From: Acetomicrobium flavidum | GTDB taxonomy: Bacteria; Synergistota; Synergistia; Synergistales; Acetomicrobiaceae | NCBI RefSeq assembly: GCF_900129645.1 | Contig: NZ_FSQZ01000001.1 | Coordinates: forward strand, 1,884,001-1,948,000 | DNA: 64,000 nt | Direction: 5' to 3' | Shown here: positions 1 through 64,000 of the stretch, in pieces | Numbering within the stretch: the first letter of the stretch is position 1 | Layout of the letters: every line of letters starts with the position of its first letter | Notes under the pieces: generated by a model | Database searches by the model: none | Told to the model about the DNA's origin: nothing | The model's input: the letters and a program-made list of their open reading frames with translations, nothing else | Made by a program: the position numbers and the translations under genes

Positions 1-497
1 CAGGAGCCGATATGGTTAAAATAGGCCTTTACGGTGCAAAAACATCCGATGAGGCCTTGAATCTGCTTTGCTCGGTCGCAAATGCGTTAAAAATGTATTT
101 CCCGACCTCTTTGCTGGTCGCAGGAGCTTACGCGGATGCTCAAATCTTTGGCGGCATTAATTTCCTTGATGTCCCGGCTTTGGCCGCGAAGGCCGGTGCT
201 GCAGGTTGTCTTCTTGATACTTTTGATAAATCCTTCGGCCACAACTTGCTTGAGATTGCCTCCATGGAGGCAATAGGGGATTTTGTCTCGGCCTGCAGGG
301 AATGGGGCCTTTTTTCTGCCTTGGCTGGTTCTTTAAAACTCGAAGATGTACCTTTATTATTGCCCCTTAGGCCTGATTACCTGGGCTTTCGAGGTGCACT
401 TTGCGAGGGAGGTCGGTCGGGCAAACTTTCGTCAAGAAAGGTCCTTGAAATTTCATCGCTCATTGCAGGCGAAAGCAGCGCCTGTTGCCACAGCTGA
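1..497 (+). CDS. mfnB: MfnB-like 4-(hydroxymethyl)-2-furaldehyde-phosphate synthase, 5'-truncated by the window edge
   Basis: The MfnB family (DUF556) makes the furan precursor of methanofuran from two glyceraldehyde-3-phosphate molecules. The visible 160-odd residues match the C-terminal two thirds of this TIM-barrel enzyme: an IGLYGAK segment, a GAYADA strand, the LLDTFDK segment and a C-terminal GFRGALCEGGRSG phosphate-binding loop. The family is usually about 235 residues. The frame stays open to base 3 and reads GAD before the first visible Met, where full-length homologues continue, so the true start lies to the left. The last 38 bp overlap the convergent kinase gene. The neighbours resemble MfnE, MfnF and MfnD, which strengthens the call. 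Which cofactor is actually made in this bacterium is inferred, not seen. Confidence 0.82.
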   Translation, partial: GADMVKIGLYGAKTSDEALNLLCSVANALKMYFPTSLLVAGAYADAQIFGGINFLDVPALAAKAGAAGCLLDTFDKSFGHNLLEIASMEAIGDFVSACREWGLFSALAGSLKLEDVPLLLPLRPDYLGFRGALCEGGRSGKLSSRKVLEISSLIAGESSACCHS

Positions 498-1071
498 CGG
501 TGTCGTTTAGCGAAAGCTTCTTATTTCCGTCGCACAGCCAGACCTCCCCATTGTAGCGGGAAAGGAAACGGAAGAACATTGGATCGACCCAACTTGTGCC
601 CGTAAGGTCCTTCACGTCATGGGGAGGAATGTTGTCTTTAAGCAGGACAAGTCTTGAGGCGTCGAAGGCTGCGGCGATAAAGCAGGCCAAGCTGTCAGAG
701 GTTGTTTCCCAGCTTTCGGGTATTCCTCTTTGCTCCTTAAGCCAGTTAGATGGCAAAAATATAGGGATCTTTCCCGAAAGCCAGGCCTGTGATATATCTT
801 CTTTGTTGTAGGCCGTTACGGAATGCGGTACCTTTTCAGCAAGAACGTAACCAAATTGATCCATCGCCAGCACGGCCATCCAGTGAGACGTGAAAGCCGC
901 TAGCTTCCATTGTCTGTCGCATAGGCGTACCTCATCGGCAAATTTACCGCCTCCCGGTACCACTATGCATTTATGGCCTCGCAGCGACTCGCTTAAATTT
1001 CTGCATATCTCAAGAAATCGTGGTAGCCTTTCAAGGCTTCCGCCAAATTTTACTACGACTTCGGCGGACAT
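460..1071 (-). CDS. mfnE: amino acid kinase family protein, MfnE-like
   Basis: A 203-residue protein of the amino acid kinase fold, close in size to archaeal MfnE, which phosphorylates aminomethylfuran phosphate to the diphosphate in methanofuran synthesis. Seen in the sequence: the N-terminal VVVKFGGSL strand and glycine loop, the VVPGGGKFADE motif near residue 40, a central ESWETTSDSLACFIA helix that would place nucleotide or substrate, and an LVLLKDNIPP strand near residue 140. It overlaps the 3' end of the MfnF-like gene by 19 bp, so the two are probably translationally coupled. The family also includes uridylate, aspartate and glutamate kinases; the small size and the neighbouring genes favour MfnE. 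It is the last gene of the minus-strand operon. Confidence 0.75.
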   Translation of the reverse strand: MSAEVVVKFGGSLERLPRFLEICRNLSESLRGHKCIVVPGGGKFADEVRLCDRQWKLAAFTSHWMAVLAMDQFGYVLAEKVPHSVTAYNKEDISQAWLSGKIPIFLPSNWLKEQRGIPESWETTSDSLACFIAAAFDASRLVLLKDNIPPHDVKDLTGTSWVDPMFFRFLSRYNGEVWLCDGNKKLSLNDTVSCGNRRCFRLQ

Positions 1072-2096
1072 GAGAGGTAAATGGCCAAATCCTTGGCAGC
1101 AGCATAGGCGGGAAAATGTTTCTTAACCACATCAGGGATGATCGCCTCAGTATTTAAGATTGACAGATTTGCCCGGAGGGCTGCCTGAATTCCTAAGGAT
1201 TGGCCTGCTCCCGTGACTGCGGCAGGCCCCTTTACGTGGGGCTGCGAGCAAACTTGATACAGCGCGTCAACTATTAGCCCGATTTGACGTTCCCTCAAAT
1301 ATCCGGCCAATGGCAACAGATCTTCTGGCTTTATAAGAGAAGCGTCCGCACATATAAGTCGGGCCAGGCGACGGGCAGCGCCCTCGGCGTTAACGGATCC
1401 GCTGTCAGGCGGGGTACAGCTGTAGTCTTTCGGGTCGATTTCGCCTAAAAGAAGGTAGCAGTCTCCCATGACGGCAAAATATTCGTTGGAAGTGCGATAC
1501 CAGTCTCCCCTAAAGGGAAGCAGTGAGGCTAGGGCGTTGGGATTTGAGCGGATTAAGCCCGTATAGACCAGCTCGCCGAAGCGCAGTCTGTCTGTGTCGT
1601 TTCTTCCTCTAACGTACAGGGCATTTTCTTTGATGGGTATTATGTCCGTTGTGGTGCTTCCAACATCTATCCATATTCCGTCGCCGATGGACCTTGCTAT
1701 CTCTCGCGCAGCCGCAATCCAATTGGTCGCCGCAAGGTTGATCGGATCGCCCATGGCTTTTTCTGCTGGCACCCACCTTTCGTCTGTGCCAAGGCACATA
1801 AGCTGGATGCCAGGAAATGTATTGATGAAGGCATCCAGCACGAAGCGCACACCTTCAGCTTTGGTGGCAAAACAATCGGAAAGTTCAGCCGTCATGGTGA
1901 TAGCCATGGCTGTGTTGGAGAGGGAGATGTCTGAGGCAAGATACTCAAGCACCGTCGACAGCTTGTCAGGGTCCCTCCATATCTCAAAGGTCATATCCTT
2001 AGAGCTTAAAAGGGCAAAGTCGCCTGAGATGCAGGCGCACTTACTTTGTACCCCGCCAATGTCCCAGCCTACGATCACGTCGTATGTTTTTAGCAT
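1053..2096 (-). CDS. mfnF: hydantoinase/oxoprolinase-type protein, MfnF-like
   Basis: A 347-residue protein of the hydantoinase-A-like/ASKHA fold found in H4MPT- and methanofuran-linked C1 gene sets. In methanogens MfnF joins the furan diphosphate to the tyramine-glutamate unit. The N-terminal VGWDIGGVQSKCA phosphate loop and a second WIDVGSTTTDIIPI loop near residue 140 are the two phosphate motifs of the fold; a conserved-looking PAAVTGAGQSLGIQ segment sits near residue 290. The start overlaps the upstream ATP-grasp gene by 7 bp and the 3' end overlaps the kinase by 19 bp, as expected for one transcript. Whether the amine partner is tyramine or tyrosine cannot be read from the sequence. Confidence 0.78.
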   Translation of the reverse strand: MLKTYDVIVGWDIGGVQSKCACISGDFALLSSKDMTFEIWRDPDKLSTVLEYLASDISLSNTAMAITMTAELSDCFATKAEGVRFVLDAFINTFPGIQLMCLGTDERWVPAEKAMGDPINLAATNWIAAAREIARSIGDGIWIDVGSTTTDIIPIKENALYVRGRNDTDRLRFGELVYTGLIRSNPNALASLLPFRGDWYRTSNEYFAVMGDCYLLLGEIDPKDYSCTPPDSGSVNAEGAARRLARLICADASLIKPEDLLPLAGYLRERQIGLIVDALYQVCSQPHVKGPAAVTGAGQSLGIQAALRANLSILNTEAIIPDVVKKHFPAYAAAKDLAIYLSCPPKS

Positions 2097-3184
2097 GATA
2101 AACCCTCCACGGTGTAATCAATTTTCGGCACAGCAGAATCTGATGGAAGCTTGTCGAGGAGGCAGGCTTCCATCAATGCCTCGGCTATGTTCCAAGTTGC
2201 AAACTTCCCCAGGAAGGCCAAAGGCGTAGTGATCCTCGGGTTTACCTCAAGCACCTGGGAGCCCTTCGTAGTCATGATCAGGTCAATTCCAACATATCCC
2301 ATAAGACCTTGTATCGCGTCTACGACAGTCTGGCTAAGCCCTTGAAGGTATTCCAGACTTGTGCCTCCGTAGGCAGCATAGTCCTCTTCGGAAAGGCCAG
2401 TTTTTCCTCCTATGTACCTAAAGCTTGCGGATTTGCCATCATCGCTTTCAGTTAGGGCGATCTTTTGCTCGTTTACCGAGATGAGATGTGCCTTCCCGCT
2501 TCGGCTTATCAAAAGGGACAAGCTGGCTGGGAATCCTTTTATGAATGGCTGAATGATTAAACCTCTTGGATCGGCTTTATTTGACGTTAAAAATTCATCA
2601 AGTTCGATTTTGTTGTTAAGCAAATTGCTTCCCTCTCCTCCGGTCCCGCAGGAGGGCTTGACGACAAGGGGAAAACCCCACGACAGGGCCGCCTCTTTTA
2701 TCGTGGTTTGGTCGTAGGCTACGGCAAAAGGCGAACACGGCACTCCTTTGTCGGCAAGCAGTTCAAGAAGGCGAGCCTTGTCCGACGCTGCCTCTACGGC
2801 ACCTGGGGCTGATCCCAAAATTATACCGCCGGCTTGAGTCACCTTTAAGGCAAGACGCGCGGATATCCCCTGCGTCTCTGGAGCAATGAGTACAACGAGT
2901 TTGTTTCCGCAAAGCTCAAACAGTACACTTTCTCCTTCGCCATTGTGCACGATGTACTGGTTTTGCCGTTCGGTAGGGTCAAGGGCAAAGGAGAACCTTT
3001 CGTTCAAGATCAAAAGGGGCTTTATGTAGTTCAGGCGAGAAAAACAGGAAAGCATCGTCCTCGCCATAAAGAGACCTTCCCTTGCAAAGGATCTGTCGTT
3101 CTTTCCTTTATCTTCGCCCGACGAAAAATGTTCGTATATTATTACCTGTCGATGAGAGCCTGATGCATTTCTTAAAATTGACAA
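2090..3184 (-). CDS. ATP-grasp ligase, MfnD-like (tyramine/tyrosine-glutamate ligase candidate)
   Basis: A 364-residue ATP-grasp protein. The N-terminus has IIYEHFSSGE and a REGLFMARTMLSCF helix, as in the archaeal tyramine-L-glutamate ligase MfnD. The ATP-grasp core shows FPLVVKPSCGTGGEGS near residue 165, the LIIQPFIKG hinge, and a C-terminal VLEVNPRITTPLAFLG Mg-binding segment typical of that subfamily. The start is TTG with AGGTGA six bases upstream. It lies only about 30 bp after the phosphofructokinase stop and overlaps the MfnF-like gene, so the four minus-strand genes are probably one transcript. By homology it would add glutamate to a tyramine or tyrosine unit. Other amino-acid-amide ligases share the fold, so the substrate is inferred from context. 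Confidence 0.72.
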   Translation of the reverse strand: MSILRNASGSHRQVIIYEHFSSGEDKGKNDRSFAREGLFMARTMLSCFSRLNYIKPLLILNERFSFALDPTERQNQYIVHNGEGESVLFELCGNKLVVLIAPETQGISARLALKVTQAGGIILGSAPGAVEAASDKARLLELLADKGVPCSPFAVAYDQTTIKEAALSWGFPLVVKPSCGTGGEGSNLLNNKIELDEFLTSNKADPRGLIIQPFIKGFPASLSLLISRSGKAHLISVNEQKIALTESDDGKSASFRYIGGKTGLSEEDYAAYGGTSLEYLQGLSQTVVDAIQGLMGYVGIDLIMTTKGSQVLEVNPRITTPLAFLGKFATWNIAEALMEACLLDKLPSDSAVPKIDYTVEGLSC

Positions 3185-3214
3185 TATATCACCTTAAGCA
3201 GCATTATCAACGGA

Positions 3215-4477
3215 TTACAGCCCAGCCACATATCCGTATTTTTCCACGAACTGCTGCGGCGTCATGTTGGCGATGCGCGACATCTTGTTTAAGAGGAATT
3301 CCGATTCGAAGTCGCCCCTTTCCAGGCGGATCATGTATTCCTTGGCAATTCGGTATTGCAGCGAATTTGTATCCACGAGCCTGATCCTCATCTTGCCCGT
3401 GGTGGGGTCTACTATTTCATCGAAGGGTATGGGCGTCAGTTGGTTGTTTTGTATGGTGATCACAGCATTGGTGCCGCCGCCTGCCAGAAACTCGAAGGCA
3501 CCGTAACCCAAGTTTCGGGTGTACTCCACGTCGAAGGGATTTGGGGGAGCGCATCTGACTTCGTATCCGATCTCCTTGTTTTGGACCGATATGGGGATGC
3601 CCATCTTCTTTAGCTCGCCGTTAAGCTGCTTTTTTAAGACGTCGGAGAAGTTGATCTCGGCATAGCGGACGTGCCCGTAGTCGTCCTTTTCTATGGAATC
3701 TATGGCCGCCAGCTCCTGAGAGGGGATTTTGGAGATCAGCCCTTCGGCCGCCACTATCACGCCATGGTCCTTTTCCAGGGCAAGTCTTTTTATGATGGCG
3801 CCGCTCATTATATCGATGACGTGCTTAAGGCATATGGTGTCTCCCTCGAACTCCTCTGGTATTACGGTGAGCGTGGCGCTGGCACTTTTGCCTATGCCTA
3901 AGGCCAAATGTCCGCTGGAACGTCCCATCGTTACGACCAGAAACCAGCGGCCCATGGTCTTTGCATCCTCCATTAGGTTCATCACCAGCTCGGCACCCAG
4001 TGCCCTGGCCGTCTCAAAGCCAAAGGTGGGCAGCCCCTCGGGCAAAGGCAGGTCGTTATCTATGGTCTTTGGGACGTGGACGAAATGGATGTTTAAGCCG
4101 AGCCTTTCCCTGGCAAACTCAGACAGCTTGTAGGCAGCGTAGGCCGTATCGTCCCCGCCGATGGTGACTATATGGGTGACGCCAAGGTCGACCAAGTTTT
4201 CGACCACTGTCTTTAGCGTCTGTTCGCTTTTTGTGGGGTTAAAGCGCGACGTGCGCAGTATGCTTCCTCCCTCGGTGTGGATGCGGCTTACCATGTCTAT
4301 GGTAAGGGGGATGACCCTTTTATTGGCCGTTGCCAGACGGGAAAAGCCGTCGCAGATGCCAAGCACGTCCCAGCCGTTGTTTCGCGCCTCTATGGTGACG
4401 GAAGCTATTACGTTGTTTATCCCCGGCGCGGGCCCTCCGCCGCATATGAGGGCCAAGGTGTTGTCCTTAAAGTTCAT
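3215..4477 (-). CDS. pfp: PPi-dependent 6-phosphofructokinase
   Basis: A 420-residue phosphofructokinase that converts fructose 6-phosphate to the 1,6-bisphosphate in glycolysis. The N-terminal LICGGGPAPGINNVI loop, the VTIGGDDTAYAAYKL segment and VPKTIDNDLPLPEG are present. Asp in place of the second Gly of the GGDG motif, and Lys in PKTIDND instead of Gly, are the two residues known to specify PPi rather than ATP, so a PPi donor and reversible reaction are expected. The MGRSSGHLALG motif for substrate binding is also intact. An acceptable start is the ATG at 4477, with AGGAGGA placed before it on the minus strand. The closely spaced Mfn-like genes follow downstream on the same strand. Confidence 0.9.
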   Translation of the reverse strand: MNFKDNTLALICGGGPAPGINNVIASVTIEARNNGWDVLGICDGFSRLATANKRVIPLTIDMVSRIHTEGGSILRTSRFNPTKSEQTLKTVVENLVDLGVTHIVTIGGDDTAYAAYKLSEFARERLGLNIHFVHVPKTIDNDLPLPEGLPTFGFETARALGAELVMNLMEDAKTMGRWFLVVTMGRSSGHLALGIGKSASATLTVIPEEFEGDTICLKHVIDIMSGAIIKRLALEKDHGVIVAAEGLISKIPSQELAAIDSIEKDDYGHVRYAEINFSDVLKKQLNGELKKMGIPISVQNKEIGYEVRCAPPNPFDVEYTRNLGYGAFEFLAGGGTNAVITIQNNQLTPIPFDEIVDPTTGKMRIRLVDTNSLQYRIAKEYMIRLERGDFESEFLLNKMSRIANMTPQQFVEKYGYVAGL

Positions 4478-4662
4478 GCGCGTTCCTCCTCCTGTGCGAT
4501 TGCCTTCATAAATAACGGCAAGTTTATCGTATTTTAACTGCGTTTGCTTATTTTGTCCATGCGATCCGTTAGGTTGAAGGCCTAGAGAAAATTCGAGCTT
4601 GACATGAAGCTTTTTGCTTAAATGCGGCTAAAATATATTAGGCATTTCATGGTCTTGGGAAG

Positions 4663-5343
4663 GTGTATGAAAAGGTGAACGCAAAAGTAATGGCGATATA
4701 CGAGGCCTTACTAAAGCATTACGGCCCGCAGGGATGGTGGCCAGTTGCGGGAAGTTACCATCCCGGAGATTACGGATATCCCAGAAACGAAGAGGAGGCC
4801 TTTGAGATCATCGCAGGGGCTGTGCTCACGCAAAATACGGCCTGGACGTCTGTTGAGAGGGCGCTTGAAAATTTGAGGCGCATCGAAGCGCTGAACCCTT
4901 GCAAAATCCTTGCTTTAAGCTTGGACGCGCTTAAATCGGCCATAAGGCCCGCAGGGTTTTTCAACCAGAAGGCGATTTATTTGAGGGAAGTCGCTCTCCT
5001 TTTTGCGGGATTGAAGGGAAGGACGCCATCCAGAAAGGAGCTTATGTCCGTCAAGGGCGTGGGAAACGAGACGGCTGATTCCATCTTGCTTTACGCCTAC
5101 AAACGGCCGGAGTTCGTCATAGATGCCTACACGAAGCGCATTGCAACCGCCTTGGGCCTTGCCGAAAGAGGAGCAGGCTACATGGAGCTTAAAGATCTGT
5201 TTGAGTCAAACCTGCCCAGAGATGTCGCTCTTTATCAGGAATATCACGCCCTGTTGGTCGAGCATGCAAAGCGGTTTTACAGCGGCAAAGCTCGAGAGTC
5301 CTCAGGGGCATCTGTGGACTTTTTAAGGGATTTATCCTATTAG
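4663..5343 (+). CDS. HhH-GPD DNA glycosylase, MagIII-like 3-methyladenine glycosylase
   Basis: A 226-residue helix-hairpin-helix-GPD base-excision glycosylase. The N-terminal WWPVAGSYHPGD region, the AGAVLTQNTAWTSVERAL helix, IRPAGFFNQKAIYL, the hairpin VKGVGNETADSILLYA and the catalytic Asp in VIDAYTKR are seen in order. It resembles Helicobacter MagIII, a monofunctional alkyl-adenine glycosylase, more than endonuclease III: the Lys that gives lyase activity after GVG is Glu here, and no C-terminal four-cysteine iron-sulfur cluster is present. It should therefore remove alkylated bases without cutting the strand. A GTG at 4663 follows GGGAAG; an ATG a few codons in is an alternative start. 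It stands alone on the plus strand, divergent from the phosphofructokinase. Confidence 0.8.
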   Translation: MYEKVNAKVMAIYEALLKHYGPQGWWPVAGSYHPGDYGYPRNEEEAFEIIAGAVLTQNTAWTSVERALENLRRIEALNPCKILALSLDALKSAIRPAGFFNQKAIYLREVALLFAGLKGRTPSRKELMSVKGVGNETADSILLYAYKRPEFVIDAYTKRIATALGLAERGAGYMELKDLFESNLPRDVALYQEYHALLVEHAKRFYSGKARESSGASVDFLRDLSY

Positions 5344-5399
5344 GGGTAGAATTTTGGCAAAGCCATAAGGTTTCGGCCTGAATACACCTCAATACAGAG

Positions 5400-5428
5400 G
5401 ACGCTTTTTGTAATATTTTTGTTATAAT
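5400..5428 (+). promoter_or_regulatory. likely promoter of the MFS transporter gene
   Basis: A perfect TATAAT at 5423-5428 lies about 80 bp before the chosen start of the transporter gene in an AT-rich stretch. No convincing -35 box is seen 17 bases upstream, so only the -10 element is well supported. Confidence 0.4.
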
Positions 5429-5508
5429 AGTGAAAGTTGCGTAACCGCCTGATGTGGCTTTCGGCCAAAAAGGGCGGTTTGCTTTTTTATCAACGGAGGC
5501 GTGTTAAT

Positions 5509-6891
5509 TTGAACTACATGATATTTGCGACGGTGAGCGTGGCCTTGATGCTTTCTTCGATTAGCGCTACGTCCATCGCCGTGGCTTTTCCCATAATTAC
5601 GTCCTATTTCATGGTGCCATTGACCATAGCCGGCTGGATCATAAGCGTCTATCAGCTGGGCTTTACCGTTACGATGCCCATAATAGGCAAGGTTAGCGAC
5701 GTGTTCAGCAGAAAGTCGACCTTTATTGTTTGTCTAGTGCTGTTCATCGTCTCCTCGGCGATGTGCGCTGTTGCCAAAAACATCGAGATGTTGATATTTT
5801 TTCGCCTGGTGCAGGCCTTTGGCGGAGGCGGATTCATGCCATCGGCCGTGGGCATCATATCCGAAGTCTTTCCCGAGTCGAGGCAAAAGATGATCGGGCT
5901 GTTTAGCAGCATCTTTCCGATAGGCCAGATCATAGGGCCAAACGTGGGGGGATGGCTGGTCGATTCCTTCGGCTGGAGGTCCGTGTTTTTAATCAACATA
6001 CCCATAGGCTTGTTTGCCTTGATTTTGTCAGTCTTTCTTCTTCCTGCAGGCGAGCGGAAAAAGGGCAGCATAGACTTCCTTGGAACGGGGCTGTTGGGAA
6101 TGTCTCTTGCAATGCTGATGCTTGGGCTGACGTTTTTGGGCTACGGCTCGGCGGCAAAGTGGGCATGGCCGTCCTTTGTGGCGTCCGTTGTCCTTGCCTT
6201 CTTGCTTTTAAGGCATGAAAATAAGGTCTCAGATCCCATCCTGGACCTCGATATCCTTAAAAGAAAGCCCTTTGTGGCGGCAAATTTTTATAACCTCATA
6301 TACGGCGGTGCCGTGGTGGGCGTGTTGTCGCTTATTCCTACGTACGCTACGGCGATCTATGGCATGACGCCCTCGGAGTGTGGCCTGCTTCTTACGCCCA
6401 GGTCGGTGGGCATGATAATAGCCTCGGTCTTGACCAGCATCTACATCATGGAGTGGGGTTATCGCTGGCCGCTCATCATAGGCAACACAGCGACAGTCGT
6501 GGGGCTCTATTTGCTGGGCCTGGAGCCTGCCAGCGTGCTGTTTTTGTACCTCATCATGTTTCTGTTGGGCGCAGGTGTGGGGGTGTTGTCGCCGACGGCA
6601 AACAACGCCTGCATTGAGCTTCTTCCCGACAGGGCTGCTACCATAACCGGCATCAGGGGCATGTTTCGACAAATGGGCGGCGCGCTTAGCGTGACCATAG
6701 CCACATTGGTCGTCGAGACGGTTGGCGACCCCTCCCGGGGATTTGCCATCGTCTTTTTTGGCCTTGCCATTGCCTTCATCGCGGCAATGCCCTTGATCTT
6801 CATGATGCCAAGCAGGCCTGGCGCGGGAGTCGAGCGAAGCGGGCATGCTTTGAAACGCCAGGAGGCGACGGCGAAGGAACGGGTACAATGA
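5509..6891 (+). CDS. MFS drug/H+ antiporter, DHA2-like
   Basis: A very hydrophobic 460-residue inner-membrane protein with roughly 13-14 predicted transmembrane segments, as in the 14-helix DHA2 family of multidrug exporters. Seen: GWIISVYQLGFTVTMPIIGKVSDVFSRKS (start of TM2 and the loop 2-3 motif), the ARG-free loop FFRLVQAFGGGGFMPSAVG, and motif-C-like IGPNVGGWLVDSFGWRSVF. The frame is open upstream to about 5437, but the TTG at 5509 has GGAGG nine bases before it and starts directly at the first helix, so it is the preferred start. The substrate cannot be named. It ends about 30 bp before the M20 peptidase gene and may be co-transcribed with it. Confidence 0.8.
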   Translation: MNYMIFATVSVALMLSSISATSIAVAFPIITSYFMVPLTIAGWIISVYQLGFTVTMPIIGKVSDVFSRKSTFIVCLVLFIVSSAMCAVAKNIEMLIFFRLVQAFGGGGFMPSAVGIISEVFPESRQKMIGLFSSIFPIGQIIGPNVGGWLVDSFGWRSVFLINIPIGLFALILSVFLLPAGERKKGSIDFLGTGLLGMSLAMLMLGLTFLGYGSAAKWAWPSFVASVVLAFLLLRHENKVSDPILDLDILKRKPFVAANFYNLIYGGAVVGVLSLIPTYATAIYGMTPSECGLLLTPRSVGMIIASVLTSIYIMEWGYRWPLIIGNTATVVGLYLLGLEPASVLFLYLIMFLLGAGVGVLSPTANNACIELLPDRAATITGIRGMFRQMGGALSVTIATLVVETVGDPSRGFAIVFFGLAIAFIAAMPLIFMMPSRPGAGVERSGHALKRQEATAKERVQ

Positions 6892-6921
6892 CGATAACAC
6901 TGCAAAGGAGATGTCACGTCG

Positions 6922-8568
6922 ATGTCTGTGGATGACCGCATATACAAGGAGCTGATCGAGCTTGTTCGCATTCCAAGCGTCACGGGTTCCGAGGGTGAAG
7001 TCGAGATAGCAAGGCACATATATGATAGCCTGAAGAAAGAACGCTACTTCATGGAACATCCGGGCCACTTAAATATTGTGCCCGGCCCTGACGGCCATCG
7101 CCATTCGGTCGTTGCCTTGGTTCGTTCTTCCTTGAACGTGTCCGACACCGTCCTTTTCATCGGACATTTAGACGTGGTGGGGGCTGAAGTGTACGGAGAC
7201 TTGGCGGACAAGGCCTTTGACCCCGAGGCCTTGGCGCAAGCTATGGCGAGCCGACCCATGGATGGGCAGGCAAGGGCCGACCTTGAAAGCGGCAACTGGA
7301 TCTTTGGCCGTGGCGTCATGGACATGAAGTGCGGTGTGGCCCTGGAGCTTGACTTGCTCAAGGAATTTGCCCGCACCCCCTCGCTTTTTGGCGTTAATGT
7401 CGTCGTTGCTTTGGTCTTTGACGAGGAGGGATCAAGCCAGGGCATGATTTCGGCCTTGCCCTTTTTGGCGGATTTGGCCGAGCAGGAAGGGTTGCATTTT
7501 ATCGGTGCCGTAAACACCGAGCCGACCGATGCCGGCCTTCCCGGTGCCCCAGGGCCCGGATATTTTTTAAGCACCATGGGAAAGGCTTTGGTGATGACCT
7601 ACGTCATAGGAAAAGAAGCGCACGGTGGAAGCTATTTTGGCGGACTTAGCGCGTCGCTTTTGCAGAGCTTCATCGACCTGGAAATTGAAGCGCGCCCCGA
7701 GGTTTGCGACGTCCTTGGTGCAAGCGTCACGTTGCCGCCCTTTGTGCTCAACCGCGAATGCAGGCAAAAGGAAGTGTACTCGGTTTCCATTCCCCACCTG
7801 AGCATGGCCTACTTCAACGTCTTTACCGTAACTCGAACGCCCGGCGACGTGCTTGAGCTCTTTAAGGAGGCTGCCGGCAGGGGGGTAAAAAAGGCCTTAG
7901 ACTACATCGACGCTTCCTATAAGGAAATGAAGAGTTTTGGCTACGCTGGAGCGGCACGGGAAAGAGCCGACGTTTCGATAATTGACTTTGCGGAGCTTCG
8001 CCGTCAGGCGGCCCGCAACTACCCCGGCGACTTTGAAGGGGCAGAACGCGAGATGGCCTTAAAGCTCAAATCATCAGGCAAGGACTTAAGGGAGCAAGGC
8101 ATTGCATTACTTGAATGGGAGATGTCCTGGCGGGATAAAAAAGGGCCTGCCATTATAATAGGGTTTCTGCCTCCGTTTATGCCCCATCGATCAAATTACG
8201 GCCGAACGGAGGTGGAACTGCGTTTTAATCGTGCTGTCGAGGCTACGGTATCTTACGCCGAAAACGTCTTTGGCAGGCGCTTGATGGAGTGTCCCGCCTT
8301 TGGGGGTTTGTGCGACTTAAGCTACATAGGTTGCGAAATAGATGAAGGCGAAAGGCAGACCTTGAAGGAAAACACCCCCGGTTGGGGCGTTATATACGAC
8401 CTTCCCTTTGATCTGATGGAAAAGCTTAACATGCCCATAATAAACCTGGGCCCCTTGGGGAGGGGAGCACATACGTGGCTTGAAAGGCTTGAGCGCGATT
8501 ACGCCTTGGGCGAGCTGCCTCAGCTGCTGCGACAGTTTCTAAGGGAGCTGGCACGGGAAGGTCATTGA
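6922..8568 (+). CDS. M20-family peptidase, RocB-like
   Basis: A 548-residue M20 zinc metallopeptidase of the RocB group, named after an arginine-utilisation gene of Bacillus. Seen: the start ELVRIPSVTGSEGE typical of M20, metal ligands in LFIGHLDVV near residue 78, the GRGVMDMKCGVALELDL segment with the bridging Asp near 135, and VFDEEGSSQG with the catalytic Glu near 172. The insert with the GKEAHGGSYFGG dimerisation-lid motif and the C-terminal GPLGRGAHTWLERL His ligand complete the core. It is longer than ordinary dipeptidases, as RocB proteins are. AAAGGAG precedes the ATG at a good distance. A role in peptide or amino-acid-derivative hydrolysis suits an amino-acid fermenter; the true substrate is unknown. 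Confidence 0.85.
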   Translation: MSVDDRIYKELIELVRIPSVTGSEGEVEIARHIYDSLKKERYFMEHPGHLNIVPGPDGHRHSVVALVRSSLNVSDTVLFIGHLDVVGAEVYGDLADKAFDPEALAQAMASRPMDGQARADLESGNWIFGRGVMDMKCGVALELDLLKEFARTPSLFGVNVVVALVFDEEGSSQGMISALPFLADLAEQEGLHFIGAVNTEPTDAGLPGAPGPGYFLSTMGKALVMTYVIGKEAHGGSYFGGLSASLLQSFIDLEIEARPEVCDVLGASVTLPPFVLNRECRQKEVYSVSIPHLSMAYFNVFTVTRTPGDVLELFKEAAGRGVKKALDYIDASYKEMKSFGYAGAARERADVSIIDFAELRRQAARNYPGDFEGAEREMALKLKSSGKDLREQGIALLEWEMSWRDKKGPAIIIGFLPPFMPHRSNYGRTEVELRFNRAVEATVSYAENVFGRRLMECPAFGGLCDLSYIGCEIDEGERQTLKENTPGWGVIYDLPFDLMEKLNMPIINLGPLGRGAHTWLERLERDYALGELPQLLRQFLRELAREGH

Positions 8569-8916
8569 AAAATTTATCCCATTACGCAACAAAGCAGCAA
8601 TTACGCAAAAGGCGTAACGTAGAGCAAAAGGGTTATTAAAACGTATGACCTTTGATTAATTCAATCCGGATAAAGCAGCGAGGCGCTGTCTAAAGGTTCG
8701 CAGAACGAACCGCCACAGCAGCACTAAGCCTTGTCCTGCTTGATGGTTTTGGCGATAATACATCAGTTCATTGTTCAGCAACAACATAATGTTAACCTGT
8801 TAAATTAAATTTCAAATATAAAGAGTAGCCACCTGTATTATTCTTGCGAATGATATGATGTTAAACGAACATCAGGCCTCTTGTTGTTGAAGCAGCAAGT
8901 TTTAGGAGGTGTCGCA
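8569..8916. other. intergenic stretch with a TTACGC/GCGTAA palindrome
   Basis: No gene is seen in these 348 bases. Near the left end are TTACGC at 8582 and the palindrome TTACGC-AAAAG-GCGTAA at 8601-8617. The same hexamer cluster recurs at 42763-42809 before the ATPase gene. The rest is AT-rich and would include the promoter of the UPF0175 gene, but no strong -35/-10 pair stands out. Confidence 0.5.
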
Positions 8917-9177
8917 ATGTCCGGATTTGAATTAGAGTTACCCGATGATTTGGTCATGTCCATAAAGCTTCCCAGAGAAGAGATGCCTGCACGGCTAAAA
9001 AGAGAGCTTGCCTTAAGATTATATGAGAAAGGTCTTTTAAGTTTTGGAAAGGCTCGCGAGCTTGCAGGGATGACAAAGTGGGAGTTCTCCAAACTTTTGG
9101 GGGAAGAAGATATCGTGCGTCATTACGATCTTGAAGAGTTAAGCGAAGATCTAAAGGTTTTGGAGGAATTAGATTGA
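8917..9177 (+). CDS. UPF0175 family antitoxin
   Basis: An 86-residue protein starting at the ATG that follows TTAGGAGGTG. It has the UPF0175 layout: an N-terminal beta-rich LELPDDLVMSIKLPREEMPARLKRELALRLYEKG-type segment, then a helix-turn-helix-like GKARELAGMTKWEFSKLLGE and an acidic YDLEELSEDLKVLEELD tail. UPF0175 proteins are usually the antitoxin of DUF3368/PIN-like toxins, and here the gene overlaps the remnant of exactly such a toxin by 4 bp. The antitoxin looks intact; only its partner has decayed. It probably binds its own promoter, although no operator was recognised. Confidence 0.8.
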   Translation: MSGFELELPDDLVMSIKLPREEMPARLKRELALRLYEKGLLSFGKARELAGMTKWEFSKLLGEEDIVRHYDLEELSEDLKVLEELD

Positions 9178-9370
9178 CAGTGATCTGCGATTCCTCGGTG
9201 TTGATTGCATTGAGCTCGATCGATTCACTCAGCTGGACTATGGAGAGGCTGAAGTTATTGCCTTGGCTCTTGAGATGGGAGCCAGATTAGTTTTACTTGA
9301 CGAAAAGGAGGCCCGAGAGTTCGCTAGGAAACTGGGCTTAAATAAAAAAGGCCTTGTCCGACGCTCCTAA
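9174..9370 (+). pseudogene. DUF3368 (PIN-like) toxin, remnant with large internal deletion and frameshift
   Basis: The N-terminus reads TVICDSSVLIALSSIDSL from a TTG overlapping the antitoxin stop, matching the first strand and acidic residue of DUF3368 PIN-like proteins. From about 9233, in another frame, the C-terminal part reads LDYGEAEVIALALEMGA and LVLLDEKEAREFARKLGL, the characteristic second half, ending at TAA 9368. About 70-80 residues of the middle, including catalytic acids, are missing, and the two parts are out of frame. A functional nuclease is not possible. The full family length is about 155 residues; about 65 remain. Confidence 0.8.
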
Positions 9371-9404
9371 AAACGCAGGCTTTCCGAGATGTCTGGTTGA
9401 TGTT

Positions 9405-10352
9405 ATGGAAGAAAAGGGAAAGATTGTACTGTTTAACGAGAAATTTGCCTCATGGGAGGAGGCGCTCGAGGCGTTTATCCTCTTCAGGAAGGCCGAAGGA
9501 TACTCGAAGCGGACGATCGAGGACTACCGCTACCACATCGCGCACCTGTTTAAAGAACGCCCGCAGGCCTGGGACCCGGCATGCCCGAGCAAGGCCAAGG
9601 CGGCGGTGCTTTCCTATCTGGCCCAGGACGGCATCGCTCCCGCCACGTTTAATCTGAGGCTGAACTACATAAAGGCCTTCTTCTCCTGGCTGGTGGCTGA
9701 AGGCGCTTTCCCGGAAAATCCGGCATGGGGGATCAAAAGAAGGAAGGCCGAACCGAGGATCGTCCAGCATCCGGCGGAAGTCTTGGAAAAGCTGCTTAAG
9801 CTTCCGGACAAGTCGACTTACTGCGGCAAGCGCGACTACGCCCTTATATGCCTTTCGATCGACACGGCGATAAGGCCGGGCGAGGCGCTGGCTTTGACCC
9901 TTGACGACGTGGATTTAGACGATCTGACCGTGCTGGTTCGAGCCTCCGTCTCAAAGACGCGAAAAAGCAGGATATTGCCCTTTTCTCTTGAGACGGCAAA
10001 GGCCCTGCAGGCCATGATCTCAATGCGGCCGAAGGAGTGGGACACGAAGCTGCTTTTTACCAACCACGAGGGAGACATGTTAACCGTTTCCGGCTGGAGG
10101 CAGAAGCTGCAGAGGCACTACGCGCCAAAGCTCGGCCTTAAGCGCCTTTCGCCCTATGACCTGCGCCACGACGCGGCCGTTTATTTCCTTAGAAACGGCA
10201 TGAACCCGTTTGCCCTTCAGGCCATCATGGGACATTCAAACTTAGAGACCACGAAGCATTACATAGCGCTGGTCGAGGCCGACATCCGCGAGGCACAGGA
10301 AAAGGCATCGCCGGTGAGAAGATTGATAGGGAAGAACAAGAGGGTGAGGTAA
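9405..10352 (+). CDS. tyrosine recombinase/integrase
   Basis: A 315-residue XerC/D-like site-specific recombinase. The N-terminal SAM-like DNA-binding domain includes FILFRKAEGYSKRTIEDYRYH and ATFNLRLNYIKAFFSWL. The catalytic domain shows the first Arg in DTAIRPGEAL, a Lys in VSKTRKSRILP, DLRHDAAVYFLRNG, the GHSNLETTKHYIAL segment with His and the nucleophilic Tyr. One oddity is Tyr where the first His of the HxxR box normally sits (SPYDLRH); some active recombinases tolerate this. The frame is open to a TTG at 9354, but the ATG at 9405 is the first ATG; neither has a strong ribosome site. The gene probably belonged to the island that ends near the tRNA-Lys fragment. Confidence 0.85.
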   Translation: MEEKGKIVLFNEKFASWEEALEAFILFRKAEGYSKRTIEDYRYHIAHLFKERPQAWDPACPSKAKAAVLSYLAQDGIAPATFNLRLNYIKAFFSWLVAEGAFPENPAWGIKRRKAEPRIVQHPAEVLEKLLKLPDKSTYCGKRDYALICLSIDTAIRPGEALALTLDDVDLDDLTVLVRASVSKTRKSRILPFSLETAKALQAMISMRPKEWDTKLLFTNHEGDMLTVSGWRQKLQRHYAPKLGLKRLSPYDLRHDAAVYFLRNGMNPFALQAIMGHSNLETTKHYIALVEADIREAQEKASPVRRLIGKNKRVR

Positions 10353-10452
10353 TGATACCGTAGCAACTTTAGGCATATCCAGCCAGCATGTACTTGATTT
10401 TGTAAGTGATACAATTGGTTTATACAAAAAATTAGATGAGGTGGAGGATATA

Positions 10453-10794
10453 ATGCTTGATGATATTAAATTCTTATTTGACCTGATAGACAGGTTTTAT
10501 AAAAAGAAAACGGAAACCAAAGAGAAACAAAACTTCGATAAGGTCTTAACAGCTATTTACAAACTAAGGAACTTGAGGAAAAGCGGCACAAATACAGTCG
10601 ATATTGAAACTTTACAACGTGATGCGGGGCTTAAAAAACTAGATATCCTAAATGCTATTGAAGCAGCAAAAGAAAAGGGATGGATTACTGATACTGTAGA
10701 CCAACAAAAGATACATCATTTATACTTAAAGGCAGATGGGGCACTCTATGTTGAAGGCTTGCTTGAGGAAGTCCAAGAAAAAGGATCTAGGTAA
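10453..10794 (+). CDS. hypothetical protein, possible winged-helix
   Basis: A 113-residue, AT-rich gene with no recognised family. The ATG follows GGTGGAGG at six bases. The sequence begins LDDIKFLFDLIDRFYKKK, then a lysine-rich helix, and a central TVDIETLQRDAGLKKLDILNAIEAAKEKGWI segment that has the rhythm of a winged-helix DNA-binding domain followed by a short wing. The same reading frame stays open about 100 bp upstream without a start codon, so it may be the surviving end of a longer gene cut at the recombinase junction. It precedes the nuclease-like gene by about 36 bp in the same direction and could be its partner or regulator. Confidence 0.5.
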   Translation: MLDDIKFLFDLIDRFYKKKTETKEKQNFDKVLTAIYKLRNLRKSGTNTVDIETLQRDAGLKKLDILNAIEAAKEKGWITDTVDQQKIHHLYLKADGALYVEGLLEEVQEKGSR

Positions 10795-10830
10795 GTCACT
10801 ACCTTTGTTTGCCAGCGGAGGCCTAGAAAA

Positions 10831-11421
10831 ATGAAAGAAGTGCGTTGGGTTAAAGAAATCGTGGCGCCTGCCATCGAGGAAGGCTTAAAACGCTCCGAAT
10901 ACAACCTTTCCGTTCGTGCCGGTTATAAGCTTCCTTACGCTTACGAGATCAAGTCATATAAAGGCACGTCCCCACATCATACGGAGTCAATGGAATATGA
11001 AACCGACCTTTTGATAGTCGAAATTTGTGAGCAGGACAAATGGATTCCGAGGGTCGTGGTGGAGACCAAGAAAAACGGTCAGGTAACGACTCACGACGCC
11101 ATAACGTACAGCCATAAAGCAATGAGTCACCGTCAGGTTCATCCTTACCTGCGTTACGGCATCCTCCTCGGCGAAAATAAACACTACGGCCTGCCCGGAA
11201 GGCTCGTCAGACACGGGACTCAGTTTGACTTCATGATATCTTGGGCAAAAGAAGAACCTACAGATTACGAGCTCAATAATTTCATTGAGATGCTGCTAAA
11301 AGAAGTCGAAGCATCTAAGAAACTCGAGGAGATTATTTACAAGTCGCGGAAGAAGTCAAGAGGCATATACACGATGCTTCATAAAGAACTCAAGGCTGTT
11401 CCCGAAGAAAAAGAAAATTGA
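10831..11421 (+). CDS. PD-(D/E)XK nuclease-like protein (type I restriction HsdR N-domain-like)
   Basis: A 196-residue protein. The segment MEYETDLLIVEI followed by PRVVVETKK, with an acidic residue, a strand, then Glu-x-Lys about 20 residues later, is the signature of the PD-(D/E)XK nuclease fold as found in the HsdR N-terminal domain family. A later HRQVHPYLRYGILLG segment and a helical C-terminus (NFIEMLLKEVEASKKLEEIIY) follow. There is no helicase motor or methylase nearby, so it is not a standard type I system. It could be an orphan restriction-type nuclease or a toxin that works with the small gene upstream. The function is inferred from the fold only. Confidence 0.6.
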   Translation: MKEVRWVKEIVAPAIEEGLKRSEYNLSVRAGYKLPYAYEIKSYKGTSPHHTESMEYETDLLIVEICEQDKWIPRVVVETKKNGQVTTHDAITYSHKAMSHRQVHPYLRYGILLGENKHYGLPGRLVRHGTQFDFMISWAKEEPTDYELNNFIEMLLKEVEASKKLEEIIYKSRKKSRGIYTMLHKELKAVPEEKEN

Positions 11422-11776
11422 TACTTTCCCTATTGAAATGCAAATTTACTCGGCCCTTTGCGGTGGCCTCTCGCACCAAAATATAAGAAGGCCACCCCGG
11501 AGGGCCGATCAAATTTGTCGTTACCGGCACCTCTCCCACAGCCTTGCCAGGAAGGTGGGGCCGATATATTTGCCTTCAAGTTTTAATATTTTAATACCAC
11601 AAAAAGCTTCTAGCTCGCAAGGCGCACAGATACAGCCTAAGGGCCCTTGCCCGCCGCTATTTGGTCTCCATGCAGGCCATGGAGATAAGGCTCAAAGAGC
11701 TGGGGTTGGTGTGCAAAGATATGCATGGGGCGGTATAATTTTTCTATCAAAAATAGCGGAAGGAGCAAAAGCAAAA
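11422..11776. other. intergenic stretch with hairpin, possible gene debris and promoter
   Basis: No complete gene is seen. GGTGGCC (11462) and GGCCACC (11490) form a 7-bp inverted repeat that may terminate the nuclease gene. From about 11623 one plus frame reads AHRYSLRALARRYLVSMQAM and on to a stop at about 11738, which looks like leftover coding sequence of unknown origin. TATAAT at 11734-11739 lies about 40 bp before the methyltransferase gene and is a probable -10 box. Confidence 0.4.
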
Positions 11777-12685
11777 ATGAGGAATTTATATAATCGTGCA
11801 CTTAGGAAAATTATCAAGAAATCTTTCCCAATTTGGCAAAGACTTGGATTCCACATTACCACAAATCACTTTTATGAACCTATACCAGATACTAGAACTT
11901 TAAAGGAAGAGCTGTGGTCAAATTTATCCGATCTAGTTGGCATTGATGTTAATGAAATTAAACAATTTGAACTCTTGCATTATTTTTCTGCTAAATTTAA
12001 GAAAGAGTATGAAGCATTTCCTAGATATAAGACTCCAATTCCTCACCAGTACTACGTAAATAATGGGGCTTTTGAATCTGTAGATGGTGAAATCTTGTAT
12101 TGTATGATTCGCTATTTTAAGCCAAAAAAAATTATCGAGATTGGGTCCGGTAATTCTACGTATTTATCTGCACAAGCTATCCTTGCAAATGAAAAGGAGG
12201 ATAAAAATTATAGATGTAAATTAATAGCAATCGAGCCATATCCAAATAGTGTTTTACGGGCTGGTTTCCCCGGTCTATCTGAATTAATACCCGAAAAAGT
12301 TCAGGATATTCCTTTATCGAAATTCAGTGAATTAGGAGAGAATGATATTCTTTTTATTGATTCAAGTCATGTACTAAAAATTGGCAGTGATGTGCAATAT
12401 GAATTTCTTGAAATAATCCCTAGGCTTAATAAAGGCGTTGTTATCCATATTCACGATGTGTTTTTACCCTCGGAGTATCCTAAAGAATGGGTGTTAAATA
12501 GGCGTATATTTTATACAGAACAGTACCTACTCCAAGCCTTTCTTGCTTTTAATAGCAAGTTTGAAGTTTTATGGGCTGGCAGTTATATGCACCTAAAATA
12601 TCCAGAAAGGTTAGAAAAGGCATTTAGTTCTTATAACAGAAACAAAGTTTGGCCTGGCAGTTTCTGGATAAGAAGAAAAGAGTAA
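11777..12685 (+). CDS. class I SAM-dependent methyltransferase
   Basis: A 302-residue AT-rich gene. The ATG follows GGAAGGAGC at a normal distance; the frame is open for 113 codons upstream but that part looks noncoding and is left out. The Rossmann core shows KKIIEIGSGNSTYLSA (SAM-binding motif I), KLIAIEPYPNSVL (motif II with the ribose-binding Glu), NDILFIDSSHVLKIGSDVQ and GVVIHIHDVFLPSEYP. This arrangement fits the Methyltransf_24 group often seen with glycan or lipopeptide genes. The base composition is clearly lower in GC than the recombinase next to it, suggesting it arrived as cargo of the island. The substrate is unknown. Confidence 0.75.
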   Translation: MRNLYNRALRKIIKKSFPIWQRLGFHITTNHFYEPIPDTRTLKEELWSNLSDLVGIDVNEIKQFELLHYFSAKFKKEYEAFPRYKTPIPHQYYVNNGAFESVDGEILYCMIRYFKPKKIIEIGSGNSTYLSAQAILANEKEDKNYRCKLIAIEPYPNSVLRAGFPGLSELIPEKVQDIPLSKFSELGENDILFIDSSHVLKIGSDVQYEFLEIIPRLNKGVVIHIHDVFLPSEYPKEWVLNRRIFYTEQYLLQAFLAFNSKFEVLWAGSYMHLKYPERLEKAFSSYNRNKVWPGSFWIRRKE

Positions 12686-12734
12686 AAAGTTCAAAGACAA
12701 AAAGGGAAAATTAAGGTTATTTTGATATAAATCT

Positions 12735-13011
12735 CTATCGCTTCACCTTCCTCACCGACACAAGCTTGTCGACAGGTGAGGCAGGGGTGTGTTGTTCTTT
12801 TATGTCGCCTAGCGTGTAGGCTACGTAACGTTTGGTCATTGCAAGATCGGTATGTCCCATAATACGCTGCAACGACAGCAGATCTCCAACCTTTCGCAGG
12901 TAAGAGAGGGTAAGGGCGTGGTGTAAGTCGTAATCCTTTAAACATACTTTTGCCTGGTAGCTCCAGGAGCTGTTTTAAGGCGTCATCTTCGACCGAGACA
13001 ATACATTTCAT
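12735..13011 (-). pseudogene. tyrosine recombinase remnant
   Basis: On the minus strand the C-terminal region reads DYDLHHALTLSYLRKVGDLL, then LQRIMGHTDLAMTKRYVAY and TLGDIKEQH, matching the last catalytic motifs (HxxR-type box, GH and nucleophile Tyr) of the intact integrase at 9405-10352. Upstream, in a different frame, VSVEDDALKQLLELPGKS resembles the linker just before the first catalytic Arg. The region between, including that Arg and the Lys, is missing and the frames do not join. The box also has His instead of Arg (DLHH). It is a non-functional relic of a second integrase of the same kind. Confidence 0.8.
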
Positions 13012-13281
13012 CGTCTTTCCTCTTTTTGAGGCCTTCCAAGGCGTCTGGACGGCAGCTTTTCATGTTGACCGGCCTCAACTGCCGAAGACGCAAAACCGTC
13101 CATGAAAGATAAACGCCGGACTTGAATATCGTTGAGAAATAGAATATAAACTAACTGGAATAAAAACATATTACACAATAGGAAGGGAGGAAAGACCTTA
13201 CATCTCGGAAAGATGCTGATTTCTAGGAGTCATTTAAAGCACTGCCTTATAAAATCCAGGCCGACGCTCCCAAATTTGGAC

Positions 13282-13318
13282 AAAAAAATTCCCGACAGGC
13301 CAAGAAGGCTGTCAGGAA
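13282..13318 (-). terminator. rho-independent terminator downstream of the tRNA-Lys fragment
   Basis: On the minus strand TTCCTGACAG pairs with CTGTCGGGAA (10 bp with one G-T pair), followed at once by a run of seven T. It lies 8 bases after the CCA end of the tRNA-Lys fragment and would have terminated that tRNA. Confidence 0.8.
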
Positions 13319-13326
13319 CTGATTTC

Positions 13327-13371
13327 TGGTGAGCCGTGCAGGATTCGAACCTGCGACACTCGGCTTAAAAG
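13327..13371 (-). tRNA. tRNA-Lys(UUU) 3' fragment (probable att-site remnant)
   Basis: The minus strand reads, 5' to 3', anticodon loop CTTTTAA, 3' stem GCCGA, variable loop GTGTC, a perfect T arm GCAGG-TTCGAAT-CCTGC, acceptor strand ACGGCTC, A and CCA. Upstream of the loop the expected 5' half is absent: the bases do not pair with the anticodon stem and no D arm or GAGCCGT 5' acceptor is seen. The break falls at the anticodon loop, a favoured crossover site of tRNA-integrating recombinases. It is therefore a non-functional fragment left by integration or excision. Confidence 0.75.
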
Positions 13372-13597
13372 TCCTAGGGACTACGGTTATGTCTTGTAGC
13401 GCTTGACGATACATTATCGTACTCGTCCAAGAGACAATTGTGAAGCCCTATCACGGGAAGACGGATATCAATGATCATCGTCATGTCCCCATTATTCCCT
13501 TTGATATTTGATGGAGTATAGATAGTTTTCTTTGCTGGCCATGGTATATTTGTTACGTCAGACTGAACAGACTTTGCGAGAATGGGGGAGGATGCCC

Positions 13598-14416
13598 GTG
13601 AACCTGGCTCAGGCTTTTATCGGCTTAAGTCCTGTGGTGCAGGCGTTATTGGCGACGCTTTTTACCTGGGGTGTTACGGCCCTTGGTGCTGCAGCGGTGT
13701 TTTTGACCAAAGAGGTGAGCAAAAAGCTGCTTGACAGCATGCTTGCCTTTGCCGGGGGCGTCATGATAGCGGCAAGCTACTGGTCCTTGCTTGCGCCCGC
13801 TATAGAGATGTCCGAGGGAAAGGGCATTCCGTCGTGGATTCCGCCTGCCGTGGGTTTTTTGGCTGGCGGGGTGTTCATGCGGGCCATCGATATGGTCCTT
13901 CCTCACCTTCACATAGGGTTGGAAAGGTCCGATGCCGAGGGAATCCAGACATCGTGGCGGCGCAGCACCTTGCTGGTGCTTGCCATAACTCTTCATAACA
14001 TCCCCGAAGGCCTGGCTGTCGGCGTTGCCTTTGGAGCGCTTGCGTACGGGCTGCCCACGGCATCTCTGGCCGGAGCCGTATCTTTGGCGTTGGGCATCGG
14101 TCTTCAAAATTTCCCTGAAGGCTTTGCCGTCTCAATGCCCTTGCGCCGCGAGGGCGTTTCTCCAAGAAAATGCTTTATGATGGGTCAAATGTCGGCGGTG
14201 GTTGAACCCATCGCAGGCGTCATAGGCGCCTGGGCCGTGATGATCGCTCAGCCCATACTTCCTTACGCGCTTGCCTTTGCGGCGGGAGCGATGATATTCG
14301 TGGTGGTCGAAGAGGTCATCCCCGAAGCACAGCGTAGCGGTGAAACCAACATCACCACCATGGCTGCCATGCTAGGCTTTACCATAATGATGGTCTTGGA
14401 TGTGGCGCTGGGGTAG
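13598..14416 (+). CDS. ZIP family divalent metal transporter
   Basis: A 272-residue inner-membrane protein of the ZIP family, which imports Zn2+ or related divalent cations. About eight hydrophobic segments are visible. The signature helices TM4 and TM5 carry [17 protein letters not shown] and [18 protein letters not shown], with His-Asn-x-x-Glu and Gln-Asn-x-x-Glu metal-site residues. Between TM3 and TM4 sits a loop with [13 protein letters not shown] rather than a long His-rich stretch. The GTG at 13598 has GGGGGAGG six bases upstream and is preferred over in-frame codons further left. A damaged second copy of its last 105 bp lies at 18765-18871. Confidence 0.88.
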
Positions 14417-14466
14417 TGGTAAATCTTTATTAAGATTGCCTATAATAGCGTTTTTAGGGTGAGAAT

Positions 14467-14682
14467 ATGAGATTTACAGCGGTTATAACAAAAGAAGGAA
14501 AATGGTACATAGCTCATTGTGTTGAGCTTGGGCTTGTTAGCCAAGGAAGGACTATAGAGGAAGCTCAAGCGAACCTAAAAGAAGCTGTGGAGTTATATAT
14601 AGAAAGCTTTGGGCGTGAGGATTTGCTGGAAAGTAGCTGTGAAGTGATACTATATCCCTTTGAGGTTGCTATGGGTGAGTAA
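14467..14682 (+). CDS. hicB: HicB-like antitoxin
   Basis: A 71-residue HicB-type protein with the partial RNase-H-like fold: MRFTAVITKEGKWYIAHCVE, LGLVSQGRTIEEAQANLKEAVELYIE, which is the standard HicB_like pattern. It lacks the extra C-terminal helix-turn-helix of longer HicB proteins. It overlaps the truncated hicA by 8 bp, so antitoxin precedes toxin. TATAAT at 14441-14446 is a likely -10 box. With its toxin destroyed, the gene may be drifting, but its own frame is complete. Confidence 0.82.
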   Translation: MRFTAVITKEGKWYIAHCVELGLVSQGRTIEEAQANLKEAVELYIESFGREDLLESSCEVILYPFEVAMGE

Positions 14683-14779
14683 ACTGCCGGTTCTGTCTGG
14701 AGAGGAGTTAATTAAAGCTCTTCTAAAGGCTGGTTTTACAATAGTTCATCAAAGGGGAAGCCAGGTATCAGAGGATTGA
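14675..14779 (+). pseudogene. hicA: HicA toxin, truncated
   Basis: From the GTG at 14675 the frame reads SKLPVLSGEELIKALLKAGF then TIVHQRGSQ before an early stop at 14777. HicA toxins are about 60-80 residues with a catalytic His in the GSH motif; here that residue is Gln and the remaining half of the double-stranded RNA-binding-like fold is gone. The break coincides with the left end of a 42-bp palindromic repeat, which probably replaced the missing part. Confidence 0.85.
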
Positions 14780-14820
14780 GGGCCTACCGTTCATTTAGTG
14801 GTTTTGTAATGGTAGACCCC
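14779..14820. repeat. 42-bp palindromic repeat, copy 1
   Basis: GGGCCTACC at the left and GGTAGACCCC at the right are near-perfect inverted ends around an AT-rich centre containing CATTTAGTGG. A second copy lies at 47377-47418. This copy replaces the end of hicA and also supplies the last codons and stop of the cdaR-like gene on the other strand. Confidence 0.8.
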
Positions 14821-15968
14821 AAGGATTTGAGGAAGATTGCAATGGCAAGCTTCATGCAGTCCTTGAAGTTCCAGGGGGAAAGGCCGGTGACGGACTCTAA
14901 CTTTTTGAGGCGATAAAGAAGGGTGTTTCGATGCAGCGATAGGCTTTTTGCGGCTTCGTTCGTCCTGAATGAATGGTCGCACCAGGCGCAAAAGGTCTCG
15001 ATGAGCTGGTCAGAATCGGGATGGGCAGTTAGCTTGCCGAGGATTTGCTCTACGAAGTCTTTTTGTTTCTTTAAAGGGATGGAGGCGAGGGCGCATTCCA
15101 TGATGATGTCGCTTGCTGAAAAGCAGCGCTCGCCTTTTTGGCGAATCTTTTTGCCCAAGGTCAAGGCCTCTCTGGCCCTCCTGTAGGATTCGGCAAGCTC
15201 TCCGATGTCTTTAGCCGGTTGCCCGATGCCGATCGAGACGGCAATGCCTTCTTTGGAAAGCAAGCTCATGCATGATCGGCACAGCTCGAAGACGTAACGT
15301 TCAAATTTGTCGTCGTCAAGCTTGCGGTCGTTGACGAGAAATGCGCATGCAGAGAAGCTGTTTAAGGGACAAAAGACGTTTTTGGGATGGTGAAAGGTCT
15401 CTTTTAAGCGGTCCAGCACACGGCGCATCGTGGATCCCACCTGTTCGCCCACGTAGGATTCAAGCTCTACGATCATAGCTATGCGGCACAGTTTAAGGTC
15501 GTAGCCGAGCTCTTCGCCCTGCAGCAAAATAAGCGTCTCGTTTCCGTAGGCAGGGTTGAAGGACGCTAAGCTTTGGGCCAAATCGGAAAGCGCCCTTTCG
15601 CGAAGCATGTTCTGCTGTATGAGGGCCTGTTGTCGTAACATTATTTCAGCCTGCTTTTGCACGAGCAACCCGAACTTTTTGACCTCGTCGGGGTCGCCTG
15701 CTATGGCGATGGACCCGACAACCTCTTCGGCCAGTAAGATCGGCAGCGTGAAACCAGGTTTTACTCCGGACATCTTTGATGCCTCGGCTTCGGTGGTCAC
15801 GAGGGGCTTCCTTGATTTCATGACCTCAAGCGAAGGTATGTGGCAAACTCCGATTCGAGACGCATCGTCGCACCCGATTATGATCCCCCTGTCGTCGGTA
15901 ACCAAGACTCCGTGGCCGATGATGTCGCTTACCGTCACGGCAATATCCTGTGCCACCTGATTTAACAT
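14784..15968 (-). CDS. CdaR/PucR-type transcriptional regulator
   Basis: A 394-residue regulator of the sugar-diacid-recognition (CdaR) type. Seen: N-terminal VAQDIAVTVSDIIGHGVLVTDDRGIIIG diacid-recognition segment, a VVGSIAIAGDPDEVKKFG strand, and a C-terminal PucR helix-turn-helix with TNEAAKSLSLHRNTLLYRL. Such proteins usually respond to small carboxylates. The gene diverges from grdE with about 157 bp between starts, so it probably controls the reductase genes. The last dozen residues (from about LGSTITKPLNER) are encoded by the 42-bp repeat, so the original C-terminus may have been altered. The ATG follows AGAGGTGTG. Confidence 0.83.
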   Translation of the reverse strand: MLNQVAQDIAVTVSDIIGHGVLVTDDRGIIIGCDDASRIGVCHIPSLEVMKSRKPLVTTEAEASKMSGVKPGFTLPILLAEEVVGSIAIAGDPDEVKKFGLLVQKQAEIMLRQQALIQQNMLRERALSDLAQSLASFNPAYGNETLILLQGEELGYDLKLCRIAMIVELESYVGEQVGSTMRRVLDRLKETFHHPKNVFCPLNSFSACAFLVNDRKLDDDKFERYVFELCRSCMSLLSKEGIAVSIGIGQPAKDIGELAESYRRAREALTLGKKIRQKGERCFSASDIIMECALASIPLKKQKDFVEQILGKLTAHPDSDQLIETFCAWCDHSFRTNEAAKSLSLHRNTLLYRLKKLESVTGLSPWNFKDCMKLAIAIFLKSLGSTITKPLNER

Positions 15969-16125
15969 TTAACACACCTCTATCTCAAAGACACAGCAAA
16001 TGCATTATGCATCCGCCTTATATAGAGATAATTATAACATATATATTTATGCCATCACCCAATGTTTTTTGAGCATCGCTATTTTACAATATTCTTAAGT
16101 CATTACGCGCGAGGAGGGGCTCGTC

Positions 16126-17409
16126 ATGAGGTTGGAGTTACATAAGGTAAAGGTGCGCGACGTCCGTTGGGGCGACGTCACCAAGGTCCAAGAAGGAGTC
16201 TTGTACGTAGACAAGACGTCCGCCTTGGAGGCGGTAAAAGACGACGCCTTCGCCAAGGTCGACCTTGAGCTTGCAAGGCCCGGCGAAAGCATAAGGATAA
16301 TCCCGGTCAAGGACTGCATCCAACCGAGGGTGAAGTTATCGGGCGGAAAGGAATACTTTCCCGGCTTTTGTGCCCCCTTACAAAGGGCGGGTAGCGGTGC
16401 GACGCTCGTGCTTGACGGCGCTGCGGTCGTGACCTGCGGGTCCATCGTGGCCTTCCAGGAGGGCTTCATCGACATGAGCGGCCAGGGAGCACGCTACACG
16501 CCCTTTTCTGAGACCAACAACGTAGTCTTAGTCGTAGAGCCGACCGACGGCCTGGATAAGCACAAATACGAAGCCTCCCTGCGAACAGCGGGGTTAAAGC
16601 TGGCTGTCTATTTAGCCAAATGTTGCATGGACTCAAGGGCCGACGAAATAGAGACCTTTGATAAGGGCCCGATCGCCGAAGAAAATGCGAAATACCCGGG
16701 GCTTCCAAGAATTCTTTACGTATGCATGTCCATAGCCCAGGGGCTGCTTCACGATACCTACGTCTACGGAACGGACGTAAAGATGAGCTTTCCCTTCTTG
16801 CTTCACCCAAACGAGGTCTTAGACGGCGCCGTCGTGTCGGGAAACTGCGTCTCGGCCTGCGATAAAAACACGACCTATCACCACGTAGATAACCCAGTCG
16901 TGCGCGACCTGTACGAGCGCCACGGCAAGGACCTTAACTTCCTTGGCGTGGTGGTTTCGCCTGAAAGCACCGTCTTGGCGGGAAAGGAAAGAAACGCCAG
17001 GATGAGCGCTGCCATAGGAGCAGAGCTTGGCGCCAACGGGGCAGTCATAACCGAGGAAGGCTACGGCAACCCCGATACCGACCTTTGCCTTACGGCCAAA
17101 TATTTCGAGGAAGCCGGCATCAGGACGGTCGTCATCTCAGACGAAGCAGCAGGTACGGACGGCAAAAGCCAGAGTTTGGCAGACGCGACGCCCGAGATGA
17201 ATGCCTTTGTCTCGACGGGAAACGTGAATGAGATGATCGTCGTGCCGCCGATGGAAAAGGTGATCGGCGATCCTAAGGCCATAGCCCTGCTTTCGGGCGG
17301 TTCTGCCGAATCCTTGCGGGAAGACGGCTCCATGTACGTTGAGCTTCAGTCCGTCATCGGCTCAACAGTGGAAATTGGCTACAGCCGGGTCGGCTGCGAG
17401 TGGGTATAA
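16126..17409 (+). CDS. grdE: glycine/sarcosine/betaine reductase component B, proprotein (GrdE type)
   Basis: A 427-residue proprotein of the substrate-binding component B of a selenium-dependent amino-acid reductase. In this family the chain cleaves itself at a Cys to give two subunits, the C-terminal one carrying a pyruvoyl group. The expected site is seen as VSGNCVSACDKNTTYHH near residue 243. The flanking GVVVSPESTVLAGKERN and AAIGAELGANGAVITEEGYGNPD segments are conserved. GAGGAGGGG precedes the ATG by eight bases. GrdB follows 13 bp later. Which substrate (glycine, sarcosine or betaine) is used cannot be decided here, and components A and C are not in the window. Confidence 0.92.
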   Translation: MRLELHKVKVRDVRWGDVTKVQEGVLYVDKTSALEAVKDDAFAKVDLELARPGESIRIIPVKDCIQPRVKLSGGKEYFPGFCAPLQRAGSGATLVLDGAAVVTCGSIVAFQEGFIDMSGQGARYTPFSETNNVVLVVEPTDGLDKHKYEASLRTAGLKLAVYLAKCCMDSRADEIETFDKGPIAEENAKYPGLPRILYVCMSIAQGLLHDTYVYGTDVKMSFPFLLHPNEVLDGAVVSGNCVSACDKNTTYHHVDNPVVRDLYERHGKDLNFLGVVVSPESTVLAGKERNARMSAAIGAELGANGAVITEEGYGNPDTDLCLTAKYFEEAGIRTVVISDEAAGTDGKSQSLADATPEMNAFVSTGNVNEMIVVPPMEKVIGDPKAIALLSGGSAESLREDGSMYVELQSVIGSTVEIGYSRVGCEWV

Positions 17410-17422
17410 GGGGGGAAGTGCG

Positions 17423-18733
17423 ATGTCTTACCGCGTGGTTTGCTACATAAACCAATTTTACGGAGGAAGGGGAGGAGAGGAAGTTGCCGATTTCAGACCT
17501 GAGCTCGTCGAAGGTCCCGTGGGGCCGGGGCTTGAGCTTCAAAGGTTGTTTGGCGACGAAACAAGGGTGATAGGCACCGTCATCTGCGGCGACGGCTACT
17601 ACGCCGAACACATCGAAAAAGCCCGTGCCGAGTGCATAAAGATCGTCGAAGATCTAAAACCAGACCTTTTCGTGGCGGGCCCTGCCTTCAACGCCGGTCG
17701 CTACGGCGTGGCCTGTGGCGACATATGTGCCGCCGTAACGCGAAGCTTGGGCATACCTTCCGTCACGGGCATGTTTCCCGAAAACCCGGGCGTTGAGCTG
17801 TACCGTGCCCAAACGTTCATCGTTAAAACCGAGAACAGCGCCAGGGGCATGAAGCAGGCGTTGGCGAGCATGGCGCGCCTCGGCCTTAAGCTGTTAAAAG
17901 GCGAACCAGTCGGCCCCGCATATGAAGAAGGCTACATCCACCGCGGCATACGCAAGAACTTCTTCAAGGATAAAAGAGGATCGCTTCGGGCCATCGACAT
18001 GCTGCTTCAAAAAATCGCAGGGCAAGAATTTCGCACGGAATATGAGATGCCCGCCTTTAAAAAGATCCCTCCGGCGCCTCCTATCAAGGACTTAAAGCGC
18101 GCAACCATAGCCCTGGTCACCTCGGGCGGGATCGTGCCGAGGGGCAACCCCGATAGGCTTCGCGTTTCCTCGGCCGAAAGTTATGCCAAATACGACATCT
18201 CGGGGCTGAATAACTTGACTCCCGACGAATTTGAGTCGATCCATGGAGGATATGACCGGATGTGGGCAAACTTGGACCCCGACGTGGTAGTGCCCTTAGA
18301 TGTCATGAGGGAGCTTGAAAGGGAAGGGGTGTTTGGCAAACTTCATCCTTATTTATATACGACCACGGGAACGGGGACATCTGTAGCAAACGCCGAGCGA
18401 TTTGGCCAAGAGATAGGCCGCGAACTGAAAGAAGCTGGCGTGGACGGCGTAATTTTGACCTCCACCTGAGGGACGTGCACCCGATGCGGCGCATCGATAA
18501 CGAGGGAAATAGAAAGGGTGGCCCAAATCCCCGTTGCCCAGATCGCGACGATAGTGCCCATAATGCTTACCGTGGGGGCCAATCGGATCGTGCCGGGCGT
18601 TGCCATACCTCACCCTGTGGGCAACCCCGAGGCAGGCCCCGAGGAGGACAAAAAGACGAGACGCAAACTCGTGCTTCGGGCTTTAAAGGCCCTGCAGGCA
18701 GATATATCCGAACAGACAATATTTGAATCCTAA
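17423..18733 (+). CDS. grdB: glycine/sarcosine/betaine reductase component B, selenoprotein subunit (GrdB type)
   Basis: A 436-residue selenoprotein that must be read through an in-frame TGA at 18467-18469. The N-terminus YRVVCYINQFYGGRGGEE and the GPAFNAGRYGVACG segment are typical of GrdB/GrdF/GrdH. The codon context reads ILTST-Sec-GTCTRCGASITREI, the conserved Sec-x-x-Cys-x-x-Cys active site, after which the protein continues for 88 residues to a TAA, ending ALQADISEQTIFES. The total length equals the family's normal length. A SECIS-like hairpin follows the TGA. GGGGGGAAG precedes the ATG. A conventional reading would wrongly stop at 18469. The Sec residue takes the carboxymethyl group to component A. 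SelA/B/C/D must be elsewhere. Confidence 0.93.
18467..18506 (+). promoter_or_regulatory. selenocysteine TGA and SECIS-like hairpin
   Basis: The TGA at 18467-18469 is followed after 11 bases by CGATGC-GGC-GCATCG (about 18482-18496), a perfect 6-bp stem with a 3-base loop, inside the coding sequence. Bacterial SECIS elements sit just 3' of the UGA at this spacing. The exact fold recognised by SelB was not modelled. Confidence 0.75.
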
Positions 18734-18764
18734 CACTGTGGGGGGTTACCTTAAGGGGGGAAAG

Positions 18765-18871
18765 CTCGAGGCCATCCCCGAAGCACAGCGTAGCGGTAAA
18801 ACCAACATCACCACCAGGCTATCATTCTAGGGTTTGCCATGATGATGATCTTGGATGTGGGGGTGGGGTAA
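18765..18871 (+). pseudogene. duplicated 3' end of the ZIP transporter gene
   Basis: This stretch closely repeats the last 105 bp of the ZIP gene (14308-14416): GGTCATCCCCGAAGC versus GGCCATCCCCGAAGC, then CAGCGTAGCGGT, ACCAACATCACCACCA and CTTGGATGTGG are shared. It has small deletions that break the frame. No start or upstream ZIP sequence is present. It forms a direct repeat with the intact gene around the hicBA-cdaR-grdEB block. Confidence 0.85.
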
Positions 18872-18900
18872 AAATCGGGGAGATGCATGGCGATCTCCCC
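18870..18900 (-). terminator. rho-independent terminator of arsM
   Basis: On the minus strand GGGGAGAT and ATCTCCCC (8 bp stem, 8-base loop) are followed by GATTTTTA. It lies 16 bp after the arsM stop. Confidence 0.8.
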
Positions 18901-18916
18901 TTGTGTCAAGCCCTGC

Positions 18917-19717
18917 TTATTTAACGGCTTTTATCACGGCGCTGCCGAAGGCCCCGTCAAGGAGGTCGAAGTCGACAGAATCGGTCTTTGCCTCGTCTCC
19001 AAGCATGGACTTTATCACGTCTTTGCTATATACGTGTTCCACGGATATCGTGATGTCCTTAAAGCCGACGTGGGCGAGCGTTTTGTTCAATTCGTCGACG
19101 GGCATGGAGCCGGCTATGCATGACACCCAAAGATCTGTCATCTGTCTGACGCTGTCGGGCACCTCCTTTAACGTAACTATGTCTGCTATGGACAGGTGGC
19201 CGCCCTTCTTTATGACCCTGTAGATTTCCCTGAAGACCTTCTCCTTGTCCTCCGACAGGTTTACGACGCAGTTTGAAATGACCACGTCGACGGATTCATC
19301 GGGCAGGGGGATATCTTCGATATAGCCTTTAATAAACTCCACATTCATAAGCCCCGCCTTTTTCCGGTTTTCCTCGGCGAGGGCAAGCATGTCGTCCGTC
19401 ATGTCAAGGCCGTAAACCTTTCCGCTGTCTCCGACGATCTTTGCTGCCAAGAATGCGTCGATGCCGCCGCCGCTTCCCAAATCGAGCACCACGTCGCCTT
19501 CCTTTAGATCGGCAAATACCAGCGGATTGGCACACCCCTGAGATGCCGCCAAGGCTTCCTCGGGCAGTCCCTCAAGAAACTCTTCGCCGTAAATGAGCGG
19601 TGCGTTTGCGATGGGCCCGCAGCATGAGCCGCTGCAGCAGCAGGAATTTCCCTTTTTTGCATTCTTTGCTAACTTTCCGTAAAAATGTCGTATCTGCTTT
19701 TTTATGTCTTCACTCAC
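18917..19717 (-). CDS. arsM: arsenite S-adenosylmethionine methyltransferase
   Basis: A 266-residue ArsM. It methylates trivalent arsenic to methylated, partly volatile species. Seen: an N-terminal Cys-rich NSCCCSGSCCG stretch, the SAM site VVLDLGSGGGIDAFLAA, YGLDMTDDMLALAEENR, and the conserved arsenic-binding cysteines in QGCANPL, VISNCVVNLS and WVSCIAGSMP. The GTG start has GGGAGG eight bases upstream. It is a single-gene unit with its own terminator; no ArsR regulator or arsenite pump is beside it, so control is unclear. A TATAAT on the minus strand near 19750 is a likely -10 box. Confidence 0.92.
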   Translation of the reverse strand: MSEDIKKQIRHFYGKLAKNAKKGNSCCCSGSCCGPIANAPLIYGEEFLEGLPEEALAASQGCANPLVFADLKEGDVVLDLGSGGGIDAFLAAKIVGDSGKVYGLDMTDDMLALAEENRKKAGLMNVEFIKGYIEDIPLPDESVDVVISNCVVNLSEDKEKVFREIYRVIKKGGHLSIADIVTLKEVPDSVRQMTDLWVSCIAGSMPVDELNKTLAHVGFKDITISVEHVYSKDVIKSMLGDEAKTDSVDFDLLDGAFGSAVIKAVK

Positions 19718-19908
19718 GGTAACAACCTCCCGATCTTTGGGTTACTGTTTTATTATACTGGTTTTAAATGAAGGTGTGTCGCTCAAATTTAGTATAGGTG
19801 CTTTGTCTTATTTCTTGCGATATGTGATAAAATATTTTGGCCTTTTATGCCCTATTTCTTTATGTGCGTAAGTGATATTAATTATCTGACATAATGGAGG
19901 ATTAAAAG

Positions 19909-21141
19909 ATGAATGACTCCCTTGTCAAAACCCCTTCGTGGCCGGCGTCTTTGATCGCTTTCGGGTTTTATTTTTCCCTCTTTTTCGATCCCTGGGGTCC
20001 CATCCCCAGGTATTTGGGATGGCTTTTTTGCATCATCGGGATAGTCGGCATGTTTATCCTTCGAAGCCCACAGCTTCGCAGGCCGGTTTTGGACCCTGCG
20101 GTTAAAATCATTATATACGTGATGATAATATGGTCTGTTTTTACCACGCTGCTTAACTTTTACGGATGGTACCATTTTGGCAAGGGGATATCAAACCCTT
20201 TGGAGGCCGTCTTTGGCATATGGCTGACGGCGTTCGTCGTGTCTAAAGAGGGGACGGGGCGTCTTCAAAAGGTGTGGTGGGCTTCGAGCGTCCTGATATT
20301 CGTAGCCTGTATTTTGCAGGCAGTGAACTTGCTTAACTTTAGCGTCTTTTCTCATCACAACACCCTTGGTTTGTACGCCGTCGTGACCCTTCCCATGTCA
20401 CTTAACTTTGCGGTTCGAAGATACGACAGCAGGCTGCTAAACGTCTTTTCTTCTTTGACGGTTGTCCTTAATTTAATAGCGCTCTTTCTAAGTTTCAGCT
20501 CCGGTCCCTGGCTGGTGGGCGGGATAGAAATATTGCTTTTCTTGATAATAGCCCGTCCCGGGAAATACGGCTTATTTAAGGGGTTATTGATTCCCCTTTT
20601 AATTACGGCCATTTTGGGATTTTCGTTTGCTTTAAGTCAACCTACTTACCTTGACCTATTTAAACGAGAGATATCTCAATTGATATCTTTCTCGGGGGAT
20701 TTCTCGAAATTTACCACCAATCGCACCCGCATATGGGAAAAAACGGCGCATTTGATCTCCCAAAAGCCCATTACGGGATGGGGGTGGATTAGATACAAGA
20801 CCTTGTTTTTGAAGAGTAATTTTGAAGCGATACCAGGAGTAGGCATTCCCGTAGAGCCTCACAACATGTACATTCAGCTGCTGACTTATGGAGGTTTTCC
20901 GCTTCTTATCATCGTCGTGGGCTTGATGCTGCGCGGTGCATGGCTTGCCTGGAGAAAATTTAAAAGCTGCAAAGGCGAAAATAAGTATCTTTACGCTGCA
21001 GTCCTTGCCACAATATTGGCTATCTTGGTCTATAGCATGGGAGGAAGTGTCTTTGCCGCCAGACAAAAGATCGGATTCCTCTTCTGGGCCTTGTATGGCA
21101 TCGCCGTGGCACTGCCGGGAAGGGGCAAAGGTGAGGTTTAA
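19909..21141 (+). CDS. O-antigen ligase/polymerase family membrane protein
   Basis: A 410-residue inner-membrane protein with about ten hydrophobic segments. It carries the Wzy_C/WaaL core: a large periplasmic loop with TTNRTRIWEKTAHLISQKP, ITGWGWIRYKTLF, and VEPHNMYIQLLTYGGFPLL, where the Arg and His are the residues typical of O-antigen ligases. GGAGG stands eight bases before the ATG. It opens the polysaccharide locus, together with the CapD/PglF-type gene 400 bp later. It may ligate a finished glycan to a lipid or protein acceptor, or polymerise it; sequence alone does not separate these. Confidence 0.8.
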   Translation: MNDSLVKTPSWPASLIAFGFYFSLFFDPWGPIPRYLGWLFCIIGIVGMFILRSPQLRRPVLDPAVKIIIYVMIIWSVFTTLLNFYGWYHFGKGISNPLEAVFGIWLTAFVVSKEGTGRLQKVWWASSVLIFVACILQAVNLLNFSVFSHHNTLGLYAVVTLPMSLNFAVRRYDSRLLNVFSSLTVVLNLIALFLSFSSGPWLVGGIEILLFLIIARPGKYGLFKGLLIPLLITAILGFSFALSQPTYLDLFKREISQLISFSGDFSKFTTNRTRIWEKTAHLISQKPITGWGWIRYKTLFLKSNFEAIPGVGIPVEPHNMYIQLLTYGGFPLLIIVVGLMLRGAWLAWRKFKSCKGENKYLYAAVLATILAILVYSMGGSVFAARQKIGFLFWALYGIAVALPGRGKGEV

Positions 21142-21536
21142 AAGAGGTTGTGATGGTAAAATTTTGATATTTGGCCTATTTTGCCCACATGGTAGACGAC
21201 TGCGCAAGGTAAATAAACTTGGGTATAATGGATTTGTCGTGGTGGACAAATTGTGTCTTTAAAACGTAAAGACATGCCCGTGTTTCACATATTGAAAGGT
21301 ATAAGGTCACATTGAAGCTTTTAGAGGTATTGTCATCCACATTTATGTATCTACGTTAAAGCTGCCCGCGACCAAGGCGCCCTCCTAAAAGCCAAATCTA
21401 ATTATATTTGCCAAAGATGCCCAAAGTAAGGTAAAATGTTAATGGGTCATGGTAAGTGTGCTATCCTGTTGACGTGCGATTTTTTTATTCAATCTCACAT
21501 TGCTTTAAATTAAGTACTAGGCATTGGAGGTTCATT
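21142..21536 (+). promoter_or_regulatory. intergenic stretch with a likely promoter for the PglF gene
   Basis: No gene is seen in 395 bases. TTGCCA at 21408-21413 and TAAAAT at 21432-21437, 18 bases apart, form a plausible promoter. GTCTTTA and TAAAGAC near 21254 make a 7-bp hairpin, perhaps a weak terminator for the O-antigen ligase. The remainder is unremarkable. Confidence 0.4.
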
Positions 21537-23423
21537 ATGAAGGCCTTTCGGAGAAATTGTGCGTTGAAGTTATCTGTTGATTGGTTTCTTTCTTGTGTTT
21601 TATGTGTTTTGCTGGCTTTTTATTTGCGGTTTGAAGGTAGCGCCTTCGCTTATGTACATTTGATATTTCCTTATATGTTTGTGTCTACGGCGGCTTTATT
21701 CGTTGCTGAATTTATCTGGCGACTCCCCCTGCGTTCTTGGCGAAGCACGGGAATACCGGATCTGATGGCGTTATTAAAGGCCATGATATTTTTTGGTCTA
21801 TCCGTTTCTGGGTTATGTTTCGTCGGTGGTACGACATTTCGGGTGCCGCGGAGCATCCCCATTATACATGCCTTTCTATCGATGCTTGCTTTAGGCGGGG
21901 TGCGGATGTCTTTTAGATGTTTCTGCGAGCATCGAGGTCATCAGATCTCAGGCCAATGTAACGAAGCTAAAAATGTATTGATAATTGGCGCCGGTGAGGC
22001 AGGAACGATGATTGCCCGCGAGATGCTTCGTCATCCCGAGGCAGGACTGAAGCCCATCGGTTTCTTGGATGACGACCCAGCAAAGAAGGGCATCAGGATA
22101 TTAAATCTTCCCGTCTTTGGCCCCATTGCCTCCTTACCCGAAGAGGTAGAGAGGCACAACATACAGGAGGTTTTAATAGCAATACCTTCCGGTGATGGTC
22201 GCCTTGTGCGGCGAATTGTGGATTTGTCTCATAAAGTCAACGTCTCTTATCGAATTATCCCGGGAGTTTATCAGGTCCTTTCCGGAGCCGTCTCCATATC
22301 GCAAATTCGTAAGGTGGACATAGAAGATCTACTTGGCAGGAAACCTATTAAGCTCGATATTGACGCCATATCGAAATATCTAAGGGGCAAACGCATCCTC
22401 GTGACGGGGGCGGGGGGATCCATAGGATCTGAGATCGTCAGGCAGGTTGCGTGTTTCGACCCTGAATTTATGGTTCTTCTTGGAAGGGGTGAAAACAGCT
22501 TATTTGAGCTTGAACTTGAGATCAAAGCTTCATTTCCGGACCTCAAGTATAAATTGATCATCGCGGATGTTCAGAATCGTCAAAAGCTTGAAAGCGTCTT
22601 TAAGGAAATTAGACCTCAAGTAGTGTTTCACGCTGCAGCACATAAACACGTTCCCATGATGGAAGAAAATGTTGACCAGGCCATAATAAACAACGTAGGC
22701 GGCACAAAAAACGTAGCTGAGTTGGCGCTAAAATGGGGTGTAGAGCGTTTTGTAAACATCTCGACGGACAAGGCCGTTAACCCAACATCCGTCATGGGAG
22801 CCTCGAAGCGCATCGCCGAGATGGTCGTGCGCTACATCGCTTCAAAGGCAAAGCCAGGGCACACCTTCGTTTCGGTGAGATTTGGGAATGTCTTGGGAAG
22901 CAGAGGCAGCGTAATTCCCATATTCAAGCGTCAGATAGCAGGGGGTGGGCCAGTAACAGTGACGCATCCTGAGATAAAACGTTACTTCATGACCATCCCT
23001 GAGGCCGCACAGCTCGTTTTGGAAGCCGCGGCATTGCCATATAACGGAAAAGTCTACGTCCTAGATATGGGCGAGCCCGTTAAAATCAAAGACCTGGCGG
23101 AAGATCTCATTAAGCTGTCAGGATTTACGCCCTACGAAGACATCGATATAGTTTACACGGGATTAAGACCAGGGGAGAAGCTTTTCGAGGAGCTATTGAC
23201 GGCAGAGGAGGGTACCGTACCGTCACCCCATGAGAAGATCTTCATTGCCAATCAAAACGACATCGACGAAAGCTTTTGCGAGAAGCTCGATTATTTACTT
23301 AAGGTAGCTCATGAAGGGGATGTTGAAGAAATCATAGCCACGATAAAATCGATCGTTCCCAATTTTAGAGTCGATAAAGAAAAAGTTGCCCTGTCAGACA
23401 GGATCACTATAAAGAATATCTAA
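21537..23423 (+). CDS. pglF: membrane-bound UDP-GlcNAc 4,6-dehydratase, PglF/WbpM/CapD family
   Basis: A 628-residue nucleotide-sugar dehydratase. Four N-terminal transmembrane segments (residues 15-130) are followed by a CoA-binding-like Rossmann domain (NVLIIGAGEAGTMIAREML) and a C-terminal SDR domain with the NAD loop ILVTGAGGSIGSEIV. The active site region reads VNISTDKAVNPTSVMGASKR, where the usual Tyr of the YxxxK motif is Met, as in the whole WbpM/PglF/FlaA1 group. It makes UDP-4-keto-6-deoxy-GlcNAc, the first step toward diacetylbacillosamine; PglE, PglC and PglD are 17-21 kb to the right. GGAGG lies six bases before the ATG. Confidence 0.88.
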   Translation: MKAFRRNCALKLSVDWFLSCVLCVLLAFYLRFEGSAFAYVHLIFPYMFVSTAALFVAEFIWRLPLRSWRSTGIPDLMALLKAMIFFGLSVSGLCFVGGTTFRVPRSIPIIHAFLSMLALGGVRMSFRCFCEHRGHQISGQCNEAKNVLIIGAGEAGTMIAREMLRHPEAGLKPIGFLDDDPAKKGIRILNLPVFGPIASLPEEVERHNIQEVLIAIPSGDGRLVRRIVDLSHKVNVSYRIIPGVYQVLSGAVSISQIRKVDIEDLLGRKPIKLDIDAISKYLRGKRILVTGAGGSIGSEIVRQVACFDPEFMVLLGRGENSLFELELEIKASFPDLKYKLIIADVQNRQKLESVFKEIRPQVVFHAAAHKHVPMMEENVDQAIINNVGGTKNVAELALKWGVERFVNISTDKAVNPTSVMGASKRIAEMVVRYIASKAKPGHTFVSVRFGNVLGSRGSVIPIFKRQIAGGGPVTVTHPEIKRYFMTIPEAAQLVLEAAALPYNGKVYVLDMGEPVKIKDLAEDLIKLSGFTPYEDIDIVYTGLRPGEKLFEELLTAEEGTVPSPHEKIFIANQNDIDESFCEKLDYLLKVAHEGDVEEIIATIKSIVPNFRVDKEKVALSDRITIKNI

Positions 23424-23424
23424 A

Positions 23425-23463
23425 AATACACCTCCAGCCTTGTGATGAGGCTGGAGGTGTATT
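23425..23463. terminator. bidirectional rho-independent terminator
   Basis: AATACACCTCCAGCC and GGCTGGAGGTGTATT form a perfect 15-bp stem with a 9-base loop between the convergent pglF and wzz-like genes. On the minus strand the stem ends in TATTTTTA, a clear T-tract; on the plus strand it ends ATTAGG. Confidence 0.92.
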
Positions 23464-23473
23464 AGGTTTAAAG

Positions 23474-24733
23474 TTAAATCCTTCGAAGGTAAGACTTAAG
23501 CAGCGCCATTTTCTCGGCGCTTTCTTGATTTTTTGAAGAGTTGTCTATAAATTCCTTGACGAAGGCGGCAAATATCCCGACGAAAAGCCCAAGAAAGCCG
23601 GCAACGATGATCATTAGCTTGCGTTGTGGCTTCACCTTAAGCTCAGGTGGAACGGCGGGATCGACTACTTGGATGACCAGTCCCTCGCTTGCTTCGGCCA
23701 TGACGGCGGCTTGGTATTGCTTCAGCAAAGTTTCGTATAAGGTCTCCTGAAACTTTAGATCACGAAGCTTACGTGCATACTCTATGCCTGCTTTGGGGAT
23801 CTCTTTAAAGACGGGTATAGGATTTGGACCACCCCCAGCCTTAGCCTCAAGCTTTTTAAGCTCGCCTTTAAGCCCGGCCAGCTCTGCCTGCAATCGTTTA
23901 ACCTGTGGATTTTGAACAGTTGCGTATGTTTTAGCCGCCTTTAATTCTACCTCCTTGACGGCTATCTGGGCCTGTATCCTTGCAATGGAATCCATCAATG
24001 CCTGTGTTTGAACATCTACGTTAAGAAGCCCTGACTCCATTTGATACTTTTGAAAATCTTCTTCTGCCTGTATTAAGTTGTGGTGTGCGCGTTTGAGTTG
24101 ATTTTCCAGGAAAAGGCGTTGTTGAGATACTTGAGTTAACGCCAGGTCTTGAAGCAAGTCTTGAAGCACATCGACAATAGCGTTAGTCATATCTGCAGCC
24201 ATGACTGGATCTTTATCCTCGATAGCAATTGTTATTAGACTTGTCTTCTCATCGACCTTAGCGCTTATTGCTTTGGAGAAGGCAGAACGTGCAGCATCTC
24301 TTTTTTCGGCATGATAGTAATCCATTAGGTTAAATTTATCAATTATACTGTCAACTACGGTGCGACTTTTTGTAATGCCCACAACTAAGTCAGCCGTTGT
24401 CTTTATGGCGCCGGACTGAATGGCCAATGTTCGAAACTCCGGGGGGATCATCGACAATATGCTAGCAGGAAGTTGCCCGGCAAGCGATTGTGGCGGCACA
24501 AGGTGAGTTTCTGCCCTATAAATAGGCGTCATTATAAACCCCAGTATCAAGGCAACCAAGCCCGCCAGAAAGGCTGTAGCGATTATCAACCTTTTATGCT
24601 TGACCAAGACCAATGCCAGGTCGAGCAGGTCTATTTCGTCTTCCTCATATGAAGCTTTGTATTGAGCTTCAGGTGCAGATGCTTGCCCTCCGGGAATCGA
24701 CTTTTGGCCGTCCTGTTTCTGTTCATTTTCCAA
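23474..24733 (-). CDS. polysaccharide chain-length/export protein, Wzz family
   Basis: A 419-residue inner-membrane PCP protein. An N-terminal transmembrane segment (LIIATAFLAGLVALILGFI), a large periplasmic coiled-coil domain (heptad-rich from QRLFLENQLKRAHHNLIQAEEDF to the end of the ELKKLEAKAG part) and a second C-terminal transmembrane segment (LMIIVAGFLGLFVGIFAAF) preceded by a Pro-rich VVDPAVPPELKVKPQRK are all seen, as in Wzz/GumC-type proteins. It has no cytoplasmic tyrosine-kinase domain. The TTG at 24733 has AAAGGAG seven bases upstream and is preferred over a start 15 codons further out. It lies 50 bp behind the Wza-like gene and is probably in its operon. Confidence 0.85.
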   Translation of the reverse strand: MENEQKQDGQKSIPGGQASAPEAQYKASYEEDEIDLLDLALVLVKHKRLIIATAFLAGLVALILGFIMTPIYRAETHLVPPQSLAGQLPASILSMIPPEFRTLAIQSGAIKTTADLVVGITKSRTVVDSIIDKFNLMDYYHAEKRDAARSAFSKAISAKVDEKTSLITIAIEDKDPVMAADMTNAIVDVLQDLLQDLALTQVSQQRLFLENQLKRAHHNLIQAEEDFQKYQMESGLLNVDVQTQALMDSIARIQAQIAVKEVELKAAKTYATVQNPQVKRLQAELAGLKGELKKLEAKAGGGPNPIPVFKEIPKAGIEYARKLRDLKFQETLYETLLKQYQAAVMAEASEGLVIQVVDPAVPPELKVKPQRKLMIIVAGFLGLFVGIFAAFVKEFIDNSSKNQESAEKMALLKSYLRRI

Positions 24734-24785
24734 AAAACTCACTCCTTTAACCGAAGCGATAAAATCTTCGTCGCACAACTTGATT

Positions 24786-27053
24786 TTAGTCGTTGCTATC
24801 TAAAGCATCTACGATTACAGCGGCACTTATAGCAGTCTTATATACAATGTCAATTAAATCACTTGTTCTTCGGAGGTCGGATACTACCTGGATTTTTTCA
24901 GGCACTATTATGGTATCGCCTCGTTCAAGGTACGACGGTTTTTTTAAGTGACCGACACGCACGGCGCTTCCGTCGGCCTTTAGTATATACACCTTGCCTC
25001 TGTCGGCATTGGTCCCGTAGCCGCCGGCTTTTTGGATGTAGTACTCATAAGTTGTGTAGGGCTCATACACAAAGGATGAAGGATTTAGCACGTTGCCGGC
25101 TACGTTAACCGTCTGAGCCTCGCGAGGTATGTGGAGGCGGTCGCCTTCCTCAAGCACGAGGTCATAAGGGGTCTTTTTAAGTAAAGTTGGTGGATCTTCA
25201 AGCCTAATGACCACACGACCTGTAGCCCTAGTCTGCCTTAATACGTCGAGCATCCTGCGCTTCTGCTGAGTTTCCATCTCGACTAACCGTGCATCCTCAG
25301 ACGTTAACGAAGAGGCAACGCCAGCTGTGCTTGCGGTATAGAGCTCCCTTTCCAAACGTTGTACCATTTCGTTTATGCTTTGCTGCTGCGAGATGCGAAC
25401 AGATTCTCTCGTAAATATGGCCCCCTGCAAGAAGGCACGGCTGGTGTATCCTCCGGCGCGCTCGATTAAATCGGACAAGGTCTCACCTTTCTTTATGGTA
25501 TATGTCCCTGGGTATTTAACCTCGCCTGAAATCGTGACGGTTGCGTACAAATCCCATTCCGGTACGGCTCTGACGAATATGTAGTCGTTCATCTCAAGGG
25601 GAATGTCGTTTTTAGGGTCGCCTTTCATCGCTTTTTCCAGGTCAACCAGCAGGTGTTGAGTTACGGGACCCTGTTGTGTCACGGTCACCCTCGTTATTTC
25701 GGCCTGATTTGACGCCATGTAGCTAAGCCCGCCTGCTCTGCTTATAACTTCAGAAAGCCTTGTTATGCCCGGTTCTATGGCGTACTCACCTGGTGTTGCT
25801 ACGGGTCCCGTTATGCGTGCTGTACTTGTGCTTCGAGCCACCGGGAAAAGCCTCACGATATCGCCGTCCTGTACGGCAAATTTCTGCATAAAATCTGCGC
25901 CTAAGGTGTCCAAATCGCCTTCGACGAGCGTAAGGTAGCGGCGGTCCTCGACTCGCATGATTTGCACGCGTCCCTTGAAGGACTGTCCCGTAAGGCCACC
26001 TGCCATGTCGATGAGATCTCCAAGTTTGATCCTTTCTTTGATTTCGTAAAGTCCCGGCCTTTTTACGTTACCCACCACACCAACAAGGGGGCCAACCTCG
26101 CCTATGAATATGACGTCTCCGGGCATGAGTCTTATATCGTTTGCGGTATCCCCTTTAAGGAGCATATCGTACATATCAAACGTAGTTATAACCTTGCCGT
26201 TTCTTCTGACCTCTATGTTGCGCATCGAGCCGGTATTGCTAGGCCCACCCGATACTAGCAACGCATTGACCAGCGTAGCAAGTGAGGATACCGTATAGGC
26301 TCCGGGCCTTCTGGCGTTGCCCACTACATACACTAATATCGTGCGAAGCTGACCCATGGTGACGTTTAGATCGAAGTTCGTATAGTAGCGGGAGTATTCC
26401 TTCTTTATCGCCTCCTGCAGTTGAGCGAAGGTCAAACCAGCCGCTCCAATGACACCGGCTTGAGGAAGGTTTAGGTTGCCGTCACGATCAACGGTAACGC
26501 TCCATTGCCCTTCTATCATGCCCCATATGGAGATGCGGATTTCGTCACCCGGACCAATAACATAATCCGGCCCCACGGGCACCGCCGTAACGGGCGCAAA
26601 CGTCGAAGGGGCTTGCCTGAAAAAGTTGGTGCCAAAGCGGGGTAGCATTCGCATCACCTGGGATGCGGGGGTGTTTAAGAAAAGCTGGTCTAACTGAGCG
26701 TCTGAAAGCGCGCTGAAGGCCTCTGGCGTCATCTGTTCTCCTACTTCAACGGGAGCCTGTGTGGGGGCTTCAGCCGGAGTTTCTTCCTGGGGAGCCGTGG
26801 TTTCACCAGGCTGTACCGCTGGAGCTTCCTGCGCGGGTGCGGCGTTCTGCAATATGTTTTGAATATTTTGAAGGTTAGATGGCAATCCGGGAGATCCTTG
26901 CGCAGGCGCACTGCCAGGTGCTTGGACCGATCCTCCCGGTGCGCTTACGGAACCTTCTTGGGCCTGCGCTTCGAAGGCCATTGGCGAGGCGCACATAAAC
27001 ATGATAAAAACGAAGGACCAAATAAAAGCAAACTTCCACATCCTACGGTACAT
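24786..27053 (-). CDS. polysaccharide export outer-membrane protein with SLBB repeats, Wza-like
   Basis: A 755-residue exported protein with a signal peptide (hydrophobic FAFIWSFVFIMFMCASPMAF, cleavage near AQA). After a low-complexity Gln/Ala/Pro-rich linker (residues 35-105) comes the Poly_export domain with YVIGPGDEIRISIWGM, then several SLBB beta-grasp domains, recognised by repeated GD-[IV]-[IV] and R-[PA]-G-x-[YF] motifs (ARRPGAYTV, VKRPGLYEI, VATPGEYAI, VKYPGTYTI). Wza proteins are about 380 residues; this is twice as long, as are SLBB-rich exporters of Synergistota and some Gram-negatives. No lipobox Cys is evident at the cleavage site. It overlaps the YjbH-like gene by 11 bp. Confidence 0.88.
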   Translation of the reverse strand: MYRRMWKFAFIWSFVFIMFMCASPMAFEAQAQEGSVSAPGGSVQAPGSAPAQGSPGLPSNLQNIQNILQNAAPAQEAPAVQPGETTAPQEETPAEAPTQAPVEVGEQMTPEAFSALSDAQLDQLFLNTPASQVMRMLPRFGTNFFRQAPSTFAPVTAVPVGPDYVIGPGDEIRISIWGMIEGQWSVTVDRDGNLNLPQAGVIGAAGLTFAQLQEAIKKEYSRYYTNFDLNVTMGQLRTILVYVVGNARRPGAYTVSSLATLVNALLVSGGPSNTGSMRNIEVRRNGKVITTFDMYDMLLKGDTANDIRLMPGDVIFIGEVGPLVGVVGNVKRPGLYEIKERIKLGDLIDMAGGLTGQSFKGRVQIMRVEDRRYLTLVEGDLDTLGADFMQKFAVQDGDIVRLFPVARSTSTARITGPVATPGEYAIEPGITRLSEVISRAGGLSYMASNQAEITRVTVTQQGPVTQHLLVDLEKAMKGDPKNDIPLEMNDYIFVRAVPEWDLYATVTISGEVKYPGTYTIKKGETLSDLIERAGGYTSRAFLQGAIFTRESVRISQQQSINEMVQRLERELYTASTAGVASSLTSEDARLVEMETQQKRRMLDVLRQTRATGRVVIRLEDPPTLLKKTPYDLVLEEGDRLHIPREAQTVNVAGNVLNPSSFVYEPYTTYEYYIQKAGGYGTNADRGKVYILKADGSAVRVGHLKKPSYLERGDTIIVPEKIQVVSDLRRTSDLIDIVYKTAISAAVIVDALDSND

Positions 27054-29157
27054 ACGTATTTCCTCCCTCTTGCATCGAGTATTTCATCTCCTTGGCCATA
27101 TTTTGACCTTGCTCTAGCCTATCGTATAAATTATTCACTAGTCTGTCAGGGTTAAGCTGTCCCCACATTAGCTCTGGATCTTTCCAGTGCCATGGCATTC
27201 TACCGGTATAGTATGGCCAACCGCCAGTCATTATTATATCCTGATTCCATATATAATCCGTGTCGGATCCAAAAAATATGTTTGTTGGTATTTCTAGTTC
27301 AACTCCGACGAAAGAATAATCCTTGCCTGCCCTCAACGTGTCGGCTCGTGTTACATAAAAACCAATTCCAACATCGTCCCAATGTCTCATCATCGACAAT
27401 TTGAAGCCGCTATCATCATCGTCTACAAATTTACCGATCTCGGCCATGAGATCCAAATCGTAGCGAGATTCGTGATATCCAACTTGAAACAAAGCAGCTC
27501 CCATCCAGCCATCGTTTTCCAAGTCGATGTTCTCACATCCGTCATGATACAGACAGATAGGGTCATCTGCCAAGGATGCAAAGCCCTCGGGGTCTCGTTC
27601 GTGTACCAGCCCAAGCCTTATTCCTGTGAAATAACGACCATTATCGAAATAAGTACGTCTCCAGTAATTTCCGCCGAACCACAGAGCGTCAAGCCATCCG
27701 GCTTCGTAAAGCTCAAAAGTGTTCTTATCAATGCGCTCCATGTTGCTGAATACTGCCTGCCATATTCTTGTCTTTTCGTTGGTCCATGGTTCATACGCGA
27801 AGTCTTCTTCCTTGCCATGTCTTTTTATGGGGATGCGAATGTCAAAGACACCTCCCTGACCATGGGTGGAGTTCCATTCATAAGTCACGTCGACGCTCCA
27901 GCGAGCGTCATAATCTTCGTAGTCTGACCGCAAGATCCTTGGCTCGTAGGCAACGTAAGCCTTGTAAGTATGTTCGTCTTTATCCTGGGCAGTCAGATCA
28001 GTTTTGTAATTCCAAGTTTCGCCATTGTCTTCTTTCAAGGTCGGATTTGCCCAATAAGCCATTGCCTCTTGAGAGTATTCCTTTCTAAGCGCATTTAACC
28101 TCAATAGCGCGCAGTGTTCACCTGGAATTTCGACGTTGGTCACGGGTTTTCCCCGAACGCAGGCTCTTAGCACCAAAGTATTGGTATCCCAGGGTATCAT
28201 ATGCGAGGCCAGATACAGGACCCTTGCCATGGCTTCGGCTTCCGAGCTGTATCCAACATTTTCATAGCTTATTAATAAATTTTTACTTGCTTTGTCGGCT
28301 TTTACCTCTACATTCCTAACACCTAAACGGTTTGAAATGGCCACGGAAAGCTCGCTTACTAGATCTAGAATATCGACTTCTGTCCATGATTTTAGATTAT
28401 CTAAAGGAGCATCTTGATAGGGCCGTTTCTTATTGCCAAAGATCGGGCGGTCATGCAAATCAAAGGGACGATAAATAGCAATGCACAACTCGTCCCCCCT
28501 TTGATAGCTCACGCTTACATCAGCCCAGGAAGTTTTAATGATGGCCCCGTAGTTGTAATCGGCTTCGACTTCTGTTATGGGGCGTTTCCCGCTAAATATG
28601 TCGTCGCTGTAGTCCATAGATCCGTATTCGCCCTTTAGTTCGAGCCAATCGTAGGGCTGCCACGATATCCCCCCAAAGACGCCCCCCATACGATCGGAGG
28701 CCCAGCCTCCCGTGAATGCAAATTGGCCTATATTATACGTACCAACCACATAATATGACTTGAAATGCTCTGTCGTGCTAATGTCCATGATGCCCGCCGC
28801 TATGGCTGGCCTGATGCCTTCCTGAGGCAAGAGAAGGTATTTGACGTCAAACTCATGGTCCTTATAACTGCCAAAACGAGGGTACTTTTCCAAGTTTAAG
28901 GGGGCATTAGTGACGTGCGTGATTCGAAAGTTGAGCTCAACGTTTGGAAGGTACCCCAATGCAAGGTAATATGTGATGTAAGGGTTTGCATCGGTGTAGC
29001 CGAACCTTCCTTGCCCGTCATCCAAGATTTCGGCGGTCGGGTACTCCCAAAGACCCGTAATGCCTCCATTTGATGGAGACATTGCGTAAATTTGCTGTTG
29101 AAAAAAAAGTTGAACTAGGATAAAAAAGGTAATGGCGGTCCAAAAAAAACCTTTAAT
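27043..29157 (-). CDS. YjbH domain outer-membrane protein (exopolysaccharide-linked)
   Basis: A 704-residue protein if read from an ATT codon at 29157; the first ATG (29082) gives 679 residues and would omit the signal peptide. From ATT the N-terminus is KGFFWTAITFFILVQLFF then QQQIYA, a standard export signal, with GGGGTG seven bases upstream. The mature part begins GGITGLWEYPTAEIL and ADANPYITY-like sequence typical of YjbH lipoprotein-family proteins, and the body is rich in alternating aromatic strands expected of a beta barrel. Its partners, the Wza-like and Wzz-like genes, follow directly in the same operon. YjbH-type proteins are thought to help exopolysaccharide cross or attach to the outer membrane. 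Confidence 0.75.
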   Translation of the reverse strand: MKGFFWTAITFFILVQLFFQQQIYAMSPSNGGITGLWEYPTAEILDDGQGRFGYTDANPYITYYLALGYLPNVELNFRITHVTNAPLNLEKYPRFGSYKDHEFDVKYLLLPQEGIRPAIAAGIMDISTTEHFKSYYVVGTYNIGQFAFTGGWASDRMGGVFGGISWQPYDWLELKGEYGSMDYSDDIFSGKRPITEVEADYNYGAIIKTSWADVSVSYQRGDELCIAIYRPFDLHDRPIFGNKKRPYQDAPLDNLKSWTEVDILDLVSELSVAISNRLGVRNVEVKADKASKNLLISYENVGYSSEAEAMARVLYLASHMIPWDTNTLVLRACVRGKPVTNVEIPGEHCALLRLNALRKEYSQEAMAYWANPTLKEDNGETWNYKTDLTAQDKDEHTYKAYVAYEPRILRSDYEDYDARWSVDVTYEWNSTHGQGGVFDIRIPIKRHGKEEDFAYEPWTNEKTRIWQAVFSNMERIDKNTFELYEAGWLDALWFGGNYWRRTYFDNGRYFTGIRLGLVHERDPEGFASLADDPICLYHDGCENIDLENDGWMGAALFQVGYHESRYDLDLMAEIGKFVDDDDSGFKLSMMRHWDDVGIGFYVTRADTLRAGKDYSFVGVELEIPTNIFFGSDTDYIWNQDIIMTGGWPYYTGRMPWHWKDPELMWGQLNPDRLVNNLYDRLEQGQNMAKEMKYSMQEGGNTYVP

Positions 29158-29317
29158 ATTTTTTCACCCCAATTTAGTAATAAGAACAGTTGAGAGTTAA
29201 AGCGTGTCGAGACTTTTACGTTGTATTGGTGTATAAAACTGCCAAATATATTATATTTATTAGTGTTCGAGGTCAAGTTACAAATGACGCTAAATTGAAG
29301 ATTGGTGAGGTGCTGTC

Positions 29318-30481
29318 GTGAAGATCGCCTTTGACTGCTCTCCTCTAGTGAAGCAAAAAACAGGCATTGGATGGTATTGTTATCATTTGTTGGAAGAGTT
29401 TCTTAATATCTCAGAAGACGAATTTTCATTGTTTTCTTTTAGTCTAAAATCTAGGAAACCCGATCTACCGCTTGGGTGGAAAGAAAGGCCAAAAACGCAT
29501 TATCATTTTTATGCTCCTTTGCCTAGGGTTTCTCTCTCACTCTTATCTAAGTGCTTTGGTGAGAAAGCTTCTCGACCACTGATGGCCGCGGCAGATGTGG
29601 CTCATTTTACCAATTTTACAGCCTTTCCAATTAGAGGAGCCAAGACAGTTTTGACCGTTCACGATCTAGCCTTTCTTCGATTCCCAAGAACAATAGAACT
29701 CAAAAACTATATTACATTAAAGGCTTGTCTGCGATTTTCTTTGGATATTGCAGACCGGGTTATCGTTCCGTCATTTAGCACTAAAAAAGATATAGTTGAT
29801 TTTTATAAGTATCCTGAAGAAAAAATAGTAGTTATACCTCTCGGCGTGAATCATGATATTTATAGGCCTATAGCGGATATACATTCGTTAAATGCTTTCA
29901 AGCAAAAACATTCATTAGGACGATATATCTTATTTTTGGGAACGTTGGAGCCGAGAAAAAATGCGACTAAATTGCTCGATGCTTACTCGATCTTGTGTAA
30001 AAAGATGGGAGTGAAACAAGCACCGGATTTGATCTTTGGGGGAGGAAGGGGGTGGAAAAATAAAGCCTTTGAAGTGAAATATCAAAATCTCGACAAACCC
30101 ATCAGAAACAAGATCCGCTTTCTGGGATATTTGCCTCAAGAAGAATTACCCCTCCTATATTCGGGAGCTGACGTTTTTGTCTTTCCTTCTCTCTGGGAGG
30201 GATTCGGTTTGCCTCCCCTTGAGGCTATGGCCTGTGGCGCACCTGTTGTAACTTCTAATGTATCTTCTCTACCTGAGGTCGTAGGAGATGCTGCTATTCT
30301 AGTAGACCCCAACTCCGCTGAGGAGATTGCTGATGCTATATATCAAATATTGATTGATGAACATTTAGCATTAAGATTGAAATCTGCGGGTTTAACACAA
30401 GCAGCAAAGTTTACGTGGAGTAATACAGCTCTGCAAACTTATCAAGTATACGAAAGCACGGTAAAGGGTTCATATGTTTGA
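29318..30481 (+). CDS. glycosyltransferase, GT4 family
   Basis: A 387-residue GT-B glycosyltransferase. The N-terminal half has [19 protein letters not shown] and [11 protein letters not shown]; the C-terminal half has [20 protein letters not shown] and the nucleotide-sugar motif [19 protein letters not shown] with the E-x7-E pair, followed by [15 protein letters not shown]. It works at the cytoplasmic face on lipid-linked sugars. A GTG at 29318 has GGTG-rich sequence just before it (TTGGTGAGGTGCT). It is the first gene of a long plus-strand run ending at 42500. Donor and acceptor sugars cannot be read from the sequence. Confidence 0.85.
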
Positions 30482-30524
30482 TTTAATTAAAACCCCTGTC
30501 CCGTCGCTATAGGAGGTTGCGTTT

Positions 30525-32018
30525 TTGTTTAGGGCATTTTTAGTGCTTTCTTCTGGTAGTGTTATTGGTAAACTCATTGGTTTTTTAAGGGAAATTCTAA
30601 TGGCAGCACTTTTTGGCACGGGAACTTATGTGGCAGCCTATCGCGTTGCACAAACCGCTACGCTCATGCCGATAGAATTTTTTTTGACGAATAGCTTGGA
30701 AGCCGGTTTTGTCCCGCTATATGTCAGGTATGCTAAAGAAGATCCAAAAAGGGCTAGGGCTTTTTTAACCGTTACTGTGATGCTCTTTCTGTTGCTTGCA
30801 GGGATCATTTTCTTGTTTCTTTACTTGGGATCTTCTTGGTGGGTTAAGATCTTGGCTCCAGGGATGGATGATACAACCAAAGCCTTAACGGCTTCCATGC
30901 TTCACGTCATGGCATTGGCTGTTCCTTTATATATACTGGGAATGCTTATGGCCTATCTGGAAATGGCCCATGGTAGGTATTTGACTGTTTCTTTACGTTC
31001 TACCATACAAAGCGTTGGATTAATTTCTGGTTCACTACTTGCGATTTACTTTAAAAATCCCTTATTTTTAGCCTGGGGGTTTGTTTTTGCATATCTGTTT
31101 TACTTGTTGTGGCTTTTGAGTGGTTTGCGCAAGTTTGGATCGCTGCATTTTAGAACGGCTTTTTCTCAAAATGTTGCTAGAGATGTTTTTACCACTTTTT
31201 GGCGTTATGTTCGGCCTGTGCTAATAATTCCATTCTTGATCCAAGGCAATATAGCAGTTGAAAGGATTGTTGCATCTTTAATCGGAAGTGCAGCAATACC
31301 TGCTGTAGATTACGCTAAATTCATTACGGAAAGCGGTGTAATATTGATCGCAGCACCGTTGGGTATGGTTGGGCTATCTACTATGAGTGGTCTGGATTCA
31401 AACTTAGTGCGTCAAAAGGTCGGACAAATAGCTAATATTGTTTTGATCTTCATGATTCCAGTTTCTATATTTCTAGCTTGCAACAATATCGACATAGTTC
31501 ATATACTATATGCCAGAGGAGCATTTGATCAAGAATCAGTGGAAGTAACTTCAAAGATATTACTAGGCTTTTCGATAGGCATGTGGGCTCAAGTGTTATC
31601 GTATTATTTTATAAGAGTGTTGAATTCGCAATTGCGCAATACAGAAGTGCTAATATATACTAGCATTTCAATATTGATTGATGTAGGAATAAAGCTATTA
31701 TTTTATAAAAACTTAGGTCCTATGGTTTTGGGATTGGGCCTTAGTGTAAATTCTATTGTTTTATGCTTATTTATAACATATGCTTTAAATTTATATAAAG
31801 AGCTAAAGGACACTTTTTTATCACTAGCGGTAGGTTCTCTGTTTTACATTGTAGCATATATATTTATTAGTCAAAAGCTTACTGGACTTTCGCATATTGT
31901 TCATTTTATTACTATAACTAGTATATCTTGCTTATATTGGATATTTTATGTATTATTACAACCGCGCTTAAGAAAATATGTCTATTTGTTAATTGGAAAT
32001 TTGCATAATTTATTATGA
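30525..32018 (+). CDS. MurJ/MviN-like lipid flippase
   Basis: A 497-residue protein with about 14 transmembrane helices of the MATE/MOP fold. The N-terminal GSVIGKLIGFLREILMAALFGTG and AYRVAQTATLMPIEF match the MurJ/MviN pattern, and a mid-protein VERIVASLIGSAAIPAVDYAKF with ILYARGAFDQESVE is conserved in the family. MurJ flips lipid II; relatives inside polysaccharide loci flip other lipid-linked glycans, so here an exopolysaccharide role is as likely. AGGAGG precedes the TTG start. The second half of the gene is noticeably AT-richer than the first. Confidence 0.82.
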   Translation: MFRAFLVLSSGSVIGKLIGFLREILMAALFGTGTYVAAYRVAQTATLMPIEFFLTNSLEAGFVPLYVRYAKEDPKRARAFLTVTVMLFLLLAGIIFLFLYLGSSWWVKILAPGMDDTTKALTASMLHVMALAVPLYILGMLMAYLEMAHGRYLTVSLRSTIQSVGLISGSLLAIYFKNPLFLAWGFVFAYLFYLLWLLSGLRKFGSLHFRTAFSQNVARDVFTTFWRYVRPVLIIPFLIQGNIAVERIVASLIGSAAIPAVDYAKFITESGVILIAAPLGMVGLSTMSGLDSNLVRQKVGQIANIVLIFMIPVSIFLACNNIDIVHILYARGAFDQESVEVTSKILLGFSIGMWAQVLSYYFIRVLNSQLRNTEVLIYTSISILIDVGIKLLFYKNLGPMVLGLGLSVNSIVLCLFITYALNLYKELKDTFLSLAVGSLFYIVAYIFISQKLTGLSHIVHFITITSISCLYWIFYVLLQPRLRKYVYLLIGNLHNLL

Positions 32019-32051
32019 TAAAGTGTGTTAGTTTTGGGGAGTGTTAATATA

Positions 32052-33530
32052 ATGAATATATTTATTAATATTACCTATATCGGTTACTTGATTATTCCAC
32101 TAGCATTTATCATATTGATATTTAAACCTAAGTATTTGATTACTCTGTTAATATCAGTATCAGTGCTGCATGCATCTTCTGTGTTAAATGGATCTATCAA
32201 TAATTTTCAATATGGATTATCTCCATATTACTTTGTAGCTATATGTATGTTGTTAAGATTATTAATCATATTATTTAGTCACCGTAATTTACTGCTTATC
32301 AATTCCAATATGAAATATTTAACATACACACTTTTTGTATTTTGGATGTGGTCTGTGATATCTGCTTTTTTGTTACCATATCTGTTCCAAGGGGTGGAAG
32401 TATATAATCCTAGATTGGGACTTGATTTACAATATAAACATCATGCAACTCTTGAGTGGACTTTTAGTAATTTAGCGCAAGCAATTTACTTAACCTTGAA
32501 CATGGCTGTTATAATATATGTTTTGCTTATTGATGAAAACCATTCTCTTTATTATGTTACAATTGGTATAAAATTAGCTATCATAATAGTGTGCTTTTTG
32601 GGCATATGGCAAGTATTGTCTTCATATTTGATTCTCAAATTTCCATATATTATATTTAATAATAATATTTCTTATTACCAAGGATATGATCAGTACATTG
32701 GGTCCATTCGGCGGCTTGTAAGTTCTTTTTCAGAACCATCATTTGCTGGAGCTTATTTGGCATCAATTGAAGTAGGTTTATTGTCAGTGTATTTAAAAAA
32801 ATCGTTAAGTAAAAATAAACAAATTTTCTTACTTATATTATTGCTTGTAATATTTGATTTATTAATGTGGACATTTTCTACGACGGGTTATTTAAGCTTA
32901 TTAATTGGAAATATTATATTGCTATTCAAATATAAACCCTTCCATAGCAGTCGTAAAAACATATACACTAAACAGTGGCTTAATTACTTCATTGGTGTTA
33001 TTATTTTATTTGTTATTACTCTTTGCATTACAATATCCCATAAACATGTAAATATTAATGTTGACGATATTCATTCTGGCTATACTGTAAATGAAGGTAG
33101 TTTTTCTGTTATTGGCAAAATGTTTTCATCAGCTTTAATTAAAGATACAGAATCTGATTCTTTTGTCCATAGAACTGCTGCTGATATCTATGCATTAAAA
33201 ATTTTCGTATCTACATATGGCCTAGGAGCTGGTTTGGGATCGAGTCGTTCTTCTAGTTTAATAACTACACTTTTAAGCACTATCGGAATAATAGGTGTTA
33301 CATCATTCATTATGCTAATATATAGCGTTATTAGAGGAATAACAAAGATACATTGTGATAAGTATAGTAATATATGTAATTATACTTATTGGTCTCTCTT
33401 GACTTTGTTAATAGCTCATTGTACATCAATCCCTGATATTAGTTTTCCCCCCTTGTGGACACCTATAATTACTTATGTAACAATCGACAAATGCTGTTAT
33501 CATAACACAATAAATCAAATTTTGAGGTGA
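32052..33530 (+). CDS. O-antigen polymerase-like membrane protein (Wzy candidate)
   Basis: A 492-residue, very AT-rich and highly hydrophobic protein with about 11-12 transmembrane segments. A central SSFSEPSFAGAYLASIEVGLL and a later periplasmic loop with LGAGLGSSRSSSLI resemble O-antigen ligase/polymerase proteins, which are poorly conserved. The ATG at 32052 has GGGGAG nine bases upstream and is preferred to an in-frame GTG 27 bases earlier. It lies between the flippase and a glycosyltransferase gene, the usual place for Wzy. Low GC compared with its neighbours suggests separate acquisition. Function is by context and topology. Confidence 0.65.
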   Translation: MNIFINITYIGYLIIPLAFIILIFKPKYLITLLISVSVLHASSVLNGSINNFQYGLSPYYFVAICMLLRLLIILFSHRNLLLINSNMKYLTYTLFVFWMWSVISAFLLPYLFQGVEVYNPRLGLDLQYKHHATLEWTFSNLAQAIYLTLNMAVIIYVLLIDENHSLYYVTIGIKLAIIIVCFLGIWQVLSSYLILKFPYIIFNNNISYYQGYDQYIGSIRRLVSSFSEPSFAGAYLASIEVGLLSVYLKKSLSKNKQIFLLILLLVIFDLLMWTFSTTGYLSLLIGNIILLFKYKPFHSSRKNIYTKQWLNYFIGVIILFVITLCITISHKHVNINVDDIHSGYTVNEGSFSVIGKMFSSALIKDTESDSFVHRTAADIYALKIFVSTYGLGAGLGSSRSSSLITTLLSTIGIIGVTSFIMLIYSVIRGITKIHCDKYSNICNYTYWSLLTLLIAHCTSIPDISFPPLWTPIITYVTIDKCCYHNTINQILR

Positions 33531-33538
33531 TGACTTTT

Positions 33539-34579
33539 TTGAATAAGATTTGTATAAATACTCGGGTGCTTTCCTCGTCTTTGTCAGGAGTTCAAAGATA
33601 TACTTTAGAATTATTGGAAAGACTGCAAAGCGAATTACATCCCATTACACCTAAGAAACCTTTGCACGGAATTGCTGGCCACATTTGGGAACAGTTTGTC
33701 TTGCCTAGAAGATTAAGGGGGAATTTCCTTTTTAGTCCTTCCAACACAGGGCCACTAATGGTGGAGAGACAAGTTGTAACAATTCACGATATTACACCGT
33801 TAGATCACCCCGAGTGGCTGAATCCCAGGTTTGCAAGATGGTATCAATTTTTGATCCCTCGTTTGGTTCATAAGGCGCAAAAGGTCATTGCTGTATCTGA
33901 GTTTACAAAAAGTAGGATATGTGATATTGCGTCATTGAAGCCTAATAAGGTTGTTGTCATTTACAATGGCATCGATGAACGTTTTCGACCTAAATCTTTT
34001 GAGGAAATAGACCAAGTTAAGGATGCACTCGGAATTTCAGATTTTAGATATATTCTTACAGTGGCGACCATTGAGCCTCGAAAAAACATGCAGAGATTAC
34101 TTGAGGCATGGAGCACTATATACTCGCGTTTGCCCCGGGACATTTGGTTAGTGGTGGCGGGAGCTAAAGGAAAGGATATAATTTTTAAAAACACTTCGCT
34201 TGATGAACTACCTCCAAAAGTGTGCATGCCCGGATATGTACCAGATGAATATCTTCCTACATTATATTCTGGGGCTATCGCATTAATATACGTATCTTTG
34301 TATGAAGGCTTTGGCCTTCCTCCCCTTGAGGCAATGGCCTGCGGCACGCCGGTGTTGACATCTAACGTGACATCTCTTCCAGAGGTGGTTGGCGATGCTG
34401 CGCTTATGGTGGATCCTTATGATGTAGATGCCATAGCTGAAGGCATTAAGCGCCTTATAGAAGACGACAATTTGCGAAAAGAGCTGTCGCAGAAGGGCCT
34501 TGTTCGTGCTAAGCTATTTAGTTGGGATAGAACTGCAGAAATTACTTGGAGCGTGCTCAAGGAAGCCGCTAACTTGTGA
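33539..34579 (+). CDS. glycosyltransferase, GT4 family
   Basis: A 346-residue GT-B enzyme. Seen: [23 protein letters not shown] at the N-terminus, [13 protein letters not shown], a [12 protein letters not shown] segment, [20 protein letters not shown] and the [17 protein letters not shown] donor-binding motif with the conserved Glu pair. The TTG at 33539 has GAGGTGA eight bases upstream and gives the normal family start; an in-frame GTG/ATG pair at 33527-33532 overlaps the previous stop. The next glycosyltransferase gene begins about 27 bp later. Related enzymes in other loci are mannosyltransferases, which would agree with the GDP-mannose genes downstream, but this is inference. Confidence 0.84.
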
Positions 34580-34605
34580 TGATCTGTTTGGAGGGAACAT
34601 ACACA

Positions 34606-35724
34606 TTGAGTAAAGTTGCCATCGTTCACGATTGGCTTGTCACGTATGCAGGAGCAGAACGGGTGCTAGAGGAGATCATAAATTGCTTCCCCGAGGCGGA
34701 TCTTTTCGCCATTGTGGACTTTATTCCCAAGAATGAACGAAGCTTTTTAAAGGATAAGCCCGTGAAGACGTCTTTTATACAAAAACTTCCCTTTGCCAAA
34801 AAGAAATACAGGACTTACTTGCCTTTTATGCCATTGGCAGTGGAGCAGCTTGACCTTTCAGGCTACGATATAGTCATCTCAAGCTCACACGCCGTGGCAA
34901 AAGGCGTCATAACCGGGCCTGATCAGCTTCATATAAGCTATGTCCACTCTCCCATGCGGTATGCCTGGGATCTTCAGCATCAGTATTTAAAAGAGACGGG
35001 CCTTGACCGCGGCTTAAAGGGGTGGCTTGCAAAGAGAGAACTCCATAAGCTTCGGATGTGGGATTTGAGGACTGCTAACGGAGTCGATCATTTCCTCGCC
35101 AATTCCCGCTTCATCGCCAGGAGAATTTGGAAGGTATACCGCAGGGAAGCGACGGTAATATATCCTCCTGTCGACGTCAATTCCTTCACGCTCTGCGAAC
35201 AAAAAGAGGACTTTTTCCTAACGGCATCACGCATGGTTCCCTACAAGAAGATCGACTTGATAGCAGAGGCATTTTCTCTCATGCCCGATAAACGCCTCTA
35301 CATCATAGGTGACGGCCCGGATTTCGATAAGGTAAAATCTAAATCGGGGGCAAACGTCGAACTTTTGGGATATCAGCCCTTTGAGGTGCTTCGAAATTAC
35401 ATGCAGCGGGCCAAAGCCTTTGTCTTTGCAGCCGAGGAGGACTTTGGCATCGTGCCCGTAGAAGCACAAGCCTGCGGCACACCTGTCATTGCTTACGGAA
35501 AAGGCGGTGCGCTTGAGACTGTAACTGAAGGTGAGACAGGCCTATTTTTTGACGCTCAAACCACATCAAGCATCATTGAAGCGATACAGAGGTTTGAAGA
35601 TATAAAGGACCGCTTTATTCCTGCAAAGATACGAGAAAAGTCTTTGCGTTTTTCAAGGGATCGCTTTAAAAGGGAGTTTATAAGCTTTGTTGATGAAGCT
35701 TGGGAGACGTTTAAGTCCCGATAA
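34606..35724 (+). CDS. glycosyltransferase, GT4 family, probable mannosyltransferase
   Basis: A 372-residue glycosyltransferase. VAIVHDWLVTYAGAERVL at the N-terminus and the HISYVHSPMRYAWDLQHQYL segment belong to a recognisable GT4 group often annotated WbaZ-like. The C-terminal domain shows FLTASRMVPYKKIDLIAEAF, LYIIGDGPDFDKVK and FAAEEDFGIVPVEAQACGTP with the donor-site Glu pair. The TTG at 34606 lies ten bases after GGAGGG and starts the protein at the expected first strand; an earlier in-frame ATG overlaps the preceding gene. The wbaP gene follows at once. Its membership in the group suggests GDP-mannose as donor. Confidence 0.83.
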   Translation: MSKVAIVHDWLVTYAGAERVLEEIINCFPEADLFAIVDFIPKNERSFLKDKPVKTSFIQKLPFAKKKYRTYLPFMPLAVEQLDLSGYDIVISSSHAVAKGVITGPDQLHISYVHSPMRYAWDLQHQYLKETGLDRGLKGWLAKRELHKLRMWDLRTANGVDHFLANSRFIARRIWKVYRREATVIYPPVDVNSFTLCEQKEDFFLTASRMVPYKKIDLIAEAFSLMPDKRLYIIGDGPDFDKVKSKSGANVELLGYQPFEVLRNYMQRAKAFVFAAEEDFGIVPVEAQACGTPVIAYGKGGALETVTEGETGLFFDAQTTSSIIEAIQRFEDIKDRFIPAKIREKSLRFSRDRFKREFISFVDEAWETFKSR

Positions 35725-35726
35725 AG

Positions 35727-37211
35727 GTGGCTAGAGAGTTGTCAAATGTAAATATCAGAGAGATAGATATTTATAAAATAGGCGATACAACATCTTTGGC
35801 TGAATCCTGGATCATGTCCGGGCTTTACTGCTTAAGCGACCTTGCGGCGATATTTTTTGCCGTTTTGCTCGCCTATTATTTAAGAAAATGGACTCCTGAA
35901 TTCCTACTTCCGCCGAGCGCACTTGTGACTAGAGCTTACATCGAGCTGTGGCCTGCAATTTTTTTGTTTGCACTGGCATATCTAGTCTCAGGCCTTTATC
36001 CCAGCGTTGGCATTACGGCCGTCGAGGAGCTGCGTCGGACATTCATCGCAACATCTTTGGTTTTTACCATACTTTCCGTTTGGATATTTCTTTCCAGGGT
36101 AGGTTTCATCTATTCCCGTGCCATATTTTTCATCGCTTGGATTCTGGCCCTTTTATTTGTGCCCTTAGCCCGGGCGGCTATTCGATACTTTTTTGGCAGT
36201 AAAAGCTGGTGGGGAGTTTCTGCTGTCGTTATGGGTGCCGCCAAGACCGGAGCTGAAATCGTTAAGATATTAAGAAATACGAAAGCGCTGGGCATAAAGC
36301 CCGTAGCGATCCTGGATGACGATCTTGAAAAACATGGCAAATCTATTAAAGGCGTGTCAGTAATAGGAAGCTTGGAACTTGCCCCCCATCTTGCCAAGAA
36401 GTGCAATATTAGATGGGCGATAATGGCCATGCCGGGTTTAAATAGGGAAAGGTTGCTTCAAGTTTGGGAAGAAAACGCCTCGTATTTTCACCATGTGATC
36501 TACATCCCCGACCTTTTTGGCTTTGCAAGCCTTGGCGTCTTGCCGAGGGACTTTGGTGGCATATTGGGCCTAGAGGTGCGCCAGCAGCTTTTGCGCTCAG
36601 GTCCCAAAATCGCCAAGGCCATTATGGATGCGATGGTAGCGGCAGTTGCCCTTGTGGTTTCGGCACTTCTTATACCTTTTATAGCCCTGCTTATAAAGCT
36701 CGATTCAAAGGGGCCTGTATTTTACAAACAGACAAGGTACGGTAAGGGCGGCAAGCCCTTCAAAGCATGGAAGTTCAGGACCATGGTTGAAAATGCCGAT
36801 GTCGTTTTAAAAGAATATTTAGCAAGGCATCCGGAGCTTAAGGAAGAATGGGACAGGGATCAAAAATTGCGAGACGACCCACGGGTGACCCGCGTCGGCA
36901 GGTTCCTAAGAAAGACAAGCCTTGACGAATTGCCTCAGGTCTTTAACGTCATCAAAGGAGAGATGAGCGTTGTGGGTCCAAGGCCAATCGTTCAAAATGA
37001 GATAGAGAAATACGGAAAATACTACTCCCTTTATACTAAAGTTAAGCCTGGAATAACGGGATTATGGCAAGTGTCAGGACGCAACGATGTCTCTTATGAA
37101 GAGCGCGTCGCATTGGACGCATACTATGTCCGCAACTGGTCCGTGTGGCTTGACCTTTACATCCTTGCCCGCACCGTCCCGGTAGCCCTTTTTGGCAAGG
37201 GCGCCTACTAG
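35727..37211 (+). CDS. wbaP: undecaprenyl-phosphate sugar phosphotransferase, WbaP-type
   Basis: A 494-residue polyprenyl-phosphate hexose-1-phosphate transferase that starts a glycan on undecaprenyl phosphate. About four N-terminal transmembrane helices (residues 30-150) are followed by a Rossmann-like CoA-binding region (AVVMGAAKTGAEIVKIL) and the catalytic C-terminal domain: a membrane hairpin, FKAWKFRTM, SLDELPQVFNVIKGEMSVVGPRP, KVKPGITGLWQVSGRN. These are the bacterial sugar-transferase motifs with the catalytic Asp-Glu pair. A GTG at 35727 overlaps the tail of the upstream gene region; a TTG twelve bases later is possible. A second initiating transferase (PglC) lies at 41201. Confidence 0.88.
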   Translation: MARELSNVNIREIDIYKIGDTTSLAESWIMSGLYCLSDLAAIFFAVLLAYYLRKWTPEFLLPPSALVTRAYIELWPAIFLFALAYLVSGLYPSVGITAVEELRRTFIATSLVFTILSVWIFLSRVGFIYSRAIFFIAWILALLFVPLARAAIRYFFGSKSWWGVSAVVMGAAKTGAEIVKILRNTKALGIKPVAILDDDLEKHGKSIKGVSVIGSLELAPHLAKKCNIRWAIMAMPGLNRERLLQVWEENASYFHHVIYIPDLFGFASLGVLPRDFGGILGLEVRQQLLRSGPKIAKAIMDAMVAAVALVVSALLIPFIALLIKLDSKGPVFYKQTRYGKGGKPFKAWKFRTMVENADVVLKEYLARHPELKEEWDRDQKLRDDPRVTRVGRFLRKTSLDELPQVFNVIKGEMSVVGPRPIVQNEIEKYGKYYSLYTKVKPGITGLWQVSGRNDVSYEERVALDAYYVRNWSVWLDLYILARTVPVALFGKGAY

Positions 37212-37232
37212 CTTTGGAGGTGGTCACAAGAA

Positions 37233-38636
37233 ATGAATAATCTTTATATATTGATCCTCGCCGGCGGAAGCGGCACCCGCCTGTGGCCCTGGTCGCGGGA
37301 GGAGCTGCCCAAGCAGTTTTTGTCCCTGGCAGGCGAAGAAAACCTGTTTCAGCAAACGGTAAGAAGGATGACAAAGATAGCACAGCCTTCCAACCTCTAT
37401 ATCGTCGCTTCTGACCAGTGCAGCGCACTTTTACGCCATCAGATGAAGACGGTCGTAAAGTTTGACCACGATCCCATAATAGCAGAACCAATGGCAAAAA
37501 ATACCTGCCCTGCCATAGCTCTTGGGCTGGCATATTTGCTAAAAAGTGGCGCAGACCCTGAAGACTTGATCTTCGTATCTCCAAGCGACCACATAGTAAA
37601 GGACGACGAGGCCTTTAAGAAGGCCATAAATTTGGGACGCCAGGCAGCCAGCGAGGGTCATATAGTTGTATTTGGCGTTAAGCCCACCAGGGCCGATACG
37701 GGCTTTGGCTACGTAGAGATAGACGAAGAAAGGTCCAAAGGCCTACCTTATAAGATCGTTTCAAGGTTCGTCGAAAAGCCAGACGAGGAAAAAGCTAAAA
37801 CATACCTTGAAAGAGGAAACTACCTCTGGAACGGTGGGTTTTTTCTGTTTAAGGCAAAAAGGATCATGGAAGCCTTAAAAAGTGACATCCCACAAATAGG
37901 CAACCCTGCCTCTGAAGGTTACGACAGCTTAATTTCAAGCTTTGAAGACCTGCCTTCAATTTCCATAGACTACGCCGTCATGGAAAAAGAAAAAGACGTT
38001 GCAGTAGTGCCATTAGATTGCGGTTGGTCTGACATTGGCTCCTGGGACGCCTTGTATGAGACCATGGAAAAAGACGAAGACGGAAACGTCAAAAAAGGAG
38101 ACGTTCACACCATAGGCGGCAAAAACAACCTGATATACGCAAACGGCCGTCTGGTCGTAGGCCTTGATGTAAATGACTTGGTCATAGCAGATACCCCGGA
38201 TGCCTTGCTCGTCGCAAAAAGAGGCTCTTCTCAGGCCGTCCGGGACGTCGTAAATTACCTGAAAGACCAGGGCCGCCGCGAGGCCACCGAGGCACCAATA
38301 AACGCCCGACCCTGGGGGACGTATCAGATACTGCACCAGGGAGACAGGTTCAAGATAAAACACATCGTCATAAACCCGGACGCCAAGCTAAGCCTGCAGT
38401 ATCACCATCACAGGACCGAGCATTGGGTAGTGGTGCGGGGCACGGCCCTAGCGGTCATTGGCGGCAAAGAAATTTACGTACACGAAGGAGAAAGTACCTT
38501 TATACCCAAAAGCACGCCCCATCGCCTGGTAAACCCCGGCAAGATCCCACTTGAAATAATCGAGGTCCAAAATGGCGAATATGTAGGTGAGGACGACATA
38601 ATTAGGATAGAAGACGACTACAAGAGGACGGAGTGA
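37233..38636 (+). CDS. manC: mannose-1-phosphate guanylyltransferase / mannose-6-phosphate isomerase
   Basis: A 467-residue bifunctional enzyme making GDP-mannose. The N-terminal pyrophosphorylase signature ILAGGSGTRLWPWSREELPK is complete, followed by FVSPSDHIVKDDEAF, FVEKPDEEKA and NGGFFLFKA. The C-terminal cupin has the isomerase metal motif LQYHHHRTEHWVVVRGTA. The length equals that of AlgA/ManC. GGAGG precedes the ATG at 37233. The stop overlaps the sequence before the phosphomannomutase start, so the two are co-translated. It supplies donor for the neighbouring glycosyltransferases. Confidence 0.94.
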   Translation: MNNLYILILAGGSGTRLWPWSREELPKQFLSLAGEENLFQQTVRRMTKIAQPSNLYIVASDQCSALLRHQMKTVVKFDHDPIIAEPMAKNTCPAIALGLAYLLKSGADPEDLIFVSPSDHIVKDDEAFKKAINLGRQAASEGHIVVFGVKPTRADTGFGYVEIDEERSKGLPYKIVSRFVEKPDEEKAKTYLERGNYLWNGGFFLFKAKRIMEALKSDIPQIGNPASEGYDSLISSFEDLPSISIDYAVMEKEKDVAVVPLDCGWSDIGSWDALYETMEKDEDGNVKKGDVHTIGGKNNLIYANGRLVVGLDVNDLVIADTPDALLVAKRGSSQAVRDVVNYLKDQGRREATEAPINARPWGTYQILHQGDRFKIKHIVINPDAKLSLQYHHHRTEHWVVVRGTALAVIGGKEIYVHEGESTFIPKSTPHRLVNPGKIPLEIIEVQNGEYVGEDDIIRIEDDYKRTE

Positions 38637-38641
38637 CGCTG

Positions 38642-40084
38642 ATGACCAAAGACCTATCCCAAGTGCTATCTGCAGTAATAAGGGAATACGACATCAGGGG
38701 GATCGTAGGCGAGGAGCTAACCCCAAAGCTTTCTTACTGCCTCGGCAGGGCCTACGCGGATTACGCAAGATTAAGATGTCACCGTATAGACGACAAAACC
38801 ACTGTGGCCGTGGGCCACGACTGCCGCATGGCCTCATTTAGCCTGGCAAAAGCTCTATGCCATGGCCTTTCGGATGGAGGGCTCCATCCTTTATACTTGG
38901 GCATGGTGACCACTCCTATCGTATATTACGCAACTTGTGCCTTAGATGTGGCCGGCGGCATAGCCGTGACGGGAAGCCATAACCCGCCGGAATACGACGG
39001 CTTTAAGATATGTCTGGGAAGCGACACCCTTTATGGCGAGGAACTTAAAAAACTTGGCGAGCTTGCCCTGCTGTACGAAAAGGCCGCTCCTGGACCGGCG
39101 CCTGAAATATCAGAAGAAGACATCGTGACGTCATATAAAAATGAACTTCTGTTGCGCACAGATGGGAAGGTAGTGGCACAGGCGACGCCAAAGGTCGTCA
39201 TCGACGGAGGAAACGGCACAGCCGGGCCTGTCGCCAGAGATGTGCTCGAATCGCTGGGATGTGAAGTCCTTGGATTATATATAGAGCCTGATGGCAGCTT
39301 TCCCAACCATCACCCTGATCCCACAGTTGAAGATACCTTGAAGGACCTGAAGAATGAAGTCGCAAACAGTAAGGCAGATTTCGGCATTGCCTTCGATGGA
39401 GATGGCGACAGGATAGGCGTGGTCGACGAAAGTGGCAACGTCGTTCGAGGCGATAAATTGCTTTACCTTTACGCGAAAAAGATACTCGAGCAAAACCCTG
39501 GCGCCGTCATCATGGGAGAGGTCAAATGCTCCAAGGCAGTGTTTGAGGCCATAAAAAGGGCCGGAGGGAAACCCTTGATGTGGAAGACGGGCCATTCCCT
39601 CATAAAGGCGAAGATGAAAGAAAGCGGTGCGCTCCTTGCAGGAGAGATGAGCGGACACATGTTCTTTGCAGACCGCTACTTCGGCTATGATGACGCCGTA
39701 TACGCCGCCTGCAGGTTGGTTGAATGCTTTGCCTATGCAAAGCTTGGCGACCCAAGCGTCACCTTTTCGAGATTGTTTACGGATCTTCCTGCGACCTTTG
39801 CGACCCCCGAAATTCGCATAGCCTGTCCCGACGACGAAAAGGAAGGCATAGTTAGCCAGGTTCGAGAGGCCATATCCGCCTGGCCCGACGTCAAGGAGGT
39901 CATAACCATCGACGGCGTTCGAGCTCACTTGAAAGACGGTTGGGTCTTGGTGCGTGCCTCAAACACGCAGCCCGTGTTGGTAGTGCGCTGTGAATCCTAC
40001 ATTTCCGGTGAGCATTGCGATATGCTAAAATATAGGACATTAAACCATGTAGGACAAATTATCAAACATAAAAGCGAGGGATAA
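38642..40084 (+). CDS. manB: phosphomannomutase / phosphoglucomutase
   Basis: A 480-residue alpha-D-phosphohexomutase interconverting mannose 6- and 1-phosphate. The four domain motifs are seen: REYDIRGIVGEEL at the start, the phosphoserine loop GGIAVTGSHNPPEYDG, the metal loop FGIAFDGDGDRIGVVDE, the sugar-binding GEMSGHMFF and the C-terminal phosphate loop RASNTQPVLVVRCE. GGAG stands eight bases before the ATG at 38642; an in-frame GTG nine bases earlier overlaps the manC stop. It completes the GDP-mannose pathway with ManC. Confidence 0.93.
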   Translation: MTKDLSQVLSAVIREYDIRGIVGEELTPKLSYCLGRAYADYARLRCHRIDDKTTVAVGHDCRMASFSLAKALCHGLSDGGLHPLYLGMVTTPIVYYATCALDVAGGIAVTGSHNPPEYDGFKICLGSDTLYGEELKKLGELALLYEKAAPGPAPEISEEDIVTSYKNELLLRTDGKVVAQATPKVVIDGGNGTAGPVARDVLESLGCEVLGLYIEPDGSFPNHHPDPTVEDTLKDLKNEVANSKADFGIAFDGDGDRIGVVDESGNVVRGDKLLYLYAKKILEQNPGAVIMGEVKCSKAVFEAIKRAGGKPLMWKTGHSLIKAKMKESGALLAGEMSGHMFFADRYFGYDDAVYAACRLVECFAYAKLGDPSVTFSRLFTDLPATFATPEIRIACPDDEKEGIVSQVREAISAWPDVKEVITIDGVRAHLKDGWVLVRASNTQPVLVVRCESYISGEHCDMLKYRTLNHVGQIIKHKSEG

Positions 40085-40086
40085 AG

Positions 40087-41199
40087 TTGCCGAAAAAGAT
40101 ATGGCTTTCGTCGCCCCATATGAGCGGTGAAGGCTACGAATTGCAATACGTGAAAGAAGCCTTTGACACCAACTGGATCGCCCCCCTGGGGCCAAACGTG
40201 GACGCCTTTGAAAAAGAGCTTGCCGCCTGGGTCGGCGCAAAGCACGCCGCGGCGCTTTCTTCAGGGACTGCCGCCATTCACATGGCGCTGAAGGCCGCGG
40301 GAGTGGAAAAAGACGACATCGTTTTTTGCCAGTCCCTCACCTTTTCCGCCACGGCCAACCCAATCATATATCAAAACGCGACCCCCGTGTTCATAGACAG
40401 CGACTTTAAGACCTGGAACATGGACCCCCAGGCCCTGGAGGACGCCTTCAAGAAATACCCCAATCCAAAGGCGGTCATACTGACTCATCTTTACGGCTTG
40501 TCCGCAGACTTAGACCCAATCATGAGGATATGCCGGGACCACAACGTAACTTTAATAGAAGACGCCGCCGAAAGCCTGGGCACGAAGTATAAGGGCAAAT
40601 ACACGGGCACCTTTGGCAAATACGGCGTGTTTTCCTTCAACGGCAACAAGATCATCACGACGTCGGGTGGGGGAATGCTCGTCTCAGACGACGAAGAAAG
40701 GATATCCAAAGTCAGATTTTGGTCCACGCAGGCCAGGGACAAGGCACGACACTACGAACACAGCGAGCTTGGCTACAACTACAGGATGAGTAACGTATTG
40801 GCGGGCATCGGCAGGGGCCAGTTAAAGGTTTTGGACCGAAGGTTAATCCAAAAAAAGCACATCTTTGAATTTTACAAAGAAAACTTGAGCCACCTCGAAG
40901 GGCTTGAAATGATGCCCGTAAATGACTGGAACGAGCCCAACTTTTGGCTGAGCTGCATCACCTTATCCGGCAAGATCAAGCCTTTAGAAATCCTTGAGGC
41001 CCTGGAGCGGGAAAACATCGAATCGAGGCCCATATGGAAGCCCATGCACATGCAGCCCCTTTACAAGGATTGCGACTTTTGGGGAAGCGGAGTATCCCAA
41101 AAGATCTTCGAACACAGCTTATGTTTGCCGAGCGACACGAAAATGACGGACGACGACCTAAATAGGGTATGTGAAATAATTAAAGGGGTTTGGAGATGA
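40087..41199 (+). CDS. pglE: UDP-4-amino-sugar aminotransferase, PglE-like (DegT family)
   Basis: A 370-residue PLP-dependent sugar aminotransferase. [22 protein letters not shown] and [17 protein letters not shown] match PglE, which converts UDP-4-keto-6-deoxy-GlcNAc to the 4-amino sugar with glutamate. Other family marks: [31 protein letters not shown] and the PLP lysine in [15 protein letters not shown]. The TTG start follows GCGAGGG. It is followed two bases later by the PglC-like gene and then PglD, so the bacillosamine steps are one transcript; PglF lies far upstream at 21537. Confidence 0.88.
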
Positions 41200-41200
41200 G

Positions 41201-41878
41201 ATGCCGAGTGAGGCGGAATTAAGGCCACAAAAAAATTACGGCCTTTACAGACGTTATTTCAAAAGACCTTTGGATTTTATGTTGTCATTGGCAGCCATTG
41301 TCATATTAAGCCCGATTTTGCTGCTTATCGCTCTGCTCGTTAGGATAAAGCTTGGAAGTCCTGTTATATTCAAACAGCAAAGACCTGGCATGAACGAAAA
41401 GATATTTACCCTATATAAGTTTCGTACCATGACCGACGAAAGAGATGAAAAGGGCGAATTGCTGCCCGACGAAGTGAGGCTGACAGATTTCGGCAAGTTC
41501 CTGCGAGCGTCGTCTTTGGATGAATTGCCAGAGCTTTTTAACATCCTAAAAGGAGATATGTCCATTGTGGGGCCCAGGCCGTTGTTGATAGAATATCTCC
41601 CTTTATATAACGAACACCAAAGGCGACGCCACGAAGTTCGGCCGGGTCTAACGGGTTGGGCGCAGGTAAACGGTCGTAACGCCATAAGTTGGGAAGAGAA
41701 ATTTAACTACGATGTTGAATATGTCGATAACCTTAGCTTTCTTTTGGACTTGAAGATCATAATTTTGACTATCATGAAGGTTTTAAAAAGAGAGGGAATT
41801 AGCCAAGAGGGCAGGGCGACGATGGAGCCGTTTAGAGGCAGTCAGCAGGTAGGTCAATTACATGAAAATAAATTATAA
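41201..41878 (+). CDS. pglC: undecaprenyl-phosphate bacillosamine-1-phosphate transferase, PglC-like
   Basis: A 225-residue small (monotopic) phosphoglycosyl transferase that consists of the catalytic domain only. A reentrant hydrophobic helix (residues 25-47) precedes [50 protein letters not shown] with the catalytic Asp-Glu, and [19 protein letters not shown]. It would attach diacetylbacillosamine 1-phosphate to undecaprenyl phosphate, matching the PglE and PglD genes on either side. TTGGAGATG precedes the ATG. Its 3' end overlaps PglD by 17 bp. Confidence 0.88.
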
Positions 41879-42500
41879 TACCAAAAAGGGGCTCTTGATT
41901 ATTGGCGCAAGCGGTCACGGCAAGGTCGTTGCCGACGTTGCCTTAAAGATGAATAAATGGGAATATATTGCTTTTTTGGATCAGGATGAAAACATCAAGT
42001 CTTCGTTAGATATTGATGTAATAGATAGATCAGAAAATGCCTTTAGGTATATAAAAGACTACGATATATTCGTGGCAATTGGCAATAACGTTACGAGAGA
42101 AAAGGTATTAGAGGAATTGACGTCATTAGGAGCAAGTGTACCTGTGTTGATTCATCCTAGTGCTGTTTTGGGCAAGCTGGTGGAGGTAGGGATGGGAACG
42201 GTCATCATGGCAGGGGCTGTAATCAACTGCTGTACCAAGATAGGTAAAGGTTGCATAATCAATACCGGAGCAACAATAGATCATGATAATAAAATAGGCG
42301 ATTACGTGCATATCTCACCAGGTGCTAATCTGGCCGGGACTGTAAGTGTTGGAAAGGGTACATGGATAGGCATCGGAAGCGCAGTAATAAACAATATAGC
42401 TATTACAGGCAATTGCATCATCGGAGCAGGTGCGGTAGTAACTAGGAACATAACAGAGCCTGGCACGTATGTCGGGGTACCGGCAAGGAAAATCAAGTGA
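41862..42500 (+). CDS. pglD: UDP-4-amino-sugar N-acetyltransferase, PglD-like
   Basis: A 212-residue left-handed beta-helix acetyltransferase. The N-terminal Rossmann-like domain has [18 protein letters not shown] (UDP-sugar binding); the hexapeptide domain from about residue 95 includes [31 protein letters not shown] with the catalytic His, and [15 protein letters not shown], ending [11 protein letters not shown]. PglD makes UDP-diacetylbacillosamine. The composition is somewhat AT-richer than pglE. It is the last gene of the long plus-strand operon; a dispersed repeat begins right after the stop. Confidence 0.88.
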
Positions 42501-42835
42501 GGGAATCCTCGAGGGTCGTCCTCCTCGAGCATAACCTCGGGGGTCGGATCTTGAATCTTGAATTTTTCGTTGAATCCCTTGAAAAGCAACAAAGGGGTTC
42601 TTGAATATACTGAAAGTCAAAATATAATACCGATGTTTTGTAATTTACCAATAACGTAGCAAATCAATTTCTTATCGGTATAGAGAATTTTGGCCATATT
42701 CCTCATATTTTATACTTCTCAAATTCTCCCACTTGTTACGTGATCTTCATTAGCATATAATCGTTACGCAAACTGCGTAACGCATTTAGCGTAACAATGA
42801 ATGCGTAATAAGCAATAAAAGGTGGAAGGTAAATC
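42501..42835. other. intergenic stretch with a dispersed-repeat stub and GCGTAAC palindromes
   Basis: No gene is seen. CTCGAGG-CCTCGAG near 42508-42529 is a hairpin, possibly the end of the polysaccharide operon. At 42535-42567 is the first 33 bp of the GGGTCGGATC repeat that recurs at 43975 and 45944. GTTACGC-AAACT-GCGTAAC at 42763-42781 is a perfect palindrome, with two further GCGTAA copies at 42789 and 42803, just before the ATPase gene. Confidence 0.6.
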
Positions 42836-43972
42836 ATGGAAAATCCCTTCGTGTACGGCAAAGTAGTTCGCGGCAAGTATTTCGCCGACAGAGAGGCGGA
42901 GATTGCAGAACTAATAAATGACATCGCGTCAGGCCAGAACGTGATCGTCTTTTCCCCGAGGCGCTACGGGAAGACCTCTTTGATCCTCGAGGTCTTAGAC
43001 CGCGTTAAGGCCGAAGGCTTGCTTACTTTTTACTTAGATTTGTTTAAGGTGACGTCGCAAGAGACGTTCATCGCAGCCTACGCCAAGGAAGTAGCGCGCC
43101 TTCACGGCGGCAGAATTCAAAATATGCTTAAAAAAATCAGGGACCTGCTTCCCAGGTTGGTGCCAAAGGTTGTTATGAAGGGAGAAAAGGTCGACGTCGA
43201 GGTGGAGTTTGAATTTGACCCCAGCGCAGATAAGGCGCCTTTGCTTGATGATCTCTTTGAGGCCGTAGCGACCGTGAGCTCGCAAACGGGCAAAAGAGCA
43301 GTGGCGGTTTTCGACGAGTTTCAGGAGATAACGAGCTGGGATGTAAAGGGCCAAATAGAGCGCCAGATGAGGACTCACTTTCAAATGCACGAAGACGTCT
43401 CATATATCTTCATGGGAAGCAAGCGCCACCTCATGCAGGAGCTTTTTCGGAATAAAAACCGTCCGTTTTATAGGTTCGGCAAGCACTTTCCGCTGGAAAA
43501 GATCCCCGAGGACGAATTTGCAAAGTTCATACAAACGCGTTTCGAGGAGACTGGCTTTCAAACGGGTCCGGATGTCGTAAGGGAGATTTTGCACGCAGCT
43601 GATGATCATCCTTATTATACGCAGCTTTTGTGCCACATCCTTTGGGACAGAAATCAGCAGGAAAAGATCATTACAAAAGAAAGTATCACGGCAGCATTGC
43701 AGGAGGTCTTCATGAGGGAAGCCCACGCCTTTCAAGGCCTTTGGGATATGCTAACCCTAAAGGCCCGTCAGCTTCTCGTGGCCCTGGCCAAAGAAGAAGA
43801 TACTCAGGTGCGACCTTTTTCGAGCGACTTCTTGCGAAAACACAACCTCGGTTCGGCCTCGAGCGTCCAGCGGGCAATTACCCGCCTTTTGGAGGAAGAG
43901 GTCTTAGAAAAGACGGACGGAGGCTATCAATTTACAGATGTTTTCTTCAAGCGCTGGCTCAGGGAAATGTAA
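42836..43972 (+). CDS. archaeal-type AAA/STAND ATPase
   Basis: A 378-residue ATPase of the Pfam ATPase_2 (archaeal ATPase) group. NPFVYGKVVRGKYFADREAEI opens the protein; Walker A is VIVFSPRRYGKTSLI; Walker B is RAVAVFDEFQEI; a sensor-like YIFMGSKRHLM follows; the C-terminal third has a winged-helix-like RPFSSDFLRKHNLGSASSVQRAITRLLEEEVL. Such stand-alone ATPases are common, repeated and mobile in Thermotogae, Synergistota and archaea, but their role is unknown. GGTGGAAGG precedes the ATG. Four GCGTAAC-type sites lie just upstream and may bind a regulator or the protein itself. Confidence 0.85.
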   Translation: MENPFVYGKVVRGKYFADREAEIAELINDIASGQNVIVFSPRRYGKTSLILEVLDRVKAEGLLTFYLDLFKVTSQETFIAAYAKEVARLHGGRIQNMLKKIRDLLPRLVPKVVMKGEKVDVEVEFEFDPSADKAPLLDDLFEAVATVSSQTGKRAVAVFDEFQEITSWDVKGQIERQMRTHFQMHEDVSYIFMGSKRHLMQELFRNKNRPFYRFGKHFPLEKIPEDEFAKFIQTRFEETGFQTGPDVVREILHAADDHPYYTQLLCHILWDRNQQEKIITKESITAALQEVFMREAHAFQGLWDMLTLKARQLLVALAKEEDTQVRPFSSDFLRKHNLGSASSVQRAITRLLEEEVLEKTDGGYQFTDVFFKRWLREM

Positions 43973-43974
43973 TT

Positions 43975-44440
43975 TCGAGGGTCGGATCTTTAATCTTGAA
44001 TTCTATGCTAATGTTTTAAAAATACAAGAAATAAGTTTACTAAAGCACCAAAACCCGAAATTAATGGTGCGAACACAATAGGGCTCCGTCGAATCTCCTG
44101 CCTGTCTTATGCTCTCGACATAGATCAAGACACCATGCAACGGATAGTAAAAGAACTTGGAGGTGAAAAAGTTATGCCGTCTGTGACAGAAAAGCTTATA
44201 AAACAGGGCAAGCAACAAGGTAAAAAAAGAAGGCGAAATTAAAGGCAAACAAGATCTGCTTATAAAACAACTGCGCCGAAAATTCGGTTTGTCATCATCT
44301 GACGAAAAGACGATCCGCTCCGTCACTGACGAATCCAAGCTTGACGCAGCAGCCGAAGCCGTGCTTGACGCTAAATCGAAAGACGAAATATTTAAAATAT
44401 TGGTCTGCTAAATCACATCTCTCCAGCACAAAAGTTCTTC
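43975..44440 (+). repeat. ~470-bp direct repeat, copy B (left of the TAC operon)
   Basis: It starts with TCGAGGGTCGGATC directly after the ATPase stop and ends in CTCTCCAGCAC. Copy C at 45944-46430 follows the same order with high identity, including the pseudogene it contains. A 33-bp stub lies at 42535. Confidence 0.85.
44066..44411 (+). pseudogene. Rpn/DUF4351-like C-terminal fragment, frameshifted
   Basis: Reads RRISCLSYALDIDQDTMQRI then VKELGGEKVMPSVTEKLIKQ, a stop after GKKRRRN, and in another frame KQDLLIKQLRRKFGLSSSDE, ending EIFKILVC. The Lys/Glu-Gly-rich linker followed by an LLxxLxRKFG helix is the tail of PD-(D/E)XK recombination-promoting nuclease (Rpn/YhgA-like) proteins. The nuclease domain is missing. 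Confidence 0.65.
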
Positions 44441-44533
44441 GTTTATCTGATGTGCTATGGAAGTATTGGATTTTTAGGAGATTTGGCAATGGCGGAAAAA
44501 ATGGGCGAAATAGGAAAATCACCTTTTGCCCTC

Positions 44534-44593
44534 TTGACAGTCAAACTTTTATGCGAGATAGTAGCATATACGAACTTAACATAGAGGTTAAGT
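44534..44593 (+). promoter_or_regulatory. promoter and operator of the TAC operon
   Basis: TTGACA at 44534-44539 and GATAGT at 44557-44562 are 17 bases apart. ACTTAAC (44574-44580) and GTTAAGT (44587-44593) form a perfect 7-bp inverted repeat with a 6-base spacer between the -10 box and the ATG at 44595, overlapping the ribosome site. This is a natural operator for the XRE-type antitoxin encoded by the second gene. Confidence 0.75.
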
Positions 44594-44594
44594 C

Positions 44595-44996
44595 ATGTTA
44601 GTATATGTGTTGATCTATGAGGATGTGTTTTCCGTTTATGCCCTGGAGAAAGATGACGGAAGTTGCGATATTGCGGAACTTCTTGATATTAGCTATTCCA
44701 AAAACAAAGAAGATGGAAACTTGCGTGCTGCAATGGTTAGAAGAATTCAGGGTTTAGCGAAGGGTAATTTGCCAATAAGCAATGTACATCATTCGATCGA
44801 TAAGGACATCTGGCAAATATCATCTGGGAAATACAGGTTATTGTATTTTTATGATGCTGGACGCCGAATAATTTGTACTCACTATTTTGTAAAGGAAAAG
44901 GACAAGACGCCACGCAAAGAAATCAGTAAGGCGCAAAAACACCGAGATGATTATTTTAAGGCTAAGAAAGAAAATACTATCAGATTTAAAGATTAA
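44595..44996 (+). CDS. higB: HigB/RelE-type toxin of a toxin-antitoxin-chaperone operon
   Basis: A 133-residue protein of the HigB/Gp49-like RelE superfamily. After an N-terminal strand comes VRRIQGLAKGNLPISNVHH, then IWQISSGKYRLLYFYDAGRRIICTHYF, the basic RNase-like strand pair of this family, and a Lys-rich C-terminal helix (KEKDKTPRKEISKAQKHRDDYF). Members cut mRNA on translating ribosomes. It is 13 bp upstream of an XRE antitoxin, with toxin first as in hig loci. The gene begins right at a palindromic operator. It is on the long side because of the C-terminal helix. Confidence 0.8.
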   Translation: MLVYVLIYEDVFSVYALEKDDGSCDIAELLDISYSKNKEDGNLRAAMVRRIQGLAKGNLPISNVHHSIDKDIWQISSGKYRLLYFYDAGRRIICTHYFVKEKDKTPRKEISKAQKHRDDYFKAKKENTIRFKD

Positions 44997-45009
44997 AGGG
45001 TGATAATAT

Positions 45010-45450
45010 ATGGCAAAAGTAGGGAGCAGGTTCAAAAAAATTTTTGAAGAGGCGCAGCAACACCCAGCCTACTGGATGGAGGATTTGAGGCTACAATTTC
45101 TCGAAGAGATTAGCGCAATAATGGAAAGTCAAGGAATTACGCAAAAGGAACTTGCGGATAGAATGGGGGTTTCTGAAGCCTACATAAGCAGGGTCTTCAA
45201 TGACAACGTCGAAAAGAATTTTACCCTTAACACTCTTGTAGAGCTCAGTAAAGCCGTGAATGCAGAGATAAAAATTATCGTAACTCCCAAAAAAGCAAAA
45301 GGGTCTGATTTGCTTTATCAACAGGAATGGTTCAAGCTTCTCCAGTCTCTTGATTGCCTTAATGAATATGAAAACGTTGCTCATGATGAAACTTTAAGTC
45401 AGGAATCGCATTCTCATGAAGACAAAAGCCTCAAACCCGTGGCGGCCTAG
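45010..45450 (+). CDS. higA: HigA-type XRE antitoxin with C-terminal chaperone-addiction-like tail
   Basis: A 146-residue protein. Residues 30-90 form an XRE helix-turn-helix: QGITQKELADRMGVSEAYISRVFN. The C-terminal part, from about LLYQQEWFKLLQSL through CLNEYENVAHDE, is longer than in ordinary HigA and hydrophobic, as in the chaperone-addiction (ChAD) tail of toxin-antitoxin-chaperone antitoxins, which a SecB-like chaperone must bind for the antitoxin to be stable. The next gene encodes just such a SecB-like protein. GGGTGATA precedes the ATG. It probably represses from the palindrome at 44574-44593. Confidence 0.82.
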   Translation: MAKVGSRFKKIFEEAQQHPAYWMEDLRLQFLEEISAIMESQGITQKELADRMGVSEAYISRVFNDNVEKNFTLNTLVELSKAVNAEIKIIVTPKKAKGSDLLYQQEWFKLLQSLDCLNEYENVAHDETLSQESHSHEDKSLKPVAA

Positions 45451-45494
45451 GTTCTAACGTGTAAAATGTAGATTTGAGAAGAAGGAGAATGGCA

Positions 45495-45962
45495 ATGACT
45501 GGCGACGGCGAAAAGCAAGTCCTACTTAAGGCTTATAATGCACCGCTAAAGCTAAAGAGCCTGTTTTTCCCCATTATCCACTATGAAGCAATTCCACATG
45601 AAAATCCAAAAGATGCCAGAGCTCCGAAGCTGAAGACCGTAAAGGCGATTCCTCAATGCGGAGATGATTTTAGAGAATGTTCTGTTTCGCTTGAAATCAA
45701 ATCCGAGAGATCGTCAGAAGAAACGAAGCTTCTCTATGAATACGAAATAGTGGTATTTGGTTCATTTAAATGGACAGCAGAAATGCCGGAGGATAAAGAT
45801 TTTTTATTGAAATCTTTGACTGTAACCGGAGCAAGCATCCTCTATTCCAGCGCAAGAGAAATGCTTGCCTATGTTTCTAGCCGCGGTCCATGGGGAAGGT
45901 GCATTCTTCCCACAATTAGCTTCATACCCGAGATCCGAGAACCTCGAGGGTCGGATCTTTAA
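45495..45962 (+). CDS. SecB-like chaperone of the TAC operon
   Basis: A 155-residue protein. The C-terminal LTVTGASILYSSAREMLAYVSSRG and CILPTISFIPEI correspond to the SecB pattern of PHLLFPYARE and PINF-type elements, and the beta-rich front (CSVSLEIKSERSSEETKLLYEYEIVVFGSF) fits the SecB fold. The ATG at 45495 has GGAG seven bases upstream. In tripartite TAC systems the chaperone folds and protects the antitoxin tail. The last residues (REPRGSDL) and the stop are encoded by the left end of repeat copy C, so the native tail has been replaced or the gene was joined to the repeat. Confidence 0.78.
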   Translation: MTGDGEKQVLLKAYNAPLKLKSLFFPIIHYEAIPHENPKDARAPKLKTVKAIPQCGDDFRECSVSLEIKSERSSEETKLLYEYEIVVFGSFKWTAEMPEDKDFLLKSLTVTGASILYSSAREMLAYVSSRGPWGRCILPTISFIPEIREPRGSDL

Positions 45963-46430
45963 TCTTGAATTTTAAGCTAATGTATTAAAATACAAAATAG
46001 GTTTTTTAGAGTACCAATATTCAAGATTGAAGGTGCGAACGTAATAGGGTTTCGTCGAATCTACTGCCGGTCTTACACTCTCGACGCAGACCAAGGCACG
46101 ATGCAACGGATAGCAAAAGAACTCGGGGGTGAAGAAATCATGCCGTCATTGGCAGAAAAATTGATAAAACAAGGGGAAGAAAGTGGCAAAATAGAAGGCG
46201 AAAAAAGAGGCGAGATTAAAGGTATAATCAAGGGCAAACAAGATCTGCTTATAAAACAACTGCGCCGCAAATTTGGCCTGTCATCATCTGACGAGAAGAC
46301 GATCCGCTCCGTCACCGACGAATCCAAACTCGACGCAGCAGCCGAAGCCGTGCTTGACGCTATCTCCAAAGACGAAATATTTAAAATATTGGTCTGCTAA
46401 ATCACATCTCTCCAGCACGAAGGTTGCTCG
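45944..46430 (+). repeat. ~470-bp direct repeat, copy C (right of the TAC operon)
   Basis: Same order as copy B: CGAGGGTCGGATC, about 75 bp of AT-rich spacer, the Rpn-like fragment, GGTCTGCTAAATCACATCT and CTCCAGCAC. It overlaps the 3' end of the SecB-like gene. Confidence 0.85.
46032..46400 (+). pseudogene. Rpn/DUF4351-like C-terminal fragment, frame intact
   Basis: The frame reads from RRIYCRSYTLDADQGTMQRI through MPSLAEKLIKQGEESGKI, a charged KIEGEKRGEIKGIIKGK linker, and KQDLLIKQLRRKFGLSSSDE to a stop at 46400. An ATG at 46101 could give a 99-residue peptide, but the nuclease domain is absent and the whole matches copy B, so it is treated as a fragment. Confidence 0.65.
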
Positions 46431-46460
46431 GTTATCATAATTTAAAAAGGAGTTAAACAA

Positions 46461-47354
46461 ATGCGCTTGAGCGAAAGGCCGCTTGATTTTGATTTCATAT
46501 TAAAACAGCTTCAAAGGGCACCGGATGCGCTAATGCCCTACAGGAAAGAGGTCGCGGCCCTGATTTTGTTCGGCTCTGCGAGTCGAGATGAGGTCACGCC
46601 TTTGAGCGATATCGACCTAGCAGTTTTGTACCGTGAAGGTTTAAGCGAATGGGAAATGTTTAAGATTCATTCAAATCTTTACATCGATCTCTCTCGGCTG
46701 ATGCACACGGATGACTTTGACTTAGTAAATCTAAACGTTGCACCGTTAACCCTGCAATTTAGCGCAATAGAAGATAAAGTCATCCTGGTCCTTTACGATC
46801 CTCAAGCCTTGGTCGATTTCCAGGCTAAGGTTTTGGGTGCTTACATGGACTTTTACCCGATTCTGCGGGAGCATTACAAGAGACTCATACATGCTTCGGA
46901 GGAACCTTCAATGGATATTAAATTAATGAATCAAATTGAATTGTTACAGGAATACATAAGTCGCCTTGAAAGGATTCGACAAAAGCCTATGGAAGAATAT
47001 CTAAAAGATGAAACTTTGCAGGCAGCGACGGAACGTTACTTGCAAATCGCAATCGAGACGTGCATAAACATAGGCAATCGTTTGCTTTCGTTGCATCAGT
47101 TTAAGGGCAATTTTAAGGCGCCAAAGACCTATGCAGATATCTTCAAAACACTTGCCTCGCTAAACGTCATCCCTGAAGACTTTGCCGACAAACTGGCTCG
47201 TATGTCCGCAATGCGCAACATCCTCGTCCATGTATATTGGGAAGTTGATAGCAAGTTAGTTTACCGCACAATCCACGATGAATTGGACGATTTCGGCAAA
47301 TTTCTTTCGTATGTAATGGCCTTTCTCAATAAGTTGGAGGAACAGAAAGGCTGA
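46461..47354 (+). CDS. MntA-HepT fusion: nucleotidyltransferase antitoxin joined to HEPN toxin
   Basis: A 297-residue single protein. Residues 1-120 are a minimal nucleotidyltransferase with LILFGSASRDEVTPLSDIDL, exactly the GS-x10-D-x-D motif of the MntA antitoxin. Residues 160-295 are a helical HEPN (DUF86/HepT-like) domain ending with MRNILVHVYWEVD, the R-x4-H-x-Y motif of the HepT RNase. In the known type VII system the two are separate genes and MntA adds AMP groups to the HepT tyrosine. Here they are covalently joined. AAGGAG is in front of the ATG-containing start. It lies 31 bases after repeat copy C and before the second 42-bp palindromic repeat. Confidence 0.85.
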   Translation: MRLSERPLDFDFILKQLQRAPDALMPYRKEVAALILFGSASRDEVTPLSDIDLAVLYREGLSEWEMFKIHSNLYIDLSRLMHTDDFDLVNLNVAPLTLQFSAIEDKVILVLYDPQALVDFQAKVLGAYMDFYPILREHYKRLIHASEEPSMDIKLMNQIELLQEYISRLERIRQKPMEEYLKDETLQAATERYLQIAIETCINIGNRLLSLHQFKGNFKAPKTYADIFKTLASLNVIPEDFADKLARMSAMRNILVHVYWEVDSKLVYRTIHDELDDFGKFLSYVMAFLNKLEEQKG

Positions 47355-47376
47355 TCCCTTCAATTGCAGCGATTGC

Positions 47377-47418
47377 GGGGTCTACCACTTATTTAGTGAT
47401 TTTATAATGGTAGACCCC
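47377..47418. repeat. 42-bp palindromic repeat, copy 2
   Basis: GGGGTCTACCA and TGGTAGACCCC form a perfect 11-bp inverted repeat around CTTATTTAGTGATTTTATAA. It matches copy 1 at 14779-14820 except for a few bases, and lies just after the MntA-HepT gene. Confidence 0.85.
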
Positions 47419-47461
47419 AAAGATCACGGGTGCGGCTAAATAAATTTCTTCATTATATATA

Positions 47462-47998
47462 TCACCCTACGGCGCAGCTCCAGAGCCGGGCGAGGCGGTT
47501 GAGCCAGCCGTGAAGGAAGACCCGCCGGTCGGGATTTCGGGCGACGATGTCGTTGTAGTATTTCGTGCGTCGCCAAAGCAAGGCGGACAAGATTTTGGTC
47601 TTGGGCAGAGCATGATTCCAGGCAGCCTGCATGGTCTTTTGCCCAAAAATGCCGTCGACAGCCAAATCTTCGCCCAGCATGTTAAGCGCCTCCTGCAGGA
47701 ACTTCACGCCCTGCCTCAATCCGCAGTTGACGCATCCGTCGAAGACGGCTAAATCGACGGGGCGGGGGATGTGGTCGCACCCTGCAGGTTTCCAGTAAAA
47801 TTTCTCGTAGATCGCCAGCGCCTGCTCTTTTGTGAGGTCCTTTACGTCTTCGGGAAGCCCGGCGTCTTTTAGTTTGGCTCGGGCCGAGGCGAGGGTGGCG
47901 GCGGTGATGCCGTAGTTCGTCCTGCCGCCGGGGTCTTTCGGGTTGTCTACGAATCCTCCTTCGACCATGAAAATATAGTCTGCAACGTTTTTTCTCAT
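47462..47998 (-). CDS. phage-type lysozyme, GH108 with peptidoglycan-binding domain
   Basis: A 178-residue endolysin-like N-acetylmuramidase. The N-terminal FMVEGGFVDNPKDPGGRTNYGIT holds the Glu-Gly-Gly catalytic motif of glycoside hydrolase family 108. The C-terminal segment with DGCVNCGLRQGVKFLQEAL, LAVDGIFGQKTM and LLWRRTKYYNDIVARNP is the associated PG_binding_3 part. The ATG at 47998 has AAAGGAG six bases upstream; the outer ATG at 48013 does not. No signal peptide is seen, so release would need a holin; the small YvrJ membrane protein just upstream is a candidate. Confidence 0.88.
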   Translation of the reverse strand: MRKNVADYIFMVEGGFVDNPKDPGGRTNYGITAATLASARAKLKDAGLPEDVKDLTKEQALAIYEKFYWKPAGCDHIPRPVDLAVFDGCVNCGLRQGVKFLQEALNMLGEDLAVDGIFGQKTMQAAWNHALPKTKILSALLWRRTKYYNDIVARNPDRRVFLHGWLNRLARLWSCAVG

Positions 47999-48125
47999 GA
48001 AATCTCCTTTCATCTATATTAATCTATATTTATGCGCCGTCGCCAGCGCTTGCATTTTTCAATTACGGTCAAAAAACTTGCAAAAAGGCCTCGAAAGTCT
48101 GCAAAATTTCAAGGTAGGCTTGCAA

Positions 48126-48266
48126 TTACACCTCACCGAAGTATTTTGCCACGCCCTTTTCGAGGTTGTTTATCGCTATCGCCAGCTCGTCGAGACGTCT
48201 TTCCATGCGGATCAGCAGGTAGGCCGCCACCGCTATGGAAAAACCCGTCTGAAGAGTGGACGTCAT
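48126..48266 (-). CDS. YvrJ family small membrane protein
   Basis: A 46-residue protein. One transmembrane helix (TGFSIAVAAYLLIRM) is followed by an amphipathic ERRLDELAIAINNLEKGVA, the YvrJ pattern. GGAGG lies six bases before the ATG. YvrJ genes in Firmicutes and Synergistota usually follow DUF1659 and DUF2922 genes, as here, and may be holin- or signalling-related; no function is established. Confidence 0.8.
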   Translation of the reverse strand: MTSTLQTGFSIAVAAYLLIRMERRLDELAIAINNLEKGVAKYFGEV

Positions 48267-48460
48267 AAATTCCTCCAAAAATTTCCCTCCCTTCGCTTAA
48301 ATTACAGGAGCTTGAAGCCCTAGCGGGCGTCTCTAAGCAACCCCGGCTTTCCTTACGTCCGCCTCACATTATGTAAGGCCGCTAGCCCGCCTGCAAACTG
48401 CAAACGCACTGCACTGCGCAGGCAACCCCCGTGGGCAAAACAGCCCGAAATCTTTCCGTC

Positions 48461-48488
48461 AAAAGGCCACCTTTAAGGGCGGCCTTTT
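48461..48488. terminator. terminator after the DUF2922 gene
   Basis: AAAAGGCC and GGCCTTTT (8 bp, extended by a CC/GG pair after one mismatch) form a hairpin with T-runs on both strands, 12 bp past the DUF2922 stop. The region 48267-48460 holds no gene. Confidence 0.75.
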
Positions 48489-48499
48489 GTCATCTATAT

Positions 48500-48712
48500 C
48501 TACACCAGCTGAGTGGTGTCGGTCTCTATCAGTTCGGCCTTCAGGATCCCCGTCGGGGGAATGCCGAATATGCTGTTATTTATTATGGTCTGCATGACCG
48601 ACTCGACTTCTTCGGCTAGCAACCCTTCCTTTACTTCGGACAAAGACAAAGTCCACGGCCCGTCTTCGGTCTCAAAGGTCATCCTAAGCCTTCTTACGTT
48701 TTTTGGCTCCAA
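48500..48712 (-). CDS. DUF2922 family protein
   Basis: A 70-residue protein: RRLRMTFETEDGPWTLSLSEV, a GLLAEEVESVMQTIINNSIF helix and AELIETDTTQLV, the DUF2922 pattern. The TTG start has GGAGG nine bases upstream. The family is known from sporulating Firmicutes and Synergistota next to DUF1659 and YvrJ. Its function is unknown. Confidence 0.82.
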   Translation of the reverse strand: MEPKNVRRLRMTFETEDGPWTLSLSEVKEGLLAEEVESVMQTIINNSIFGIPPTGILKAELIETDTTQLV

Positions 48713-48800
48713 CGTTTCTCACCTCCTTTTCGATTATTCTGTCATTATGTTCCGCTTTGCGCTTGCGCGGCTGAAGCATCGGCTTTTTGCGTTATCGTAT

Positions 48801-49070
48801 GCAATTAAGCCTTAAGCTTGTAAGTTTAAGCTTGTTATTGATGAGCATATTAGCTTAGATTTGTTAGTCTTAATCTTGTTAATCTTAAGCTTGTTAGTTT
48901 AAGCTTATTACCCTTGAACTTATTAGCTTAGAATAGTTAACCTTAAGTTTATTACCATTAAACTTTTTACCCTTAGATTTGTTAACCTTAAGCTTGCTAA
49001 CCTTAAACTCATTAGCTTAGATTTGTTACCCTTAGACTTGTCAGCTTAAAACTGCTCGTCTTAAATCGCC
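48801..49070. repeat. tandem array of about 18 units of 14-15 bp
   Basis: Units read TTAACCTTAAGCTTG, TTAGCTTAGATTTG, TTACCCTTAGACTTG and similar, with consensus TTANCCTTARRCTTG. About one third of the units are 14 bp and the rest 15 bp, with no spacer. The last two at the right end are more diverged. It fills the 492-bp gap between the DUF1659 and DUF2922 genes. Confidence 0.9.
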
Positions 49071-49167
49071 TTAAACTTGCAAGATCGCACGGCCTGCCAG
49101 GCAATTCGGTCAGTTTCAAGCCCAAGCAGTCCGTTTAGCCTTTTCGTGTTATTTGCCTGACTAAAAA

Positions 49168-49215
49168 GTCGGCACCTACGTTAAACTATGCGTCGGCACC
49201 TACGTTAAGCTATGC
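49168..49215. repeat. 24-bp tandem duplication
   Basis: GTCGGCACCTACGTTAA with RCTATGC repeats twice, once outside and once overlapping the 3' end of the DUF1659 gene. The two copies differ at one base. Confidence 0.85.
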
Positions 49216-49420
49216 GGTCCGTATCTACCTTTTGCGCCTCTACCAGGCCGTAGGGCAGCAAGCTTGCTATGGCCTGAGCCACGGTCAACACGTCTGACGC
49301 ATCGGCTCCTACGTCCACGCCTGCGATGGACTTGCTCTTCAATTTGGGCTTTCCCCATTCGTCCGCACCGGTCTGAAGCCTAAGGGTCAGACGGCTGGCT
49401 ATCGGTTGATAAACTGCCAT
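49205..49420 (-). CDS. DUF1659 family protein
   Basis: A 71-residue protein: ASRLTLRLQTGADEWGKPKL and DASDVLTVAQAIASLLPYGL match DUF1659. GGAGG is seven bases before the ATG. Its stop lies in the 24-bp tandem duplication. It is normally the first gene of the DUF1659-DUF2922-YvrJ group; here the 15-bp array separates it from DUF2922. Confidence 0.82.
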   Translation of the reverse strand: MAVYQPIASRLTLRLQTGADEWGKPKLKSKSIAGVDVGADASDVLTVAQAIASLLPYGLVEAQKVDTDRIA

Positions 49421-49745
49421 GTTTTCACCTCCTTTCCTGTCGTGATGGATCTACTATAGAGGAAACAGATCCATTTCACAATACGCATAGTTAAAGGAAT
49501 ATTTGACATTTATAAATTTCACTTCTGTCTGCGGATTGTTGCGGCAACTTGCCTTGTCATGCTGCGACCTTGACATAAATGAGAGTGAACCTTTGTTTGT
49601 CCACTTTCGTCGACTTGCCTTGTCATGCTAGGCCGTTACGCGTGTACTATCTTTCACCCTACGACACCAAAGGCCCCGCACCCAAACGCAACCCAGTAAA
49701 TTTACCTGCCCTTGAGCCTGCCGAGTAAATATATAAATAGATTGC
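49421..49745. other. intergenic stretch with a 17-bp direct repeat
   Basis: ACTTGCCTTGTCATGCT occurs at 49547-49563 and again at 49613-49629, 66 bp apart. No gene is seen. The promoter of the DUF1659 gene should lie near 49450-49500 on the minus strand (TTGACATTT-like context). Confidence 0.55.
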
Positions 49746-50312
49746 TTAATTTAATCCCATCCTGCTCAGATACGTCCCTTCTTTTGCCGGGATAACTTGG
49801 GCATGGGCTTCTATGTCTTGCGCGGTAACACCGTAGGGAATCGGGCCGTTTCCCGGAAGGTACGGCCTGACTTCATCGGGGCTGACGCCTCGCTTCAGCG
49901 CGAAGACGTACCACATCTTAAAGTCCTTAAATACCCAGCCTTGCCCCTCCTTGACGGCCAGGGCGACGCGCGGCCAGCCGCCCATGTGATCAAGAGAGAA
50001 GTGTATGCGATAGTCGGCAAACTTCACGGGCCTGCTTGCGCCGCAATGCGTCACTGCCCACAATACGTCGCCCCAAGCCATCATGGCCTGATCCTCAAAG
50101 GTGCCGTAAAGTGCCTCAAACAGCTCGACGGGGGAGGGAAAGAACCTCTCGGAGCGCATGCGCCTTTTGACCGCCTCAACGACCTGCGCAAGCGAAAGCT
50201 CCCTGCATGCCTCGAAGAAAAGCGTCACCTTTTTGCTGGTCAGCCTTTGACCGTACAATTCCGCCAAGCCCGCTATCGCTTTAGCAAATTCCTCGAAGTC
50301 CGTGTCGTTCAC
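49746..50312 (-). CDS. phage-type protein, DUF6475-like, possible replication accessory
   Basis: A 188-residue protein. The N-terminal FAKAIAGLAELYGQRLTSKKV and FFEACRELSLAQVVEAVKRR helices followed by RFFPSPVELFEAL resemble the helicase-loader-type front domain seen in many phages (DUF6475/G39P-like). The central MAWGDVLWAVTHCGASRPVKF and the aromatic WVFKDFKMWYVFALKRG segments are conserved-looking but unassigned. It overlaps the upstream replication-initiator-like gene by 4 bp, so the pair is co-translated. A role in replisome loading is an inference from position and the N-terminal helices. Confidence 0.55.
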   Translation of the reverse strand: MNDTDFEEFAKAIAGLAELYGQRLTSKKVTLFFEACRELSLAQVVEAVKRRMRSERFFPSPVELFEALYGTFEDQAMMAWGDVLWAVTHCGASRPVKFADYRIHFSLDHMGGWPRVALAVKEGQGWVFKDFKMWYVFALKRGVSPDEVRPYLPGNGPIPYGVTAQDIEAHAQVIPAKEGTYLSRMGLN

Positions 50313-51313
50313 AGCAATGCACCCCTTTTTTGATTCATCTTTTCTTCCATTCGCCTTGACAGGCTCAATAGGTAGCTTTTGATCCCCTCGGGCAGGTCTG
50401 CCTTTATGTCCCTTATGTCTTTGCCCTCCTGAAGGATGCTGACAGGCCCGTCGGGGTCAAAAAATCCCTTCTTTACGTGCTTGATGTTTTCCGGATTTAT
50501 CAGCCATTTAAACGGTGGCCTCCATCCGGCGGGGTTTTCGCCCATCAGAAAGGGCAGGCCCTTTACCGTCTCGAAATACCTCTCCCAGCCGTCGATCTCA
50601 AAAAGCTCGTGATTGGCCATGCTTGCGATCTTCATCAAAAAACGCGTGTCGTCGTTTAATGGAGGCACCTCACGGTCGGGGAAGTGCCTGACGTAAGACT
50701 TTATGATCTCTTCGTAGGGAGGATGCCTGAGGATGGAAGGCTCCTCATCCTGAGGCGCGTTTTGGTCTGCCTCCGAGGTGTTTGGGTCTTCCTTCTTCGG
50801 TGCTTTAAGATCATTCAAACAAACGGGTGAGGGGGTTTCGGATCTTGTTTCAGGAAGAAGGTTTGGCACGTAGGTGAACGTCTCATGTCCATCCTGCGGC
50901 GTACGTGCCGTGTACTCTAAGTGTTCCCCTGGATCTTGTTCTTTAATAATATTGGATATAGTTATATGTCTTTCGGGCGTATCGCTGTCGCATTCCTGAG
51001 GGACACATTTCGTTTCTGCGTCGGAAAGAAAAGGGTTAAGCAGCGGCAGAATATAGAGGTTGCTACGCCTTTTGCCGGATGTGCCGCGTTTCGTTATGCG
51101 GACGTAACCAAGGGCCTCGAGCTTTTTGAGGGCGTCATAAAGCCTTGACCGCGAGCAGCCCGCCAGATGGGCTAAGGTGTCCAGCCCGGGAAAGCACTTG
51201 CCCTCTCTGTCGGCGAAGCGACACAGGGCCACGTAGGCCATCTTCTCGTATATGGCCAGCCTCTCGTCGGTTATGACTTTCACATGTACTTTTACGAAAA
51301 ATCCCTTTGTCAA
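50309..51313 (-). CDS. phage replication initiator-like winged-helix protein
   Basis: A 334-residue protein. Residues 5-95 form a winged helix: LAIYEKMAYVALCRFADREG, CFPGLDTLAHLAGCSRSRLYDALKKLEALGYVRITKR, as in HTH_36 domain replication proteins of phages and plasmids. The middle is acidic and low-complexity; the C-terminus (VKGLPFLMGENPAGWRPPFKWLINPENI) matches a conserved tail of DnaD/phage-O-like proteins. The TTG at 51313 has GGAGG eight bases upstream and is preferred to in-frame ATGs lying in or before it. It probably binds a phage origin in the remnant; no obvious iterons are seen in its own gene. Confidence 0.68.
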   Translation of the reverse strand: MTKGFFVKVHVKVITDERLAIYEKMAYVALCRFADREGKCFPGLDTLAHLAGCSRSRLYDALKKLEALGYVRITKRGTSGKRRSNLYILPLLNPFLSDAETKCVPQECDSDTPERHITISNIIKEQDPGEHLEYTARTPQDGHETFTYVPNLLPETRSETPSPVCLNDLKAPKKEDPNTSEADQNAPQDEEPSILRHPPYEEIIKSYVRHFPDREVPPLNDDTRFLMKIASMANHELFEIDGWERYFETVKGLPFLMGENPAGWRPPFKWLINPENIKHVKKGFFDPDGPVSILQEGKDIRDIKADLPEGIKSYLLSLSRRMEEKMNQKRGALL

Positions 51314-51410
51314 TTTCATGACCTCCATAGAAATTCTCACGTGCTGTCAAAAAAAGTAGCGTGAATATCGCATCACGCTACTGTATTTTCGCACTTTACG
51401 GACGCCGGTG

Positions 51411-51731
51411 CTAAACAGGCTCCTCTGCGTCCTCTCCGTCCTCGTTACTGCCTTCCTTTTCTGCCTTTTCCTGGTTTTCTTCCTTTTCCTCTGATGACTT
51501 ATCATCCGATAAGAACTTTGTTATATCTCCGATGTTGAGATTCCAGTTGAGCTTCTTGCACAGATCGAGTAGCAACGCTAAAGAGGGAATGCGAAGTCCG
51601 TTTTCGATGCGGGACAGCTGACCCTGGGAGATGGATGCAGCCTTGCATACGTCAAGCTGAGTGTAGTTGAGCTCCATGCGCCTTTTCCGCAACAGGTTGC
51701 CGATGATCTTTCCTAAGAGGGCGTGATCCAT
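51411..51731 (-). CDS. XRE family repressor-like regulator
   Basis: A 106-residue protein. Residues 10-65 are a helix-turn-helix of the XRE/Cro type: MELNYTQLDVCKAASISQGQLSRIENGLRIPS. The tail from about residue 75 is strongly acidic (runs of Glu, Lys and Asp), perhaps for dimerisation or regulation. The ATG at 51731 has AGGAGG eight bases upstream. It sits at the outer end of the phage-like gene set and reads in the same direction, as a prophage repressor or regulator would. A promoter lies 75-105 bases upstream. Confidence 0.8.
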   Translation of the reverse strand: MDHALLGKIIGNLLRKRRMELNYTQLDVCKAASISQGQLSRIENGLRIPSLALLLDLCKKLNWNLNIGDITKFLSDDKSSEEKEENQEKAEKEGSNEDGEDAEEPV

Positions 51732-51806
51732 GGCGTTCACCTCCTTTCGGAAAATATTTTTAAATTACGATACCAGTTTCATGAGCGCTCTCTTGCGCAC
51801 GTGAAA

Positions 51807-51835
51807 ACCATACCATAGGGTCGCAAATATTTCAA
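51807..51835 (-). promoter_or_regulatory. promoter of the XRE regulator
   Basis: On the minus strand TTGAAA and TATGGT are separated by 17 bases. The palindrome GAGCGCTC at 51784-51791 lies just downstream and could be the operator. Confidence 0.65.
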
Positions 51836-51955
51836 GCCCCACTAATGCAGAATATGTATAATTCCTTCCAGGAATATCTTATTATTAAATTAATAAATAA
51901 TCTATATAGCGTTTATACGTAGGCATAAAATATTCGTTTGACGTTTCGCACCCCC

Positions 51956-51984
51956 TTGACAGGCAAATGTATGAGTAGTATTTT
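51956..51984 (+). promoter_or_regulatory. promoter of the winged-helix regulator and wbp genes
   Basis: TTGACA at 51956-51961 and TATTTT at 51979-51984 are 17 bases apart. GAGTA and TACTC form a short inverted repeat across the -10 box. Confidence 0.65.
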
Positions 51985-52018
51985 TACTCGTAAATAACCA
52001 TGTGTGCAGGTGAATTCA

Positions 52019-52567
52019 TTGAACGTAAAGCTTGATTCTTTGATAACCTCCCAGACGAGGGTAAAGCTGCTTTTAAAGTTTTTCTTAAACCCCGAAAGCA
52101 GGTCGTACTTGAGAGAGCTTGCCGACGAATTCGGCGAATCGACCAATTCCGTGCGGGTAGAGCTAAACAGGCTTTCCGAAGCAGGGCTTTTAACTTCCTT
52201 TGACGAAGGCAGGACAAAAGTTTATCGGGCAAACACCAGCCACCCCCTATTTCCCGAGATACACAGCATGGTGCGTAAATTCACCGGGATTGACCAGCTC
52301 ATCCCCCAAGTATTGTCAAAGCTTGGCGACATACATTCGGCCTACATAGTGGGCGACTACGCAAGGGGGATGGATTCGGGTATAATTGACCTCGTCCTTG
52401 TGGGAGAGGCGGACAAAGCCTACCTGCAAAACCTGATAGACAAGGTCGAGCCCATGCTTCACCGAAAAGTACGCTACCTGACTTTGAGCGAAGATGAGCT
52501 TGAAAGGTACAAACCCGCCTTGAAGCTCGAAGAGGCGATAGAGCTGTGGAGCGGTAAGGGTGAGTGA
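52019..52567 (+). CDS. winged-helix regulator with degenerate nucleotidyltransferase domain
   Basis: A 182-residue protein from the TTG after AGGTGA (a GTG 15 bases earlier is also possible). Residues 15-75 form an ArsR-like winged helix: SRSYLRELADEFGESTNSVRVELNRLSEAGLL. Residues 100-170 resemble the small nucleotidyltransferase fold: SAYIVGDYARGMDSGIIDLVLVG, but the GS and paired Asp of active enzymes are not all present. This type of protein is often found directly ahead of polysaccharide genes. It reads into wbpA 62 bp later, so it may control the uronic-acid operon. Confidence 0.72.
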   Translation: MNVKLDSLITSQTRVKLLLKFFLNPESRSYLRELADEFGESTNSVRVELNRLSEAGLLTSFDEGRTKVYRANTSHPLFPEIHSMVRKFTGIDQLIPQVLSKLGDIHSAYIVGDYARGMDSGIIDLVLVGEADKAYLQNLIDKVEPMLHRKVRYLTLSEDELERYKPALKLEEAIELWSGKGE

Positions 52568-52629
52568 GGGTAGGGTGAGGGATTCAAAACTAAAGATTTG
52601 ACCCCAAATTGGAAGGAGAAGCAAAACTT

Positions 52630-53952
52630 ATGTCAACGTTGTACGAAAGGATCACTTCAAAATCTGCTAAAGTCGGCGTAATCGGGCTTGGGTATGTGGG
52701 CCTTCCACTGGCGGTGGAAAAGGCAAAGGCGGGCTTTCGCGTACTGGGCTTTGACATCCAGCGCGAAAAGGTGGATAAAATAAACCGCGGCGAAAACTAC
52801 ATAGGAGACGTCGTCCCCGAAGACCTGGCCACTTTGACTAAAAACGGGCACCTTTCGGCCACGGACGACTTTTCCCGCATCGGCGAATGCGATGTCGTGG
52901 CGATATGCGTTCCAACTCCTCTGGACAAGTTCAAGCAGCCTGACTTAAGCTACGTCGTAAATACGGCTGACACTCTGTCTTCGTTCATGCACGAAGATAT
53001 GCTCGTCGTCCTTGAATCTACGACCTATCCGGGCACCACTGAAGAAGTCCTTCTTCCCATGCTTTCCAAGGGCGGCTTGAAGGTAGGCCGCGACTTTTAC
53101 CTTGCCTATTCGCCCGAGCGCGTGGACCCCGGCAACCTGCTTTATAAGACCAAAAACACGCCCAAGGTAGTAGGCGGATGCACCCCTGAGTGTCTTAGGC
53201 ATGCCAAGGCCTTATACGAGGCAGTCTTACAAGCTCCCGTATTTGCCGTATCTTCTCCAAAGGAAGCCGAGATGGCAAAGATACTTGAAAACACCTTTCG
53301 CATAGTAAACTGCGCCCTGGCAAACGAGATGGCCGTCGTGTGCAGGAAGCTTGGCATAAACATTTGGGAGGTCATAGAGGCCGCTTCGACCAAGCCCTTT
53401 GGCTTCATGCCCTTTTATCCCGGCCCGGGCGTGGGAGGCCACTGCATCCCCATAGATCCCTTTTACCTGACCTACAAGGCGCGGTCTGTCGACTATCACA
53501 CGAGGCTCATAGAGCTGGCAGGCGAGATAAACGACTCCATGCCCGAATACGTGACAGCTAGGCTGCAAGATTTGCTTAACGACGAAAGAAAGCCCCTAAG
53601 GGGAAGCAAGGTCATACTTTTAGGCATAGCCTACAAGGGCGACATAGACGACGTGCGCGAATCGCCCGCTCTGAAGGTGTGGGAACAGCTTGAGGCCAAG
53701 GGGGCAGACGTCACCTACTTTGACCCCTACTGCAGGTTGGTAAAACTAAAGGGCAAAGCTTTTGAATCGTGCACCTTGGACGAATATTTGCTTAAAAGTG
53801 TCGACGCCGTCGTCGTGACTTGTGCTCACACCAAGGGCGTGGATTACAATTTGGTGTTAGAAGCTTCACCGCTCATACTTGACACCAAAAACATAATTTC
53901 AAAAGTCACCGGCGTTGACATTAAAAGCTGCCCGAAGCTTCATCTGCTTTAA
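52630..53952 (+). CDS. wbpA: UDP-N-acetyl-D-glucosamine 6-dehydrogenase, WbpA-like
   Basis: A 440-residue nucleotide-sugar dehydrogenase that oxidises UDP-GlcNAc to its uronic acid. The Rossmann loop KVGVIGLGYVGLPLAVEKA, ICVPTPLDKFKQPDLSYV, LESTTYPGTTEE and YSPERVDPGN are seen, and the catalytic Cys lies in PGPGVGGHCIPIDPFYL. The C-terminal domain has LGIAYKGDIDDVRESPAL. The ATG at 52630 follows GGAAGGAG at 11 bases. The four genes from here are the WbpA, B, D and E steps toward UDP-2,3-diacetamido-2,3-dideoxy-glucuronate. Confidence 0.92.
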   Translation: MSTLYERITSKSAKVGVIGLGYVGLPLAVEKAKAGFRVLGFDIQREKVDKINRGENYIGDVVPEDLATLTKNGHLSATDDFSRIGECDVVAICVPTPLDKFKQPDLSYVVNTADTLSSFMHEDMLVVLESTTYPGTTEEVLLPMLSKGGLKVGRDFYLAYSPERVDPGNLLYKTKNTPKVVGGCTPECLRHAKALYEAVLQAPVFAVSSPKEAEMAKILENTFRIVNCALANEMAVVCRKLGINIWEVIEAASTKPFGFMPFYPGPGVGGHCIPIDPFYLTYKARSVDYHTRLIELAGEINDSMPEYVTARLQDLLNDERKPLRGSKVILLGIAYKGDIDDVRESPALKVWEQLEAKGADVTYFDPYCRLVKLKGKAFESCTLDEYLLKSVDAVVVTCAHTKGVDYNLVLEASPLILDTKNIISKVTGVDIKSCPKLHLL

Positions 53953-53977
53953 TTTTTTTCCAAAGGAGATACCAAAT

Positions 53978-54934
53978 TTGCAGGACTTGATTAAAGTTGC
54001 CGTAATTGGCGCAGGAAACTGGGGCAAAAATTTAGTTAAAAACTTTTACGAACTCGGCGTGCTTTCTGCCGTCGTAGACGAGGACGAAGGCCGCTTAAAT
54101 AAAGCAGGCAAAGACTGCAAAGGCGTGCATTTGCTTACCGGTTTAAACGACCTATGGAAGCTGGACATATCCGCGGTCGCAATAGCTACGCCAGCGCCCA
54201 CCCACTACGAAATGACAAAAATAGCCCTTTCAAAGGGCAAGGACGTATTCGTCGAAAAGCCCTTCACGCTAAACGCAAGCCAAGCAGAAGAGCTTGTAAC
54301 GCTAGCCAAAACTTCAGGCCGCATAATCATGGTAGGGCATCTCCTTCTTTACCAGCCCGCCATAAGGTGGATCAAAGACTGCATCCTAAAAAATACCTTG
54401 GGGAAGTTGTATTTCCTTCATCAGGAGAGGTTAAACCTGGGGCGTGCAAGGAGGGGCGAAAACGCCCTCTGGAGCCTTGGCGTGCACGACGTGGCCGTGT
54501 TTTTAGACCTCGTAGGAAGAAATCCACAAAGAGTCGAAGTAGTGGGCCAGCCCGTTTTGCAGGATGGCATTGAAGACGACGTATACCTTCACCTTGCCTT
54601 TCCCGAGGGAGTAGCGGCACACCTTCACGCCTCCTGGCTTTGGCCGGAAAAGCACCGCAGATTAACTGCCGTATTTGAAAGGGGCATGCTCGTCTACGAC
54701 GAAATTGCCCAGACGGTGACGCTTCATAAAAAATACATAAATTCAAAATTAGAAAACATAGACGAAGGCCAGCAAGTCGTATATAAAGGAAACAGCGAAC
54801 CGCTGAAGCTAGAGCTTAAACACTTTATAGAGTGCTGCCAAAGCAGGCAAAGGCCCTACTCGGATGGCGAAAGCGCCGTTGGGGTAGTTAAAATTTTGGA
54901 AGAAGCAAGCAACAAGCTGGGGGTGAAGATGTGA
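53978..54934 (+). CDS. wbpB: UDP-N-acetylglucosaminuronate 3-dehydrogenase, WbpB-like (Gfo/Idh/MocA)
   Basis: A 318-residue NAD-dependent oxidoreductase. [19 protein letters not shown] is the nucleotide loop; [18 protein letters not shown] and the [14 protein letters not shown] motif mark the Gfo/Idh/MocA family, with a C-terminal substrate domain including [15 protein letters not shown]. WbpB oxidises C3 of the uronate so WbpE can transaminate it. The TTG at 53978 has AAAGGAGAT in front and starts directly at the Rossmann strand. The stop overlaps the GTG of wbpD. Confidence 0.87.
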
Positions 54935-55512
54935 GCGATTACTTTGTGCACGAATCTTCTTACGTAGACGACGGAGCGCGCATCGGAGAGGGCACCAAGA
55001 TATGGCATTTCTGCCACATAAGCGGTGACTGCGAGATAGGCTCCCACTGCTCGATCGGGCAAAACGTCTACGTGGCAAAAAACGTGAAGATAGGAAATCA
55101 CGTGAAGATACAAAACAACGTCTCGGTATATGAGGGTGTCATCCTCGAAGACTACGTCTTTTGCGGCCCGAGCATGGTCTTTACCAACGTAAGGACTCCA
55201 CGCTGTGCCTACCCACGAAACACAAGCGAGGATTACGTAAAGACATTGGTAAAAAGAAACGCCTCCATAGGCGCAAACGCCACAATAGTCTGCGGTGTAA
55301 CGATAGGCGAATGGGCCTTTGTCGCCGCCGGCGCCGTCGTCACCAAAGACGTGCCACCTTATGCGCTGGTGGCGGGCGTTCCTGCAAGGATCATCGGCTG
55401 GGCCTGTGAGTGCGGCGTTCCGCTGCGCTTTACCGACGCACACGCCCTATGCCCTGAATGCCTGAAGGAATACCGCAAGGAAAACGAAGCGTGCATAGTT
55501 CGAATCAAATGA
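54931..55512 (+). CDS. wbpD: UDP-3-amino-sugar N-acetyltransferase, WbpD-like
   Basis: A 193-residue hexapeptide acetyltransferase. The left-handed beta helix starts at [20 protein letters not shown] and runs through [29 protein letters not shown], then the insertion [10 protein letters not shown], and [19 protein letters not shown]-terminal [10 protein letters not shown] and CPECLKEY pair of Cys motifs looks like a small zinc-binding tail, common in bacterial WbpD-like enzymes. It acetylates the 3-amino group. The GTG overlaps the wbpB stop by 4 bp. Confidence 0.88.
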
Positions 55513-55521
55513 GGTGAGGAC

Positions 55522-56631
55522 ATGAACGAGCTTAAGATCCCTGTTTTGGACCTAAAACCTGAGATAAACGAGCACTTAAACGAATACATGAAGGCCATAG
55601 AGGAGGTCCTGAGATCTGCCCAGTTCATCATGGGACCAAACGTAAAGGCCTTCGAGGAAGAAGTCGCCAGTTACCTGGGCGTAAAACATGCCATAGGAGT
55701 AAATTCGGGCACCGATGCATTGGTAATTGCCCTTAGGGCTGCAGGGATAGGGGAGAATGACGAAGTCATAACGACGCCTTTTACCTTTTTTGCGACGGCC
55801 GAGTCCATCACGGCTTTGGGTGCGACGCCCGTGTTCGTGGACATAGACGAACGCACCTTTAACATCAATCCCGACCTCATAAAACAGGCCATAACGAAGC
55901 GCACCAAAGCGATAATTCCCGTGCACCTTTACGGCCAGGCTGCGGACATGGACCCCATCATGGAGTTGGCTGACGCCTACGGCCTAAAGGTCATAGAAGA
56001 TACTGCCCAGGCCTTTGGCGGAGAATACAAAAGCCGAAAGCTTGGAACCATAGGCTACGTGGGTTGTTTTTCCTTCTTTCCCTCAAAGACCCTCGGCGCC
56101 TTTGGCGACGGCGGCCTTATAGCTACAAACGACGACGAAGTGGCAGAGACGGCCAAGATGCTTCGAGTCCACGGCTCGAAGAAAAAATATTACAACGAAA
56201 CGGTCGGCTACAACTCACGCTTAGACGAAATACAGGCCGCGATACTGCGGGTAAAGCTTCCCTATATAGACGAAGCAAACGAAGCCAGAAGAAAGGCCGC
56301 CCACAGGTATAACGATCTACTAAAGGATATCCCTGGGATAATAACCCCCTTCGAAGACGCACGATCAAAACACGTCTACCACCAATACACGATTCGCGTC
56401 TTGGACGGCAAAAGAGACCGGCTTCAACAAAACTTGGCCGACCGTGGCATCGGCACCATGGTCTACTACCCGGTACCTGTACACAGGCTCCCCCTATACA
56501 AGGAGAGCGCACCCGTGCTTCCTGTCGCAGAAAGGCTGAGCGGCGAAGTCTTAAGCCTCCCCATCTGGCCGGGGATAGGAGAGGAGATAAAGAGGGAAGT
56601 GGCGGAGGCGGTAAAGAAATTTATGAGGTGA
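55522..56631 (+). CDS. wbpE: UDP-3-keto-sugar aminotransferase, WbpE-like (DegT family)
   Basis: A 369-residue PLP aminotransferase. IPVLDLKPEINEHLNEYMKA, AIGVNSGTDALVIALRAAG, PVHLYGQAADMDPIM, VIEDTAQAFGGEY and the PLP lysine in FPSKTLGAFGDGG are seen, as in WbpE. It gives the 3-amino sugar that WbpD acetylates. GAGGTGAGG precedes the ATG. The WbpI 2-epimerase, which would convert the product to the manno form, is not in the window. Confidence 0.88.
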   Translation: MNELKIPVLDLKPEINEHLNEYMKAIEEVLRSAQFIMGPNVKAFEEEVASYLGVKHAIGVNSGTDALVIALRAAGIGENDEVITTPFTFFATAESITALGATPVFVDIDERTFNINPDLIKQAITKRTKAIIPVHLYGQAADMDPIMELADAYGLKVIEDTAQAFGGEYKSRKLGTIGYVGCFSFFPSKTLGAFGDGGLIATNDDEVAETAKMLRVHGSKKKYYNETVGYNSRLDEIQAAILRVKLPYIDEANEARRKAAHRYNDLLKDIPGIITPFEDARSKHVYHQYTIRVLDGKRDRLQQNLADRGIGTMVYYPVPVHRLPLYKESAPVLPVAERLSGEVLSLPIWPGIGEEIKREVAEAVKKFMR

Positions 56632-56834
56632 ATGGAATCATGCTTTCAAAAGTTGGTCTTCAAGTGCTTCTATCAAAATGTTTAGATACCATTATATCTG
56701 TGACTAAGCGATAGGAGATGTTTCTTTATTAGATCTTTATAGTAAAAGATGGTATTGATGATTATTTATTAAAGTGTTTTTGTGGCGATTTAAGCTTGCT
56801 TGATCAGTTTTTAATAATATGATGAGGAGAGCAA

Positions 56835-57425
56835 ATGGAAAAATTTAAAAGCAAAATCTCTTCTTTAACTCCTAAAATATGCCATTATCGTTTATTAATT
56901 TCAACACCTACCGTGGTAATCGATCATCTTGCGGAACGTTGCAAAAACCATTGCCCATATTTATTATCAGTCATCTCATACGACATGCTTCCTCTAATTG
57001 AAAAATCGAGGCCAGGGTATTCGGAAATGGTTAAACGATATTTAGATAATGAACATATAGGGTTTTGTATAATTGATCAAGACTGTATTGCGTCAATGGC
57101 TTGGCTTTTTTATAACAATAGACCTTATAGTGTAAAGGTAACTTATTATCCATTACCACCTAAAAGAGCGTGGTTCCATGCAGCTTGGACAAATCCAAGT
57201 TATAGAGGAAGAGGGTTTCATAAAATATTAATTTATTACCGTGCACTTTATATTGCAAAATATTTAACTGAACAGTCTTCATTAATTTTTATAGAAGCAA
57301 ATATTGATCCACATAACTTTGTATCGTTTAATAATTATAAAAAGTGTGGTTTTAGTGAGAATGGCGATATCTACGTATTTAGTTTTTTGAAAGGATGTTT
57401 TTCATGGAAAAGAAGCATGTCATAA
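56835..57425 (+). CDS. GNAT-family acetyltransferase-like protein
   Basis: A 196-residue, AT-rich gene. The C-terminal region carries the GNAT core: KRAWFHAAWTNPSYRGRGF with the R-x-x-G-x-G acetyl-CoA loop, a long helix and SSLIFIEANIDPHNFVSFNN, then KKCGFSENGDIYVFSF. The front half (about 90 residues) is not recognised. GAGGAGAG precedes the ATG. It overlaps the next ATP-grasp gene by 22 bp. Together they could build or modify an amino-acid or amino-sugar side group. The 200 bp upstream hold no gene. Confidence 0.7.
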   Translation: MEKFKSKISSLTPKICHYRLLISTPTVVIDHLAERCKNHCPYLLSVISYDMLPLIEKSRPGYSEMVKRYLDNEHIGFCIIDQDCIASMAWLFYNNRPYSVKVTYYPLPPKRAWFHAAWTNPSYRGRGFHKILIYYRALYIAKYLTEQSSLIFIEANIDPHNFVSFNNYKKCGFSENGDIYVFSFLKGCFSWKRSMS

Positions 57426-58552
57426 TGCTGCTTGATGGAGACTATTCGCATACTTTGCAGATTGCCGCTGAGTTAAAACAGGATCTGGATGTCGCAATTT
57501 TGGGAATAGGTACTAGGGAGACAAGTGCTATATTTAGATCTAGGTATTGTGACATTCGAGATAAAGTTGTGTATAACAATATCAATGAATATGCAGAGGG
57601 ATTAATAAAATTAATTAAAAAACATACTCCTGACATGGTTGTCCCGGTAGGGTATCGTTCTGTGGCGGCATTAAGTATGATCAGGAAAGTTGTTGTCAAC
57701 TATACGAGGTTTTGCTTACCACCTTCAGAATCACTAGAAATTGCATTAAACAAAAGAAAAACTCTAGACTTAGCTAAGCAAATTGGCATAGAGATTCCTC
57801 TTGATTTTTCAAATGAAGTACTTTCTAATGGTGATGACGTAATATCCCACCTTCCTTATCCAGTTTTTTTAAAAGCGTCAAGAGAGGCTGGTAAAAACAT
57901 TACAAGTGTAGTCAAATCAAAAGGAGAATTTTGGGAGAAATATAAAAAACTCAAAGATGAAAGCGACGGGGACGAGATTTTAGTGCAAGAGTTTATAGAT
58001 GGAGATACTCATACTTATGATTGCGGATTGTTATTTCTACAGGGCGAGCCTGTGGAGATTTATTGTCACGAGGAGTTAATATCTGTCCCACGTAGCGGAG
58101 GTAGTGGAACAAAAGTTCGTTTGTATTCTAATGAAGAATTAGAGAGAATGTCAATTGCCCTATTATCTAAGTTAAATTGGAATGGTATTGCATTAGTTGA
58201 ATTTAAAAAAAGAAGAGATGGCTCATTTGTATTGATGGAAATAAACCCTAAGTTTTGGGCGTCCTACCCGCTTGCCAGCAAATATGGTTATCGTTTTGCC
58301 TCACTGATGGTATCTAGTATCCTTGATATTCCTCGTACACGTGTGCCTGTAAGAAAAAAAGGAATGATGGTATTTCCGATTAGAGAACTATCCTATGTAT
58401 TAAAGAACAAAAATAATGAATCGCTTGTCAAATCTATACTATCTATGTTATGGCCACCATCGAAAATGGATATAAATATACGGGATTTAAAAGCGTGGTT
58501 AGCGAACGGATTATCTTGTTCAATGTTATTTAAACAATTTAAGGATGAGTAG
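57404..58552 (+). CDS. ATP-grasp ligase (CarB/D-Ala-ligase-like), first of two
   Basis: A 382-residue ATP-grasp enzyme that would form an amide from a carboxylate and an amine. The N-terminal pre-ATP-grasp domain (IMLLDGDYSHTLQIAAEL) is followed by YPVFLKASREAGKNITSVV (nucleotide-binding Lys), ILVQEFIDGDTHTYDCGLL, a loop with SGGSGTKVRL and the Mg-binding VLMEINPKFWASYP segment near residue 290. The ATG at 57404 has AAAGGATG seven bases upstream. ATP-grasp enzymes in polysaccharide loci can attach amino acids to sugars, but the substrate is unknown. AT-rich like its neighbours. Confidence 0.8.
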   Translation: MEKKHVIMLLDGDYSHTLQIAAELKQDLDVAILGIGTRETSAIFRSRYCDIRDKVVYNNINEYAEGLIKLIKKHTPDMVVPVGYRSVAALSMIRKVVVNYTRFCLPPSESLEIALNKRKTLDLAKQIGIEIPLDFSNEVLSNGDDVISHLPYPVFLKASREAGKNITSVVKSKGEFWEKYKKLKDESDGDEILVQEFIDGDTHTYDCGLLFLQGEPVEIYCHEELISVPRSGGSGTKVRLYSNEELERMSIALLSKLNWNGIALVEFKKRRDGSFVLMEINPKFWASYPLASKYGYRFASLMVSSILDIPRTRVPVRKKGMMVFPIRELSYVLKNKNNESLVKSILSMLWPPSKMDINIRDLKAWLANGLSCSMLFKQFKDE

Positions 58553-58605
58553 ATAGTTTATGATGTTAATTATTATGTGCTATTCAATGGAAGAGGTGAA
58601 TATAT

Positions 58606-59811
58606 TTGAAGGATAATACGAACATTATAATTTTAGGCGGATATATTAATGGATATAGTATAGCAAGAACAATATATGAGACATACGGGATAATGTCATA
58701 TATATTTGATTATAGATCTCATTTCAGCTCTAAATCTAAAATAGTATACTACAAGATTGTTCCTAACCCCAGATATGTCGATAAATTTTTAGAATACATG
58801 ATATGTTTTGGAAATAAAAATAAAGAAAGAAATAATATACTATTTGTGACTAATGATGAATGGTTGGTGCCTTTAGCAAAACACAAAGAAGAGCTAGAAA
58901 AATATTATATGTACACTTTCTCTGATTGGAATATTATTGAAAAATTAACCATTAAAAAGAATCTGTATCAATTATGCGAAAACATAAAGATACCATATCC
59001 TCATACTATGTTCATAGATCAATGCAATATTGATAATATTAAACTTTTAGAATATCCTATATTAATAAAACCATCTAATGTGGTATGTTACATTAATACA
59101 ATCCAGGGCAAGAGAAATAATATATTTAATAACTATAGTGATGCAATTCAATTCTTAAATAAATGTTTTCAAAAATATAATGACTTATTCATTGCACAGG
59201 AATACATTCCAGGAGGGGTAGAAAATTTGTACACTGCAACCACATACTCAAATAAAAATGCAGTCCTAAAAGGCATATCAATTGGACATAAATTATCACA
59301 GTATCCACCTGAAGCAGGAACAATGACTGCTGGTTTAACTAAATATGTGGATGAGATCGAAAAGTTAACGGAAAAACTATTAAAGAGTAGTAATTATTAT
59401 GGGATAGCTAACACTGAGTATAAGTATGATAAACGAGACAATTTATATAAAATAATGGAAATTAATCCCCGTCCGGGTATATGGAATTATTCAGCATTAA
59501 AAAGTGGTGTCAATTTGTTCCGTTTATTGATTGATGACTTGATATGCGAACATAGAAAAGAAAGTGCTAACAATATTGATACTATTGTCAGAGGAAAAGA
59601 AAGTATAGTATGGTTTGTAACACCAAAAATGGAATTACGATATACATTAAAAAAATATAATATTAAACAATACGCAGAAATAGTTGATCCTAGAAATAAC
59701 AGTATAGAACCATTTATATATAAGTGTCATATAGTTGCGACAGATATTAAAAATTACACTAAGAGAATTATAAAGAATATATTGCAAAAAATGAGAAAAT
59801 ATATACCATAA
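58606..59811 (+). CDS. ATP-grasp ligase, second of two
   Basis: A 401-residue ATP-grasp protein with only distant resemblance to the preceding one. Seen: NIIILGGYINGYSIARTIYE at the N-terminus, YPILIKPSNVVCYI (nucleotide Lys), FIAQEYIPGGVENLYTATTYS, and KIMEINPRPGIWNYSALKSG as the Mg segment. GNTEYKYDKRDN-like connection and long AT-rich tail follow. The TTG start follows AGAGGTG. Two consecutive ATP-grasp genes between a GNAT gene and a flippase suggest a dedicated step such as peptide or amino-acid amide formation on a glycan. No peptide-carrier protein is seen. Confidence 0.78.
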   Translation: MKDNTNIIILGGYINGYSIARTIYETYGIMSYIFDYRSHFSSKSKIVYYKIVPNPRYVDKFLEYMICFGNKNKERNNILFVTNDEWLVPLAKHKEELEKYYMYTFSDWNIIEKLTIKKNLYQLCENIKIPYPHTMFIDQCNIDNIKLLEYPILIKPSNVVCYINTIQGKRNNIFNNYSDAIQFLNKCFQKYNDLFIAQEYIPGGVENLYTATTYSNKNAVLKGISIGHKLSQYPPEAGTMTAGLTKYVDEIEKLTEKLLKSSNYYGIANTEYKYDKRDNLYKIMEINPRPGIWNYSALKSGVNLFRLLIDDLICEHRKESANNIDTIVRGKESIVWFVTPKMELRYTLKKYNIKQYAEIVDPRNNSIEPFIYKCHIVATDIKNYTKRIIKNILQKMRKYIP

Positions 59812-59917
59812 CAATATTGTGTAACAATATGTTTTTATATGTAATATAATTATAACAAGATATTGTAATTTATAACTAATGGATCATGATTAATATACCT
59901 GCATGGAGTGATGTCTA

Positions 59918-61219
59918 TTGCTTCATCTGAGAAAACTATTCCAAAGTACCTTTGCTAAAAATGTTGCAATGATTAGTGCAAGTACAGCATTTGCTCAAAT
60001 GCTTAATGCGTTATTTTCACCAGTTATCACACGTCTTTATAATCCAGATGAATATGGAATATTAACATTATATATTTCTATCTTGGGATTAGTGGCCATT
60101 ATAGCCTCATTAAAATATGAATGGGGGATAACTATCGCTGAAAGCGATGAAAAAGCTGTTAATGTTATGTGTTTAGGCTTTATCATTCTATTTATTTTTA
60201 CAATAATAACTTATATTATTTTTTATCTATTTGGAAGGCCTATTTTAAATACATTAAATGCTACTAAACTCTTTAATTATAGATATTTGATACCTATAGG
60301 TGTATTACTTGTAGGTTCCTATGGAATATTTTTACAATGGGCTTATCGCAATAAGGATTTTCACTCTATTTCGATGACAAAGATTTGGCAAAGCGTCACT
60401 GGAAATGGGGCTTTCGTTTTGTTTGGTTTCTTGAGAATCGGTCCTGTCGGTTTGATTCTTGGACAAATCTTAAAAGAAAGTGCTGGAATAGGTTCATTAT
60501 CTAGGCCATTCTTTAGAAATAGCATACGATTAATAAAGGAAATCAGTAAAGACCAAATAATATGGTGTGCAAAAAGATATAAAAATTTCCCATTATATTC
60601 GGCTCCTTCGCAATTACTAAATACGGCTGGTATACAATTGCCTGTTTTTTTCATATCTTCTCTTTATGGAAGCCAGGTTTTAGGCCTATATGGTTTGGCT
60701 AATACCGTTGTAAATCTCCCAATGGTGTTAATTGGCCAATCCATAGGAGATGTTTTTTATGCGGAGGTGGCAAGTATTGGAAAGAGAAATCCTAAGAGAG
60801 TAAAAGACTTAACTGACAAATTATTCAAAAAACTAGTTGTTATTGGATTGGTTCCTCTTGTAGTTTTACTGTTTTTCGGACCATTTTTATTTTCATTTGT
60901 ATTTGGTTATAAGTGGTATGATGCTGGAGAATATGCCAAGATACTTGCCTTTTTAGTTTTCGCCAGGTTCATTTTCACTCCCATTAGTAGAATATATTCT
61001 GTTTTTGAGAGGCAAAAAAAAGCATTCATGTTAGATTTATTTAGGGTGATTTTAGTTTTTGCAGCTTTCGGAATTTCTGATTTCTTTAATTTGTCTTCTT
61101 ATTTAGCCGTAGGTTTGTACTCTATTGCTATGTCTATTGTATATCTAATTACTTATCTACTAGCACAAAATATATTAAAAGAAGACATAAAAAAGAGAGA
61201 GACTTTTGAGACTGCTTAA
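59918..61219 (+). CDS. wzx: polysaccharide flippase, Wzx-type
   Basis: A 433-residue membrane protein of the MOP superfamily with about 12 helices. The N-terminus FAKNVAMISASTAFAQMLNALFSPVITRLY and PDEYGILTLYISILGL are typical of Wzx O-antigen flippases, and SGQSIGDVFYAEVASIGKRNP-like loop and ISRIYSVFERQKKAFMLDLF later follow the family. It would flip a lipid-linked repeat unit across the inner membrane. A TTG after GGAGTGATG is the likely start. It is separate from the MurJ-like protein at 30525. Confidence 0.85.
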   Translation: MLHLRKLFQSTFAKNVAMISASTAFAQMLNALFSPVITRLYNPDEYGILTLYISILGLVAIIASLKYEWGITIAESDEKAVNVMCLGFIILFIFTIITYIIFYLFGRPILNTLNATKLFNYRYLIPIGVLLVGSYGIFLQWAYRNKDFHSISMTKIWQSVTGNGAFVLFGFLRIGPVGLILGQILKESAGIGSLSRPFFRNSIRLIKEISKDQIIWCAKRYKNFPLYSAPSQLLNTAGIQLPVFFISSLYGSQVLGLYGLANTVVNLPMVLIGQSIGDVFYAEVASIGKRNPKRVKDLTDKLFKKLVVIGLVPLVVLLFFGPFLFSFVFGYKWYDAGEYAKILAFLVFARFIFTPISRIYSVFERQKKAFMLDLFRVILVFAAFGISDFFNLSSYLAVGLYSIAMSIVYLITYLLAQNILKEDIKKRETFETA

Positions 61220-61251
61220 ATATTTCATTCACTCACGAGGTGAAACAACCA

Positions 61252-62658
61252 TTGACACTATTAATCAAACATCCGCCAACATACGAAAATGAACGACTAT
61301 ATGCATTTCATGTGATCCTAAAGGAGTTCTTGGGTCTGGATTATCGCTCCGTGGCAGAGGAACGACAAGACGTCCTGATAACCATGAACGACGCAGAGGG
61401 CCGCGAATTGCTCGTCTCAGACGTATTATTTCAAACTCCCACGGACAAATGGCTTAGGGACGATTCTTTGCCGGTTCAACCGTTGGAGACATTTGATTTG
61501 TCTCAGGTTCCTGTCGATATTGCATGTGTAAGCCCTATTATCCCGGTCATCTACGGAAGCAGATTGGATAACGGCGATTATATAGATGTTCAAGATTCTA
61601 AGGTTAAATTGGGTCTCGATATTTTTGGGAGCGCCTTTTTCATGCTCACGCGATACGAAGAGATCGTTAAATCGGTCAAAGACGAGCACGAGCGCTTTCC
61701 GGCCCGGGCATCGCTTGCCTATCGTGAGGGCTTTTTAATGCGCCCGATAGTAAATGAATACCTGGAGATTTTGTGGTGGTCCATTAAGAAGCTTTGGCCT
61801 GGCCTTGAGCGTAAAAAAAGAAGCTACAGAGTATGTCTCAGCCATGACGTAGATTGGCCTTTGAGCGTCGCCGGCAACAATCCGCTAAGGGTGCTAAAGA
61901 CCGCCGCTGGAGACGTCTTAAAAAGAAAAGATGTGCAACTTTCGATGCGCAGGCTTATGTCGTTGGCAAAGGTATGCACGGGAAACGTCGATGCGGATAT
62001 CAGCAATACCTTTGATTTCATCATGGACGCAAGCGAACGAAAGGGTTTAAGGAGCGCTTTTTACTTCATCGCCGACCATACGGCAGGAAGAATCGACGGA
62101 ATTTACCGTCTTGAAGATCCCTGGATTAGAAAGCTCATGAAAAAGATCTGCGGGCGGGGACATGAAATAGGGCTGCACGCAAGCTATAATAGTTTTCGAA
62201 GCGCGGATCAGGTGAAGAAAGAGTTTGAAAAGCTTATTTCGGTTGCGGAAAAAGAGGGGATTTGCCAGGACGTTTGGGGCGGAAGGCAGCATTACCTGCG
62301 CTGGGAGGCTCCCACGACGTGGCGGGCGTGGGAGGAAGCAGGGCTAGATTACGACAGCACATTGACCTTTGCGGATCACGTCGGATTTCGCTGCGGAGTG
62401 TGTTTTGAGTATCCCGTTTACGACGTCCTGCAGCGGAAACCTTTAGCCTTGCGCGAAAGGCCCTTGATAGTGATGGAAGGAAGCATGCTAGGATGCCAAT
62501 ATATGGGACTTTCGCATGAAAAGTCCCTGTCATTGATCCAAAAGCTGGCAGAAACGTGTAAAATGTTTAATGGCGACTTTACGTTGTTATGGCATAACAG
62601 CAGCTTGCTCTCAAAGAAGGACAGGGAGCTTTACGGTAAGGTGTTGATGGGGGGTTGA
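61252..62658 (+). CDS. polysaccharide deacetylase family protein with DUF7033-like N-domain
   Basis: A 468-residue protein. The C-terminal half is a NodB-like deacetylase fold: VCLSHDVDWPLSV with the metal-binding Asp pair, FDFIMDASERKGLRSAFYFIADH, GRGHEIGLHASYNSF with the His-x3-His-like motif, and a later YDSTLTFADHVGFRCG. The N-terminal 170 residues (ending RYEEIVKSVKDEHERFPARAS) match a domain found fused to such deacetylases in polysaccharide loci. No signal peptide is present, so it may act inside the cell. The TTG at 61252 has GAGGTGA eight bases upstream; a GTG 12 bases earlier is possible. Confidence 0.8.
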   Translation: MTLLIKHPPTYENERLYAFHVILKEFLGLDYRSVAEERQDVLITMNDAEGRELLVSDVLFQTPTDKWLRDDSLPVQPLETFDLSQVPVDIACVSPIIPVIYGSRLDNGDYIDVQDSKVKLGLDIFGSAFFMLTRYEEIVKSVKDEHERFPARASLAYREGFLMRPIVNEYLEILWWSIKKLWPGLERKKRSYRVCLSHDVDWPLSVAGNNPLRVLKTAAGDVLKRKDVQLSMRRLMSLAKVCTGNVDADISNTFDFIMDASERKGLRSAFYFIADHTAGRIDGIYRLEDPWIRKLMKKICGRGHEIGLHASYNSFRSADQVKKEFEKLISVAEKEGICQDVWGGRQHYLRWEAPTTWRAWEEAGLDYDSTLTFADHVGFRCGVCFEYPVYDVLQRKPLALRERPLIVMEGSMLGCQYMGLSHEKSLSLIQKLAETCKMFNGDFTLLWHNSSLLSKKDRELYGKVLMGG

Positions 62659-62767
62659 ACTCAATGATGTTGTTGTGAAAATTTTTGATGGTTTAGTTGT
62701 ACGTGAGTTTCTTTTAAACGTATGGACAGTATTGTTGTAATCAGGTGCAATGTCATTGGAGGTAAAA

Positions 62768-63898
62768 ATGAGCGAGGCCATGGTTTTTCATCACCCATTT
62801 CCAATTGTTGATAACGGGAGATCCGGCAGCCAAGTACGTCCGTACCAAATGCTGCAAGCATTTAGAGCATTGGGATATGATGTAGAGTTAGTAGCTGGAT
62901 ATGCAAAAGAGCGTAAACAACAGGCAAACATGGTTAGGGAACAACTTTCTAAAGGAAGAAAATTTTCCTTCGTTTATAGCGAATCAACTTCTATGCCTAC
63001 TCTCCTAACAGAACCGAATCATTTCCCGATTACGCCAAAAATTGACTTTGGGCTTTTTTCTACAATGAAAGCCGCAGGCATTCCAATCGGGTTGTATTAT
63101 AGAGATATACACTGGAAATTTGAAGTTTACAAGAAACAGGTGAGCTGGTACAAAAGAATAGTTGCTATTCAGTTTTATAAGTACGATTGGATGATGTACA
63201 AAAAAACAGTAGATGTACTATTTGTTCCATCTTACAGTATGGCTAAAGTGCTTCCTACGTCTTGGTCTGAAGAACGTCTTGGAGTCTTACCCCCGGGCTG
63301 CATAGTCCATAATAGTACGAATCATAAACTTAAAACATCTGATCTGCATCTTTTTTATGTGGGGGGAGTTATGCCACCAACTTACAACCTCAAGCCAATG
63401 ATAGATTTAGCCAAAAGCGAACCTAATATTCGCCTTACCATTTGTTGTAGACTTAAGGAGTGGGAAAAAGTTAAAGAATATTATTGCATAGGCGATAATG
63501 CAAGAGTTTCGATAGTTCATGCCAGCGGAGATGAGCTCGCCAAATTCTATGAGCAAGCAGATTTGTTTCTCTTATTATGGACTCCATATTCATATCTTGA
63601 CTTTGCCGTTCCTGTAAAATTACTCGAGTCCCTTGGATATGGACTGCCCGTGCTTACAACTGCCGGAACTGAAGCTGCAAGATTTGTTGCTGCAAATAAT
63701 ATTGGTTGGGTTGTTAATAATGTCGATGAAGCCAGGCATCTATTGCGTTGGCTACGGGACAATCCTGCTGAGCTGGTTAAGAAACGACGGCAGGTTATGC
63801 AGATCAGAGAGCAACACACATGGCTAGAGAGGCCTAAAACTGCTGCAAAAATACTAACAAGTAAGTTATCTGTATGCCAAGATGATAGAGATGTGTGA
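62768..63898 (+). CDS. glycosyltransferase, GT4-like
   Basis: A 376-residue GT-B type glycosyltransferase. The N-terminus has FPIVDNGRSGSQVRPYQMLQAF with the glycine loop of GT4 enzymes, then LYYRDIHWKFEVYKK. The C-terminal domain has LHLFYVGGVMPPTYNLKPMI, VSIVHASGDELAKFYEQADL and FAVPVKLLESLGYGLPVLTT, the donor-binding part with a single conserved Glu. GGAGG is five bases before the ATG. The remaining 100 bases of the window after it show no gene. Confidence 0.82.
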   Translation: MSEAMVFHHPFPIVDNGRSGSQVRPYQMLQAFRALGYDVELVAGYAKERKQQANMVREQLSKGRKFSFVYSESTSMPTLLTEPNHFPITPKIDFGLFSTMKAAGIPIGLYYRDIHWKFEVYKKQVSWYKRIVAIQFYKYDWMMYKKTVDVLFVPSYSMAKVLPTSWSEERLGVLPPGCIVHNSTNHKLKTSDLHLFYVGGVMPPTYNLKPMIDLAKSEPNIRLTICCRLKEWEKVKEYYCIGDNARVSIVHASGDELAKFYEQADLFLLLWTPYSYLDFAVPVKLLESLGYGLPVLTTAGTEAARFVAANNIGWVVNNVDEARHLLRWLRDNPAELVKKRRQVMQIREQHTWLERPKTAAKILTSKLSVCQDDRDV

Positions 63899-64000
63899 CG
63901 AGGGTGTTAAGAAAAACGCTCATTAATTATTTATAAATATTGATGTATACTGGAATCGAACTACGACAAAGGCTTTACAATGTGTGTGTCTTTAAAAAAG

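Follow-up and report, generated by a model that had tools for sequence, protein, structure and literature searches.

The window, a 64,000-nucleotide stretch of the Acetomicrobium flavidum genome, opens within a gene island related to the biosynthesis of methanofuran. This formyl-carrying coenzyme is best known from methanogenic archaea and is usually assigned to methanogens and aerobic methylotrophs. The island and its neighbors are as follows, with negative coordinates lying upstream of the window.

-1768 to -995, upstream of orf17 and outside the window: lipB
-992 to -252, upstream of mfnB and outside the window: orf17 (TIGR00734, identity to methylotroph Orf17)
1 to 497 (ORF 3-497), plus strand: 3' two thirds of mfnB, predicted (5-formylfuran-3-yl)methyl phosphate synthase (PF04476, identity to MJ1099, gene extents)
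460 to 1071, minus strand: mfnE-like kinase, predicted [5-(aminomethyl)furan-3-yl]methyl phosphate kinase (AA_kinase, 2.7e-13; MfnE model; methylotroph kinases)
1053 to 2096, minus strand: mfnF-like gene for an H4MPT-linked C1 transfer protein of the hydantoinase/oxoprolinase family, predicted to catalyze the last condensation of the methanofuran core (TIGR03123)
2090 to 3184, minus strand: mfnD/orf1-like ATP-grasp ligase, predicted tyramine (or tyrosine)-glutamate ligase (ATP-grasp_3, 1.6e-27; MfnD model; tree)
3215 to 4477, minus strand: PPi-dependent phosphofructokinase (pfk), the neighbor at the island edge (NF041103, 628 bits)

The whole mfnB gene encodes 250 amino acids and occupies G000:C1:1883745-1884497 (window -255 to 497), its start being cut by the window edge. 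It converges on mfnE with a 38-bp overlap, and the minus-strand genes overlap one another by 19 bp (mfnE/mfnF) and 7 bp (mfnF/mfnD). The sequence-only reading had described a window-cut MfnB and an overlapping MfnD/MfnF/MfnE operon beside a PPi-phosphofructokinase, and all of these elements were located as described. The island ORFs are all intact, free of stops, and retain their active-site residues. Chance similarity and mis-called ORFs were rejected as explanations: the genes belong to four independent families found together, three of the genes form an overlapping operon, and the island proteins are 79-93% conserved in two further species.

The product of the whole mfnB gene matches Pfam family 4HFCP_synth (PF04476; E = 1e-77) and is 44% identical over 231 amino acids to MfnB from M. 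jannaschii (MJ1099). Its K162 aligns with Lys155 of MJ1099, a residue named as catalytic/substrate binding (PMC11365854), and D32/K34 align with the Asp-x-Lys of the M. jannaschii protein. MfnF scores 284 bits with TIGR03123, which exceeds the curated cutoff, and matches a solved archaeal relative (3c0b/3cet; E = 2.7e-38). Orf17 reaches 137.6 bits with TIGR00734 (cutoff, 179.85), is 32-35% identical to Orf17 from methylotrophs, and separates in the tree from the HisA and HisF of its own genome (support, 91/93).

MfnB, MfnE, and MfnD score under the strict archaeal equivalog cutoffs of NCBI. For MfnE, which has an amino-acid-kinase fold, the MfnE model yields E = 3.9e-23 and 82 bits versus a cutoff of 300; for the ATP-grasp protein MfnD, the MfnD model yields E = 4.3e-17, under the archaeal MfnD cutoff. 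Such scores could indicate that these two are an unrelated amino-acid kinase and ATP-grasp ligase merely neighboring mfnF, but we regard this as highly improbable. Given the scores, the assignment is carried by reciprocal similarity, gene order, and the tree. MfnE, the more tentative of the two assignments, shares 32-35% identity (E down to 3e-30) with the kinases encoded next to mfnF in clusters of methylotrophs and finds its best kinase match in MfnE, with only 20.7 bits for argB. MfnD falls into a clade with Orf1/MfnD ligases from methylotroph clusters (support, 100/99) that excludes MyfA and MyfB. MfnD/Orf1, MyfA, and MyfB each form a supported group of their own in this tree, and all three are present in this genome. 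Moreover, both genes are part of the overlapping operon with mfnF. On an Azoarcus plasmid that also carries fae and mch, mfnD-F-E again form one overlapping operon converging on mfnB, and orf17 is present too, all in the same order and orientation; plasmids from Thiodictyon and Azospirillum carry orf17/mfnD/mfnF. Neither protein thus groups with unrelated ligases or kinases.

The tyrosine decarboxylase MfnA, of either the archaeal type or some methylotroph types, gave nothing above the cutoff, with a best score in this genome of about 34 bits versus 299. This absence is not decisive, since M. extorquens produces methylofuran and also lacks MfnA (PMC8141765). For the MfnC aminotransferase, M. 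extorquens has five candidate homologues. Orf17, MyfA, and MyfB are needed for methylofuran in methylotrophs, with Orf17 being essential in M. extorquens (PMC8141765).

The sequence-only reading had noted that the window lacks the formyl-transfer partners; they were found elsewhere in the genome. About 92 kb from the island, a single C1 cluster (G000:C1:1977311-1996002) holds fwdDBA, fwdC, ftr, mch, and an mtdB-like gene, together with mptA for H4MPT biosynthesis (its domain being part of a folK-mptA fusion), beta-RFAP synthase, and myfA/myfB homologues. A chemoreceptor (MCP) gene also sits inside this cluster; a link between the chemoreceptor and the mfn island was ruled out, as UBA5826 carries mfn genes without an MCP gene there. 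FwdA, FwdB, FwdC, and FwdD are all present. FwdB retains the Mo/W-ligand cysteine and the N-terminal Fe-S cysteines (CxxCxxxC, C33, and the SVCHGP cysteine), of which the SVCHGP cysteine is missing in FhcB from methylotrophs, a protein without Mo/W-bisPGD (PMC10100899). Because these metal-ligand and Fe-S cysteines are kept, FwdB looks like a true CO2/formylmethanofuran dehydrogenase and is predicted to act as such, rather than as the Fhc hydrolase of methylotrophs. Fhc formyltransferase/hydrolase systems are marked by an FhcB lacking the Mo/W ligand and by Fae, neither of which was found here; given the absence of Fae from all 27 Synergistota genomes searched, a methylotroph-style formaldehyde detoxification was rejected. 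FTHFS is also present, in nearly all genomes examined, indicating that C1 metabolism does not run through the H4MPT pathway alone; replacement of folate C1 metabolism was therefore rejected as its sole role.

The island is far less widespread than the pathway. Among 151 sampled Synergistota, Ftr occurs in 18 genomes, MfnB in only 4, and MfnF in 3, with one MfnB carrier (G113) counted as MfnF negative with uncertainty, since its contig ends within mfnB; MfnB is absent from 14 of the 18 Ftr-positive genomes. The three carrier Acetomicrobium genomes each have MfnB, MfnF, MfnE, and Orf17 together, and both this island and the C1 cluster are present in A. hydrogeniformans OS1 (G018, L102, L047). 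A scan of named genomes with a three-row MfnB alignment, which was too narrow, found 3 loci. In a 99%-complete Acetomicrobium congener (L098), the slot between pfk and lipB is empty and pfk directly faces lipB, while the C1 cluster is intact and conserved. Two further genomes (G085 and G130) were not counted as island losses, as the pfk locus itself is missing from their assemblies.

mfnDFE has recently been exchanged between Acetomicrobium species. Together with the sister lacking the island and a lipB gene truncated beside the island in UBA5826, this might suggest that neither the pathway nor the island does much in the lineage, both being remnants or recently acquired horizontal baggage. 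We consider this improbable: the island ORFs are intact and keep their active-site residues, the C1 cluster is conserved across five families, and its dN/dS values between island-less and island-bearing sisters are mostly 0.02-0.26, which points to purifying selection. A somewhat less improbable, though still unlikely, alternative is that the island yields a related furan amine other than the Fwd/Ftr carrier, and that Synergistota rely on a different or otherwise obtained carrier for their C1 cluster. This would explain the 14 Ftr-positive genomes without MfnB and the congener whose C1 cluster is maintained beside an empty slot. However, Orf17-MfnB-MfnD-MfnF-MfnE is the exact methylofuran set in conserved order, and genomes without the island likewise encode MyfA and MyfB, enzymes acting on methylofuran, within their C1 cluster.

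We therefore favor, with high but not full confidence, the reading of the locus as a methanofuran/methylofuran core-biosynthesis island whose predicted product serves an FwdABCD/Ftr/Mch/MtdB-like pathway. The sequence-only proposal that a nonmethylotrophic anaerobe makes a methanofuran-like formyl-transfer cofactor thus gains support from orthology, the tree, and the partner cluster, from which we infer the enzyme activities, the cofactor and its structure, and the direction of flux. MfnB would convert glyceraldehyde-3-phosphate to the furan phosphate, an aminotransferase in the role of MfnC would aminate it, and MfnE would phosphorylate the aminated furan. MfnD would join glutamate to tyramine or tyrosine, MfnF would couple the two halves, Orf17 would carry out a further, essential step, and MyfA/MyfB from the C1 cluster would add further glutamates. 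The product would be the carrier for an archaeal-type, redox-active formylmethanofuran dehydrogenase (FwdABCD), as well as Ftr, Mch, and the MtdB-like dehydrogenase, so that the pathway would link CO2 and methylene-H4MPT in fermentative Acetomicrobium. Counting against this reading are the sub-cutoff scores of MfnB, MfnE, and MfnD, the missing MfnA match, the lack of Fae, the presence of FTHFS, and the rarity of the island among pathway carriers.

Since most pathway-carrying Synergistota lack the island, the formyl carrier may also be supplied in other ways. A more speculative and rather doubtful extension is that most Synergistota with Fwd/Ftr/Mch/H4MPT make, import, or replace the carrier without MfnB/MfnE/MfnF/Orf17, so that core biosynthesis would be an accessory trait open to exchange within Acetomicrobium, and that the uncharacterized protein DUF2193, a concrete candidate for the missing step, provides C1 entry into the H4MPT pathway in place of Fae. 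The two close Acetomicrobium species with clean presence and absence of the island represent a natural knockout pair, in which it is directly testable whether the pathway can run when the known biosynthesis is absent, be it through salvage, substitution, or a different carrier. That a synthesis set accompanies a redox-type Fwd in a sugar/peptide fermenter that is anaerobic and lacks Fae also raises the question of what the pathway does there, with biosynthetic CO2 reduction and electron disposal as options.

Acetomicrobium shares with methylotrophic Proteobacteria (Methylorubrum, Methylobacillus, and Azoarcus) Orf17, MfnB, the MfnE-like kinase, MfnF, MfnD/Orf1, MyfA, MyfB, Mch, the MtdB-like protein, beta-RFAP synthase, DHPS-like, DUF447, and CitG-like genes, and the Azoarcus arrangement of mfnD-F-E converging on mfnB. 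In contrast to them, it is an anaerobic fermenter without Fae, keeps the FwdB cysteines and FwdD expected of a dehydrogenase rather than an Fhc hydrolase, and carries its mfn genes in a separate, patchy locus. Compared with the MfnA-F and Fwd/Ftr/Mch of methanogens, its MfnB is closer to the M. jannaschii protein (44%) than to those of methylotrophs (34-35%), the best solved matches of FwdA and FwdB are methanogen-type formylmethanofuran dehydrogenases, and FwdD and DUF2193 are shared; unlike methanogens, it has no recognizable MfnA, and it has bacterial orf17/myfA-type genes and the folK-mptA fusion. H4MPT/MFR genes (fwd/ftr/mch) were noted for Synergistetes in 2016 (PMC5020050) and for A. 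hydrogeniformans OS1 in 2018 (PMC6025917), so the pathway itself is not new. These reports list the C1-transfer enzymes and do not describe the mfn island; the novelty seems to lie in its distribution, with a patchy synthesis island, an empty slot, and exchange between species.

The sequence-only reading had placed MfnB-, MfnE-, MfnF- and MfnD-like genes beside a PPi-phosphofructokinase gene (pfk), and model matches and gene positions bear this out in the Acetomicrobium genome of the window (G000; 2.02 Mb, 99.9% complete; window at C1:1884001-1948000), where the locus is arranged as follows.

First 3.2 kb of the window, plus strand: 3' end of mfnB (complete gene 250 aa; start outside the window)
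First 3.2 kb of the window, following mfnB, minus strand: overlapping mfnD-mfnF-mfnE operon
Upstream of the mfnD-mfnF-mfnE operon: pfk
Outside the window, preceding mfnB: orf17, HisA/HisF-related (246 aa; TIGR00734)
Outside the window, on the same side of mfnB as orf17: lipB

MfnB shares 44% identity over 231 aa with its Methanocaldococcus counterpart, M. jannaschii MfnB, and the alignment shows conservation of Lys155, the catalytic residue according to a structural study (PMC11365854). MfnF exceeds the curated cut-off of TIGR03123 and matches a solved archaeal relative (3c0b) with E=2.7e-38. MfnE and MfnD are matched by the expected models with scores below the archaeal cut-offs, and both were therefore subjected to further orthology tests.

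Formyl-transfer partners, which that reading had not seen in the window, are present elsewhere in the genome (fwdABCD, ftr, mch, and folK-mptA). A search for FwdA led to a single C1 cluster, separated from the mfn locus by about 92 kb.

G000:C1:1977311-1996002, start: mobA, DUF2193, mtdB-like, myfA, fwdD, fwdB, fwdA, folK-mptA fusion, DHPS-like
Same cluster, rest: DUF447, beta-RFAP synthase, ftr, chemoreceptor, fwdC, mch, mptN/myfB, citG-like, fdhD
L011:13302-14849 (G000:C1:1978302-1979849): DUF2193, immediately preceding mtdB

Within this cluster (stretches L011 and L012), folK and mptA form a single open reading frame (HPPK joined to GTP cyclohydrolase MptA; L012:2183-3643), a fusion that recurs in several other Synergistota loci. 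The gene for a methyl-accepting chemotaxis protein (L012:7373-8668) lies between ftr and fwdC in G000, G018, and G130 and is not at that position in G015, G085, and G089. Other Acetomicrobium clusters hold a PF02441 flavoprotein between mptA and the DHPS-like gene (e.g., L047:10757-11314), which G000 lacks at L012:3643-3644.

In FwdB, the cysteine motif at the N terminus and the SVCHGP cysteine are both conserved, and the three methylotroph-type FhcB proteins compared lack the second of these; according to a survey, FhcB does not hold the Mo/W cofactor (PMC10100899). Together with FwdD, MobA, and FdhD, these cysteines indicate that G000 Fwd is a redox formylmethanofuran dehydrogenase. Following established MfnB-F enzymology and work on methylofuran (PMC8141765), a furan phosphate would be synthesized, aminated, and then phosphorylated, while glutamate would be ligated to tyramine or tyrosine, followed by condensation and glutamate extension. 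Since our search found no MfnA equivalog, the cofactor core may be built on tyrosine, like that of M. extorquens, or on tyramine supplied by another decarboxylase. Fwd would interconvert CO2 and formyl-MFR, Ftr formyl-MFR and formyl-H4MPT, Mch the formyl and methenyl forms, and the MtdB-like enzyme the methenyl and methylene forms. Fae was not found in 27 Synergistota searched. FTHFS occurs in nearly all Synergistota searched, so a folate route operates alongside the H4MPT pathway. DUF2193, for which a PDB search returned no relative, shows the highest conservation in the cluster (93% between G000 and A. hydrogeniformans OS1; the other eight proteins compared reach 64-84%), and one might speculate that it supplies H4MPT with C1 units, as a candidate entry enzyme where Fae is missing.

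Among 151 sampled Synergistota, Ftr occurs in 18 and DUF2193 in 17, MfnB in only four (G000; two congeners, OS1 [G018; NZ_ACJX03000001] and UBA5826 [G089]; and G113), and MfnF in the first three of these; the negatives include two single-contig genomes (G022 and G033). MfnE was detected in OS1 and UBA5826 only among 16 relatives searched, and close Orf17 orthologues in exactly the four MfnB genomes. The identities between G113 and G000 (MfnB, 58%; Orf17, 44%) hint at an older presence of these genes in the phylum. A Conexibacter (Actinobacteria) MAG carries fwdC-mch-DUF447-RFAP synthase-mfnB (L104), its MfnB being 53% identical to that of the window over ~109 aa.

In another Acetomicrobium genome, G015 (99% complete), pfk faces lipB across 18 bp (L098) amid neighbors mostly 97-99% identical to those of OS1 (lipB, ~91-94%); the island slot is therefore empty, reflecting either loss in G015 or gain in OS1. 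The slot was scored neither in G085 nor in G130, as pfk is missing from both assemblies. The C1 cluster (Fwd/Ftr/Mch/H4MPT) is intact in G015 (L046), with dN/dS against OS1 mostly 0.02-0.26 (fwdC, 0.31; the short flavoprotein gene has too few synonymous changes for this ratio). Comparison of G000 with OS1 shows synonymous saturation in the nine C1-cluster genes examined (pS 0.75-0.91) and a dS of ~1.0 in pfk; dS is 0.50-0.62 for mfnB/orf17 and 0.12-0.21 for mfnE, mfnF, and mfnD. Given this low mfnDFE divergence, the mosaic identity along the locus, and the lipB pattern, the operon was probably exchanged recently between species: the last part of lipB is 94-96% identical among the three carriers and 75-79% identical to G015, and in UBA5826 only its last 164 bp remain beside orf17 (L049:7558-7721). 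In genes on the far side of pfk, dS is reduced as well (0.30-0.40, G000 versus UBA5826), so exchange here extends past the island.

A 2016 paper (PMC5020050) lists H4MPT/methanofuran-linked genes in Synergistetes, and one from 2018 (PMC6025917) lists fwdA-E, mch, and ftr in A. hydrogeniformans; our literature search turned up no account of the mfn island, of its patchy distribution, or of a pathway lacking the island. The main interest of the locus lies in the question it raises of the route by which the majority of these bacteria acquire a formyl carrier.

As an independent yardstick, we used methylotroph-type clusters carried on plasmids. In the ATP-grasp ligase tree, the window's MfnD groups with Orf1/MfnD (support 100/99), and thus not among unrelated ligases, while the two other G000 ligases group with MyfA (99/97) and MyfB (100/99). 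G000 Orf17 groups with methylotroph Orf17, apart from G000 HisA/HisF, with moderate support (91/93). In methylotrophs, gene deletion and LC-MS have established that methylofuran formation requires each of Orf17, MyfA, and MyfB (PMC8141765). As to gene order, orf17, mfnD, and mfnF are adjacent in Thiodictyon and Azospirillum, and Azoarcus KH32C carries orf17, an overlapping mfnD-mfnF-mfnE operon, and a convergent mfnB, so that both the operon and its orientation toward mfnB match the window.

Follow-up and report, generated by a model that had tools for sequence, protein, structure and literature searches.

A possible TIRtron-like miniature end element at the borders of small cassettes in a variable stretch of Acetomicrobium genomes

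Results

We describe a 42-bp palindrome (GGGGTCTACC...GGTAGACCCC) in Acetomicrobium flavidum, a heat-loving bacterium, and assign a probability of about 0.5 to the reading that it is a TIRtron-like miniature end element which, with longer GGGGTC-ended terminal inverted repeats (TIRs), delimits small cassettes, many of them toxin-antitoxin, within one variable stretch of Acetomicrobium genomes. The window, meaning the whole 64,000-nucleotide stretch analyzed, corresponds to G000:C1:1884001-1948000; G000 is the source genome and G001 to G005 are other Acetomicrobium genomes, six in total. Comparison of the genomes shows that the palindrome marks junctions that border relocated cassettes, and that TIRs can stand in its place: one and the same cassette is found next to different neighbors, bordered by a TIR on one side and the palindrome on the other, and a junction that has the palindrome in one species may have a TIR in another. 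From these arrangements we infer cassette movement driven by a TIRYT, a TIR-associated HUH tyrosine transposase whose gene is present in two relatives. Enzymatic exchange of junctions, if that is what occurs, would explain a dense reshuffling of toxin-antitoxin modules without integrons or phages and would suggest a role for the TIRYT family. In the accessible part of the source that describes this family, functional tests are still called for (PMC3733652); the four-genome comparison yields concrete substrates in the end of cdaR, the MntA-HepT cassette and the PIN locus.

Sequence and distribution of the palindrome

The window holds two copies. Copy 1 (14779..14820), between a hicA fragment and a cdaR-like gene, is an imperfect palindrome with arms GGGCCTACC and GGTAGACCC (DNA fold z about -2), and copy 2 (47377..47418), 3' of MntA-HepT, is a perfect palindrome with 11-bp arms (DNA fold z about -5.6). 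Consensus matches with at most three mismatches fell at 14780-14819 and 47378-47417 of the window, compared with none in 100 shuffles. The original prediction had placed the second copy beside a toxin-antitoxin gene, which proved to be an MntA-HepT fusion. It had also proposed a genome-wide search for the two arms; this does recover the repeat, but the suggested pattern would miss copy 1 because the left arm there is GGGCCTACC. Across the whole of G000, an exact-arm pattern with N15-25 matched two places and a relaxed pattern three, the third copy lying at G000:C1:1976034-1976077, 28 kb outside the window.

Using a model built from nine copies, with 150 of the 162-250 candidates per genome scored, we found 15 places in four of the six genomes (3 in G000, 3 in G003, 5 in G004 and 4 in G005). 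This count leaves out reverse-strand duplicates, G004:C20:53017 (E = 0.8) and a partial match in G002:C120 (E = 0.011). Each carrying genome has all its copies within a single stretch, whose length is approximately 77 kb (G000), 50 kb (G004), 29 kb (G003) or 14.5 kb (G005), and this clustering brought a parS-like chromosome-organization site into consideration. No match came from viral contigs, and a scan of named genome contigs, in which own or very near records may be omitted, placed the palindrome in Acetomicrobium records alone. No description of the palindrome was found in the open literature. Half palindromes, loop-broken or with one arm missing, were seen at G005:C1:15432 and in L024 (G002:C120:724-746).

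The suspicion that the repeat belongs to a mobile, transposon-like family was supported by its behavior: where the opposite case would have shown two copies only and the same gene ends in relatives, there are three copies in this genome and 15 in the genus, and the 3' end of cdaR differs in two relatives. Judged as a MITE, the palindrome has inverted arms and offers no clean empty site for a lone copy; target duplications, for which a search of the flanks had been advised, were not seen by eye in the flanks examined.

Going by the frame lists of the loci read, every palindrome lies on the 3' side of one gene or more, as would be expected of an RNA-level hairpin, either a terminator or a protector of mRNA ends, that is kept 3' of genes and has no role in mobility. 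We consider this improbable. Neither window copy has a T-run or a terminator-like site and neither qualifies as an intrinsic terminator, no base pair is changed on both sides among the nine copies, the window has no Rfam match, and the loop is conserved among the nine copies as well as the arms; the exchanged flanks described below would also be left unexplained. An RNA element was rejected on the lack of covariation, Rfam match and terminator.

Terminal inverted repeats and their transposase

The TIR motif of the stretch reads GGGGTC[AG]G.TCTTTAATCTTGAA, and was searched for as GGGTC[AG]G[AG]TCTTTAATCTTGAA. Motif matches on the forward strand of the window include a GGGGTC-type TIR at 42541..42562 and GGGTC-type TIRs at 43979..44000 and 45948..45969, the last of which forms the left border of the MntA-HepT cassette and supplies the C-terminal GSDL and the stop codon of a SecB-like gene. 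Allowing up to two mismatches, we counted 19 TIRs in G000, 26 in G003, 24 in G005, 17 in G004, 12 in G002 and 2 in G001, and 17 of the 19 in G000 fall between 1926 and 1977 kb. Of 185 genomes of the phylum, 6 matched a stricter pattern, and every one of these is Acetomicrobium.

A Y1 transposase gene lies between inverted GGGGTCAGGTCTTTA ends at 59577-60908 of G005; NCBIfam identifies it as a REP-associated tyrosine transposase (86.9 bits, cut-off 80), and the same arrangement of a Y1 gene between inverted TIRs recurs at approximately 112.5-113.8 kb in G003. G000 has no Y1 transposase gene, and a REP-type transposase as a required present-day partner in G000 was rejected on that absence.

A Y1 gene between inverted GGGGWSAS repeats is the layout of the TIRtron/TIRYT elements (Di Nocera et al. 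2013, PMC3733652; TnpA-REP subclass 2.1 in Quentin et al. 2018, PMC6006769), as given in the available portions of both papers. On the same portions, Acetomicrobium resembles them in its Y1 gene with a C-terminal HTH-like part, in inverted repeats that fit GGGGWSAS (GGGGTCAG), and in the single and paired TIRs and short derivatives scattered through the genome. The palindrome does not follow the TIRs in all of this. Whereas TIR GGGGTCAG fits GGGGWSAS, palindrome GGGGTCTA departs from it at position 7, and palindrome and TIRs have GGGGTC alone in common. Likewise, GGGGTCAGGTC TIRs flank the Y1 gene, whereas no Y1 gene is bounded by the palindrome in any of the six genomes. The palindrome differs from a TIRtron in fitting GGGGTC alone and in flanking no transposase; it also lies at the borders of gene cassettes that have been exchanged, and the accessible text of PMC3733652 and PMC6006769 mentions no such role. 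We class it as a TIRtron-like variant, not as a member.

Two other families of small repeats offer partial likenesses. With REP/REPIN sequences and their RAYTs, which in the available parts of PMC2817692 and PMC3116915 are short, mostly extragenic palindromes tied to Y1 transposases, the palindrome shares that general character, but it lacks a GTAG/CGTC end tag (its ends are GGGGTC/GGGGCC, with GTAG inside the stem) and, at 3-5 copies per carrying genome, the high copy number of REPs. Like the Rickettsia palindromic elements, as summarized in the part of PMC3733652 that was accessible, it is small and supplies codons to neighboring genes, but here it supplies C-terminal ends and marks rearranged junctions instead of forming in-frame inserts. 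Delimitation of cassettes by TIRYT repeats was not found in the accessible open-literature text of PMC3733652, PMC6006769, PMC2817692, PMC3686654 and PMC3116915.

Three further TIR arrangements were observed. In several places, for example at 1966684-1966780 and 1968629-1968726 (L038, L039), G000 has a separate element, approximately 98 bp long and bounded by inverted GGGGTCAC[AG]TCTTTA ends, that looks like a miniature TIR dimer. A flank and the start of a TIR stand in tandem (X-GGGGTCG-X-GGGGTCGGATC) at 1964287-1964406 and 1972291-1972327 of G000 and at 17832 of G005, as if an insertion had stalled and restarted. The TIR motif is also present twice in one viral contig of apparently unrelated origin (L080:4134-4156 and 4326-4348), just before a large ATPase-like gene.

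The cdaR end and the decayed hicBA pair

Palindrome copy 1 provides the final ten codons and the stop of the CdaR-like regulator gene (14784..15968, minus strand), in agreement with the original prediction that the repeat supplies the end of this gene; the gene had been called divergent from hicA, and the two are in fact convergent. At the 3' end of cdaR, three different sequences begin at one and the same base: the palindrome (G000), a TIR (G003) and a sequence reading GGGGTCA (G004).

On the other side of copy 1 are a HicB-like antitoxin gene (14467..14682, plus strand; 71 aa, with weak DUF7387/UPF0150 matches under curated cut-offs) and a hicA fragment (14675..14779, plus strand). The fragment is, as predicted, a frame of 34 codons plus stop, and its GSH motif reads GSQ, the predicted change of the catalytic His to Gln; we take the His of the GSH motif to be the catalytic residue. 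Covering only positions 1-23 of the 58 in PF07927, the window gene is not a complete HicA domain with a GSH motif. The frame starts with GTG at 14675, and its TGA stop (14777-14779) lies directly against the repeat. The claimed coincidence of the HicA end with the repeat therefore holds for the stop codon, but the HicA homology ends about 12 bases short of the palindrome.

The further claim that the palindrome destroyed HicA was not supported, and the palindrome was rejected as the likely breaker: a decayed hicBA pair in G004 (C5:22516-22773, 89% identical) has hicA homology that ends at the same codon, with no palindrome there. Judged by this remnant, HicA seems to have decayed before the palindrome came or without any connection to it, and the palindrome probably did not cut HicA; we regard the decay as a separate and probably earlier event. 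HicA-profile matches, ranging from whole genes to fragments, were found in each of the six genomes; broken copies are thus no special feature of the palindrome site.

Cassettes between TIRs and palindromes

The TIRs at 42541, 43979 and 45948, with the palindrome at 47378, partition this part of the window into an AAA ATPase gene, a HigB/HigA/SecB-like set and, as a third unit, a DUF4351 fragment together with MntA-HepT. The Gp49/HigB-like, HTH/HigA-like and SecB-like genes stand in a row between two TIRs (44595..45959, plus strand), the arrangement of toxin-antitoxin-chaperone sets. The DUF4351 fragment (46101..46400, plus strand) is the C-terminal part of a YhgA/Rpn-type protein and is followed by the MntA-HepT fusion gene (46461..47354, plus strand), a type VII toxin-antitoxin for which both NCBIfam models score over cut-off; beyond the palindrome lies a GH108/peptidoglycan-binding gene (47465..48013, minus strand), which in relatives comes after a different palindrome. 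YhgA/Rpn-type genes (Transposase_31, DUF4351), whole or partial, were also seen among TIRs at L038:8804-9754, L038:18223-18642 and L039:89-616, in addition to window 46101-46397.

MntA-HepT followed by the palindrome is contiguous in all four carrying genomes, and its neighbors differ. On the left, a GGGTC TIR connects it to the SecB-like gene in G000, to pgm in G003 and G004, and to a sugar transferase in G005; on the right stands GH108 in G000 and other sequence in G003, G004 and G005. A query of 46461-48000 breaks in two at the palindrome in each of the three other genomes with a match, where bases 1-961/964 (MntA-HepT and palindrome) lie 5.5-9.9 kb from bases 915/919-1540 (palindrome and GH108). 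By genome comparison, the site at 40067..40070 carries an MntA-HepT cassette in G003 and G004 and none in G000. The sequences found in G004 to the left of the cassette and, approximately 0.55 kb further out, to its right adjoin in G000. At the PIN/MNT locus, a 0.33-kb TIR element in G003 occupies the palindrome position of G004 and G005.

The stretch also holds surface-sugar genes and, outside the window, PIN, HicA, RelB/YafQ and MntA/HepT genes. A control stretch of 71 frames from another part of G000 showed no PIN, HepT, HicA or RelB family among the 25 most frequent of 158 families, and the stretch around the palindromes is apparently rich in toxin-antitoxin genes.

Integron gene cassettes and pdif modules likewise carry toxin-antitoxin genes between recombination sites, and the Acetomicrobium array resembles both as a cassette-type system with such genes. 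The single modules between repeated sites, together with a tyrosine recombinase in the window (9354-10349), would fit an integron-like array in which such a recombinase recombines palindromes as attC-like sites. This is a very improbable account: the 9354-10349 protein scores 41.8 bits against an integron integrase cut-off of 265, and its only long matches in the palindrome carriers G003 and G004 are XerC/D-like proteins of 25-30% identity. The attC core is GTTRRRY, which was not seen in the palindrome. Unlike integron and pdif arrays, then, this array has no integron integrase over cut-off, and its sites are unlike attC or dif. Copies of the recombinase itself were found at another place in G000 (72% identical) and in G002 (71%), with no close relative in G003 or G004.

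Exchange at junctions

We compared synteny-block ends (alignments of at least 300 bases, clustered within 30 bases) with the positions of GGGGTC. Ends within 25 bp of GGGGTC numbered 13 of 96 in G000, 17 of 106 in G005, 6 of 64 in G004 and 16 of 94 in G003; across 400 shifts the corresponding means were 2.6, 2.5, 1.3 and 2.4, and the maxima 8, 10, 8 and 9. The excess is clear in three of the four genomes, with G004 within the shuffle range, and among the best-scoring permuted hexamers are some (GGGTCG, GGTCGG) that partly coincide with GGGGTC itself. Approximately 82-91% of synteny breaks lie away from GGGGTC.

The same rearrangements might have arisen passively, from palindromes and TIRs that spread long ago and between whose copies ordinary homologous or short-homology recombination rearranges the region. 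Recombination between repeats remains the main rival to a TIRYT-driven process, though we rate it as less likely. The copies share up to approximately 40 bp, they point the same way at the changed MntA-HepT/GH108 junction, G000 is without the transposase, and variation is common in a stretch of surface-sugar and toxin-antitoxin genes. The elements exchanged at cdaR and the PIN locus, however, have GGGGTC alone in common, and this shared sequence is too short for normal homologous recombination to be likely there. At MntA-HepT/GH108, the two palindromes that recombination would need differ through the loop, and the G000 copy resembles the MntA-HepT type all the way to its outer edge.

On the TIRYT-driven reading, the enzyme would cut and rejoin strands at the TTTG|GGGTC edge and could move cassettes in trans, and the elements in G000 would be leftovers of past TIRYT activity. 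We think it unlikely that GGGGTC-ended palindromes and TIRs are exchange sites where a HUH transposase of the TIRYT type takes out and inserts toxin-antitoxin cassettes singly and in trans, so building an integron-like array by single-strand transposition. Counting against a TIRYT, besides the lack of its gene in G000 and of any Y1 gene flanked by the palindrome, is a palindrome locus whose flanks on both sides are unchanged in three genomes. When the 30 flanks of the 15 copies were compared with four regions, the third G000 copy had flanks without a match in these regions.

Neighboring genes often gain their new 3' end from a palindrome or TIR. In 16 cases the stop codon of a frame of at least 80 aa lies within a TIR or palindrome, compared with approximately 2.9 expected from coverage (4 in G000, 6 in G005, 1 in G004 and 5 in G003, with some orthologues counted more than once).

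Follow-up and report, generated by a model that had tools for sequence, protein, structure and literature searches.

Organisation of the operon

The window analysed here is a 64,000-nt stretch of the genome of the anaerobe Acetomicrobium flavidum (phylum Synergistota), and all positions given below are those of the window unless another locus is named. Between two copies of a repeat it contains an operon coding for a HigB-type toxin, a HigA-type antitoxin and a SecB-like chaperone, the gene content of a toxin-antitoxin-chaperone (TAC) system. The features of the operon and its borders are as follows.

43975-44447, no strand assigned: upstream repeat copy bounding the operon, 82% identical to the downstream copy
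44534-44562, forward strand: sigma-70-like promoter, TTGACA (44534-44539), 17 nt, GATAGT (44557-44562), from a consensus scan
44574-44593, no strand assigned: operator-like inverted repeat ACTTAAC-ATAGAG-GTTAAGT, with the conserved core TTAAC-N6-GTTAA
44595-44996, forward strand: HigB-type toxin, 133 aa (Pfam Gp49, E=1.3e-12)
45010-45450, forward strand: XRE/HigA-type antitoxin, 146 aa (Pfam HTH_3, E=3.8e-11)
45295-45447, forward strand: C-terminal extension of the antitoxin beyond its DNA-binding domain, aa 96-146 (51 residues), a putative chaperone-addiction (ChAD) region
45439-45447, forward strand: codons for the Val-Ala-Ala C-terminus, a putative ssrA-like ClpXP degron, judged from the AA ends of relatives and the tmRNA tag
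45495-45962, forward strand: SecB-like chaperone, 155 aa (family profile, AlphaFold and Foldseek)
45944-46436, no strand assigned: downstream repeat copy, made up of a 28-bp GGGTCGGATCTTTAATCTTGAA-type element and an Rpn/DUF4351 gene remnant, a direct repeat of 43975-44447

All three frames are open, each with a ribosome-binding site, and the intergenic gaps are 13 bp (toxin/antitoxin) and 44 bp (antitoxin/chaperone), which confirms the gene order and spacing given in the initial annotation. The start of the chaperone was placed at the ATG at 45495, which has AAGGAG (45482-45487) 7 nt 5' to it. A longer reading from the TTG at 45474 was rejected, since the ribosome-binding site would then lie inside the gene and fits the ATG at 45495.

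The TTGACA-N17-GATAGT promoter and the perfect ACTTAAC/GTTAAGT operator that had been proposed are also present in the sequence. The 7-bp arms of the inverted repeat (44574-44580 and 44587-44593) match perfectly, and the repeat is located directly before the ribosome-binding site of the toxin, which it overlaps. By itself the promoter match is at chance level (4 sites found vs 3.5 +/- 1.9 expected), and a 7-bp inverted repeat occurs in 9% of shuffled upstream regions, or in 1.6% when it has to fall within the last 35 nt. We nevertheless consider both elements to be real, because they recur before the toxin gene in divergent homologous operons. The core TTAAC-N6-GTTAA is found about 20-33 nt 5' of the toxin start in seven further loci (L003, L004, L006, L008, L017, L020 and L073) and precedes the toxin gene in every intact HigBA-SecB locus examined, while the toxins behind this common core diverge to 18% identity with that of A. 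flavidum (alignment A4). Among the loci examined, it also precedes a fused toxin-antitoxin gene lacking SecB (L069/L095), and apart from this gene and the TAC loci it was observed once more, in 16 kb of another Acetomicrobium. Promoter boxes stand at the matching place in L003 (TTGACT-N17-GATAGT) and before the toxin genes of L006, L004, L008, L017 and L020; in the divergent homologous operons they are of the form TTGAC-N17/18-TATAAT-like, usually ahead of the operator core.

Toxin and chaperone

The toxin matches the HigB toxin of PDB entry 6af3 with E=1.8e-4 as a single sequence and 3e-8 as a family profile. In the 6af3 alignment, Arg81, Phe98, Lys100 and Lys104 align with catalytic-site residues of HigB (PMC9098466), and Gln74 and Ser76 stand at the usual Glu and Arg catalytic positions, occupied by Glu66 and Arg68 in the S. 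pneumoniae and M. tuberculosis proteins. By analogy with its family, the toxin would be a ribosome-dependent mRNA-cleaving enzyme.

The single-sequence match of the third protein to Pfam SecB is weak (E about 0.0054-0.006), and the cut-offs for canonical export SecB are not reached (16.9 bits vs 26 for Pfam, 17.5 bits vs 102.8 for TIGR00809). Its identity as a SecB is secure despite this score, because SecB chains are all that a profile of 17 Synergistota relatives matches in the PDB (best 1fx3, E=1.4e-7) and the best matches of its structural model are likewise all SecB. In the AlphaFold model (pLDDT 87, pTM 0.78) a long helix follows four strands, and the best 18 Foldseek matches are SecB proteins, including M. 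tuberculosis Rv1957, the TAC chaperone used as reference, with its ChAD peptide (5mtw, TM 0.62/0.69). The proposal that this protein is SecB-like was hence upheld at the level of fold. At its 3' end, the last six codons of the gene are supplied by the downstream interspersed repeat, and the protein is without the tail of about 20 residues seen in its nearest relative, L003.

No second SecB was found in the A. flavidum genome. This is the situation in most TAC genomes outside the alpha-, beta- and gamma-proteobacteria, more than 90% of which have one SecB only (PMC4257090). The chaperone was not recognised by PADLOC models, and a scan of genome contigs with the SecB-like protein alone returned no relatives. 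Viral contigs searched with the antitoxin alignment gave none and phage records no match; among plasmid records the sole match was a weak one (30%), to a Cupriavidus plasmid protein that carries a SecB annotation.

The antitoxin tail and its Ala-Ala end

The antitoxin is 64% identical to that of L003 over the first 93 aa, and its 51-aa tail is absent from most SecB-free relatives. This tail had been described as extended and hydrophobic. It is indeed extended, but its mean hydropathy (-0.80) is below that of the body (-0.29), and a helix predicted with low confidence at about residues 99-117 is merely neutral (-0.03), so that the second half of the description was dropped. The remainder of the tail after the helix is polar and disordered in the AlphaFold model, where pLDDT of the tail is about 40-53. 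Sequence similarity does not suffice to recognise a ChAD. However low the confidence in it, the helix (residues 101-117 in the model) holds Trp107, and a Trp is present at the matching position in L003, L004, L006 and L008. A Trp is central to ChAD binding, the key residue of M. tuberculosis HigA1 being Trp108 (PMC6377645). The modelled position of Trp107 is compatible with binding of the tail to a SecB-like tetramer.

The antitoxin ends in ...KPVAA; in the same genome, tmRNA encodes the tag ANENYALAA. An Ala-Ala end was found in 8/8 intact SecB-linked HigA antitoxins (VAA in A. flavidum, LAA in four, and GAA, TAA and IAA) vs 0/21 SecB-free relatives (Fisher p = 4.5e-7, run as 8/8 vs 0/19), where the eight, being of common descent, stand for fewer than eight independent events. 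Such an end is present in 2 of 151 long ORFs. The HicB proteins of HicA-HicB-SecB triplets have varied C-termini (QAA, NVA, NIA, ACA, KIS, QVS and LPS), and the strict AA end is therefore specific to the HigA type. In M. tuberculosis, HigA1 carries a Val-Ala ClpX degron at its end, inside the ChAD (PMC8165232), and a C-terminal ClpXP degron has also been published for the TAC antitoxin CmdA (CmdTAC, PMC11618068). Because such degrons are already published, the Ala-Ala end fits a known rule and makes no new one. Judged by its residues, Val-Ala-Ala would provide the ClpXP-type C-terminal degron expected of a TAC antitoxin.

Related loci in Synergistota

SecB-like relatives were found in 17 of 188 Synergistota genomes, seven genomes score over the Pfam SecB (PF02556) cut-off, and the antitoxin search yielded one further TAC (L073, G147). 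The toxin-HigA-SecB order was observed at eight loci in seven genomes, A. flavidum included; the remaining loci, the seven named above for their operator core, belong to six other Synergistota genomes. HicA-HicB-SecB triplets are present in seven genomes (L007, L009, L010, L011, L013, L016 and L018), and several SecB-like genes have no recognisable TA partner (L098-L100 and L104-L111). The earlier expectation was that a Synergistota TAC within a surface-glycan locus would be unusual. TACs are not rare in the phylum, where the survey gave HigBA-, HicAB- and CmdT-linked forms; HigBA-SecB TACs are widespread, though patchy, in Synergistota. No description of a Synergistota TAC was found in the literature searched, though one may exist elsewhere, and a survey's remark on Synergistetes is limited to their SecB sequences being unusually divergent (PMC4361572).

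Some loci, two of them (L103 and L101) added by a separate PF02556 search, depart from the common types. L103 (G049, 1498-2804) is CmdTAC/PD-T4-9-like, with an ADP-ribosyltransferase-like toxin, a 91-aa antitoxin ending in FLYAA and a SecB-like protein; its first and third proteins match the PD-T4-9 (CmdTAC) models. L101 (G060, 1498-2611) codes for a RelE-like toxin, a 112-aa protein of unknown family ending in LPCAA and a SecB-like protein, and could be a TAC whose antitoxin belongs to a family not yet described. In L069 (G040, 1078-1866; the same gene as L095, 3196-3984) HigB and HigA are fused in a 262-aa ORF that has the TAC operator in front of it, and neither SecB nor an AA end. This fusion is a natural chaperone-free derivative.

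Genomic setting

The operon had been placed within a surface-glycan locus. It is flanked by glycan genes on both sides, with a glycosyltransferase, sugar transferases, ManC-type, PGM, DegT and PglD genes at 34.6-42.5 kb, and a UDP/GDP-sugar dehydrogenase, Gfo/Idh, DegT and a flippase at 52.6-61.2 kb. It is, however, not a functional part of a glycan operon and sits in a variable, repeat-bounded TA island. The two blocks are separated by an ATPase, the TAC operon, an MntA-HepT fusion gene and a GH108 lysozyme. The MntA-HepT gene (46461-47354) is a single 297-aa ORF that joins an MntA-like nucleotidyltransferase antitoxin (GSX10DXD intact) and a HepT RNase toxin (RX4HXY intact). Both partners of a type VII toxin-antitoxin pair are thereby encoded in a single chain, and the fusion is 95% identical in three other Acetomicrobium species.

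The bounding repeat is matched in whole or part at 13 places in the genome. The interspersed element TCGAGGGTCGGATCTTTAATCTTGAATT occurs at 42537, 43975 and 45944 and at about 10 further places; it is clustered at the ends of variable genes and has in part an inverted partner (45951-45973/46016-46038). A REP-associated (Y1) transposase was considered as the source of the repeat, and none was found in the A. flavidum genome.

Comparison with congeners points to rearrangement of the island. In G015 the glycan block is joined directly to a repeat copy and the MntA-HepT gene, and in G012 and G014 pieces of the island are rearranged. G012 (Acetomicrobium sp. UBA5826; L065/L122) retains an orphan antitoxin whose sequence is truncated after residue 104 and continues into an Rpn remnant; it adjoins a decayed HicAB pair, and the toxin, the antitoxin tail and SecB are absent. 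The UBA5826 antitoxin region is 97-98% identical to that of A. flavidum (97% DNA identity over 363 bp in L065/L122; 98% in L094), and the TAC operon had no match in four other congeners. That L065 and L014 have each lost both the tail and SecB was not counted as evidence for coupling of the two, since a single deletion explains each case. TACs are mostly found in regions with signatures of transfer (PMC4257090), and in line with this the island is a place where TA-type genes come and go.

A probably chaperone-dependent antitoxin

Sequence analysis and modelling establish the gene content and order, the homologies, the SecB fold, the operator, and the antitoxin tail with its AA end. Those features of TACs that can be read from sequence are all found here, namely a type II toxin gene in first place, an extended HigA antitoxin, an adjacent gene for a SecB-fold protein, and conservation of the three genes as a unit. 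We consider it very likely that the operon is a TAC of the HigBA-SecB type whose antitoxin depends on the chaperone. By analogy with known systems, the antitoxin probably survives only while the SecB-like chaperone holds its tail.

RNase activity, repression, chaperone binding, proteolysis and the trigger are expected from what is known of the families, and on this basis the system may work as follows. HigA would bind and block HigB, and a HigA dimer would repress the operon at TTAAC-N6-GTTAA. The extension, with the Trp107 segment followed by Val-Ala-Ala, would be SecB-binding site and ClpXP degron in one. A SecB-like tetramer holding this tail would allow the antitoxin to fold and survive, guarded from ClpXP and from aggregation. 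Should other clients draw the chaperone away, be they secretory proteins in the unfolded state or a structural protein of a phage, ClpXP would destroy the antitoxin and the toxin would stop translation.

Dependence is not demonstrable by gene order alone, and the operon could be an ordinary two-component HigBA next to which a general or export chaperone happens to lie, the antitoxin being independent of it. The partnerless SecB-like genes of the phylum suggest that SecB may act alone in Synergistota. Against this, HigBA and the SecB-like gene are found together in seven genomes, and a long tail with an AA end is present in the linked antitoxins and lacking in their unlinked relatives. The single SecB of A. 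flavidum also argues against a plain general or export chaperone, and we regard this explanation as improbable. The TAC reading is chiefly put in doubt by the toxin's two altered catalytic positions and by the chaperone end that derives from the repeat. Both would also fit a decaying module, in which a former TAC is left with a toxin that is weak or dead, or with a chaperone that is damaged. Scrambling of the locus in G012, its absence from the other congeners searched and the clearly broken related operon L014 (G042) point the same way. Yet the three frames are open with their ribosome-binding sites, promoter and operator are intact, and the toxin keeps Arg81, Lys100 and Lys104, while its Gln/Ser pair recurs in the equally intact L003 operon. 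The core fold of SecB is, moreover, complete and confidently modelled, and decay seems to us just as poorly favoured an account.

A specifically anti-phage role, in which the chaperone senses a phage structural protein, would refine the TAC reading and does not exclude it. Such a role is published for two E. coli TACs, CmdTAC (T4 capsid; PMC11618068) and HigBAC (lambda tail protein; PMC11980606), and the TA/defence-like neighbours in the variable island (the MntA-HepT fusion and the ATPase) are in keeping with it. No trigger is visible in the sequence, however, and the lack of recognition by PADLOC also speaks against it; we hold this role to be a possibility, somewhat short of an even one. 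A wider proposal would unite the Synergistota TACs in a single lineage with a shared operator, in which the antitoxins imitate the -AA end of the host ssrA tag and compete for ClpXP with tmRNA-tagged proteins. How the toxin is set would depend on chaperone load in balance with ribosome-rescue load, and the operon would act as an alarm against phages, located in a variable defence island next to the surface-glycan (phage-receptor) genes. As a whole this is speculative, and we think it rather unlikely.

Comparison with known TAC systems

TACs of the HigBA-SecB kind are already known from other bacteria, and the Acetomicrobium example is new. It extends them to this genus with structural, operator and degron evidence. 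Within the Synergistota set, chaperone, tail and degron are each present in some members and missing from others, and these natural contrasts can serve to test what makes an antitoxin chaperone-dependent.

The HicAB-SecB TACs (e.g. that of Methylomonas methanica, PMC5105189, and the Synergistota triplets listed above) have, after the TA pair, a SecB-like protein that belongs to the same family (alignment A1), but with a HicA toxin and HicB antitoxin in place of HigB and HigA. CmdTAC/PD-T4-9 (PMC11618068) shares the tripartite order, the SecB-like chaperone and an antitoxin ending in an ssrA-like -AA; CmdT is, however, an ADP-ribosyltransferase and the N-terminal domain of CmdA is distinct, whereas A. 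flavidum has HigB and an XRE protein. Membership in CmdTAC was rejected, as the toxin is of the Gp49/HigB family and none of the three proteins matched PD-T4-9. The anti-phage TAC HigBAC of E. coli (PMC11980606), compared at the level of architecture, has the same arrangement of HigB, HigA and SecB-like HigC, and differs in that its phage trigger is known. The M. tuberculosis TAC (HigB1-HigA1-Rv1957; PMC5105189, PMC6377645, PMC8165232) likewise combines a Gp49/HigB toxin, an XRE HigA and a SecB-fold chaperone in third place, and its HigA extension has a Trp and a ClpX-type C-terminus. The toxins of the two systems differ at two positions in the catalytic site, and the chaperones share 11-14% identity in structural alignment. 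The antitoxin tails are unrelated in sequence save for the Trp, and end in VAA in A. flavidum and VA in M. tuberculosis.

Follow-up and report, generated by a model that had tools for sequence, protein, structure and literature searches.

HepT/MntA modules, the type VII (HEPN-MNT) toxin-antitoxin systems, are the closest described relatives of the gene analysed here. In the split systems, MntA places up to three AMPs on the tyrosine of the Rx4HxY motif of HepT, which blocks its RNase activity (PMC7641770), and the MntA:HepT complexes have a stoichiometry of 2:6 in Shewanella, 1:4 in Legionella, and 2:2 in Aphanizomenon (PMC7641770; PMC11586414). The Shewanella oneidensis pair SO_3166/SO_3165 (HEPN-MNT class I; PDB 5YEP, 6M6U/V/W, 7BXO, and 7AER) has the same families, motifs, and MntA-HepT order as the Acetomicrobium gene, but it consists of two separate genes, whereas Acetomicrobium has one continuous frame that apparently still contains the start of hepT. 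The HEPN-MNT system of Aphanizomenon flos-aquae (PDB 7AE2, 7AE6, 7AE8, and 7AE9) offers the closest HEPN structure but is likewise made of two separate proteins.

The same domain pair has also been found in one protein. Makarova 2009 noted MNT-HEPN fusions, on plasmid pAgK84 (PMC2701414), and Anantharaman 2013 described HEPN-MNT as "occasionally fused", with the fused HEPN domains typically devoid of RNase residues and turned to regulatory functions (PMC3710099); the parts of these two reports drawn on here do not mention an internal start for such fusions. Searches of open-licence papers turned up no description of a start inside the fused gene for hepT. HEPN-MNT fusions are already known, and it is the combination of intact active sites with a conserved internal start that appears to be unreported. 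Unlike in the generalisation of Anantharaman 2013, the RNase residues are intact in Acetomicrobium and in several other lineages. For this subfamily, then, the word "typically" does not hold, and since several lineages have every catalytic residue, the idea of mostly RNase-dead fusions is corrected.

The mntA-hepT fusion and its putative internal hepT start

The fusion gene lies at positions 46461 to 47354 (forward strand) of the window, by which we mean the whole 64,000-nucleotide stretch analysed from Acetomicrobium flavidum, a heat-loving bacterium, and it encodes 297 residues followed by a stop. Its own ribosome binding site, AAAAAGGAG (AAGGAG), is at 46444 to 46452 (+); a scan for sigma-70 promoters upstream of the gene returned none. 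The earlier note had reported an exact GS-x10-D-x-D antitoxin motif and an R-x4-H-x-Y HEPN motif in this one protein, and both are there: GSASRDEVTPLSDID at residues 38 to 52 (46572 to 46616, +), within the MntA nucleotidyltransferase domain (residues 28 to 112; 46542 to 46796, +; Pfam Polbeta, 4.2e-15), and RNILVHVY at residues 252 to 259 (47214 to 47237, +), of which Y259 would be the AMP acceptor. The two motifs occurred together in 9 of 100,000 shuffles of the protein. Each half scores above the cut-off of the corresponding curated equivalog model of the type VII system, namely NCBIfam MntA_antitoxin NF047752 for the MNT half (71.2 bits versus 60) and HepT_toxin NF047751 for the HEPN half (115.2 bits versus 60), and residues 162 to 284 also match Pfam HepT-like (PF01934; 3.7e-31; 107.8 bits versus a cut-off of 23.5). 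These scores, together with the intact motifs of the catalytic parts, bear out the identification of the protein as a fused type VII module. It keeps the antitoxin-then-toxin order of type VII, with one continuous frame in the place of two separate genes, and may be regarded as a variant rather than a standard member of the HepT/MntA systems; an internal hepT start could restore two products to it.

The AlphaFold model of the fusion (mean pLDDT, 82.5; pTM, 0.51, with an unreliable domain-to-domain orientation) has two ordered domains and a disordered stretch between them at residues 145 to 149. Among solved structures, the HEPN toxins of Aphanizomenon and Shewanella and the MNT antitoxins that belong to them come nearest. 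The HEPN half aligns best with 7ae6, an AMPylated HEPN toxin (Z, 20.4; rmsd, 1.9; 143 aligned), and also with Shewanella 5yep_C (Z, 18.4; rmsd, 1.8; 132 aligned); for the MNT half, the match is 7aer (Z, 13.0; rmsd, 2.7; 119 aligned).

The codons of the linker HASEEPS (residues 144 to 150; 46890 to 46910, +), mostly disordered in the model, contain a Shine-Dalgarno sequence, GGAGG (46898 to 46902, +), placed 8 nt before an in-frame ATG (M151; 46911 to 46913, +) that is the putative internal start codon of hepT. The duplex predicted for it (−9.5 kcal/mol) is more stable than the one at the fusion's own start (−8.4 kcal/mol), and the signal is present in all four orthologues. When 464 kb of this Acetomicrobium genome, taken as stretches, served as background, GGAGG at 5 to 10 nt preceded 0.9% of the internal in-frame ATGs (n = 2,185), and 2.3% had a duplex as strong. 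Predicted RNA pairing at the site is moderate, the ATG being largely paired in three of the four species. The nested frame (46911 to 47354, +; residues 151 to 297) would yield a free HepT of 147 aa, and the gene probably makes this product besides the fusion.

The closest relative outside the genus, in another Synergistota family, is a split locus (L019). Its separate MntA is 64% identical to the Acetomicrobium MntA half over 141 aa, and its mntA ends in GTG-GCC-TAA, directly followed by a hepT that begins ATG-GAT-GAT-AAA-TTG and is broken after about ten codons. The Acetomicrobium junction reads GAA-CCT-TCA-ATG-GAT-ATT-AAA-TTA, so that its TCA codon (46908 to 46910, +), at the place of the L019 stop, differs from TAA by one base. 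With this one outgroup to give the direction of the change, the simplest reading is that a stop placed exactly ahead of the start codon of hepT is the older, split state. In other split pairs (L002/L016 and L005), the ribosome site of hepT falls within the end of mntA or straddles it, so that a fusion arising by loss of the stop retains the site by default; the Acetomicrobium signal, taken alone, could for this reason be a relic.

The fusion frame is intact in four Acetomicrobium species, which rules out a sequencing or assembly error or a recent stop loss in one strain, and four of the six genus genomes carry the gene, with 95% identical orthologues in A. hydrogeniformans and Acetomicrobium UBA5826. 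The 185 Synergistota genomes surveyed had no such full-length fusion outside the genus, the remaining loci being split or partial. Between species, dN/dS is 0.12 to 0.24 for the whole gene and 0.11 to 0.30 for either half; the fusion gene is under purifying selection, with both halves constrained.

Candidate junction starts in other fusion lineages

A profile survey of 1,848 genomes for fusions and pairs returned fusions with intact motifs in several lineages; in the fetched loci, a non-random sample, 90 of the adjacent pairs with both motifs were split and 17 were fused. The earlier note would have given up its reading if all known homologues were fusions with a non-toxin role, which is not what was found, since most relatives are split pairs and the RNase motif is kept in the Acetomicrobium fusion. 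Two assignments of arrangement were revised on inspection: L008 and L009, which resemble fusions by their long stop-to-stop frames, are not fusions, their N-terminal part being an out-of-frame translation without an MNT match and the real mntA a separate ORF, and Cytobacillus H6, split according to its annotation, has a frame open through both domains.

A second, independent fusion group, which we call family B, comprises nine fused genomes (in the order to which G404 belongs), and no relative of it was detected in viral contigs. For the comparison, we used seven non-redundant members (L109 and L112 to L117) that are 53 to 78% identical and have intact motifs. All seven contain an in-frame GGAGG-N8-(G/T)TG at the beginning of HepT, 106 residues ahead of the RNase arginine. 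Synonymous sites are saturated in this set, only 9 of 108 conserved columns being codon-invariant, and yet the Glu codon of the internal Shine-Dalgarno is GAG in 7/7 members (against a usage of 26 to 40%), the codon preceding it ends in GG in 7/7, and the one member in which the Val of the start codon is changed to Leu still has a start codon, TTG. The joint log10 p is −9.1 under each gene's own codon usage with the genes treated as independent, shared ancestry making the true strength less. Since it is invariant despite the saturation, the family B signal is conserved at the nucleotide level by selection, and the case for selection is drawn from this family. Outside the comparison set, one further member (L111), 97% identical to its neighbour, has Cys in place of the acceptor tyrosine (RNAIVHVC).

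In a test over nine fusion lineages, the strongest internal start of the gene fell at the junction more often than expected (Fisher p = 1.6e-5, or p = 0.003 when the two discovery lineages are left out, L102 and L040 having also been seen beforehand). Strong junction starts occur in L102 (−11.0, TTG) and L156 (−9.5, ATG) and weaker ones in L221 (−7.1), L151 (−6.8), L125 (−6.3), and L040 (−5.0). No start with a Shine-Dalgarno was detected at the junctions of L185, L187, and L226, and that of L186 has only a very weak one (−2.7). Judged from their sequences, L185, L186, and L226, together with the N-terminally short L187, form a separate, truly locked single-chain class with Rx4HEY-type motifs, a natural contrast to the nested one. 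The findings suggest that annotation can overlook a second product inside fused toxin-antitoxin genes; of L040, a fused plasmid copy, the annotation covers the HepT half only. The L102 fusion retains the RNase R-x4-H, but its acceptor tyrosine is gone and so is the Gly-Ser of the MNT motif (RS in place of GS), a joint loss that fits a coupling of enzyme and substrate.

Proposed mechanism and alternative readings

With a split-like hepT start kept in frame in Acetomicrobium and the corresponding signal invariant in family B, free HepT is most likely also made. The permanent tie between toxin and antidote that the earlier note claimed is therefore, in our view, probably wrong, and its further claim, that release would need another trigger, loses its support. 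The likely reading, in our opinion, is a one-gene type VII toxin-antitoxin that makes an MntA-HepT fusion plus free HepT. The fusion would be translated from 46461 and the free HepT from the internal ATG at 46911. HepT, presumably the RNase and the toxic component, would be inactivated by the MntA domain through adenylylation of Y259 on its own HepT, on that of a partner, or on both. The fusion may seed a mixed assembly to which free HepT would add extra subunits through the HEPN dimer interface, and if the fusion were lost or the ATP-dependent modification lagged, unmodified HepT would cleave RNA, as in split systems. In such an arrangement, the antitoxin would never be made without toxin, while the toxin could be made without antitoxin. 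Because the fusion alone gives a ratio of 1:1, the internal start would allow extra HepT, and free HepT could be the source of the HepT excess seen in two of the three published complexes, an excess that is not universal, as the 2:2 Aphanizomenon complex illustrates.

Taken more broadly, the fusions would represent a recurrent one-gene toxin-antitoxin class in which a selected internal ribosome site keeps yielding free toxin, beside a sister class without internal start that is locked; we hold this generalisation to be on balance probable. If true, each antitoxin is synthesised already joined to one toxin, and the strength of the internal start sets the toxin excess, so that ratio and dose are coded in one gene. 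The natural nested and locked fusions would also permit a direct test of whether AMP transfer in type VII occurs in cis or between chains, and of the HepT:MntA ratio needed for control. Among other known designs, the fused toxin-antitoxin defence protein CapRel also joins toxin and antitoxin in one chain, but with different domains. It is activated by the binding of phage proteins, and we know of no nested toxin start in it. The proposed gene design also has a parallel in Cas11, a subunit that arises from inside cas8 or cas10d through in-frame initiation at an internal start (PMC11899642); there, too, one gene gives two in-frame products, the short one being an extra assembly subunit, although the Cas11 proteins are unrelated to MntA-HepT and the analogy is limited to gene design.

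The alternative that survives best is the locked single chain of the earlier note, in which the fusion is the sole product, AMP transfer takes place inside one chain or from one fusion to another, and proteolysis or AMP removal is needed for toxicity. All motifs are intact, and the arrangement is viable since L185, L186, and L226 are intact-motif fusions without a usable junction start; the Acetomicrobium signal would then be a possible relic of a recent fusion. Against it, all four species have a strong Shine-Dalgarno with an in-frame ATG precisely where hepT formerly began, and the same signal is under selection in the more diverged family B; we regard a locked Acetomicrobium chain as unlikely.

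It is more improbable still that the HEPN half has no role as an RNase toxin. The loss of RNase residues typical of MNT-fused HEPN domains, as generalised in the part of Anantharaman 2013 cited above (PMC3710099), would speak for this reading, as would the alignment of the model over both domains, though a poor one (Z, 8.6; rmsd, 7.0), to the ANT(4')/kanamycin nucleotidyltransferase 1kny. In the Acetomicrobium fusion and in nearly every member of family B, however, the RNase/AMP-acceptor motif has its R, H, and Y, and while the HepT toxin and MntA antitoxin equivalog cut-offs are passed, the ANT(4') and GlnD models score far below theirs. The ANT(4')/kanamycin nucleotidyltransferase model NF033061 reaches 15 bits versus 350 with the fusion, the models TIGR01987 and PF08780, for HI0073/HI0074-type nucleotidyltransferases that have a substrate-binding subunit, reach 14.6 versus 55.8 and 19.7 versus 31.8, respectively, and the Hailong (HalB) model NF051895 reaches 23.7 versus 190. 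A decaying remnant, left drifting by a chance stop loss, as the broken toxin-antitoxin pieces in the region and among relatives (L016, L017, and L019) might suggest, is very improbable given a frame open in four species, a dN/dS of 0.12 to 0.24, constraint on both halves, and the retention of all motifs.

Neighbourhood and related loci

Between species, the fusion gene (94% nucleotide identity) is as similar as its flanks (93 to 95%), but it is not in the same place throughout. A phosphomannomutase-like and an aminotransferase-like gene flank it in G002 and G005, whereas in the window these two are direct neighbours (at about 40084/40087), with the fusion 6 kb beyond them. The gene is thus old in the genus and locally mobile, like toxin-antitoxin modules; the fusion event itself may be young, as the orthologues are 95% identical. 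Directly after the fusion there is a 42-bp palindrome (GGGGTCTACC...GGTAGACCCC; 47377 to 47418, +), variants of which occur near other loci of the variable region, including in sister species. A palindrome-flanked mobile cassette as the cause of the gene's move is partly supported, in that the 3' palindrome recurs; a matching 5' palindromic element of the fusion gene was looked for and not found.

Another MntA gene is present in G005 (L017) and G004 (L018). In the former, just the first few codons of hepT are left, followed by a palindrome like that at 47377 to 47418 of the window, and in the latter a match to the palindrome pattern comes just after. The genus also has a second, split mntA-hepT pair (L002, G000:C1:1973048-1973843, and L016 in G004); in L016 the catalytic His of HEPN is replaced by Tyr (RNIAVYNY), which suggests that this toxin is dead.

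Upstream of the fusion by 1 kb, the window holds a Gp49-type toxin followed by an HTH protein (44595 to 45450), a HigBA-like pair whose presence near the fusion makes the region a toxin-antitoxin gene cluster inside a polysaccharide gene block. The C-terminal remnant of a DUF4351 protein (46101 to 46400) lies just upstream of the fusion, and similar remnants flank it in sister species. No match to the fusion protein was found in phage records. By eye, an HTH protein at 52004 to 52567 has a nucleotidyltransferase-like C-terminal half with the degenerate motif VGDYARGMDSGIIDLVLVG, and, also by eye, endolysin-like and other phage-like ORFs on the opposite strand start about 100 bp after the fusion (47462 to 48013, −) and extend to 51740.
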